A DNA stretch of 23,598 bases. Origin: a virus. The position numbers and the translations under genes were made by a program. Each line of letters opens with the position of its first letter. Positions within the stretch are counted from its first letter, which is position 1. Shown piece by piece: positions 1-23,598 of this stretch. The stretch covers positions 1 to 23,598 of IMG/VR virus record IMGVR_UViG_3300025809_000126, one strand, 5' to 3'. The notes beneath the pieces were generated by a model. It was not told the origin of the DNA, searched no databases, and saw only the letters and a list, made by a program, of their open reading frames with translations.

Positions 1-52
1 CTAGGCCAGTCGTGTCTGCGCCAATTTTGACTAAAAGTGGTTTAATCGCCAT
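1..52 (-). CDS. Tape measure protein, N-terminal fragment (cut by window edge)
   Basis: Only the first 17 codons are visible, beginning MAIKPLLVKIGADTTGL, and the gene runs off the left edge. The ATG at 52 has a GGAG seven bases upstream and overlaps the end of the tail-chaperone frame by 11 bases. In lambda-like and HK97-like tails the gene after the chaperone pair is the tape measure protein, and its N-terminus often has a 'V.IGADT..L' pattern like this one. The assignment therefore rests mainly on position and weakly on sequence. Confidence 0.65.
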   Translation of the reverse strand, partial: MAIKPLLVKIGADTTGL

Positions 53-290
53 CTGTCGGCTCCAGTAATCTGCTCAAGCGGTCAACCTCACCTTGCGATA
101 AATGCCCCTTGCGGTTTTTCTGCGGCGCGTCTTGGCGGGATAGTGCTTCCGTCAACAGTTCTGAAAACGTCATCTGCCAAAACTCCGAAGGCAAAAGCCC
201 CCATGAACGCGCCGCAAGATACAGACTATTGAAGTCTATGTCTCGATCTTCGCCTTGCCCCGCTTCGTCGTCGTCGGGCGGGGCTTGGAC
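42..290 (-). CDS. Tail assembly chaperone, -1 frame extension (gpT-like; made as a G-T fusion)
   Basis: This 82-codon open stretch has no ATG, GTG or TTG before its conserved core. It lies in the -1 frame relative to the upstream chaperone and is open from the slippery site to the TAA at 42-44. An acidic, proline-rich linker (PPDDDEAGQGEDRD) leads into a core with LYLAARSWGLLPSEFWQMTF. That core matches the small alphaproteobacterial tail-chaperone family (DUF2376/TIGR02216 type, with its 'P..FW.MT..EL' signature, from memory). Ribosomes that slip at 290-299 would make a 186-aa fusion (104 + 82 residues), as lambda makes gpGT, which recruits tail tube subunits onto the tape measure protein. 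The complete stimulatory signal and the lack of a local start codon support frameshifting over independent initiation. Confidence 0.85.
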   Translation of the reverse strand, partial: VQAPPDDDEAGQGEDRDIDFNSLYLAARSWGLLPSEFWQMTFSELLTEALSRQDAPQKNRKGHLSQGEVDRLSRLLEPTDGD

Positions 291-601
291 TTTTTTCCCA
301 AGTCAATCGACGGCAATACCGCCGCGACAAAGGCAAGCTGAAACTCGATCATTTCCTCTGAACCGCCGGTGATGAATGCGTAGCTTTCATCCTCGGATAC
401 CTTGACGCCTGCCTCCGCCATGAAAAGCCGATGCACGTCTGTCAGGTCAATCGGATCGGCACCGCCCTTGATGCAGGCATTTGCCAAGTGAAGAGCATGA
501 ATGCCCTTAGCCTTGATGCGGCGCAGCAACGCCAGTGACGGGGTGATTGTATAATCCTCACCCTGCCACGCTATCGCCAGTTCCCTAAAGACCTCGCTCA
601 T
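236..601 (-). CDS. Tail assembly chaperone (gpG-like)
   Basis: This 121-aa protein sits directly after the major tail protein, where lambda gpG-type chaperones lie, and shares one base with its stop (TGATG). The N-terminal part is a compact helical domain (residues about 1-95). The zero-frame C-terminus turns lysine-rich and ends KRGKAKIET. No strong Shine-Dalgarno is visible, which fits coupled translation. At codons 102-104 (GGA AAA AAG) it carries a double slippery heptamer that moves some ribosomes into the -1 frame. The zero-frame product is probably the abundant free chaperone and the fusion the minor form. Family recognition is by context and size rather than by an unmistakable motif. 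Confidence 0.8.
   Translation of the reverse strand: MSEVFRELAIAWQGEDYTITPSLALLRRIKAKGIHALHLANACIKGGADPIDLTDVHRLFMAEAGVKVSEDESYAFITGGSEEMIEFQLAFVAAVLPSIDLGKKSKPRPTTTKRGKAKIET
257..299 (-). promoter_or_regulatory. Programmed -1 ribosomal frameshift signal
   Basis: On the minus strand GGGAAAAAAG (299 to 290) contains two in-phase slippery heptamers: G GGA AAA (299-293) and A AAA AAG (296-290). Five bases downstream is a perfect 7-bp GC stem, GCCCCGC (284-278) with GCGGGGC (263-257), around a 14-nt loop. This is the canonical layout: slippery site, short spacer, stem-loop. The -1 frame stays open for 82 codons and encodes the second chaperone domain. Confidence 0.9.
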
Positions 602-1002
602 CAGGATGCCGTAATCGCGCCAGAGCTTTCCAGAGAAAGCGTGAACGTAATTGTGTCGGCTTGTTCGCCTGTCGCCTCAAATGAGGTGATAAAGAACGAT
701 CCTGTATAAGTCGCAAAGCTGCCCATATCAATTTCAAAGGCATGAAGCGCGCTATCAGATGTAGCCGCCGCCGCCAATGCAGAGAATGTCGATGCCGTTG
801 CAACGCCCGTGCAGGACAGCGACATGCTCTTGACGCCGATGTCGTCAAGGTAGGTCCGAACGCCCGCATCATCCTTGTCGGTGATGTCGATGGCCTCGTT
901 ATTGAACGTCATACTGTCAGTGCGGGCACCCGCGACTACAACATATGTTGATCCATCCGACGCATATTTGATCCTTAGATCACGTCCTGCTTCTGCTGCC
1001 AT
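601..1002 (-). CDS. Major tail (tube) protein
   Basis: A 133-aa protein of the TP901-1/gene-transfer-agent-like major tail protein type, the subunit that polymerises into the tail tube. The sequence opens with a short beta-rich segment (AAEAGRDLRIKY) and ends with a strand-rich region (DTITFTLSLESSGAITAS), as is usual in this family. It is small, Ser/Thr/Ala-rich and lacks cofactor or catalytic motifs. The start at 1002 has AAGGG seven bases upstream. It is preceded by a 58-base gap holding a promoter-like dyad that is also found before the capsid operon, which fits a protein needed in hundreds of copies. Order with the tail terminator upstream and chaperones downstream supports the call. Confidence 0.82.
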   Translation of the reverse strand: MAAEAGRDLRIKYASDGSTYVVVAGARTDSMTFNNEAIDITDKDDAGVRTYLDDIGVKSMSLSCTGVATASTFSALAAAATSDSALHAFEIDMGSFATYTGSFFITSFEATGEQADTITFTLSLESSGAITAS

Positions 1003-1021
1003 TGTTTTGCCCTTTCATTGG

Positions 1022-1060
1022 CTTTGCAAACTTGTATCACGATTTTGGAAACTTGCAAAG
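1022..1060 (-). promoter_or_regulatory. Leftward promoter-like dyad before the major tail protein gene (copy 1)
   Basis: Minus strand: TTGCAA (1058-1053) as -35, a 16-base spacer, and TACAAG (1036-1031) as -10. It is bounded by the inverted repeat CTTTGCA (1060-1054) and TGCAAAG (1028-1022). The 39-base block closely matches the block at 6153-6192: both share CTTTGCAAGTT, then CAAA, CGTG, ATACAA and TGCAAAG in order. It lies in the only sizeable gap in the tail operon. Confidence 0.65.
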
Positions 1061-1492
1061 CTAGGTTCCATCGTCGTATGTAATCCGAAATGTCATCGGT
1101 CTGTACCGAGTAAATCCGTCTGGGTCCGGTATGTTGCCGGGGCTTTCCTCAAACAGACAATTTACAGTGTTTGATCCGGCAATAACCAAGTCAAACTTGT
1201 GCAAAAGGTCATATACCTGTTGCGCCGTTGCGTTTGCAAGATCAACGGCAGATCGCGTTGCGGTCGGTCGGCAAAAGGTGGTGATCTGGATAAGCTGCTC
1301 GCCGCCGTCACTGGTCTTTGTATCCCATGCGCGCGCGCTCACGTCCTCGATGATGCAATACGGGAACGGCGCTAGGCTTTCAGATCGCGTGTCTTGCGGC
1401 TTGTCGTATCCGATATAGCTGACCAACCCAGATAATGTGGTATCACCTGCCAGCCGCGCCCTAACGGCCTGCGCTACGCCTGCAAAGTTCAT
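1061..1492 (-). CDS. Tail terminator / tail completion protein (DUF3168, gp17-like)
   Basis: 143 aa when started at 1492 (MNFAGVAQAV). This ATG overlaps the stop of the preceding gene by four bases (ATGA) and has GGAGGG eight bases upstream; longer in-frame starts run into the neighbouring gene. Hallmarks of DUF3168 tail terminators are visible: an N-terminal helix with 'V.ARL..D..L..LV', an early 'PFPYCIIEDVSA' strand, a middle 'GEQLIQITTFC' strand followed by a helix that ends 'VYDLLH', and a C-terminal 'RYRPMTFRITYDD' strand. Such proteins cap the growing tail and form the interface to the head connector. The position between the HK97-gp10-like gene and the major tail gene is canonical. 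Confidence 0.82.
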   Translation of the reverse strand: MNFAGVAQAVRARLAGDTTLSGLVSYIGYDKPQDTRSESLAPFPYCIIEDVSARAWDTKTSDGGEQLIQITTFCRPTATRSAVDLANATAQQVYDLLHKFDLVIAGSNTVNCLFEESPGNIPDPDGFTRYRPMTFRITYDDGT

Positions 1493-1926
1493 CGCGTGGC
1501 CCTCCGAATAATATCTTCCAGCTTGCCGATATAGACGGGCCGCATCCGCTCCACCGCTGGCCTGAAGAATGGACGCGATGCCATGCGGCTTGTGCCGTAT
1601 TCCAGCCACGGCGCATAAATCAATTCGCTGCCAACGGTCGCGGTCAGATCGCCAATGCGGTCAAAGGTGATGCTATTGGCAAGCCGTCCTGTGTCTGTCA
1701 TGGGCGGCTGTCCGGGCGCGGATGCAGTGTGCGTGCGCGTTGGATTGCTTTTTCTGTACGTCTGCCCCGACGCTGGCCCGCTTTGAATGCTTTTAACAAT
1801 ATCGGCACGCATTTCGACGGCTGTTGCCAGAACCGTTTTGCCAGCCTCTTCTCGCAAATCGTCAGATAGCCGCCGCAATTCGCGCTGTAGCTGTTCCGAA
1901 CCCTCAAGGCGAATTGTGACGGTCAT
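1489..1926 (-). CDS. HK97-gp10-like head-tail joining / minor tail protein
   Basis: A 145-aa protein with the usual HK97-gp10 layout. An N-terminal strand (TVTIRLEGSEQLQ) leads to a long amphipathic helix with 'L...L.EEAGKTVLATAVEMRADI'. A 'PGQPPMTDTGRLANSI' segment follows, then a 'YAPWLEYGTSRMASRPFFRPAVE' segment. The last two blocks are diagnostic for this family. The protein acts at the head-tail interface in HK97-like siphoviruses. It overlaps the preceding head-closure gene and the following tail-terminator gene by ATGA junctions, so all three should be translated in step. Confidence 0.88.
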   Translation of the reverse strand: MTVTIRLEGSEQLQRELRRLSDDLREEAGKTVLATAVEMRADIVKSIQSGPASGQTYRKSNPTRTHTASAPGQPPMTDTGRLANSITFDRIGDLTATVGSELIYAPWLEYGTSRMASRPFFRPAVERMRPVYIGKLEDIIRRATR

Positions 1927-2279
1927 GTCGCATCGCCCATGTTTACGTCGATCTCAAGCCATCGGTCATCCATATCAACATTCGCAATGAAACGGATGTT
2001 GCACGGCCTGCCCCGTACCAAAACGCGGTCCTTTTCGGTGATCGCTTCATTGTACCGGGTCACGATGCGATAGTTTGCTGTCGCCTCGGTGCGCTCAGAT
2101 GCCCAACGCTCTCGCCCCGACATGGGTTTAACCATCGCCCGCGTCGGAGCATCTGCAATTGTGGCCCAGCCTTGAATGCGCGCGCCGTAATCGTCAGCCG
2201 TGTTCGTCACGCGCTCGAACGTCACAGGCTCACGCAGGTCGCGTGCGCTATACTTGGAGGGCTTGCAACAGTTCACCAT
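1923..2279 (-). CDS. Head closure / head-tail adaptor (SPP1 gp16-like)
   Basis: 118 aa from the ATG at 2279 (MVNCCKPSKYSARDLREPV). An earlier in-frame ATG would run far into the connector gene. Recognisable features are 'LREPVTFERVTNTADDYGARIQGWATIADAPTRAMV', then 'YRIVTRYNEAITEKDRVLVRGRPCNIRFIANVD', the beta-barrel pattern of SPP1 gp16/HK97 gp7-type head closure proteins. These proteins plug the connector after packaging and receive the tail. There is no strong Shine-Dalgarno; the 7-base overlap with the upstream connector gene suggests coupled initiation. Two adjacent cysteines near the N-terminus are unusual for the family. Confidence 0.8.
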   Translation of the reverse strand: MVNCCKPSKYSARDLREPVTFERVTNTADDYGARIQGWATIADAPTRAMVKPMSGRERWASERTEATANYRIVTRYNEAITEKDRVLVRGRPCNIRFIANVDMDDRWLEIDVNMGDAT

Positions 2280-2911
2280 GCGAGTTCGTCCGCGCGTCGG
2301 TAGGGTGCGAGCAACGCCTTGGCTTGATCGGTCATGCCAGCGCAACCCTCATACATGCTGGTCACATACATGCGGATCGCCTCAAGGATCGGCGTCGGGA
2401 TGCTGCCAGAACCGTAGCCAGCAACGTATGTCACCTGCACCGCGTCCTGCGCCCGCAGATCGCTGGGCCAAGTTTCCCCTTCGTCAAGATAGATACGCCC
2501 GCTGGTAAGGTCCACCTGATACCGGTTTGCGTCGTAAGTGCTGGCGTTGTTGCCTCGGTCATAGGTCACGATGCTGGTGACGGACTGCAATGGGGGGAAA
2601 GGCAGATCCAGCGTCTCGCCGCCACCCAGAATGTAAGGCCGCGATGCCGTATGCACGCCCGGCCCTAATGCCAGAAGGTTTTCATCGCCGTGGCCATCGG
2701 TAAAGCCGTCTGCCTTGAATACGAATGTCTCGGTCAGGATCGCCTGCCGCAGGTATTGCTTTACCGCCTCAGTGGCCGTGGCGATGTATGCCGTGATAAT
2801 GTCGTCATCGACAGAACCGTCAACGCGCAAAAACAATTTCATGTCTGCCAGTGATACGGCTGGGCTGTCCGCCGATGCCGATACGAAAACGGATTTTCGG
2901 TTGTATCTCAT
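2273..2911 (-). CDS. Head-tail connector (gp6-like; phiE125 gp8 type)
   Basis: 212 aa. The N-terminal helical part has the typical connector start: 'VSLADMKLFLRVDGSVDDDIITAYI' followed by 'ATEAVKQYLRQA' (residues about 19-57). The middle contains 'LPFPPLQSVTSIVTYD' and a loop with 'YQVDLTSGRIYLDEG'. The C-terminal part has 'VQVTYVAGYG' and 'IPTPILEAIRMYVTSMYE'. These are standard landmarks of the gp6-like family, which forms the ring below the portal. The ATG at 2911 overlaps the stop of the 65-aa gene (ATGA), with GGAG six bases upstream. The portal and this connector are separated here by the capsid block, as in HK97. Confidence 0.87.
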   Translation of the reverse strand: MRYNRKSVFVSASADSPAVSLADMKLFLRVDGSVDDDIITAYIATATEAVKQYLRQAILTETFVFKADGFTDGHGDENLLALGPGVHTASRPYILGGGETLDLPFPPLQSVTSIVTYDRGNNASTYDANRYQVDLTSGRIYLDEGETWPSDLRAQDAVQVTYVAGYGSGSIPTPILEAIRMYVTSMYEGCAGMTDQAKALLAPYRRADELAW

Positions 2912-3105
2912 TTCCGGCTCCGCTTTCGCGTTTTATTTTCAGGCGCGGCCTGCATGGCCTTGGTGACTATTTCACAAGCGCCTTGTCCAATAAGTAGCGC
3001 CAGCGTGGCGTCATCCACATCGCGCTCCGAACCGGCTTGCCACGTTTGCACGTTAATTCCGTCCAGTGAGATAGGAAAGTTCCGCAGAATTTTAACTTTG
3101 TTCAT
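2908..3105 (-). CDS. Small basic structural-region protein, unknown
   Basis: A 65-aa protein with ATGA overlaps at both ends. The N-terminal half looks like a small beta/helix domain: VKILRNFPISLDGINVQTW, then 'ERDVDDATLALLIGQGACEIV', a short 'D..TA..LI..GACE' helix often seen in tiny proteins next to gp6-like connectors. The C-terminus is strongly basic (KTRKRSRK). From family context it may be a minor head or connector accessory factor, but no function can be assigned from sequence alone. The tight overlaps and a plausible GAGGA upstream make it a real gene. Confidence 0.7.
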   Translation of the reverse strand: MNKVKILRNFPISLDGINVQTWQAGSERDVDDATLALLIGQGACEIVTKAMQAAPENKTRKRSRK

Positions 3106-3677
3106 GGGCTGTGCGTCCTCTGCAACATGATTGCTTTATTCCATATCAACACATCTTCTGAACACATGACGAAGAACCGCGCGCCATATCTCGCAAATTG
3201 ATCTGTGACAAATAGCGTTCCGTTGAAAAATATAAAATCAGTAACACCGTTGCCTTTTGTCAATGCGCGCCTGTCACGAGCAATCATAGTGGTGTAATCA
3301 TCGCCAATACCCACGTCGATCTCAGCAAATGCGTTGGTGCTGCTGGATTTGCTGATTTGAAACGTGATGTTGATATTATATGTTTCGCCAGCGGCGAATG
3401 GTTGCAACGTGCTGCCTCCAAATACATCAAGGCCAATACCACGGCGAAATGCGGTTGTGCTATCGCTTGCCTGCCCGTCAACAGTGAAGTGTGTGAGCGT
3501 GTCGGCTGTGATGGATTGCTTATTGTCCACGGTGTGCGTGGCGTCATTCAGATATAGCCATCCACCGTTGTACGGCGCCCGGCGCTCTTTGCCATCATCC
3601 GTGCGAATAAGCATGTCGGCTGCGCGCTTGTTGTCCTCAGTGGCGTCCACCAATTCGGACCAGTTGATATTAGTCAT
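3102..3677 (-). CDS. Putative virion protein, beta-rich, unknown
   Basis: 191 aa, not recognised. The start at 3677 has AGGGG seven bases upstream and follows a 51-base gap with a hairpin. The sequence alternates short hydrophobic strands with polar loops (GGWLYLNDATHTVDNKQSI, TYNINITFQISKSSS, DFIFFNGTLFVTDQFA) and has no membrane segment, signal peptide or catalytic motif. This pattern suggests a beta-sandwich or jelly-roll fold, as in capsid decoration, head fibre or spike proteins. Its place between the decoration-like protein and the connector genes supports a virion role, but that is inference. It overlaps the next gene by ATGA. Confidence 0.6.
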   Translation of the reverse strand: MTNINWSELVDATEDNKRAADMLIRTDDGKERRAPYNGGWLYLNDATHTVDNKQSITADTLTHFTVDGQASDSTTAFRRGIGLDVFGGSTLQPFAAGETYNINITFQISKSSSTNAFAEIDVGIGDDYTTMIARDRRALTKGNGVTDFIFFNGTLFVTDQFARYGARFFVMCSEDVLIWNKAIMLQRTHSP

Positions 3678-3691
3678 TGGATACCCCTGCG

Positions 3692-3727
3692 CTTAGTGAC
3701 GGGCCACCGTAGCGGCCCGCTGCTAAG
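3692..3727 (-). other. Two-tier hairpin between decoration-like gene and 191-aa gene
   Basis: CTTAG (3692-3696), a 3-base internal loop, CGGGCC (3700-3705), an 8-base loop, GGCCCG (3714-3719), 3 bases, then CTAAG (3723-3727). It fills most of a 51-base gap. No U-tract follows on either strand, so it is not a classic terminator. It may be an mRNA-stabilising or attenuating structure that lowers expression after the highly expressed capsid genes. Confidence 0.55.
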
Positions 3728-3728
3728 A

Positions 3729-4178
3729 TCAGGTTGCCGCAGTACCGGCGTCAATTGTGGCCGTAGCCATAACCGCGCCTTTGTCCTTGCGAGCATGAAC
3801 GGCTACAACGGCGTTTGTGCCGGTTGTGCCGGTTGCCACGATCCGCACATAACGCTTGCCGCCAACGTAGCCAATAGAACCTACCAGCGTATCGTCGGCG
3901 TCGTCGCTTGTGACAGTCAGCGCGCTTTCAAGTCCAACCAGATCAGCGTCCACAACTGCCGTTGCATCAGCCGCCGCAGTTGTATCGCTTTCCTGAACCT
4001 CAAAAGCAAAGCCAGATGCAGTTCCAGCATCTGTAACCGTACCAGTGGAGACTGTGAATGTCAGGGCCTCCCAGCCTTGCATATCAATCCAATCGCCCGC
4101 CGATGGCGTAACGCCCGACAGTGTAGCGGATAAGCCTAAGCCAAATTCCGCGTTGTTTCGCATATCAAACTGAGCCAT
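3729..4178 (-). CDS. Putative capsid decoration protein
   Basis: 149 aa, starting at 4178 in a TAATG overlap with the capsid gene stop and preceded by AAAGGTGG. Ala/Thr/Gly/Val-rich and beta-prone: 'WIDMQGWEALTFTVSTGTVTD' followed by 'FAFEVQESDTTAAADATAVVDADLVG' and 'GYVGGKRYVRIVATGTTGTNAVV'. The pattern of a 'VQESD' strand followed by a 'GYVG.KRYVR' strand is common in a phage family encoded next to HK97-type capsids and usually annotated as hypothetical or decoration-like. Direct coupling to the capsid gene suggests near-stoichiometric production, consistent with decoration. The function is inferred from position and composition. Confidence 0.6.
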   Translation of the reverse strand: MAQFDMRNNAEFGLGLSATLSGVTPSAGDWIDMQGWEALTFTVSTGTVTDAGTASGFAFEVQESDTTAAADATAVVDADLVGLESALTVTSDDADDTLVGSIGYVGGKRYVRIVATGTTGTNAVVAVHARKDKGAVMATATIDAGTAAT

Positions 4179-5404
4179 TATGCTGCCACCTTTCCGATAA
4201 CTGCCGCGTCAAAGGACGTAACATCGCCGCCAACGCGCTGGGTTGTGTAGTAGGTCACGAAGCCTTTGTTGGTGAATGGGTCACGCAACACTTGCAATCC
4301 AACGCGATCCACGACCGTGTAGAAGGACGCAAAGTCAGCGTAGACAATGCTCAGAGCGTTTGCCGCAACTGCTGGCATATCGTCCATGAACACAACTGAC
4401 TTGCCCAAAAGCTGGATTGTCGCCTGACCGTCACGCAAAAGAACCGGGCTGAAGAAGTAATTGTCATTGCCCTTCAACTTGAGCGCCGCGCCAAAAGTGG
4501 TGCGTTTCATACCCCAGATTGCGCCTGCCTGATAATCTTCTTTAAGTGCGTTCTGCACCTCGATCAGACCATCTGCATTCATCGCCGCCGCAGACCCCAT
4601 GTTCACTTGATGCAGTGCGTTGCGTTCATAGGTTCCACCGGTCGATTGTGCCGCGTATGTCAGGAACCCACGCGGCTTGCCAACGCCATCGCCAGAGACG
4701 AATGCGGTGTTTTGCGTGCGTGAAAACTTGTCTGCGACCTTGCGGGAAAGCCATGCCTCAACGTCAAGATAGCTGTCCTCAATCATTTCGGTGGTCATGC
4801 GAGGGTCGGATTCGATCTTGTGCGCGGTGATAACCTTCTGAGCAAGCTGAGGCGTGTCAGTCTGGCCACTGGATGCACCTTCACCAACCCAGCGAGCGGT
4901 GGCTTCCTGATCGTCGATCAGAATGTCGATGCTTTTTGCGCCAGTGCGCTCCACGTTGGCAACTTGGCGAACGGGAGACGTTTCAAATACGCGGTCAATT
5001 ACCATAGTTGAAAGCTCTGGGCGAACCAGATAACCGCCATCTGGGTTCACGTCTGTTGACATGCCCTTGATCTCGATGCCCTCGGAACCGGCTTTGAAGC
5101 CTTCCGGCAAAGTGCCGTTTGACATGTATTGCTTAAACGCATCTCGGTGCTTTTGCTCAAGATCAGCGTCCATGCCTTTGCTTTCGCCGCCGTTTGGTCG
5201 GTTCATCGCGGCTTCAAGTTTGGCTTGCTTGGTGTTCAAGGCTTCCACGTTTTTCGTGATTTCCTCAACCATGCGGTTGTGCTTTTCTTCTGTGATGACG
5301 TCCTTTGGCGCGGATGCTTTCAAGGCGTCCACTTCGGAACGAAGTTCAACAAGGGTCGGGTTGATTTTTTCAACAAGCCCTTTGATTTCTGTCAGGTCGG
5401 TCAT
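4178..5404 (-). CDS. Major capsid protein (HK97 fold)
   Basis: 408 aa. The first roughly 75 residues are a charged heptad-rich segment (VEELRSEVDALK-like) typical of the HK97 delta domain, which serves as internal scaffold and is removed by the prohead protease. The rest has HK97 capsid landmarks: 'GGYLVRPELSTMVIDRVFETSPVRQVANV', the E-loop region 'RWVGEGASSGQTDTP', the spine-helix segment with 'DSYLDVEAWLSRKVADKFSRTQNTAFVSGDGVGKPRGFL', and a C-terminal P-domain ending 'VTYYTTQRVGGDVTSFDAAVIGKVAA'. The start lies immediately after the protease stop with GGAGG eight bases upstream. A promoter-like dyad precedes the protease-capsid pair. Confidence 0.95.
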   Translation of the reverse strand: MTDLTEIKGLVEKINPTLVELRSEVDALKASAPKDVITEEKHNRMVEEITKNVEALNTKQAKLEAAMNRPNGGESKGMDADLEQKHRDAFKQYMSNGTLPEGFKAGSEGIEIKGMSTDVNPDGGYLVRPELSTMVIDRVFETSPVRQVANVERTGAKSIDILIDDQEATARWVGEGASSGQTDTPQLAQKVITAHKIESDPRMTTEMIEDSYLDVEAWLSRKVADKFSRTQNTAFVSGDGVGKPRGFLTYAAQSTGGTYERNALHQVNMGSAAAMNADGLIEVQNALKEDYQAGAIWGMKRTTFGAALKLKGNDNYFFSPVLLRDGQATIQLLGKSVVFMDDMPAVAANALSIVYADFASFYTVVDRVGLQVLRDPFTNKGFVTYYTTQRVGGDVTSFDAAVIGKVAA

Positions 5405-6112
5405 TTAATGAGCCTCCATATTTGACAAGGTTTCAGTCAAAAGTGCTTTGAGTTCGTCAACGTCTCGCTGAACATTCTCGGGATCGGTCGCGTTGTCTGC
5501 GTCTCGCAGAACATCAGACCGTGCCTTCCATGCGCCACCCGCCATAGCTTTCGCCATGCGGTTTGAGTGGCCCATATCCTTAAACGCGCGCTCGATGTGG
5601 CGCTGCGTAATATCCTCGGCTTTCATCGCGTAGATGCCAGCCATTTCGTTCATAGGGAATGTGACAATGCTGGTTTCCCAGAGGTCCAGCTTGGTAAGCC
5701 TACGAATGTCTTTTTCGGTGTCCATCTCGTACTCTTGAGTGCGATATCCGATGCTGAGACCTTCGATGCCGCCCATCTCGACCAAGTCGGCGATTTCGCC
5801 CGCTTTACCGCGTCGGCTTACTCGGCCCTTGATAAATAGGCCGTTTTCATCTTCACCCATTTCATCCCAAGCGCCGATTGGCTGAGATGGATCGTGGTTC
5901 CAAAGCATTTTAGGTTTGCGACCGCTGGCAATGCACGCCTTGAATGCGCCGGGCATGACAACATCATTGCCTTTGTCAATGTTGCCAAAGACAGAGCCAT
6001 AGCCAGAAATTGTGAGGTAATCGTCGTTTTTGCCCTCAACTTTAAGTTCAAGGGTCGCCATCTTTATTTCAAGCGGTTCGCCGCCATCTTTGCGTGCGAT
6101 GAATTGCAGCAT
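5405..6112 (-). CDS. Prohead protease (HK97 family, peptidase U35)
   Basis: 235 aa. The family core starts at about residue 22 with 'LELKVEG...YLTISGYGSVFGNIDKGNDVVMPGAF'. The catalytic His is in 'LWNHDPSQPIG' (H73) and the catalytic Ser in 'IEGLSIGY' (S120), with the expected 'LWETSIVTFPMN' block after them. This serine protease cleaves the capsid delta domain and itself during head maturation. The C-terminal 50 residues are charged, helical and probably self-removed. The ATG at 6112 is used here; Met18 would also leave the whole catalytic core intact, so the exact start is uncertain. The stop abuts the capsid gene start. Confidence 0.93.
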   Translation of the reverse strand: MLQFIARKDGGEPLEIKMATLELKVEGKNDDYLTISGYGSVFGNIDKGNDVVMPGAFKACIASGRKPKMLWNHDPSQPIGAWDEMGEDENGLFIKGRVSRRGKAGEIADLVEMGGIEGLSIGYRTQEYEMDTEKDIRRLTKLDLWETSIVTFPMNEMAGIYAMKAEDITQRHIERAFKDMGHSNRMAKAMAGGAWKARSDVLRDADNATDPENVQRDVDELKALLTETLSNMEAH

Positions 6113-6152
6113 TTAATGATCCATCTATGGGCCTCGGGCGTCTCACGACGGC

Positions 6153-6192
6153 CTTTGCAGATTGTATAACACGTATTTGCTAACTTGCAAAG
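6153..6192 (-). promoter_or_regulatory. Leftward promoter-like dyad before the protease-capsid operon (copy 2)
   Basis: Minus strand: TTGCAA (6190-6185) as -35, an 18-base spacer, and TACAAT (6166-6161) as -10, five of six consensus bases. It is bounded by the inverted repeat CTTTGCA (6192-6186) and TGCAAAG (6159-6153). It lies just after the cassette terminator at 6208-6232, so the capsid operon needs its own start. It shares CTTTGCAAGTT, CAAA, CGTG, ATACAA and TGCAAAG in order with the element at 1022-1060. Confidence 0.7.
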
Positions 6193-6207
6193 AGTTGGGA
6201 TTAGCAC

Positions 6208-6232
6208 AAAAAAAGACCGCCCGAAGGCGGCC
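6208..6232 (-). terminator. Rho-independent terminator ending the two-gene cassette
   Basis: Minus-strand RNA: a 7-bp stem GGCCGCC/GGCGGUC with one G-U pair, closed by a C(UUCG)G tetraloop and followed at once by seven U (6214-6208). This is a textbook intrinsic terminator. It would stop leftward transcription about 27 bases after the 50-aa gene and before the capsid promoter. Confidence 0.92.
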
Positions 6233-6258
6233 TAGTAGGGGAGGTAATCAAGATGCTC

Positions 6259-6411
6259 TTACGGTTTAATGTGTTTTCGAAGAACACTCAAGACAAAAAG
6301 GCTTTCAGAGATTGCAACGTTTGTTTCGGCTTCAAACTCTGCTATAGCGACCTTCAACGCGGCCTCCTCATCGGCGTTTAAAGCGATGCGGATATATTTA
6401 CGCTTGGTCAT
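6259..6411 (-). CDS. Ribbon-helix-helix-like small DNA-binding protein (50 aa)
   Basis: The ATG at 6411 shares an ATGA overlap with the stop of the 138-aa gene, and the frame ends at TAA 6259-6261. The protein begins MTKRKYIRIALNADEEAALK and ends LSVLRKHIKP. It looks like a minimal ribbon-helix-helix (Arc/MetJ/CopG-like) protein: a short basic N-terminal strand (KYIRIAL), an acidic helix (NADEEAALKVAIAEFEAE), a turn around TNVA, and a second helix (ISESLFVLSVLRKHI). Such proteins are dimeric repressors, often autoregulating their operon or acting as antitoxins or anti-CRISPR-associated regulators. The gene sits second in a two-gene cassette closed by a strong terminator. The fold is inferred by eye. 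Confidence 0.72.
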   Translation of the reverse strand: MTKRKYIRIALNADEEAALKVAIAEFEAETNVAISESLFVLSVLRKHIKP

Positions 6412-6824
6412 TTCAATTCCTCCATCGGAATTATCAACATATCGTCATGAATGATGCATCGGCCAAGAGAAACTTCACCCTGCGTTACGTCGATTTCCGC
6501 CATCTTGGCAACGCCCCATGATTTATTGGTGCCGCGATATTCTTTGATGCGCGGGCTTGAAAGCGTGTAGCCGCTCCCATCATTTACGCGCCTCACCACC
6601 ATAACACCTTTTCCAGACATATCCGCAAATCCAAATGCAACCTTGTCACCCAACAGAAGGCCGCATTTCTTCATGACATCTACGCCAAGCCTAATGGTCG
6701 TTTGGGATTGGTCCTTTCCCTCTTTGGTTCTGTGTCTTGTGTTTGAAATTCGCACCCCAGAAGCGGTTTGCCCCGATGAACAGCCGTTTCGAGTGGGCTT
6801 GACCCATTGAATATTCAGTTTCAT
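6408..6824 (-). CDS. Unknown cassette protein with AbrB-like segment (138 aa)
   Basis: Starts at 6824 (MKLNIQWVKPTRNG) with GAGG five bases upstream; a longer in-frame start exists but has no such site. Not recognised as a known family. Residues about 40-80 (TTIRLGVDVMKKCGLLLGDKV, then GKGVMVVRRV) resemble the swapped-hairpin beta pattern of AbrB/SpoVT or MraZ-like DNA-binding or antitoxin domains. The N-terminal 35 residues are polar and basic, and the C-terminus is a mixed strand region ending IIPMEELK. It is coupled by ATGA to the 50-aa gene. The cassette lies between the head morphogenesis and protease genes, bracketed by terminators, so it is probably a moron rather than a structural gene. 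Confidence 0.75.
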   Translation of the reverse strand: MKLNIQWVKPTRNGCSSGQTASGVRISNTRHRTKEGKDQSQTTIRLGVDVMKKCGLLLGDKVAFGFADMSGKGVMVVRRVNDGSGYTLSSPRIKEYRGTNKSWGVAKMAEIDVTQGEVSLGRCIIHDDMLIIPMEELK

Positions 6825-6880
6825 AACATCCTCATGTGTTTGAGTTTCATAGCATCTCACAGCTACGCAACCACAATACA

Positions 6881-6916
6881 AAACCCGCGCTAGGTGTCAA
6901 TATTTGGCGCGGGTTT
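6881..6916. terminator. Bidirectional rho-independent terminator after the packaging/portal genes
   Basis: A perfect 10-bp inverted repeat AAACCCGCGC (6881-6890) / GCGCGGGTTT (6907-6916) with a 16-base loop. The plus strand continues TTATTTTGTTG and the minus strand continues TGTATTG, so both directions have a U-rich tail. For leftward transcripts it ends the terminase-portal-gp7 operon 46 bases after its last stop and precedes the moron cassette. Confidence 0.85.
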
Positions 6917-6962
6917 TTATTTTGTTGCGTGTGTTTGTCTTTTGTTGCCTTTCGGCGTCCGG

Positions 6963-7772
6963 TCAAAAACCTTTAACGCGGTGGATTACCGAGCATCGGC
7001 AATTGATAGTCGCCGCGCCCGGCAATCCAGCCTGCCCCGGATACATGATCGCCAGATCATCGCCACCGGACCACGGCATTGCAAACGGCTCGTCCATTTC
7101 GCGCTGCTGTCCGCTCATCGTTACATGGTTGTATTCTGCATCATCGCCAAAGCTGCGCGTTCGGGCGTCCTCAACAGATACCCATTCCTTGACCAAATCA
7201 AGGCCCGTTGTCTTGGCGGTCTCGTGCATGGCGTAGTTAGCCGCGCCGTGCGTCTCGGTCCTCGCAATCAACGCGCCACGGGTGCGGCTGATCTTCGGCA
7301 CGGCTTTGTTAATCCGCTTGGCGATAACATCAACGCCTAATCCTTCGTCCTGCCCCGCTGCCACCTGTCGCACGATCCGCTCTCGCGTGGTCTCGGTGAC
7401 GCTGGTGATGCGCCGCCGTATCGCCTCAAGGTTTACCCATTGAGTTGCCAGCGATAAAAACAGGTCCGTAAAGCTGATTTTGGTTTCCAGTATCAGGCCC
7501 GCCGCCTTGCCCTGCGATACAATCCGCGACCCAAATGCCCGTGCGGTGGATTGCCCGATTTCCAGATACACGTCTTTGAACGCGCGAAAGTCGTCATCGG
7601 TTGGCGCTGGCACATAGCCTAGTTCTTGGTACTTGGCGACAAGCTGCTCGCTTTCGTTTCGGATAACCTTTGCCAGCTTGCGGCGAAAATTGGCCTCTGC
7701 CACGTCCAGCAATCGACGCTGTATTGCCGCCTCTCGCTCTGGACTGTGGCGAATGAATGCGGGTTTAGCCAT
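6963..7772 (-). CDS. Head morphogenesis protein (SPP1 gp7 / Mu gpF-like minor head protein)
   Basis: 269 aa. The N-terminal two thirds are helical and charged. The C-terminal region carries the diagnostic minor-head motif: 'RGALIARTETHGAANYAMHETA', then 'KEWVSVEDARTRSFGDDAEYNHVTMSGQ', then 'YPGQAGLPGAATINCRCSV'. The 'G.PAATINCRC' ending is characteristic of the SPP1 gp7/phage Mu F family. These proteins bind the portal and are packaged in few copies, assisting head assembly or DNA ejection. The gene overlaps the portal gene end by 8 bases, the usual neighbour. It is the last gene before a strong terminator. Confidence 0.93.
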   Translation of the reverse strand: MAKPAFIRHSPEREAAIQRRLLDVAEANFRRKLAKVIRNESEQLVAKYQELGYVPAPTDDDFRAFKDVYLEIGQSTARAFGSRIVSQGKAAGLILETKISFTDLFLSLATQWVNLEAIRRRITSVTETTRERIVRQVAAGQDEGLGVDVIAKRINKAVPKISRTRGALIARTETHGAANYAMHETAKTTGLDLVKEWVSVEDARTRSFGDDAEYNHVTMSGQQREMDEPFAMPWSGGDDLAIMYPGQAGLPGAATINCRCSVIHRVKGF

Positions 7773-9000
7773 GATCCAGCCCGTAGGCGAGCGCCTTTAT
7801 ATCGTCCGCCGGAACGTCAAACATGCCGCTGCCTTGTGATGGCTTAAAGTCACCATCGGCTTCCGGTTCATAGCCCATGAGCACACGCGATTCCTGTAGC
7901 GTCAGGACGCCCTCACGGTAGGCTGTCACTGCTCGATTAAACATGCGTTCTCTTAGCGCCTCAAGAGCTGGGATCGTGTCCAGATCAAGCCGCAACTCCA
8001 GCCCTTCGCCGTAGCGCGGCAGGAGCCAGTTATTGAGTGCTGCCAGAACCTCGCGCATGATTGGGATTACGGTATCTGTGTAGAGCCGTTCCTTGGCCTG
8101 TTCGAGATTGTTGAAAGTGCTGGCGTCGTTGTCGATCAAAGGCAGGGGAACGCCCAGCGCAGCCGCGACATATTTGGCGGTCTCGCGCATGGTGTTTGAA
8201 AAGTCCATATCCCGCGCGGTCTGTGAAAGCGCCTGCCATTCGGCATCATCGGCCAGCATGGGGATTTCGCCAGCGTTGTCTGCGCCTTGCATTTTTGATT
8301 TGAAATACTCCCGCATACGCGCAACCATTTCGCCCGACGGATAGCCGCCCTTGAACCGGATCAAGCCGGACGGGCGCGCGCTATTTTTAAGCAGGGAATA
8401 GTTCCATCTCATACCGGCGTTGTGCGTATCGCCAGCGATAGCAGCGGCCATGAGCGGTGATTGCCCGCGCCAGTAGTCGCTAGGATTGTATGTTTTTACG
8501 AACAACATGTCAGACGCGCCGGTGATCTGGTCAACCTCGAACGTGGTTTTTCGGTTGTTGATCTCATAAATATATTGCCGTGGAATACCGGACGGCCCCG
8601 GAACGATGCCAATATTGAGCGGCAAAAGCGGCCATATTTCTGCTGGCTGACGGGGATTGTCGGCTGTCGCTGCCATTTCACCCATTAGCATTCTGTTTAC
8701 CAGCATCTCGGCAAGCCATGACTGATACGTCGCGCCGGGGTGCGGGTTCGCCAGCAAGTCTAAGACTGGGTGCTGCTTTACGGCCTCATCGCCATTGTAT
8801 AATTCGATTTGAATTGACGCCGCGCCTCTTACGATCTCGTTGACCGCTCGATAAACGATCACGTTAAGCTGATAGCCTTCGGTAATGTATGACTGCGCTT
8901 TATCTTTGCGCGCCCATGAAGGCCCGCCGCCAATCATTAAAGCGCTTCCAGCCGGATGCGCTTTTTCTTCTATTTGTTTTTTAAAAGGCCATACCGCCAT
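7765..9000 (-). CDS. Portal protein (HK97 type)
   Basis: 411 aa when started at the ATG at 9000 (MAVWPFKKQIEEK). This ATG shares one base with the terminase stop (TAATG) and has GGAG seven bases upstream. Landmarks of HK97-like portals are 'NVIVYRAVNEIVRGAASIQIELY', 'HPVLDLLANPHPGATYQSWLAEM', 'NPSDYWRGQSPLMAAAIA', 'SGLIRFKGG' and the stem/crown helices around 'AKYVAAALGVPLPLIDNDAST..NLEQAKERLYTDTVIPIMREV'. The portal dodecamer forms the DNA entry channel and docks the terminase. The C-terminus has the usual 'REGVLTLQESRVLMGYEP' helix pair. The terL-portal-gp7 order is standard. Confidence 0.95.
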   Translation of the reverse strand: MAVWPFKKQIEEKAHPAGSALMIGGGPSWARKDKAQSYITEGYQLNVIVYRAVNEIVRGAASIQIELYNGDEAVKQHPVLDLLANPHPGATYQSWLAEMLVNRMLMGEMAATADNPRQPAEIWPLLPLNIGIVPGPSGIPRQYIYEINNRKTTFEVDQITGASDMLFVKTYNPSDYWRGQSPLMAAAIAGDTHNAGMRWNYSLLKNSARPSGLIRFKGGYPSGEMVARMREYFKSKMQGADNAGEIPMLADDAEWQALSQTARDMDFSNTMRETAKYVAAALGVPLPLIDNDASTFNNLEQAKERLYTDTVIPIMREVLAALNNWLLPRYGEGLELRLDLDTIPALEALRERMFNRAVTAYREGVLTLQESRVLMGYEPEADGDFKPSQGSGMFDVPADDIKALAYGLDHG

Positions 9001-10379
9001 TAGAGCACTCCGAAAACTTGATCCGACCCGTGGCAAATATCCATTACTGCATCCATCATCGGGTCAAGCGTGTCATCATGCGCCCCTCTAGGGAACGCAC
9101 TGGCCTCGGCCAGCATGTCGGAAAGATACGCTAAATCTCGCAACAAGACAACGTTCCCACTCTCGATTATCGGAGCGGCGTCATAAGCCCGCGTTATTTT
9201 GTCAGTGTTTCTTTGGATTGGTGTGATCGGGATACCCTCGCGCCTGAGCGTTTGGATCAGCCCTGTGCCGCTTACCTTGTCCTCAACCTTGAATGCTCGC
9301 AACGTCCCCATGCCCGTCGTCGTTGCGTGCTTTCGCCAAAAGGCCCGCGACATTTCCAACAGTTCCGGCGCTTCCCACTTGCCCCGAACCATGTCTAAAA
9401 GAACCGCTTGCCCATCTTGTGATTTCCCCCAGCACTGAAGAACCGAAAAATCGTTTTCTTGCTTCGTCTTTTGCGCCGTGTCGGCATAGATAGATCGCCA
9501 CTCTATGCGCGGCGCAACAGATAGATACTTCCACCACTCGTCCTTGAAGATGCCTCCGCCTATCGGCGCTGGACGCTGCATGTATTGGCCTGCAAAAACA
9601 TAACTGTTCGACCGCTCTAGCCTGTCCAACATTTCTGGTGGAAACTGGTCCGCCCAAAAACTGGACCCATCCACATTTCGGGCGGGAATGTTTAGGTGGT
9701 CCCAGTGCTCTCCATTGCCGCCAGACAGCAACCATCCTGCCAAGTCCATTTCGTGCAGGCGCTGCATAATAATAATAATCGGCGTGTCTGGTCTGTTTTT
9801 TCGGCTTTCCATTGTTGTTGAAAACCAGTCCAATACATTCTGCCGCATGTTTTCGCTATTACCTTCGCCAGCCTTGTGCGGATCGTCAATCAGTATGCAG
9901 CCGCCAAAGTGATCGCGCATCTTGCCAGCGCCGTATCCCGTGATCGTGCCGTCTGACCCCGTGGCGTAAACAATGCCGCCTTCATCGGTGCGAAATTCGT
10001 CTTTTGCGTTACTGTCGCCGCGAAAGCGCGGTTTGCCAAACACATCAGCAAAAGCTTCGTGCTGCATAATTGCACGCGCCTCCCATGTGTTGGTCGTCGC
10101 AAGTCGCTTGCTGTAGCTGGCGTGAATAAACTCGCTGTCTGGAAAATTTCCCATGCACCATGCAAGAAAGTTCTTTACGGCAAGTTCTGTTTTTCCAGAG
10201 CGCGGCGGGATGTTGATAATCAGGCGATTTGTTTTGCCTATCACGACGCGCTCTAGCGCGTTGCAGACAGCCTCGTGATGTGGCGCAACCTTAAACTCAG
10301 CAGACTTGCGTGCCGCAAACATATACCGCGTAAAGGCCAGCAAGTCCGTTCTGAGGTCGGCAACCTGACTTGGTGTCAT
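9000..10379 (-). CDS. Terminase large subunit
   Basis: 459 aa. The N-terminal ATPase has Walker A PPRSGKTE (residues 58-65), Walker B CILIDDPHK with acidic residues D165/D166, and the coupling segment IIIIMQRLHEMDLAG (201-215). The C-terminal RNase H-like nuclease has the first acid in 'SIYADTAQK' (D300) and the last in 'GAHDDTLDPMMDAV' (D435/D436). The 'FPRGAHDDTLD' ending is typical of this terminase family. It cuts and pumps DNA into proheads. The ATG overlaps the stop of the homing endonuclease gene (ATGA), so its translation is now coupled to an apparent invader gene. All catalytic motifs are intact. Confidence 0.97.
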   Translation of the reverse strand: MTPSQVADLRTDLLAFTRYMFAARKSAEFKVAPHHEAVCNALERVVIGKTNRLIINIPPRSGKTELAVKNFLAWCMGNFPDSEFIHASYSKRLATTNTWEARAIMQHEAFADVFGKPRFRGDSNAKDEFRTDEGGIVYATGSDGTITGYGAGKMRDHFGGCILIDDPHKAGEGNSENMRQNVLDWFSTTMESRKNRPDTPIIIIMQRLHEMDLAGWLLSGGNGEHWDHLNIPARNVDGSSFWADQFPPEMLDRLERSNSYVFAGQYMQRPAPIGGGIFKDEWWKYLSVAPRIEWRSIYADTAQKTKQENDFSVLQCWGKSQDGQAVLLDMVRGKWEAPELLEMSRAFWRKHATTTGMGTLRAFKVEDKVSGTGLIQTLRREGIPITPIQRNTDKITRAYDAAPIIESGNVVLLRDLAYLSDMLAEASAFPRGAHDDTLDPMMDAVMDICHGSDQVFGVL

Positions 10380-11182
10380 GTAATAATTCCGCCCCGCTTG
10401 CGTGCATCTTCGCCATCAATCCAATCCCAATCGTGACCACAACTTGACTTGTATTTGCCATTGCAAGCCATTGCGATGTTGTTTGGCGCGGCTTTGGGCC
10501 ACCCGTTTTCCCTCATATAATTTGCCGCTGCCCTAGTGCTAGAAAAAATCAATCCGTCATCACGGCGTGGAAACCTGTCGGCTGTGCTCAAGTGCTTCTT
10601 TAATTTTGCCTCTCTCCACTTGTCCTTGTATCCCGGTTCGGCCCAAGTTTTTGACGCAGCCTTGCTCGCTGTCTTTCGATATTCTTCCGTTTTCTTTGCG
10701 GCCAATATTCCGGCTTTTGCGTTTGGGTGCATTGCCATACCAACTTTTGACTGAGAAATCTTGCGACGGACATCTGGCGTCATAGATGCAATTATGCCAA
10801 AACGGTGCTTGAGCTTAACATCTGGGTCCGCATGTGCATTTTTGATGCTGGTGCGTTGCGCTGCCTTGGCTTCATCAGACAGCACAACGCACCCCTCACC
10901 ACCGCACGTCATGTTGTAACCCGCAGGCGACATAGTTTGGATGTCGGAAATTAGCTTAACTTCAAAGTCTAAGGCTTTCTCGCGGCTGCAAAATGACGCA
11001 ACTTTTTCAACCAAAAATGATTTTGAGCCGTATTTTCTAATGGCCTTGTGAAAAACTAAATTCGACCCGCGCCTAGCGTCCCTTTGGTGCGAGCGCCATC
11101 GGGCATCAACATCCTGAGACGTAAAGCCAACGTAAGACTTGCCGGTTTTTTCGCATGTAATTTTGTAACAATGATAATCCAT
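10376..11182 (-). CDS. GIY-YIG homing endonuclease inserted between terS and terL
   Basis: 268 aa. The GIY-YIG domain covers residues 1-97: YKI (6-8) and YVG (17-19) replace the GIY...YIG pair, with Arg28 in 'DARWRSH', catalytic Glu74 in 'DFEVKLI' and 'GYNMTCGGEG' at the end, as in group I intron and free-standing phage enzymes. Residues about 100-200 are basic repeated helices of the NUMOD3 type ('S.EAKAAQRTSI', 'TPDVRRKISQSKVGMA', 'EYRKTASKAASKTW'). The C-terminus ('IFSSTRAAANYM...NNIAMACNGKYKSS') resembles a NUMOD1-like recognition module. It probably cleaves uninvaded terminase loci and spreads by repair. Cys at the Gly position of 'GIY' is divergent, but the key residues are present. Confidence 0.92.
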   Translation of the reverse strand: MDYHCYKITCEKTGKSYVGFTSQDVDARWRSHQRDARRGSNLVFHKAIRKYGSKSFLVEKVASFCSREKALDFEVKLISDIQTMSPAGYNMTCGGEGCVVLSDEAKAAQRTSIKNAHADPDVKLKHRFGIIASMTPDVRRKISQSKVGMAMHPNAKAGILAAKKTEEYRKTASKAASKTWAEPGYKDKWREAKLKKHLSTADRFPRRDDGLIFSSTRAAANYMRENGWPKAAPNNIAMACNGKYKSSCGHDWDWIDGEDARKRGGIIT

Positions 11183-11214
11183 GCCGCATAGCTTACTGCG
11201 TCATGAGGGATAGA

Positions 11215-11628
11215 TCAATCCGATTTATGCTTTGCCTGAAGCGCAGCCAAGACAGCCGCGCTCGTGTCTTTCGGCGTCATGCTGCCGTCCGGGCTGGTGA
11301 GGCGCTGGTCGATCTTGTCTGATTGATCAAGCACCTGCTTGCCAAGCCAGATTAGCATTGTTGGGTTCAGGTTTTCCGTTGCCGACTTCCACTGTGAGCG
11401 GCGCAAAGACATGCGGCCTTCATCTTGGTGCTTTTTATATAACTCGGAAAAACCGGGTTCTCCTGCTTTTTCCAAGGCTACGTTTAGCGTTTTGTCTGTC
11501 ACCCCGAAGATGTTACAGATTTCAACCTGCGTGCATTGAATGCGGATCATGTTGATCAGCTTGGCAAGGTCATCGGCTGATAACTCAAACGGTGGACGCC
11601 CACCCTGATTGCCTTCATGCTTTCCCAT
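11215..11628 (-). CDS. Terminase small subunit-like protein
   Basis: 137 aa with GGAGG seven bases before the ATG at 11628. An N-terminal 'GGRPPFELSADDLAKL' leads to a helix-turn-helix (about residues 22-55: IRIQCTQVEICNIFGVTDKTLNVAL). A block with 'GRMSLRRSQWKSATE' and 'NPTMLIWLGKQVLDQSDK' follows. This combination marks a widespread small-terminase-like family found upstream of terL. It would bind the packaging initiation site and load the large subunit. The C-terminal tail is short and charged. It overlaps the membrane-protein gene upstream by 14 bases; 32 bases then separate it from the homing endonuclease. Confidence 0.88.
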   Translation of the reverse strand: MGKHEGNQGGRPPFELSADDLAKLINMIRIQCTQVEICNIFGVTDKTLNVALEKAGEPGFSELYKKHQDEGRMSLRRSQWKSATENLNPTMLIWLGKQVLDQSDKIDQRLTSPDGSMTPKDTSAAVLAALQAKHKSD

Positions 11629-11821
11629 TGAACGCCCTCCTGACCAAATAGCCGCGCAGGATTGATGCGGCTGTATAGATGGCGGTTATACCAAACGAAT
11701 GACCTATTGTCACGGCATAGCCAAAGAGCGGCAGGACCGTGAGTGTCAGGGCCAGAGACACGCCGAAGCCTATTGCTGTGCTGGCTATGGCCTCTGCTGC
11801 GCTCATTCGTCTGCTTTGCAC
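11615..11821 (-). CDS. Small membrane protein, DUF7220-like
   Basis: About 68 aa. It has two hydrophobic segments: AIASTAIGFGVSLALTLTVL and ITAIYTAASILRGYLV. It resembles a short phage membrane family (DUF7220, by memory) whose members begin with 'QSRKMS..EA', contain 'GYGVA...Q..VFP.FG' and end 'R.Y..RR.F'. That conserved QSRRMS lies upstream of the ATG at 11806. The GTG at 11821, with GGGGA nine bases upstream, is therefore the better start. The ATG at 11806 instead forms an ATGA overlap with the methyltransferase stop. Function unknown; its recurring place near terminase genes suggests an accessory role. Confidence 0.78.
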   Translation of the reverse strand: MQSRRMSAAEAIASTAIGFGVSLALTLTVLPLFGYAVTIGHSFGITAIYTAASILRGYLVRRAFNGKA

Positions 11822-12978
11822 TGGAATGTTTCCCCTGTTGCCTCGAGCGTTGCCTCTTGGCCTGTGAAGTCCTGCCACCGCTTGATGATGACGTCAGCGA
11901 ACTTTGGATCAAACTCCATAATGTAGCCGTCAATGCCGTGCTTTTCAGCGGCAATAAGTGTTGACCCAGAACCACCAAAAAAGTCTGCGATAGAATGCGC
12001 CGACAAATTGAACCGCTTAATGATCCACTCGACCAATGACACCGGCTTCTGTGTCGGATGGACTCTGTTTGTCTTTTCACTTGCCTGTGTAAACTGCCGA
12101 ACAACGCTTCTGAAGTTAGCCCACGCCAGTTCGCAGTCCGTTTGGTCCGAACCGCCGTTGTTCTTGTCCCAAACCAGCCAACACTCGCTGTCTGGCAATA
12201 CGGAGCAGTAATAGTTCGCACCCCACCAAATTTGTTTCGCGCTTGGATAAAGCCCATTGATCAGCGCGAACGCATCCTTGGCGATGTCGGGGTTGTCATC
12301 CCCAATGATGTCCGTGCCGTAATTTTTCTTCAAAACAGATGACTTTGAAACAGCGTTCATTCCATATGGAGGGTCCGTGTGGATCAAGTCAGGCGTCTGC
12401 CCATCCATCAGCTTATCAACCGCGTCAATGCTGGTGCTATCGCCGCACATCAAGCGATGCCGCCCAAGCAACCAAACATCACCCTCAACCGTTACAGGCA
12501 CTTCCGGCACTTCCGGCACCGCGTCCTCGTCGGTCAGCCCTTCGGATGGATCGTCTGCCAGCAGGTTGTTAAGTTCGTCATCGTCAAAGCCCGTCAGCGA
12601 AAGGTCAAAATCCAAATCACCGAGTTCGCCCAATTCAATTTTGAGCATGTCATCGTCCCAGCCCGCGTTGAGCGCCAGCTTGTTGTCTGCGATGACGTAT
12701 GCTTTCTTTTGCGCGTCGGTCCATCCTTCGGCAATCATGCAAGGAACGTCGATGATGCCCAGCTTTTGCGCTGCCATGATCCGGCCATGCCCAGCGATTA
12801 GGCCACCGTCCGGGTCGATCAGAACCGGGACCGTCCAGCCCCATTCCTTGATGCTTGCCGCGATCTGCCCTACCTGCTCGTCGCTGTGTGTGCGGCTGTT
12901 GCGGGCGTATGGGATCAGGTCGGCAACCTTGCGGCGTTCCACTTTGTCGGCGGGCCATTGTGTTTTGTCATTTGTCAT
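11803..12978 (-). CDS. ParB-like nuclease domain fused to DNA methyltransferase
   Basis: 391 aa from the ATG at 12978, which overlaps the stop of the 110-aa gene (ATGA). Residues about 17-105 form a ParB/sulfiredoxin-type domain ('VADLIPYARNSRTHSDEQVGQIAASI', 'GGLIAGHGRIMAAQKLG', 'YVIADNKLALNAGW'). An acidic linker follows. The methyltransferase part has motif IV DPPY (202-205) before motif I 'ADFFGGSGST' (331-340), the beta-class order of N6-adenine or N4-cytosine enzymes, and 'HPTQKPVSLVEWII' between them. Such fusions are common in phages and plasmids and probably protect phage DNA from restriction or alter its regulation. The target sequence cannot be read from the protein. Confidence 0.93.
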   Translation of the reverse strand: MTNDKTQWPADKVERRKVADLIPYARNSRTHSDEQVGQIAASIKEWGWTVPVLIDPDGGLIAGHGRIMAAQKLGIIDVPCMIAEGWTDAQKKAYVIADNKLALNAGWDDDMLKIELGELGDLDFDLSLTGFDDDELNNLLADDPSEGLTDEDAVPEVPEVPVTVEGDVWLLGRHRLMCGDSTSIDAVDKLMDGQTPDLIHTDPPYGMNAVSKSSVLKKNYGTDIIGDDNPDIAKDAFALINGLYPSAKQIWWGANYYCSVLPDSECWLVWDKNNGGSDQTDCELAWANFRSVVRQFTQASEKTNRVHPTQKPVSLVEWIIKRFNLSAHSIADFFGGSGSTLIAAEKHGIDGYIMEFDPKFADVIIKRWQDFTGQEATLEATGETFQCKADE

Positions 12979-13307
12979 TGCGTCACTTCGCTTTCTTTTT
13001 TCTTTGTCCAGTGAACAACGCCTTTGATATTTTTCTTGATGACGGTGCCTCGGTTGACGTCTCGGCTTAGCACGCATCGCACTGTCCACGCTGTGTGGTT
13101 TGTGGCTTGCACGATCTGCAATGTTGTGAGGAACTTGTCTGTGAGGGCTGCGCGGATTTCTTCTGTTGCGCCTGTTCGCTGTCCGCCTTTTCCGTTGTTC
13201 AGGATTATCGCTTTGTTGCGCTCTCTGATTTTGGCTGCGTCTGCCATCATTGCTGCGCGCCGTGATTCGGCTGTTGGGTGTTCTGCTAGAAATTGTTGGA
13301 CGTTCAT
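12975..13307 (-). CDS. Small winged-helix-like DNA-binding protein
   Basis: 110 aa. The ATG at 13307 overlaps the HD gene stop (ATGA). A strong GGAGG six bases upstream is formed by the last HD codons. The N-terminal 50 residues are helical and basic. Residues about 58-100 (FLTTLQIVQATNHTAWTVRC, then SRDVNRGTVIKK and VVHW) follow the pattern of a winged helix: a helix, a recognition helix, then a hairpin wing. It may regulate this operon or assist the methyltransferase gene immediately downstream. No specific family is recognised. Confidence 0.7.
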   Translation of the reverse strand: MNVQQFLAEHPTAESRRAAMMADAAKIRERNKAIILNNGKGGQRTGATEEIRAALTDKFLTTLQIVQATNHTAWTVRCVLSRDVNRGTVIKKNIKGVVHWTKKKESEVTQ

Positions 13308-13837
13308 TTTTCACCTCCGATCAGTTTTTTGATGTCGCGGCGGGTGTCGTTGCATGGGATTAGGATGTGCGCTGTGTTTATCAGCCACTTGATTGCCTCG
13401 GGCCATCCATCGCCGCTCAGTTTGTGTGGTGCGTGGTGCTGCGCCCACATGAGGGCATCCAGCCGATCTGCAAAGCGGAGCCACAGTGCGTTTGCGTTCA
13501 TCAGTTCCGGTTGCTGGCCCCAGATGTCGGCGCGTGCTTTGGTTTCCAGCACTTGCATCAGGGCGTAGGTTTCTGGGTGCTTTGCTTTTGTCAGCCCTGA
13601 GATGTCACCGACAACTGCCTCGCCATCGTCGTGGGTGAGTGCAACCCGTAGGAGGTCCGCTGTTGGGTTTGGGTGCAGCATTAGCAGGATGCGGGCAACG
13701 CGGCCTTGGTGGGCGTCTAGCGTGTCCACGGTGGCGGCGAGGTCTGGGTTGCTATGCCACCGGCGTACCATGCCTGCGCGGAAGGCTTTGAGCAGCTTGC
13801 CCGGTTGTCTGGCTGGTGCTATGGGTTGATTTGTCAT
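13304..13837 (-). CDS. HD-domain phosphohydrolase (YfbR-like)
   Basis: 177 aa from the ATG at 13837 (MTNQPIAPARQPG), with GGAG ten bases upstream; an ATG nine bases earlier sits too close to that site. HD-domain metal ligands are visible: H43 in 'DAHQGRVARILLML', H69-D70 in 'ALTHDDGEAVVGDISG', and a later Asp in 'LRFADRLDALMWAQHH'. YfbR-like enzymes dephosphorylate deoxynucleoside monophosphates; phage versions are thought to reshape nucleotide pools. It is the first gene of the leftward operon, downstream of the divergent control region. Confidence 0.85.
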   Translation of the reverse strand: MTNQPIAPARQPGKLLKAFRAGMVRRWHSNPDLAATVDTLDAHQGRVARILLMLHPNPTADLLRVALTHDDGEAVVGDISGLTKAKHPETYALMQVLETKARADIWGQQPELMNANALWLRFADRLDALMWAQHHAPHKLSGDGWPEAIKWLINTAHILIPCNDTRRDIKKLIGGEK

Positions 13838-13906
13838 TGTTGGCATTCTCCAGATGCTGATGATGTAGGCGAGGTTGAGCGGCTGCATCACCGCTCCCTC
13901 GCCAAT

Positions 13907-13935
13907 CTTTTACAATCAGAGAAATCAGATTGCAA
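13907..13935 (-). promoter_or_regulatory. Leftward promoter candidate for the HD-methyltransferase-terminase operon
   Basis: Minus strand TTGCAA (13935-13930), a 17-base spacer and TAAAAG (13912-13907). The -35 hexamer is the same as in the two capsid/tail elements, but the flanking dyad is absent. The spacer contains two ATCAGA-type direct repeats (minus-strand TCTGAT). About 70 bases of leader follow before the ATG at 13837. Confidence 0.4.
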
Positions 13936-14270
13936 GAACTTCCACCGTGTCGGCCTTGCTGGTGGGTGCCGATCTTGGCTGATCTGATTAAATTATTAAT
14001 TTGGCGTTTCGCTACACCCCCCCCCCTCGCGCACCCCGCGCCGAAGGGGAGACAGTACCCTATATAGTAAATGAAAAAAAAAATTGGGTTTTATATATAT
14101 AGGTATATCTCTCAATGTTTTCAGTTACTTAGCAATCTGAATTATTTCGCTTTGCCCTGATTAAATTTTATTCGTTTTCGCAACTTTACAACTTTAAGCA
14201 GAGCGGGTTTTTGTTTTGTTTGTACGGAACGAAATAAATCACATGCAAAATAATTCAGCCTCAAATGACA
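13936..14270. other. Gene-free divergent control region, AT-rich; possible origin
   Basis: No credible gene lies here. It has a C10 run (14017-14026), an A10 run (14074-14083), then alternating TA-rich DNA to about 14110 and generally AT-rich sequence to 14260. GCAATCTGA at 14132-14140 is an inverted copy of the bases at 13925-13933. CTGAATTATTT (14137-14147) has an exact inverted copy at 14248-14258. The base composition differs sharply from both flanking coding blocks. The location beside the primase-polymerase gene fits a replication origin and divergent promoters, but no consensus iteron array is evident. Confidence 0.5.
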
Positions 14271-14372
14271 AAGCCCCCACTGCCTGCCTGGCGGTGAGGG
14301 CTTGCAAAGTCAGAGCGAGACGCTCTAAAACAAGAGACGCCCCGCGCTGTCATGCAACAAACAGCCGGGGCG
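14271..14372 (+). other. Three tandem hairpins in the leader of the replication operon
   Basis: Hairpin 1: AAGCCC (14271-14276) with GGGCTT (14298-14303), extended by CAC/GTG after one mismatch. Hairpin 2: AGAGCG/CGCTCT with a 3-base loop (around 14312-14327). Hairpin 3: CGCCCCG (14338-14344) plus GCTGT, a 10-base loop, then ACAGC plus CGGGGCG (14361-14372), with one bulged C. None has a good U-tract on the plus strand. They end 36 bases before the primase start, suggesting a structured leader or attenuator. Confidence 0.55.
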
Positions 14373-14408
14373 TTGATCGAAACATTTAACCCGTGAAAGA
14401 ATGCTTCA

Positions 14409-16727
14409 ATGCGCGATGACATACCACGAAAAACCACCCACCAACAAGCCGTAGAATATGAGGCAATGGGCTTTGCCTTGGTTGCCATCCCGGCAGGATC
14501 AAAAGCCCCCACAACATTTGGATGGCAGCAGCGCGCAACGCCTGCCGATCATTGGGCAGCAAACCCGACGCACAACATCGGCATCCTGCACAGCAAGAGC
14601 CAGACGGTTGCTTTTGACATTGATGAGATGGAAAACACGCGCACGATTTTTGAAGCGCTTAACATCAATCTGGATGACGTGCTTGATTCTGCCCCGCGCA
14701 TTGTTGGTCGCCCGGATCGCGGCAAAGTGCTGTTTCGCGCGCCGTCAGATGTGCAATTGACCACCCGCAAGATAAGCTGGCCGGTGCCAAGTGATCCTCG
14801 CAAAACGGAAGTGGTTTTTGAGTTGCGGGCTGGTTCTGTTCAGGATGTTTTGCCGCCGTCGATACACCCTGACACCGGAAATCCTTACAGTTGGGCGGGT
14901 CCGAATATTGCTGACGGTTTGCCGCCGATCCCTGAACAGATACTGACGCTATGGCGTGAATGGGAAAAGTTCCGCCCGCAATTGATGGACATTTGCCCTT
15001 GGAAGCGCGCGCCTGAATTTAAGCCGCCGCCAAAACCAAAGCGCAACATTGAGGGCGCGAGTGTCATTGAGCAATACAACGATGCGGTGCCGATGGCTGA
15101 TGCGCTGGCAAAGGCCGGTTACCGCCAGTTTGGCAATCGGTGGCTATCGCCAAACAGCACCAGCAAGATCCCCGGCGTTGTGATTTTTGATGATGGCCGC
15201 GCTTATAGCCACCACGCAAGTGACCCTTTTGATCCGGCGCACGCATTTGATGCGTTTGAGGTGTTTTGCACATATGAGCATCTGGGCAATGTCGGTGCGG
15301 CGGTAAAGGCTGCGGCTGATATTTTGAACTTGAAAAGCCTGCCTGAAGGGCCGAGCGAGTTGGACCGCGAGATGTCCCGCCACGGTGCCTCTGTTTATGC
15401 GGGGTGGGCAAAGTCGGCTTCGTTGTCTGTTACGCCATCGCCATCGGATGATATACCCAAGCACCTGCTGACGGTGCCGGGTGTGCTGGGCGATTTTGTG
15501 GCCTATGCTGCGTTGACCTGTTTGAAGCCGCAGCCTCAATTTGATGTGCAGGCTGCTCTGGCGTTTGGCGCAACGGTGCTGGGCCAGCGCTTTATTACCA
15601 GCGGCAATAATATGGCGTCATTGTTCTTTATGAATGTCGGCAAGACTGGCACGGGCAAGGAACACGCACAAAGCATCGTGTCACGCAGTTTGCGCGCCGC
15701 TGGGCTTGATGATGATCTTTTAGGGCCAGCGGGCTACACCAGCGAAGGCGGCGTGCTGTCGGCGTTGAAATCCAAGCCTGCGCACATCGCCATCATTGAT
15801 GAGTTTGGCAACTATTTGGCGGCGGCTGGTAGCAAGGCCAGCGTCAACCAGCAGCAAGCGCTGTCGATGATGATGGAGTGCTTTGGGCGGCAGACCGACA
15901 TTGTGCAAAACCGAGGCTACTCAACGGTTGCGATGTCGGAGACGCAGCGCAAATCAACCGAGATCAAGATCAAAAATCCAAGCCTGACGGTGATGGCGAT
16001 GACAACGCCGGAAACATTTTATGCGGCTGTCAGCGGCAAGGATGTGGCGTCTGGATTGCTGAACCGGTTTTTGATTGTTGAAAGCAAATTACCGCGCGCG
16101 CCCTCGCGCCGCCCCAAGCGGATTGATCCGCCCGACAGCGTTCTGGCATGGGCCAAGAAGTGCGCAACTGCTGATGTTGGTGGCAACCTGACAGATCAAG
16201 GTGCGGAGTTTCCGCCAGAACCAGTTGAACTTGAAATAACGCCTGCCGCTTATGATCTGCTTGATGAATACGAACTGACATTGATTGAGCGGCAGGATGC
16301 TGTTGGCACCGAAAGCGCGGCATCTATGATGAACAGATCGCGCGAGATTGCAATGCGGGTTGCGCTGATCGTGGCTGTCAGCCTTGGCGCTGATGATGTT
16401 GACGAGGTGTCCGTTCGCTGGGCGATTGATTACGTTGATTTCTATTCACAGCGGGCCATCCAGTCGATGCTGGACAACATGGCTGAAGGTGACACTGACA
16501 GCTTGCGCAAAAAGGTTGCTGCGGCAATTCGCGGTGCCGGGCCGGTTGGCATGAAGATGCGCGACCTGCTCAAGAGCGTGCCGGAATTGGGCAACCTCAA
16601 AAAGCACGACCGCGATGGCTTGCTGTCGATGGTGTGCGAGGACTTCCCGATTGAGCGCACAAAGTCAAAATCAATGGGCCGTGGTGCACCAGCCATTGTT
16701 CACATCTGGCTGGAAAACCTGCATTGA
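14409..16727 (+). CDS. Primase-polymerase fused to helicase-type ATPase
   Basis: 772 aa. Residues about 12-190 are a bifunctional primase-polymerase (Prim-Pol) domain: 'GFALVAIPAGSKAPTTFGWQ', 'NIGILHSKSQTVAFDIDE' with the catalytic D70/D72 pair, then 'FELRAGSVQDVLPPSIHPDTG'. After a linker region (200-350) comes an ATPase of the DUF3987/primase-helicase type: Walker A GKTGTGK (411-417), Walker B IAIIDE with D464/E465, and 'ASGLLNRFLIV' as an arginine-finger-like element. The C-terminus has a winged-helix-like region (AAAIRGAGPVGMKMRDLLKS). It probably primes and unwinds phage DNA. The Shine-Dalgarno is weak (GAAAG). First gene of the rightward operon. Confidence 0.92.
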   Translation: MRDDIPRKTTHQQAVEYEAMGFALVAIPAGSKAPTTFGWQQRATPADHWAANPTHNIGILHSKSQTVAFDIDEMENTRTIFEALNINLDDVLDSAPRIVGRPDRGKVLFRAPSDVQLTTRKISWPVPSDPRKTEVVFELRAGSVQDVLPPSIHPDTGNPYSWAGPNIADGLPPIPEQILTLWREWEKFRPQLMDICPWKRAPEFKPPPKPKRNIEGASVIEQYNDAVPMADALAKAGYRQFGNRWLSPNSTSKIPGVVIFDDGRAYSHHASDPFDPAHAFDAFEVFCTYEHLGNVGAAVKAAADILNLKSLPEGPSELDREMSRHGASVYAGWAKSASLSVTPSPSDDIPKHLLTVPGVLGDFVAYAALTCLKPQPQFDVQAALAFGATVLGQRFITSGNNMASLFFMNVGKTGTGKEHAQSIVSRSLRAAGLDDDLLGPAGYTSEGGVLSALKSKPAHIAIIDEFGNYLAAAGSKASVNQQQALSMMMECFGRQTDIVQNRGYSTVAMSETQRKSTEIKIKNPSLTVMAMTTPETFYAAVSGKDVASGLLNRFLIVESKLPRAPSRRPKRIDPPDSVLAWAKKCATADVGGNLTDQGAEFPPEPVELEITPAAYDLLDEYELTLIERQDAVGTESAASMMNRSREIAMRVALIVAVSLGADDVDEVSVRWAIDYVDFYSQRAIQSMLDNMAEGDTDSLRKKVAAAIRGAGPVGMKMRDLLKSVPELGNLKKHDRDGLLSMVCEDFPIERTKSKSMGRGAPAIVHIWLENLH

Positions 16728-16741
16728 TGTGAAATAATTTC

Positions 16742-16770
16742 TTGCGCATCATTTGACTTTGCGTTATGAC
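16742..16770 (+). promoter_or_regulatory. Possible internal promoter before the recombination genes
   Basis: TTGCGC (16742-16747), a 17-base spacer and TATGAC (16765-16770) lie in a 77-base gap that is also AT-rich. Both hexamers are imperfect. The gap starts with GAAATAATT (16731-16739), a word also present in inverted orientation at 14140-14148. Confidence 0.35.
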
Positions 16771-16804
16771 TTCCCGTGTAGAAAAAGAGAAAAAGGAGAC
16801 GGCG

Positions 16805-17182
16805 ATGGATAACATCGAAGCGCTCGCACGGGATTGGCTTGTTGCCAAGCGTGCGGAAGGTAAGGCGAACAGCGCACGCCTAGCAATCGAAAAGCAGATC
16901 GGAGAAGCCCTTGAGCATAAGATCGAGGGCAGTCAGACGCACACTTTGGAAAATTACAAGGTGACGCTGACGCAGCCGGTTGCGCGCAAGGTCGATGCAA
17001 ATTTTTGGGATGCGGTGAAATCAAAATGCCCTTCTGAAATGCAGCCTGTCAGAACGACGCTTTCGGCTGATGCAACTGGCATCAAGTGGTTGATTGCCAA
17101 CAAGCCGGAAATTTGGGCTGGCATTGCGCCAGCGTTTGAAACAAAGCCGGGAAAGCTGGCAGTGAAGGTTGTTGAATTATGA
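16805..17182 (+). CDS. Conserved phage protein beside Sak4-type ATPase (DUF7173-like)
   Basis: 125 aa from the ATG at 16805 (MDNIEALARDWL), which has AAGGAG six bases upstream; an earlier in-frame ATG lacks a site. The N-terminus is a charged helix ('AKRAEGKANSARLAIEKQIGEAL'). It is followed by 'GSQTHTLENYKVTLTQPVARKVDANFWDAV', 'PSEMQPVRTTLSADATGIKWLIANKPEIW' and the C-terminal 'FETKPGKLAVKVVEL'. This layout ('EK.I..AL....EGS.TH....YKV....R.vD', ending 'T.KP.K.sV.V') matches a recurrent phage family near recombination genes; the DUF number is from memory. The function is unknown, perhaps an accessory to the ATPase it overlaps by ATGA. Confidence 0.72.
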   Translation: MDNIEALARDWLVAKRAEGKANSARLAIEKQIGEALEHKIEGSQTHTLENYKVTLTQPVARKVDANFWDAVKSKCPSEMQPVRTTLSADATGIKWLIANKPEIWAGIAPAFETKPGKLAVKVVEL

Positions 17183-17934
17183 GTTATGATCTGACGAAGC
17201 TGACAAAGCCAGACGGCAATCGGCCAATCATCTGCACGATATTTGGCGAGGCTGGCATGGGCAAAACAACATTGGCTGCAATGTTTCCAAAGCCCGTTTT
17301 CATCCGCACCGAGGATGGCACGCAATCGTTGGTTGGCAATGAGGATGTGAAGCTGTTTCCGCTTGCCACTAACACGACCGAGGTTCTCAACCAGATTGAA
17401 GCCCTTGCCACGCAAGAGCATGATTTCAAAACGGTTGTGATTGACAGCATCACCCAGCTTGCCACGATGATTGAGGGCGAGATTGTTGACGCTGATCCGA
17501 AGGCCAAGTCAATTAATCAGGCTGGAGGCGGTTATGGCGCTGGATACGGTGCAGCGGCTGACAAGCACCGCACGATCCGTGATTGGGTTGGTGCGCTGGC
17601 TTATGATCGCGGCATGAATGTTGTTTTCATCGGCCATGCTGACACCGAAACCTTAGATTTACCTGATGCCGATCCTTACAGCCGATACACGGTGCGGATG
17701 CACAAAAAGAGCTTGCCGAACTACACCGACAATGTTGATCTGGTTGGCTTCATAAAGCTGAAAACTTTTGTGCGCGGAGGTGATGGCGAAAAGAAGCGCG
17801 CCGTTTCAACCGGCGAGCGCGAGATCATTTGTTTTCCGCAGGCATCCAACGTCTCGAAAAACAGGTTTGGCATCACTGCGCCAATTCCATTCGACTTTGC
17901 AGCGGGTTTCCCGTTTGCTGATTTTTGTAAATAA
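17179..17934 (+). CDS. Sak4-like RecA-family ATPase (phage recombination)
   Basis: 251 aa. The P-loop GEAGMGKT (residues 23-30) follows 'RPIICTIF'; the Walker B strand is 'KTVVIDSITQLA' (about 85-94), and a 'GMNVVFIGHAD' strand is typical of the RecA core. It matches the phage nucleotide-binding (AAA_24/Sak4) group, short RecA/Rad51-like proteins that promote single-strand annealing or strand exchange, usually with a partner SSB. Here the next gene is an SSB-like DUF669 protein, the classic pair. It starts in an ATGA overlap with the preceding gene. No intein or frameshift is seen. Confidence 0.88.
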   Translation: MSYDLTKLTKPDGNRPIICTIFGEAGMGKTTLAAMFPKPVFIRTEDGTQSLVGNEDVKLFPLATNTTEVLNQIEALATQEHDFKTVVIDSITQLATMIEGEIVDADPKAKSINQAGGGYGAGYGAAADKHRTIRDWVGALAYDRGMNVVFIGHADTETLDLPDADPYSRYTVRMHKKSLPNYTDNVDLVGFIKLKTFVRGGDGEKKRAVSTGEREIICFPQASNVSKNRFGITAPIPFDFAAGFPFADFCK

Positions 17935-17948
17935 ACAGGAGAATGACA

Positions 17949-18404
17949 ATGCAACTTAACGGATTTGACGCCAACACGATTGAACCAAACACTGCATATG
18001 AGCCGCTGCCCGCTGGCTGGTATGAGTGCATGATTATTTCGTCAGAGGAAAAGCCGACAAAGGCGATGACCGGATCATACCTGCAACTTGGCCTTCAAGT
18101 TGTTTCCGGGCCAAGTCAAAATCGCCAATTGATTGATCGGCTGAACCTGAACAATCCAAACAGCACGGCGGTTGATATTGCCCAGCGCACGCTGTCTGCC
18201 ATTTGCCGCGCGGTGGGGGTTTTCACGCCCAGCGACAGCAGCGAATTGCACGACAAGCCGATGATGGTGAAGGTTGCCGTGAAGGCTGCGAGCGGCGATT
18301 ACAGCGCCAGCAACGAGGTGAAGGGCTATGAGGCGGTGAATGCTAATAAGCCAGCAACCAGCGCCGGGGCGGGTGCGCCACCCACACCGCCTTGGAAGCG
18401 GTAA
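17949..18404 (+). CDS. DUF669 family, SSB-like protein
   Basis: 151 aa. Two in-frame ATGs lie close together; the second (17949, MQLNGFDANTIEPN) has AGGAG eight bases upstream, whereas the first lies one base after it. DUF669 landmarks are the opening 'FDANTIEP...YEPLPAGWYECMII', 'TGSYLQLGLQVVSGPSQNRQLIDRLNLNNPN', 'AQRTLSAICRAVG' and 'ELHDKPMMVKVAVK'. Members behave as or replace ssDNA-binding proteins in phage recombination modules. The disordered Ala/Pro/Gly C-terminus ends PPWKR. That resembles an SSB tail but lacks the acidic DDIPF tip, so host-partner recruitment may differ. Confidence 0.85.
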   Translation: MQLNGFDANTIEPNTAYEPLPAGWYECMIISSEEKPTKAMTGSYLQLGLQVVSGPSQNRQLIDRLNLNNPNSTAVDIAQRTLSAICRAVGVFTPSDSSELHDKPMMVKVAVKAASGDYSASNEVKGYEAVNANKPATSAGAGAPPTPPWKR

Positions 18405-18416
18405 TTCTTTTGAAGG

Positions 18417-18442
18417 ATGGCCCGTCACGGCGGGCCATTTTA
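18417..18442 (+). terminator. Weak terminator / attenuator between SSB-like gene and nuclease
   Basis: Perfect 8-bp stem ATGGCCCG (18417-18424) / CGGGCCAT (18431-18438) with a 6-base loop, then only TTT followed by A. The U-tract is short, so partial read-through is expected. It would let the SSB-like and RecA-like genes be expressed above the nuclease and helicase. Confidence 0.6.
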
Positions 18443-18462
18443 TGAAAAGAAGGAGAGCGAAG

Positions 18463-19419
18463 ATGAACTTGGAAGGCCAGACGCAGATTGCCGAAGTGCA
18501 GAAAATTTATGATTTATACAAATCCAAGCGCAAGAGCGAACACCGCCCGCACCTTGGCGGTAGCCAGATCGGGAATGAATGCGCGCGCAGCTTGTTTTAT
18601 CAATTCCGCTGGGCTTGGAAGCCAGAGTTTCCGGGGCGCATTTTGCGTCTGTTTGAAACGGGCGACCGCGAGGAAATCCGCGTGGTGCAAAACCTGAAGG
18701 ACATCGGGCTTGAGGTTTGGGAGGTTGATCCGACAACAGGCAAGCAGGTTGCTGCAAGCGCGCACGGCGGTCATTTCAGTCTGTCGCTGGATGGCGTCAT
18801 CATGGGACTTGAGGCCAGCACAAAGCCGCACGTTTTTGAATGCAAGACCATGAACACCAAGGGCTTCAAGGACATGAAGGCCAAGGGCTGTCAGTCATCC
18901 AAGCCGGTTTATTGGGCGCAGATGCAGGTTGGCATGCACCTGTGCGAACTTGAGCGAGCGCTGTTTGTTGTTGTTTGCAAGGAAACTGACGAGATATACA
19001 TGGAGCGCGTGCATCTGGATAAGGCGGAAGCGTTGATGCTGGTTGCCAAGGCTGGCTCAATTATCTTTGCCGAAGAACCGCCCGCCCGATTGAGTGACAA
19101 TCCGTCATTTTGGTTGTGCAAGTTCTGCTCGCACCACCCGGTTTGCCACGGCGGCAAATTGCCAGAGGTATCTTGCCGCACTTGCGCGCACGTTACGCCG
19201 GAACAAGACGGAACTTGGTCTTGCGGCAAAGGCAACCCCGGCGCTGGCTTGAATTGCGCACCGTGTGATGAGCATATTTTTCACCCTAAGATGATGCCCG
19301 CACGCTTTGCGCCAGATGATGCTGGTGATGATTGGGTTTCATACATTGACGGCACAACAGGCGAGGAAGTGCGCAACCATCCCGGCACAAGCGAGGCGAT
19401 GTTTGAGGGGTTGAATTAA
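18463..19419 (+). CDS. PD-(D/E)XK nuclease, Cas4/AddB type with probable 4Fe-4S cluster
   Basis: 318 aa from the ATG at 18463 (AAGGAG seven bases upstream); longer in-frame starts reach into the SSB-like gene. The nuclease core has D110 in 'FSLSLDGVI' and E126-x-K128 in 'HVFECKTMN', plus 'WAQMQVGMHL' as the QxxxY-like helix. One N-terminal cysteine (C40, 'IGNECARSLFYQ') and three later ones in C-x2-C-x5-C spacing (C219, C222, C228) reproduce the 4Fe-4S arrangement of Cas4 and AddB nucleases. A second cysteine group (C238, C241, C254, C265, C268) may bind zinc. Likely a 5'-3' exonuclease for recombination, working with the RecA-like ATPase and the helicase next door. Confidence 0.9.
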   Translation: MNLEGQTQIAEVQKIYDLYKSKRKSEHRPHLGGSQIGNECARSLFYQFRWAWKPEFPGRILRLFETGDREEIRVVQNLKDIGLEVWEVDPTTGKQVAASAHGGHFSLSLDGVIMGLEASTKPHVFECKTMNTKGFKDMKAKGCQSSKPVYWAQMQVGMHLCELERALFVVVCKETDEIYMERVHLDKAEALMLVAKAGSIIFAEEPPARLSDNPSFWLCKFCSHHPVCHGGKLPEVSCRTCAHVTPEQDGTWSCGKGNPGAGLNCAPCDEHIFHPKMMPARFAPDDAGDDWVSYIDGTTGEEVRNHPGTSEAMFEGLN

Positions 19420-21080
19420 TGACTTTTGAATTGCGAGATTATCAGCGCGCTGCCGTTGATGGCCTTTATGATTACTGGGCGAAGGGAAAGGGCGAGCATC
19501 CTCTGATTGTTGCGCCGACCGGTTCAGGCAAGACTGCCATAATTGCTCAAATCATTAAGGACGCCATGTCGTTTCCTGACACGCGGGTGATGGTTCTAAC
19601 GCACGTCAAAGAATTGCTTGAGCAAGGCGCCGAAGGGCTGCTGCGCATGTATCCAGAAGCTGATTTGGGTTTTTATAGCGCAGGCATTGGGCAGAAAACC
19701 ACCAGCCGCCCCATCACTTTTGCAGGCATTCAATCGGTTTGGAACAAGGCCAGCGAGTTCATCCCGGCCCCTGATCTGGTGCTGATTGATGAGGCTCACA
19801 TGCTGCCGCGCAATTCGCAGACGCGATATGCTAAGTTCATTGCTGATCTTCAGGTGTGCAATCCGGCTGTCAAAGTTGTTGGCTTGACGGCAACGCCTTA
19901 TCGGTTGGACAGCGGCGAGTTGCACAAGGGCGATGGAGCGCTGTTTGATGGCATTGCTTATGACATTCCGGTTGGCGATTTGATGGAGCAAGGCTGGCTT
20001 TCAACGGTGGTGAGTAAATCAGCGCATCGCCAGATTGATTTGTCTGGTGTCAAAAAGCGCGGAGGTGAATACATTGAAGCCGATCTGGCGCGCGCCGCAT
20101 CCGATCCTGAATTGGTGGCGGAAACGGTTGATGAGATCGTGACGCTGGGCTCGGATCGCAAGGCATGGTTGGTTTTTTCAAGCGGCGTAGATCACGCACA
20201 AATGATTGCCGAGGGCATAGAGGGCCACGGACACTCTGTTGGCATTGTAACGGGCGCGTTGGGCGCGTCTGAGCGCGCCAAGGTCATTGGTGACTTCAAG
20301 GCTGGCCGGTTGCGATGCATTGTGAACTGCAACGTGCTGACAACTGGCTTTGATGCGCCGTCTGTTGATCTGGTTGCCATCGTAAGGGCAACCGCCAGCA
20401 CAGGTCTATATGTGCAGATCGTTGGGCGCGGCACGCGATTGCATCCCGGCAAGGACGATTGTTTGATTTTGGATTTTGGCGACAACGTAGCAAGGCACGG
20501 TTTCATTGATGATGTGAAGCCAAAGAAGGCTGGAACGGGCGAGGGCAAAGCGCCTGCCAAGAAATGCCCTGATTGTGAATACATGATTGCAACAGCCGTG
20601 CGGATCTGCCCGAACTGCGGCCATGAATTTCCACCGCCTGCGCTGAACCATGGAAGCACGGCGTACAACGGCGCGATGCTTTCATCGCAGGTTCAAGCGG
20701 AATGGCTGGACGTGACGGGCGTGCAGTATCAAAGATGGAAAAAGCGCGGTGGTGGTGAGGGCAAGCCCGACACGCTGCGGGTGTCATACACCTGCGGCCT
20801 GACGGTTGTGAGCGAATGGCTCTGCCCGGATCACGGCGGATATGCTGCAAGCAAATTCCATTCTCGACGGGCCGTGCTTGGTGCGACGGCTGACACGCTG
20901 GATGAATGTCTTGATGAGTGCGATGGCTGGCGGGTGCCGGGTCGCATCAAGGTTATGCCGGATGGCAATTTTCACAAAATCATGCAGTTTGATTATGCCG
21001 AGGAGGCAAGAATTGAAAAGGTGGTGCGCGATATGAGCCGCGAGGAAATTGACGCAATCATGGATGAGGTGCCGTTTTGA
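19419..21080 (+). CDS. DEAH-box superfamily 2 helicase with zinc ribbon
   Basis: 553 aa. SF2 motifs in order: Q-region 'LRDYQRAAVDGL', motif I APTGSGKT (32-39), motif II DEAH (124-127), motif III 'GLTATPYR' (155-162), motif V 'LTTGFDAPSVD' and motif VI 'QIVGRGTR' (333-340). A four-cysteine zinc ribbon C383-x2-C386...C397-x2-C400 follows. The rest of the C-terminus is an uncharacterised 150-residue domain ending 'REEIDAIMDEVPF'. Resembles phage helicases of the UvsW/restriction-type-III group, probably remodelling forks or recombination intermediates. It shares one base with the nuclease stop (TAATG), indicating coupled synthesis. Confidence 0.93.
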   Translation: MTFELRDYQRAAVDGLYDYWAKGKGEHPLIVAPTGSGKTAIIAQIIKDAMSFPDTRVMVLTHVKELLEQGAEGLLRMYPEADLGFYSAGIGQKTTSRPITFAGIQSVWNKASEFIPAPDLVLIDEAHMLPRNSQTRYAKFIADLQVCNPAVKVVGLTATPYRLDSGELHKGDGALFDGIAYDIPVGDLMEQGWLSTVVSKSAHRQIDLSGVKKRGGEYIEADLARAASDPELVAETVDEIVTLGSDRKAWLVFSSGVDHAQMIAEGIEGHGHSVGIVTGALGASERAKVIGDFKAGRLRCIVNCNVLTTGFDAPSVDLVAIVRATASTGLYVQIVGRGTRLHPGKDDCLILDFGDNVARHGFIDDVKPKKAGTGEGKAPAKKCPDCEYMIATAVRICPNCGHEFPPPALNHGSTAYNGAMLSSQVQAEWLDVTGVQYQRWKKRGGGEGKPDTLRVSYTCGLTVVSEWLCPDHGGYAASKFHSRRAVLGATADTLDECLDECDGWRVPGRIKVMPDGNFHKIMQFDYAEEARIEKVVRDMSREEIDAIMDEVPF

Positions 21081-21430
21081 AATTCCAGACGCCATCAGAA
21101 CACGCCGAGCAAGTCGGTTTTGTGCAATGGTTTCGCACGCAATTTCCGCGTGTGTTGATCTTTGCCATTCCAAACGGCGGCAAGCGCGCAGCCAACACGG
21201 CGCGGCAATTGAAAATGGAAGGTGTCGTGCGCGGAGTGCCGGATTTGTTCATTCCAGAATGGCGCGTTTGGGTTGAAATGAAACGCGTCAAAGGCGGATC
21301 GCTTTCGCCGGATCAAAAGGACATGATTGCCTATCTTGAGGCGGTTGGTTATTTTGTGATTGTAGGAAAGGGCGCGGCGCACGCCAGCAAGCAGGTGATT
21401 GAGTGGCGGGAAAACAAAAGAAGAATTTGA
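21077..21430 (+). CDS. VRR-NUC domain nuclease with TTG start
   Basis: 117 aa. The VRR-NUC signature is complete: 'EHAEQVGFVQWFR', 'IPNGGKRAANTARQLKMEGVVRGVPDLFIP', 'VWVEMKR' and 'GGSLSPDQKDMIAYLEAVGYFVIV', with D of 'PDLF' and E-x-K of 'VEMK' as active-site residues. The only usable start is TTG at 21077, in a TTGA overlap with the helicase stop and with GAGG seven bases upstream; no in-frame ATG or GTG precedes the conserved core. Phage members may act as Holliday-junction or flap nucleases, fitting this recombination cluster. The rare start codon may set a low expression level. Confidence 0.92.
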   Translation: MKFQTPSEHAEQVGFVQWFRTQFPRVLIFAIPNGGKRAANTARQLKMEGVVRGVPDLFIPEWRVWVEMKRVKGGSLSPDQKDMIAYLEAVGYFVIVGKGAAHASKQVIEWRENKRRI

Positions 21431-21591
21431 CGCGATACGGTCGCTACATGGACGATCTGCAACGCATGAACCTAAAATTGCACGCGGCAATCCGCGATGA
21501 AAACGAGCGCGAAAGATTGCGACTTGAAGAAGCGCGATTAAAGCGCTGGGGCGATTGGGTGAAGGAGCGCAAAAAGTATTATGGTCATTGA
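21403..21591 (+). CDS. Small charged helical protein, unknown
   Basis: 62 aa from a GTG at 21403 (overlapping the nuclease gene end by 28 bases, AGG about eight bases upstream), or 47 aa from the ATG at 21448, which lacks a clear site. The sequence is rich in Arg, Lys and Glu, with a long predicted helix, probably a coiled coil (RDENERERLRLEEARLKRWG). No known motif. It is the last gene of the rightward operon and ends exactly where the opposing HTH gene ends, with no terminator between them. Confidence 0.6.
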   Translation: MAGKQKKNLTRYGRYMDDLQRMNLKLHAAIRDENERERLRLEEARLKRWGDWVKERKKYYGH

Positions 21592-21771
21592 TCAGATGAA
21601 TGAAAAACAGTTGCGCGGCAGGTCTCGGCCAAGCGCTTTTTCGCAGAAATCAAACCATCGCGCCGGGATTTCGTTGTTTATGCGCGCTTTCCGCACGGCA
21701 TCGCCGGTGACGCCGACGCCTTGAGCCAGTTCCGAGATGCCGATGGCGTTGATGATTTCTGATGCTGTCAT
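21592..21771 (-). CDS. Short HTH repressor-like protein (59 aa), possible immunity switch
   Basis: It starts MTASEIINAIGISELAQGVG and ends LGRDLPRNCFSFI. An HTH spans about residues 12-33: 'ELAQGVGVTGDAVRKARINN', followed by 'IPARWFDFCEKALG', the pattern of small Cro/YdaS-like phage regulators in alphaproteobacteria ('LA..LGVS..AVR.A...N.IPA.W'). A TAA lies two codons upstream in frame, so ATG 21771 is the first possible start. It has no Shine-Dalgarno; a palindrome ends one base before it. Translation may be leaderless, like lambda cI. The gene points against its neighbours and diverges from a rightward promoter. Confidence 0.85.
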   Translation of the reverse strand: MTASEIINAIGISELAQGVGVTGDAVRKARINNEIPARWFDFCEKALGRDLPRNCFSFI

Positions 21772-21804
21772 GCGTTACAGGTAACGCGAAACAAAATCTT
21801 TCGC
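21772..21804. promoter_or_regulatory. Two adjoining dyads, operator candidates of the switch
   Basis: Dyad A: GCGTTAC-AG-GTAACGC (21772-21787), a perfect 7-bp inverted repeat abutting the HTH start codon. Dyad B: GCGAAA-N7-TTTCGC (21786-21804), sharing two bases with A. Leftward, TTGCGA (21806-21801), a 17-base spacer and a poor TACCTG would place the transcript start at the HTH ATG. Binding here would block both leftward synthesis and the rightward promoter beside it. Confidence 0.6.
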
Positions 21805-21812
21805 AATAGGGC

Positions 21813-21840
21813 TTGCATACAAGAAATAGATTCCTATATT
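21813..21840 (+). promoter_or_regulatory. Rightward promoter of the accessory/early gene block
   Basis: TTGCAT (21813-21818), a 16-base spacer and TATATT (21835-21840), both close to the sigma-70 consensus, in AT-rich DNA. About 35 bases of leader lead to GAGG and the ATG at 21882. It lies just right of the dyads, where a repressor would control it. Confidence 0.65.
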
Positions 21841-21881
21841 TTAGATACAGACACACCAACCAACCAAGAGGACGCGAGACA

Positions 21882-22106
21882 ATGACCAAACTTACCCGCC
21901 TGATCAACCTGACCGTTGCTAACCACGCATCACGCTCCGCTACACAGATTGGCCTATTTTTCGATAACATGGACGAGGTGTGCGCCGCCCTGATCGCTGA
22001 CGGCCACAAGATACAGCAACGCAACAACGAAATGGTGCTGGTTAACCACTCGGTTTGGATGACCAAGCACGGCGTCACTTACCCCGTCAATTCTTCCAAC
22101 CTGTAA
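21882..22106 (+). CDS. Small unknown protein, first gene of the rightward accessory block
   Basis: 74 aa from the ATG at 21882 (MTKLTRLINLTVANHASRSA); an earlier in-frame ATG at 21813 lies inside the promoter -35 and is unlikely. It has GAGG ten bases upstream. The protein is polar with a middle helix (DNMDEVCAALIADGHKI) and a C-terminal strand-like part (NNEMVLVNHSVWMTKHGVTY). No family is recognised. Position directly after the repressor-controlled promoter corresponds to cro or other early genes in lambdoid phages, but no HTH is apparent. Confidence 0.65.
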   Translation: MTKLTRLINLTVANHASRSATQIGLFFDNMDEVCAALIADGHKIQQRNNEMVLVNHSVWMTKHGVTYPVNSSNL

Positions 22107-22160
22107 CCCAAGGCGGCGGCGTAAGCCCCGCCACCAATCAACTCAAAAAGAAATGAAAAC

Positions 22161-22613
22161 ATGAAAAATATCGTTGCTTATATCTCTGGACAGCTTCCAA
22201 CAAACACCTCGTTCGCCGTATCTGATGACGGCGAAAACATTTTTGTTCCGGCCAGCATCGCAACGCTGATGGGCAAAATCAACATTGGCGACAAGTTCTT
22301 GTTTAAGTGCGTTCCCCAAGATCACACGTCCACACCTTGGCGCGCTTTGACGGCATCAGAAATTGATGAGGAAGTCATTGCAGAGCCAGAGCCAGAGCCA
22401 GAGCCAGATGTTGATGTGCTGGCGCTCGTCCTCAACGGCGGGTTTCACACTGCCTCAAGCGTTTCGATTGCAACCGGTATTGGCAAGGATGATACCGAAG
22501 AACGGCTGGACGCATTGCACGCTGACGGCAAAATATATTGCGCGCTGGTCTACGCCAAAGCGTCAGACGAAACGCCGGTGAAAACATTGTTTATGAAGGA
22601 AGGAGAACTGTAA
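22161..22613 (+). CDS. Two-domain unknown protein: OB-like N-terminus, Glu-Pro linker, winged-helix-like C-terminus
   Basis: 150 aa, preceded by a weak AAAAAG site. Residues 1-65 (MKNIVAYISGQ, 'TSFAVSDDGENIFVPASIAT', 'IGDKFLFKCVPQDHTSTPW') look like a small OB/cold-shock-like barrel. Residues 76-83 are a Glu-Pro repeat encoded by four copies of GAGCCA. Residues about 88-140 ('LALVLNGGFHTASSVSIATGIGKDDTEERLDALHADGKIYCALVY') have the helix-helix-wing pattern of a winged helix. Such an arrangement suggests a nucleic-acid-binding accessory factor. Domain calls are by eye only. Confidence 0.7.
   Translation: MKNIVAYISGQLPTNTSFAVSDDGENIFVPASIATLMGKINIGDKFLFKCVPQDHTSTPWRALTASEIDEEVIAEPEPEPEPDVDVLALVLNGGFHTASSVSIATGIGKDDTEERLDALHADGKIYCALVYAKASDETPVKTLFMKEGEL
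22383..22406 (+). repeat. Four perfect copies of GAGCCA (Glu-Pro linker)
   Basis: A 24-base in-frame hexamer array inside the 150-aa gene encoding (EP)4. Length variation by slipped-strand mispairing would lengthen or shorten the linker in two-residue steps without breaking the frame. Confidence 0.9.
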
Positions 22614-22816
22614 TGAGCATTGCAGTAAGCATCCACCAAGTCATAGAAGCCCGTCACAGCACTTTAGATGGCGTTAAAAATGACGCCCTGAAATTTATGT
22701 CAGATGATGGTGCGGATATAACCATTTTCGTTCTGCCGCATGTCGCCGCCGCAACAGCCGCCGCGTTCAACGCCGCAATGGCAGAACGCACCGAGACAGA
22801 AGGAACACCAGCATGA
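22613..22816 (+). CDS. Small unknown protein (67 aa)
   Basis: It starts at 22613 in a TAATG overlap with the 150-aa gene, with AAGGAG eight bases upstream. The sequence MSIAVSIHQVIEARHSTLDG is followed by 'LKFMSDDGADITIFVLPHVAAATAAAFNAAM'. It is mixed alpha/beta with an alanine-rich C-terminal helix and no transmembrane-length hydrophobic run. No family recognised. The coupled junctions on both sides make it a credible gene of the accessory operon. Confidence 0.65.
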   Translation: MSIAVSIHQVIEARHSTLDGVKNDALKFMSDDGADITIFVLPHVAAATAAAFNAAMAERTETEGTPA

Positions 22817-23085
22817 CCGATCGCAAGCCCTACGGCATCACCGAGCATGACATCCTACGCAATCAGCGCGCCAACGTCTGCTACATAGAAACAATCACGC
22901 GCAGCCAGCCATCGAAAGAGGTGCGCAGGCAGGCAGATGATTACCGCGTGACATCAGGCTTTTACTGGCCCGCGTTTGCCGCCTTGGTGATTATCTTCAT
23001 TGCTGCGCTTGTCGCGCTCTTGCATTTCGATCCAATCGGCAAGCTGGCCGCGCATCGCTATGAGGTGCAAAATGGGATTTATTGA
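22813..23085 (+). CDS. Small single-pass membrane protein
   Basis: 90 aa, starting in an ATGA overlap. The first 55 residues are polar and charged and would be cytoplasmic under the positive-inside rule (KEVRRQADDYR just before the membrane). One clear transmembrane segment follows: FYWPAFAALVIIFIAALVAL, then a short tail (HFDPIGKLAAHRYEVQNGIY). There is no signal peptidase site. Small single-pass phage membrane proteins may act in superinfection exclusion, lysis control or host takeover, but nothing in the sequence picks one. The gene overlaps the next by 14 bases. Confidence 0.72.
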   Translation: MTDRKPYGITEHDILRNQRANVCYIETITRSQPSKEVRRQADDYRVTSGFYWPAFAALVIIFIAALVALLHFDPIGKLAAHRYEVQNGIY

Positions 23086-23407
23086 ACTTTACAACATGGG
23101 ACTGAGTGGCCCGGAGGTCGGCAACAGGCTGGGCATTTCAAGATCAGTCATACATGGAATGTTGACGCGCGCCAATCGTGATGGTCACGTTGTTTATCCA
23201 AGGAAATCTGAAAGCTACTCATACGACAAGATGAAGCTGTGCGGCATTAGTCGCGGATCAATAAAGGATGTGGTTCGTAATACCGATGAAGATTTTGAAA
23301 ATTGGCTGGCAAATTGCGTGATTGAAATGCAATGTGAAAGCATATCTGAATACATCCGCGAAACGCTGTTGGAAAAATACTACAACGAGGTGCATGACAA
23401 TGGATAA
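23072..23407 (+). CDS. GcrA-like helix-turn-helix protein
   Basis: 111 aa from the ATG at 23072 (MGFIELYNMGLSGPEVG), with GAGG six bases upstream. The N-terminal HTH 'LYNMGLSGPEVGNRLGISRS' continued by 'VIHGMLTRANRDG' closely follows the GcrA pattern ('LW..GLS..QIA..LG.TRNAVIGKVHRL'). GcrA is an alphaproteobacterial cell-cycle regulator that reads methylated DNA with sigma-70. After a basic stretch, a second HTH-like helix pair (MKLCGISRGSIKDVVR) and an acidic C-terminal helix follow. The phage version may tie phage transcription to host cell cycle or methylation state. It lacks the usual leading 'W' residues. Confidence 0.68.
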   Translation: MGFIELYNMGLSGPEVGNRLGISRSVIHGMLTRANRDGHVVYPRKSESYSYDKMKLCGISRGSIKDVVRNTDEDFENWLANCVIEMQCESISEYIRETLLEKYYNEVHDNG

Positions 23408-23598
23408 GCTGCAAGAAATACTGTCAAACGTCACGCATGTGCATGCAACATACATGATCTGCGTTTATCAAAACGGCGTTTTCACTGACATTGATGATGC
23501 CAGAGTTCACCCAGAAAGCGCATATGGTGCATTTGTAGAAAGCCTGAAATACTATCCCCCGGAGGATGTTTGCGTCATCAAGGTTTTGAACACAACGC
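23400..23598 (+). CDS. Unknown protein, N-terminal part (cut by window edge)
   Basis: 66 codons are visible from the ATG at 23400, overlapping the GcrA-like gene by 8 bases. The sequence begins MDKLQEILSNVTHVHATYMI and continues with 'VYQNGVFTDIDDARVHPESAYGAFVESLKYYPPEDVCVIKVLN'. It looks like a small alpha/beta protein with a two-strand start. No family is recognised, and the end lies beyond the window. Confidence 0.6.
   Translation, partial: MDKLQEILSNVTHVHATYMICVYQNGVFTDIDDARVHPESAYGAFVESLKYYPPEDVCVIKVLNTT

Follow-up and report, generated by a model that had tools for sequence, protein, structure and literature searches.

Candidate promoter-operator blocks built of TTTGCA boxes precede the capsid and tail operons of probably roseobacter-type phages

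To our knowledge, late transcription in uncultured alphaproteobacterial, and probably roseobacter, phages has been little charted. The question of how such phages start the messages of their virion genes is raised by a viral contig of 23.6 kb (23,598 nucleotides; the window, by which we mean this whole stretch of DNA), in which the minus strand encodes the late genes, from about 13.9 kb down to position 1, and the plus strand the early genes, from 14.4 kb. Two related blocks, each bounded by inverted CTTTGCA/TGCAAAG repeats, stand among the late genes, and a first-pass annotation had taken them for a dedicated late promoter with a dyad for a phage regulator. We sought to establish what these blocks are, how widely they are conserved and what might read them.

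The pattern CTTTGCA-N25/26-TGCAAAG occurs at 1022-1060 (block 1) and 6153-6192 (block 2), with no further copy in the window. When the spacing is relaxed to 20 to 30 nucleotides the same two places alone are recovered, against no match in 100 shuffles (0 expected), so that the shared blocks and their inverted repeats are real. On the minus strand, which is the coding strand of the late genes, they read CTTTGCAAGTTTCCAAAATCGTGATACAAGTTTGCAAAG and CTTTGCAAGTTAGCAAATACGTGTTATACAATCTGCAAAG. Block 1, the putative promoter/operator of the major tail protein gene (601-1002, minus strand; phrog_1407, E 8e-25), fills the gap from the stop codon of the tail terminator to the start of the major tail protein, about 20 nt below it. 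It comprises a first TTTGCA box (1054-1059), which by sequence and position weights overlaps a -35 element TTGCAA at 1058-1053, a degenerate second box, TTTCCA (1046-1051), that is TTTGCA in most relatives, an extended -10 of the form TG-A-TACAAG (1031-1039), and a right box, TTTGCAAA (1023-1030), covering a start site that the position of the -10 predicts at about 1024.

Block 2, likewise on the minus strand, is the putative promoter/operator of the protease-capsid operon, as judged from its sequence and its conservation in relatives. It is placed between an intrinsic terminator at 6233-6214 (AGGCCGCCTTCGGGCGGTCT followed by a T-run) and the gene of the prohead maturation protease (5405-6112; phrog_80, E 4e-52), which opens the capsid operon and is followed by that of the major capsid protein (4178-5404; phrog_10, E 1e-64). 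In relatives, GGCGGTCTTTTTTTG is likewise found directly upstream of the block. Its first TTTGCA box (6186-6191) overlaps the -35 TTGCAA at 6190-6185, its second box is again degenerate (TTAGCA, 6178-6183; TTTGCA in most relatives), its extended -10 is TG-T-TATACA (6163-6171), the first box and the -10 being assigned from sequence and position weights, and its right box TCTGCAAA (6154-6161) covers the predicted +1 at about 6156. These details refine the first-pass annotation in several respects. Of the placement before the tail tube and capsid genes, the part concerning block 1 stands, whereas block 2 first meets the protease and only then the capsid gene. The reading TTGCAA-(16/18)-TACAA is kept as TTGCAA-16 for block 1, but the 18-bp spacing to TACAAT in block 2 gives way to the conserved register of 16 with an extended TG. 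The right arm is indeed an arm of the dyad, and it also covers the predicted start site. Elsewhere in the window, a gene for a GIY-YIG endonuclease (10376-11182; Pfam PF01541), probably a homing endonuclease, lies between the terminase genes.

To gauge how far the blocks are conserved, we retrieved from IMG/VR 66 loci with relatives of the capsid protein; when only the arms were searched for, most of these loci showed the block, again at the two known places. We also picked regions only by homology of the protease or the tail protein and scored them for at least two exact boxes around TGnTA. By this measure the block is present in 34 of 43 unique protease upstream regions and in 13 of 30 unique tail-protein upstream regions, and in none of the shuffled regions. 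All 13 tail regions of the orthologous lineage (at least 83% identity to one of two reference tail proteins) carry it at the orthologous position, and the 17 regions that lack it come from other lineages, whose tail proteins reach no more than 56% identity. A gene-blind scan of 2.9 million IMG/VR viral contigs with the consensus returned 92 stretches. In nearly all cases that could be judged, the first downstream gene encoded the protease, tail protein or tail terminator, and the proteases included some only about 42% identical to their nearest reference. Scans of whole contigs recovered exactly two promoter-type sites in each of three near-complete phages, G001 (37.7 kb), G002 (36.5 kb) and G020 (38.7 kb). 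The motif search thus bears out conservation in dozens of relatives, a group of uncultured marine phages, before both the protease-capsid operon and the orthologous tail-tube gene. The first-pass annotation had also held that relatives with intact genes and no conserved block would speak against its proposal; some such cases do exist, namely the capsid relatives L032/L033 and L065, where the genes are intact and the block is absent, and the tail proteins of other lineages. A BLAST comparison of the consensus block with named phages gave no convincing match.

The consensus anatomy that emerges is CTTTGCAA-C/G-TTTGCA, 16 bp, an extended -10 YGTGnTATAAn and then TTTGCAAAG over the +1, with the first box overlapping the -35 element and the second lying inside the spacer between -35 and -10. 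Aligned on TGnTA, 82 unique sites give C-TTTGCA-A-N-TTTGCA-R-NNN-Y-G-TG-N-TATAA-N-T-TTGCAAA, in which 75 sites have TTGCAA/G 16 bp from the -10 hexamer and 7 have it 17 bp away, and in which, the alignment being anchored on the pattern, the boxes, TG and TA approach 2 bits against less than 0.4 in the flanks. Since this alignment requires the pattern, the independent test comes from 74 sites picked by the arms alone: 69 of these carry TGnTA inside the arms, and the remaining 5 are symmetric sites read on the opposite strand. Counted from the predicted start, the tandem, near-palindromic boxes of the late promoters, spaced by 8 bp, have TTTGCA at about -35 to -30 and about -27 to -22 and the inverted TTTGCAAA at about -6 to +2. 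Some relatives add a fourth box (TTTGCAACTTTGCA ... TTTGCAAAGTTTGCAAA or TTTGCAAAGTTGCAAA), and where it is present the whole element becomes a dyad centred on the -10; these fuller copies are exact dyads of paired 8-bp-spaced boxes. A T at -7 occurs in 9% of the 82 sites, and some relatives devoid of the left boxes have TATACT or TATATT. At the expected start, about 7 nt below the -10, there is a purine-rich AAA. The sites thus display what is expected of sigma-70 promoters, namely a TTG -35 and a TA -10 separated by 16-18 bp, the optional extended TGn, and a frequently absent T at -7. We regard it as very probable that the blocks are sigma-70-type promoters, and as probable that the boxes constitute a protein-binding operator, both assessments being drawn from sequence.

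At the protease block a conserved hairpin begins just below the predicted start. Protease leaders open with GGCYGYY-GUGA-RRCRNCC immediately below the right box, and in the window this is GGCCGUC-GUGA-GACGCCC (6136-6153, minus strand), where the protease-capsid mRNA is predicted to begin. Across 9 distinct sequences all six pairs are kept throughout (100% paired) and three of the six show paired changes, 12 cells being altered in both partners, none in one partner only and none broken; shuffles reach neither this pairing nor this score. In other relatives, TTTGCA promoters of tail genes are followed by a related hairpin, GAACGUC-GUGA-GAC-U-GUUC (once with GCGA), for which 4 sequences show 2 double changes; block 1 of the window lacks a leader hairpin of this kind. 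A covariance model finds matches almost only directly below TTTGCA promoters, including the window itself at 6119-6153 (E 1e-12, the window being one of the 10 sequences from which the model was built), and no Rfam family matches. Thermodynamic folding of the window leader gives a z of -0.6; as folding alone is not decisive, the case for the hairpin rests on covariation. On that ground the stem-loop is conserved as RNA, its location at the 5' end depending on the predicted start. Below it, CCCUUAGAUGGA (in the window CCCAUAGAUGGA, 6119-6136) is conserved around the Shine-Dalgarno sequence; it can form a small CC..GG hairpin and may be where the GNRA loop docks. The conserved blocks, the terminator upstream of block 2 and this structured leader at its predicted +1 support the proposal that a dedicated promoter with a dyad stands before both the tail-tube gene and the capsid operon and restarts transcription within the late operon.

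The -10 features and the early module point to a host that is probably of roseobacter type. The primase of the early module is 47% identical over 97% of its length to that of the Roseobacter phages CRP-901/902, and genes for the ATPase, DUF669, helicase and VRR-nuclease follow the same order in CRP-902. More than 60% of alphaproteobacterial sigma-70 promoters lack a T at -7 (PMC8407463), so that its occurrence in 9% of our sites fits such a host, and the Caulobacter promoter consensus is TTGaCgS / GCTANAWC (PMC8144410), the -10 part of which agrees well with the phage GnTATAAC. The sole cellular match consisted of two phage contigs in a Verrucomicrobiales bin (JARGNI01; loci L083/L198 and L197), with capsid proteins 82% and 88% identical over parts; because 56 related genomes have no match, these are probably mis-binned phage DNA. 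As a further observation, the Pseudanabaena phage Pan4, reported from a cyanobacterium, encodes a helicase (L251 25267-26649) 83% identical to that of G002 together with GTA-like tail genes, and its true host may merit checking.

What, then, reads the boxes? Control by one of the window's own small regulators, as the first-pass annotation had envisaged, finds no support, for their distribution does not follow that of the block, and no gene other than those of the virion is common to all carriers. We rejected the 50-aa ribbon-helix-helix (RHH)-like protein (6259-6411), with homologues in few relatives only (47% identity in L040, 58% in L064), the 110-aa winged-helix protein (12975-13307), found in no relative, and the GcrA-like protein (23072-23407), with two distant matches only. 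The near-complete carriers share no regulator; their common genes are virion genes only, and these are also present in relatives without boxes. The RHH-like ORF belongs to an insertion (6259-6881) of this ORF and another of 141-157 aa between the minor head protein and block 2, which is absent from most relatives; upstream of these genes, on the plus strand at 6880-6917, a strong terminator-like hairpin of 17 pairs (AAAACCCGCGCTAGG...GGCGCGGGTTTT) could act on both strands. The missing third of the window phage could hold another regulator gene. The alphaproteobacterial regulator PhaR/AniA, which has TGCA-rich sites, was set aside, its published sites being TGCA-N-TGCA-like palindromes of different spacing, and we found nothing relevant in the literature on TTTGCA(AA) sites in phage promoters or Rhodobacterales. 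A protein that reads a constant block while the phage regulators change is most simply one of the host, and we take the factor to be conserved and probably host-encoded.

We lean towards the reading in which each block is a late promoter/operator cassette used by the host sigma-70 RNA polymerase, its boxes being bound by a conserved, probably host-encoded factor that holds the promoter off early in infection; that the promoters are late is judged from gene content. The host polymerase would start the protease-capsid and tail-tube mRNAs at the blocks, the terminator above block 2 cutting off upstream transcription before the restart. Dimers of the factor would bind the 8-bp-spaced near-palindromic boxes and thereby cover the -35, the spacer and the +1, until replication of the phage outnumbered the factor and released the promoters late; the leader hairpin would then keep the abundant capsid mRNA stable. 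Repression by occlusion, relieved as phage DNA multiplies, is the part of this scheme to which we give an even chance. This reading also has to face Pan4, which has no TTTGCA boxes, and CRP-902, which shows no tandem boxes in the half scanned for them.

Related boxes occur outside the late genes and bear on the direction of control. An array, TTTGCAnnTTTGCA-N6-TTTGCAnnTTTGCA, stands right after the stop codon of the ssb gene, before the helicase or other early genes, in G002, G004, G005, G022 (where it is partly degenerate) and L198. It amounts to four or five TTTGCA boxes in L087 7674-7707 (G002 26674-26707), L092 (7921), L091, L182 (G022) and L198, with an extended -10 like TGATAGCAT at 21 nt, and part of it is flanked by an inverted repeat GGTCAG/CTGACC (CGGAC/GTCCG in G005). 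A pattern scan recovered 30 double-tandem stretches. In 9 of 11 unique arrays with a 20-bp pair period, a TGnTA stands 20-21 nt downstream of the final box, which would put the boxes in an activator-like position, at about -70 to -36. Where the middle spacing is 7-8 bp (a pair period of 21-22 bp), no TGnTA is seen at that distance, and these arrays may be of another kind. No tandem boxes were seen in the half of CRP-902, which has the same early module, that was scanned for the tandem form, and BLAST of the array against phages and plasmids gave no convincing match. A degenerate array-like stretch on a Pseudosulfitobacter plasmid (CP069018, 180451; L230 4001-4033), about 600 bp upstream of an H-NS-family gene, may be due to chance.

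These arrays lend weight to a different account of the late blocks, according to which the boxes recruit a factor that, late in infection, switches on an extended -10 promoter too weak by itself, in the manner of T4 middle promoters. T at -7 is scarce in the box-bearing promoters, and some relatives without the left boxes have TATACT or TATATT; the scarcity suggests a weak core, might indicate that an activator uses the boxes, and is the strongest point in favour of activation, the main rival to repression. Yet at the late promoters the second box lies in the spacer and the right box on the +1, positions that would block polymerase, and a good TTG -35 is kept at a fixed 16-bp spacing; we consider activation rather improbable. 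That the promoters are plain constitutive ones of the host, with arms incidental to their strength and no regulator at all, would explain why the core is a complete sigma-70-type promoter and why the tail-gene relatives L060 and L068 have a TGnTA-like -10 without boxes. This is very unlikely, given that the second box, the right box and, in fuller copies, the fourth box are strongly conserved where polymerase does not read, and that symmetric four-box copies exist.

It is likewise unlikely that a phage-encoded regulator such as a small RHH protein reads the boxes, though the 8-bp spacing of TTTGCAAA-like boxes made this family attractive and a profile search located early-region genes for RHH-like proteins of about 50 aa in nine genomes or loci (G001, G004, G005, G020, G025, G098, G107, G109 and L198). 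We set the family aside on account of its operators, since the promoters of these genes carry other repeats (TTTACGTC/GTAAAGAC or GTATTGAT), and of its replacement in G002. The proteins differ strongly among themselves, and the window's own 50-aa gene is sporadic. In G002 and G004, whose virion genes are largely 84-99% identical and whose TTTGCA sites are of the same kind, a Cro-like gene occupies in G002 the place of the RHH gene. The exchange can be located at the start of the early operon, where an RHH gene (L091 8270-8521; G004 27270-27521) and a Cro-like HTH gene (L087 1453-1680; G002 20453-20680) alternate between otherwise close relatives.

The repressor reading of the late blocks and the activator-like arrays may be combined, if only tentatively, in a cross-phage regulon of one host DNA-binding protein, acting from a repressor-like core position at late promoters and from activator-like upstream arrays at ssb-helicase, so that early and late genes would be timed by a single factor titrated during replication. 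We think this rather doubtful on present sequence comparisons; if true, phages with different replication modules would share one host timing factor. Irrespective of this, the block is a sharply defined, portable promoter-operator cassette, partly joined to a covarying leader hairpin, that marks the starts of capsid and tail operons. Its 40 bp could serve as bait for fishing out the regulator. Were the factor a host protein, many phages would have converged on one host switch for their virion genes.

Comparison with known systems places the cassette among several familiar designs. RHH dimers of the MetJ/Arc type bind tandem 8-bp palindromic boxes, and the phage operators resemble theirs in having near-palindromic boxes, with 8-bp spacing, in tandem over the promoter; they differ in that the boxes are split across both sides of the -10 and that no RHH gene tracks them. 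In T4 middle promoters a MotA box at -30 replaces the -35 contacts and is combined with an extended -10. The phage blocks similarly join a phage-specific box near -30 to an extended -10, but they keep a TTG -35 (TTGCAA/G, at 16-17 bp) and add a second tandem box and an inverted box on the +1, and no MotA-like gene was recognised. Stabilising 5'-terminal stem-loops are described for the ompA and papA mRNAs in works cited in PMC3997798, and the leader hairpin, also short, is comparable in standing only a few bases from where an abundant mRNA is predicted to begin; unlike these, it is GNRA-capped, covaries across phages in two related stem types and is known here from sequence. With alphaproteobacterial sigma-70 (RpoD) promoters, finally, the blocks share the TTG -35, the 16-17 bp spacer, a GnTATAAC/G-like -10 and the rarity of T at -7, whereas their invariant extended TG and symmetric TTTGCA boxes lie outside that consensus.

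Follow-up and report, generated by a model that had tools for sequence, protein, structure and literature searches.

A moron-type cassette with a presumed downstream autoregulator in the MuF-protease slot of an uncultured bacterial virus

The window analysed here is an IMG/VR virus record of 23,598 bases from an uncultured bacterial virus. Its minus strand carries, in this order, the genes for terminase, portal, a MuF-like minor head protein, a 138-aa protein, a 50-aa protein (p50), the prohead protease and the major capsid protein (Table 1). The two small genes are coupled through an ATGA overlap and lie where the initial annotation had placed them. Together with their flanking signals they form a cassette (6208-6917) between the MuF and protease genes. 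Profile matches identify the upstream neighbour, previously called gp7-like, as a MuF protein and the downstream neighbour as a protease of the Peptidase_S78 family. The GC content of the cassette is 47.4%, compared with 52.5% and 55.6% in the neighbouring regions; since 37 of the window's 922 stretches have values as low, low GC was dropped as a sign of foreign origin.

Table 1. Features of the cassette and its borders in the window.
Feature	Position	Strand	Evidence
MuF-like minor head protein, left border of the slot	6963..7772	-	PF04233, E 3.1e-10
Dyad around the cassette -35 box, candidate operator and/or read-through terminator	6880..6917	-	folding, covariation, pattern scan
Predicted sigma-70-type cassette promoter TTGACA-16-TATTGT	6873..6900	-	10/12 to consensus
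Short second leader dyad, TAGC-N8-GCTA; possible operator or 5'UTR hairpin	6850..6865	-	
138-aa gene, presumed effector	6408..6824	-	ORF; mostly beta model; L048 homologue
p50 (50 aa), presumed autoregulator	6259..6411	-	ORF; ATGA overlap with the 138-aa gene
UUCG intrinsic terminator, end of the cassette	6214..6233	-	8 pairs and T-run
Promoter and leader of the protease/capsid operon	6113..6195	-	TTTGCAA elements, covarying hairpin at about 6135-6153
Prohead protease (Peptidase_S78), right border of the slot	5405..6112	-	PF04586, E 1.7e-32
Major capsid protein	4178-5404	-	

Related loci (L numbers) were gathered with MuF and protease as baits, and the gaps between head genes were measured from gene ends estimated by tblastn. 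Loci on a contig already represented by another locus (L001, L017-L019, L038, L047 and L049-L052) were dropped before the gaps were counted; the window and L002 were both kept. The MuF-protease gap ranges from 42 to 2715 nt in 27 rows. In contrast, 29 of 31 rows have a protease-capsid gap between -8 and 1 nt, the distant L014 and L015 having 94-106 nt, and the portal-MuF gap is -38 to 3 nt in 28 of 30 rows. The two larger portal-MuF gaps, in L024 (286 nt) and L031 (1575 nt), are either further inserts or assembly errors. Thus, length variability is found mainly at the MuF-protease junction, and this junction is a cargo slot.

The content of the slot differs from locus to locus. In L007, L008, L011, L012 and L013 the junction is 74-86 nt long and holds little besides the protease promoter. 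L040 carries an HNH endonuclease-like gene and two genes of unknown function, both of which also follow MuF in L021, and L036 carries an opposite-strand ORF with relatives located elsewhere in L029 and L034. L023, L026 and L043 have a terminator of the cassette's kind and no cassette. In the distant L014 (4867-5919) and L015 (4863-5924), MuF is followed by an ORF of roughly 350 aa that contains, by eye, a metallopeptidase-like motif (HEYGHVVHL); its product is a possible delivered effector. Reverse-strand sequence in the slot of L031 and L033 resembles, also by eye, a tRNA with a long variable arm. ARAGORN called no tRNA there, and a tandem tRNA reading is not claimed.

Comparison of the junction among relatives, proposed with the initial annotation, showed that the cassette is variable, and universal conservation of the gene pair did not appear: most relatives lack it. 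L003 encodes MuF, protease and capsid proteins 98-100% identical to those of the window, with DNA identity of 94-98% on both sides of the cassette, and is missing the segment corresponding to window 6327-6956 (630 nt). It also has one extra base, and the last 22 codons of p50 remain together with the terminator. The window protein shares this C-terminal part of p50 with its counterparts in the distant phages L024 and L048, and the L003 junction is therefore best explained by a deletion rather than by an empty ancestral site. In L004 the end of another protein is joined to the last part of p50, with homology to the window from 6292, and in L005 the end of yet another protein is joined to the terminator alone (6245). 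Outside the slot, the terminase of L003 and L022 is only 58% identical to that of the window by tblastn, compared with 98% for the portal, and a 268-aa ORF that looks like a homing endonuclease by eye adjoins the terminase gene of the window (10376-11182, minus strand).

In L024, whose MuF and protease are 68.8% and 74.1% identical to those of the window at the amino acid level, the leader and terminator of the cassette are kept, as is a homologue of p50, around a different first gene. The 138-aa gene is replaced by an unrelated 271-aa gene, the product of which matches DUF6551 (PF20188) at 33.2 bits, above the curated cut-off of 26.8, as well as PHROG 1033, "ParB-like partition protein". Both first genes end in GGAATTGAAATGA, which places the limits of the exchange at about the start codon and at the start of p50. 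One gene has thus been exchanged between a constant leader, p50 and terminator. Relatives of the 271-aa protein in L045 (38% identity) and L046 (34%) adjoin exonuclease/SSB-like and RecT-like genes, labelled by eye, in what seem to be recombination/replication clusters. A search for the 50-aa protein beside other genes, which the initial annotation had suggested, found its homologue next to an unrelated partner.

A more distant copy lies in L048, where portal, MuF and protease are only 32-41% identical to the window (tblastn). L048 nevertheless has a full cassette at the same junction, with the TTGACA-loop dyad, the second dyad, a 145-aa homologue of the 138-aa protein, a p50 homologue and a UUCG terminator. 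The cassette is dispensable among close relatives and recurrent at one junction in distant ones.

At the downstream end, the UUCG terminator consists of eight pairs and a T-run and folds at -14.8 kcal/mol; 0 of 200 shuffles fold as well. L003, L004, L005 and L024 have retained it, and L023 has a related form. The promoter-like leader of the protease gene is conserved in 19 of 19 aligned relatives, which supports the earlier proposal that the capsid operon restarts from its own promoter. Within the protease 5'UTR, a hairpin GGCCGTC-GTGA-GACGNCC (window about 6135-6153, minus strand) recurs at the corresponding position of 18 relatives. It has six pairs, of which three have changed on both sides with pairing kept, and none is broken in any of the 19 loci. 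No Rfam family matches this hairpin near its gathering score, and Rfam matches anywhere in the window fall far below their gathering scores. The leader itself (CTTTGCAA...CGTGTTATA...TTTGCAAAG-like, in a palindromic frame) is repeated at 1022-1061 on the minus strand as CTTTGCAAGTTTCCAAAATCGTGATACAAGTTTGCAAAG, ahead of the gene at 601-1002; the hairpin is missing from this second copy. The two leaders possibly define a late-gene regulon with one regulator.

The upstream end of the cassette is formed by the dyad AAAACCCGCGC-N16-GCGCGGGTTTT, about 56-93 nt ahead of the ATG of the 138-aa gene. The hairpin folds at -17.7 kcal/mol (z -4.5) and its loop includes the TTGACA -35 box, with the -10-like TATTGT just past the dyad on the gene-direction strand. 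This segment (6881-6916) had been described as a bidirectional terminator. The hairpin is real, but its reading as a bidirectional terminator was the weakest part of that description, as the terminator scanner made a call on the plus strand only. Given this call, the promoter-like box in the loop and the lack of a proper T-run in the upper hairpin of L048, we rejected a simple bidirectional terminator. A dyad enclosing the -35 box of the predicted cassette promoter describes the hairpin better.

Conservation of the leader is concentrated in these elements. The TTGACA box is identical in the window, L024 and L048, and the dyad arms, AGCTGTG and GCTAT are kept as well. Three pairs of the dyad have changed on both sides among these three sequences, a covariation of ordinary statistical weight since 25 of 500 shuffles score as high. 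A search with the gapped dyad and TTGACA matched 9 of 54 loci, all of them from the four records with an intact p50. The leaders of the window and L024 are identical at 81 of 99 nt, above the nucleotide identity of the L024 MuF (65.9%) and protease (74.6%) genes. The L048 leader shares 63 of 97 nt (64.9%) with the window, compared with 50% for MuF and protease; the best of 30 shuffles reaches 63.6%, and this identity taken alone is thus weak.

The 138-aa protein showed no functional homology in Pfam, PHROGs, NCBIfam, PADLOC or the PDB, and a sequence search of the PDB gave nothing credible. Its relative in L048 is 38% identical (E 4e-30). Neither window protein, nor the p50 relatives of L024 and L048, nor the 145-aa relative matched any of 50,697 isolated-phage records, and the window DNA likewise had no match among isolated phages. 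Plasmids gave no match for the L048 homologue, and two scans of bacterial genomes were also negative. A model built from a two-sequence alignment (pLDDT 67) consists mostly of strands. The initial annotation had pointed to an AbrB-like segment, for which we found no Pfam or other AbrB/MazE profile match; by our reading of the model, the strand-helix-strand-strand order at residues 38-79 is compatible with an AbrB-like half and goes no further. In fold searches the best PDB match had an E-value of 0.26, with none at E <= 0.001, and VIA-align gave Z of at most 2.3; AbrB folds are absent from these search results, an absence that excludes nothing. The sole BFVD match below E 0.001 is A0A6J5L3G4, an uncharacterised phage protein of 208 aa (E 7e-4, TMq 0.66).

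The second protein, p50, is 56% identical over 50 aa to its homologue in L024 and 54% identical to that in L048, and the latter two share 50% over 48 residues. Counting the window and L002, which are 99.99% identical, as one, an intact p50 is present in only three distinct lineages. All three homologues have an invariant RKYIRIAL near the N terminus. Pfam gave no helix-turn-helix (HTH) family at E <= 10 for any of them, and no ribbon-helix-helix profile matched. The monomer model (pLDDT 81.5), based on three sequences, folds as a helical hairpin with helices at residues 3-30 and 36-48, and the ribbon-helix-helix-like assignment made earlier was not confirmed. RKYIRIAL could nevertheless fit a strand, possibly one formed only in a dimer. 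In VIA-align the best Z was 3.9, to a histone-fold protein, in a comparison with three chains; a ribbon-helix-helix protein is absent from these chains, and this absence excludes nothing. Most likely p50 binds DNA as a small repressor of its own cassette, through one or both leader dyads.

Our interpretation starts from what is observed at the junction, namely the slot, the presence or absence of the cassette, the deletion scars, the one-gene exchange and the conserved leader. Presence and absence in close relatives, the scars, the other cargo and the cassette's own predicted promoter and terminator agree with the moron architecture proposed earlier, and we find good support for reading the locus as a moron with a presumed autoregulator gene downstream. 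We consider it probable that the locus is a moron-type cassette in a fixed MuF-protease slot, in which an exchangeable effector is combined with a constant p50 autorepressor, with counter-defence as the best guess for its purpose. RNA polymerase would start at the dyad-embedded promoter, and the effector and then p50 would be made by overlapping translation, with the overlapping start linking p50 output to that of the effector. By binding one or both leader dyads, p50 would then shut the cassette promoter, as Aca proteins do on acr operons. The cassette terminator and the protease's own promoter would keep the capsid operon independent of the cassette, and this arrangement may be why the junction tolerates cargo. 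The product of the first gene, of the 138-aa type here and a ParB/DUF6551 protein in L024, most likely targets the host early in infection; by analogy with the acr loci discussed below, our first guess for its role is counter-defence.

Several other explanations need to be weighed against this one. In a true anti-CRISPR/Aca pair, the 138-aa protein would block a host Cas complex and p50 would be a new Aca without an HTH. The slot matches those of Pseudomonas phages JBD30 and D3112, a small presumed regulator lies downstream, the core promoter contains a dyad, and the effector is swapped while the regulator stays. However, all 12 Aca families used by AcaFinder contain an HTH according to the available text of PMC9765179, and the partner swapped in by L024 is a 271-aa relative of ParB-CTPases and not a typical Acr. 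We regard this specific version as unlikely. Similar odds attach to a small regulatory module in which an AbrB-like factor and p50 tune phage transcription. The strand order in the 138-aa model and the DNA-binding appearance of p50 are compatible with such a module; the missing AbrB/MazE profile and PDB fold matches speak against it, as do the near-identical phage L003, which does without the cassette, and the ParB-like protein found in its place in L024.

A toxin-antitoxin or exclusion module with p50 as the antitoxin was initially held to be equally possible. Two small overlapping genes, a possible DNA-binding autorepressor and presence or absence in relatives would all suit it. However, p50 accompanies two unrelated upstream genes, the 138-aa type in the window and L048 and DUF6551 in L024, which is hardly expected of a neutralising antitoxin and makes this explanation less likely; additionally, no toxin family match was found, and the small gene is the downstream one. 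We now consider such a module distinctly improbable. The position among head genes might instead suggest an accessory virion or head-assembly protein, and small accessory capsid genes do occur near the protease, as noted in the available part of PMC4378225. Yet the cassette has a separate promoter and terminator, is missing from most relatives and has a ParB-like replacement in L024. A match of the 138-aa protein to a virion component, or to any structural family, did not appear, and a virion role seems very unlikely.

Thus, we favour the exchangeable effector with a constant p50 autorepressor. A bolder proposal, which we offer only tentatively, is that p50 founds a new class of Aca-like autorepressors without an HTH. 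It would mark a site at which an uncultured phage group exchanges counter-defence genes, the first two examples being a ParB-CTPase and a new effector family of mostly beta structure. If this is true, p50 and the leader dyad could be used to find further such cargo. An autorepressor of this kind would be a marker for anti-defence genes by association that lies beyond HTH-based Aca searches, and the 138-aa and DUF6551 proteins would be the first two candidates.

Among titles and abstract openings, in a literature set that mostly leaves out subscription papers, no published description of the 138-aa/p50 pair was found. The closest likeness is to the Pseudomonas Mu-like phages. The annotated order in JBD30 is minor head protein (F), Neck1 (G), AcrF1, a winged-HTH protein, head maturation protease and major head protein, and AcrF2 is at the same place in D3112. 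As in the acrF1-aca1 locus of JBD30 and the acrF2 locus of D3112, accessory cargo in the window lies between a Mu-F-type head gene and the maturation protease gene, with the major head protein gene next in line; as in JBD30, a small downstream gene presumably encodes a regulator and the leader contains inverted repeats. In JBD30 and D3112, unlike the window, F and acr are separated by the G/Neck1 gene; the annotation gives the JBD30 regulator as a winged-HTH protein, which is not the case for p50; and no sequence relation was found between the window cassette and these acr loci. The shared slot makes the window cassette a good candidate for disarming bacterial defences. It also means that a place holding anti-CRISPR genes in one phage group serves swappable cargo in another, uncultured one, with a companion protein of a different kind.

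The initial annotation had called the pair anti-CRISPR/Aca-like, and here layout and protein family part ways. The available text of PMC9410906 describes Aca proteins as binding inverted repeats that lie inside the core promoter and no more than 150 bp from where acr begins; the window dyad is an inverted repeat in the predicted core promoter, less than 150 bp from the first gene. The small downstream gene, whose regulatory role we infer, is also kept with different upstream genes, as in acr-aca loci. By contrast, p50 lacks the HTH common to the families of PMC9765179. The cassette is therefore acr-aca-like in predicted layout, with p50 outside the known Aca families, and it is not a new kind of system.

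Similarly, the moron as defined in the available part of PMC4378225, a coding unit flanked by promoter and terminator and inserted between two genes adjacent in related phages, agrees with the window cassette in its insertion site and in its own predicted promoter and terminator, both kept in L024 and L048. Unlike that moron, the cassette has two genes, deviates only mildly in composition and exchanges one gene within a constant frame. According to the available text of PMC12704722, phage ParB-fold proteins with DUF6551 bind CTP or ATP, and an anti-defence role is suggested, perhaps, for phage fusions of ParB with other domains. The gene in the effector position of L024 belongs to this ParB-CTPase fold/DUF6551 family; the window cassette has no such protein. 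Finally, the anti-defence genes of archaeal viruses, as far as PMC11065993 is available, likewise have a conserved promoter region, with an inverted repeat in some viruses, ahead of unrelated small genes. There the arrangement covers many genes per virus, whereas the bacterial virus described here has one slot with interchangeable cargo.
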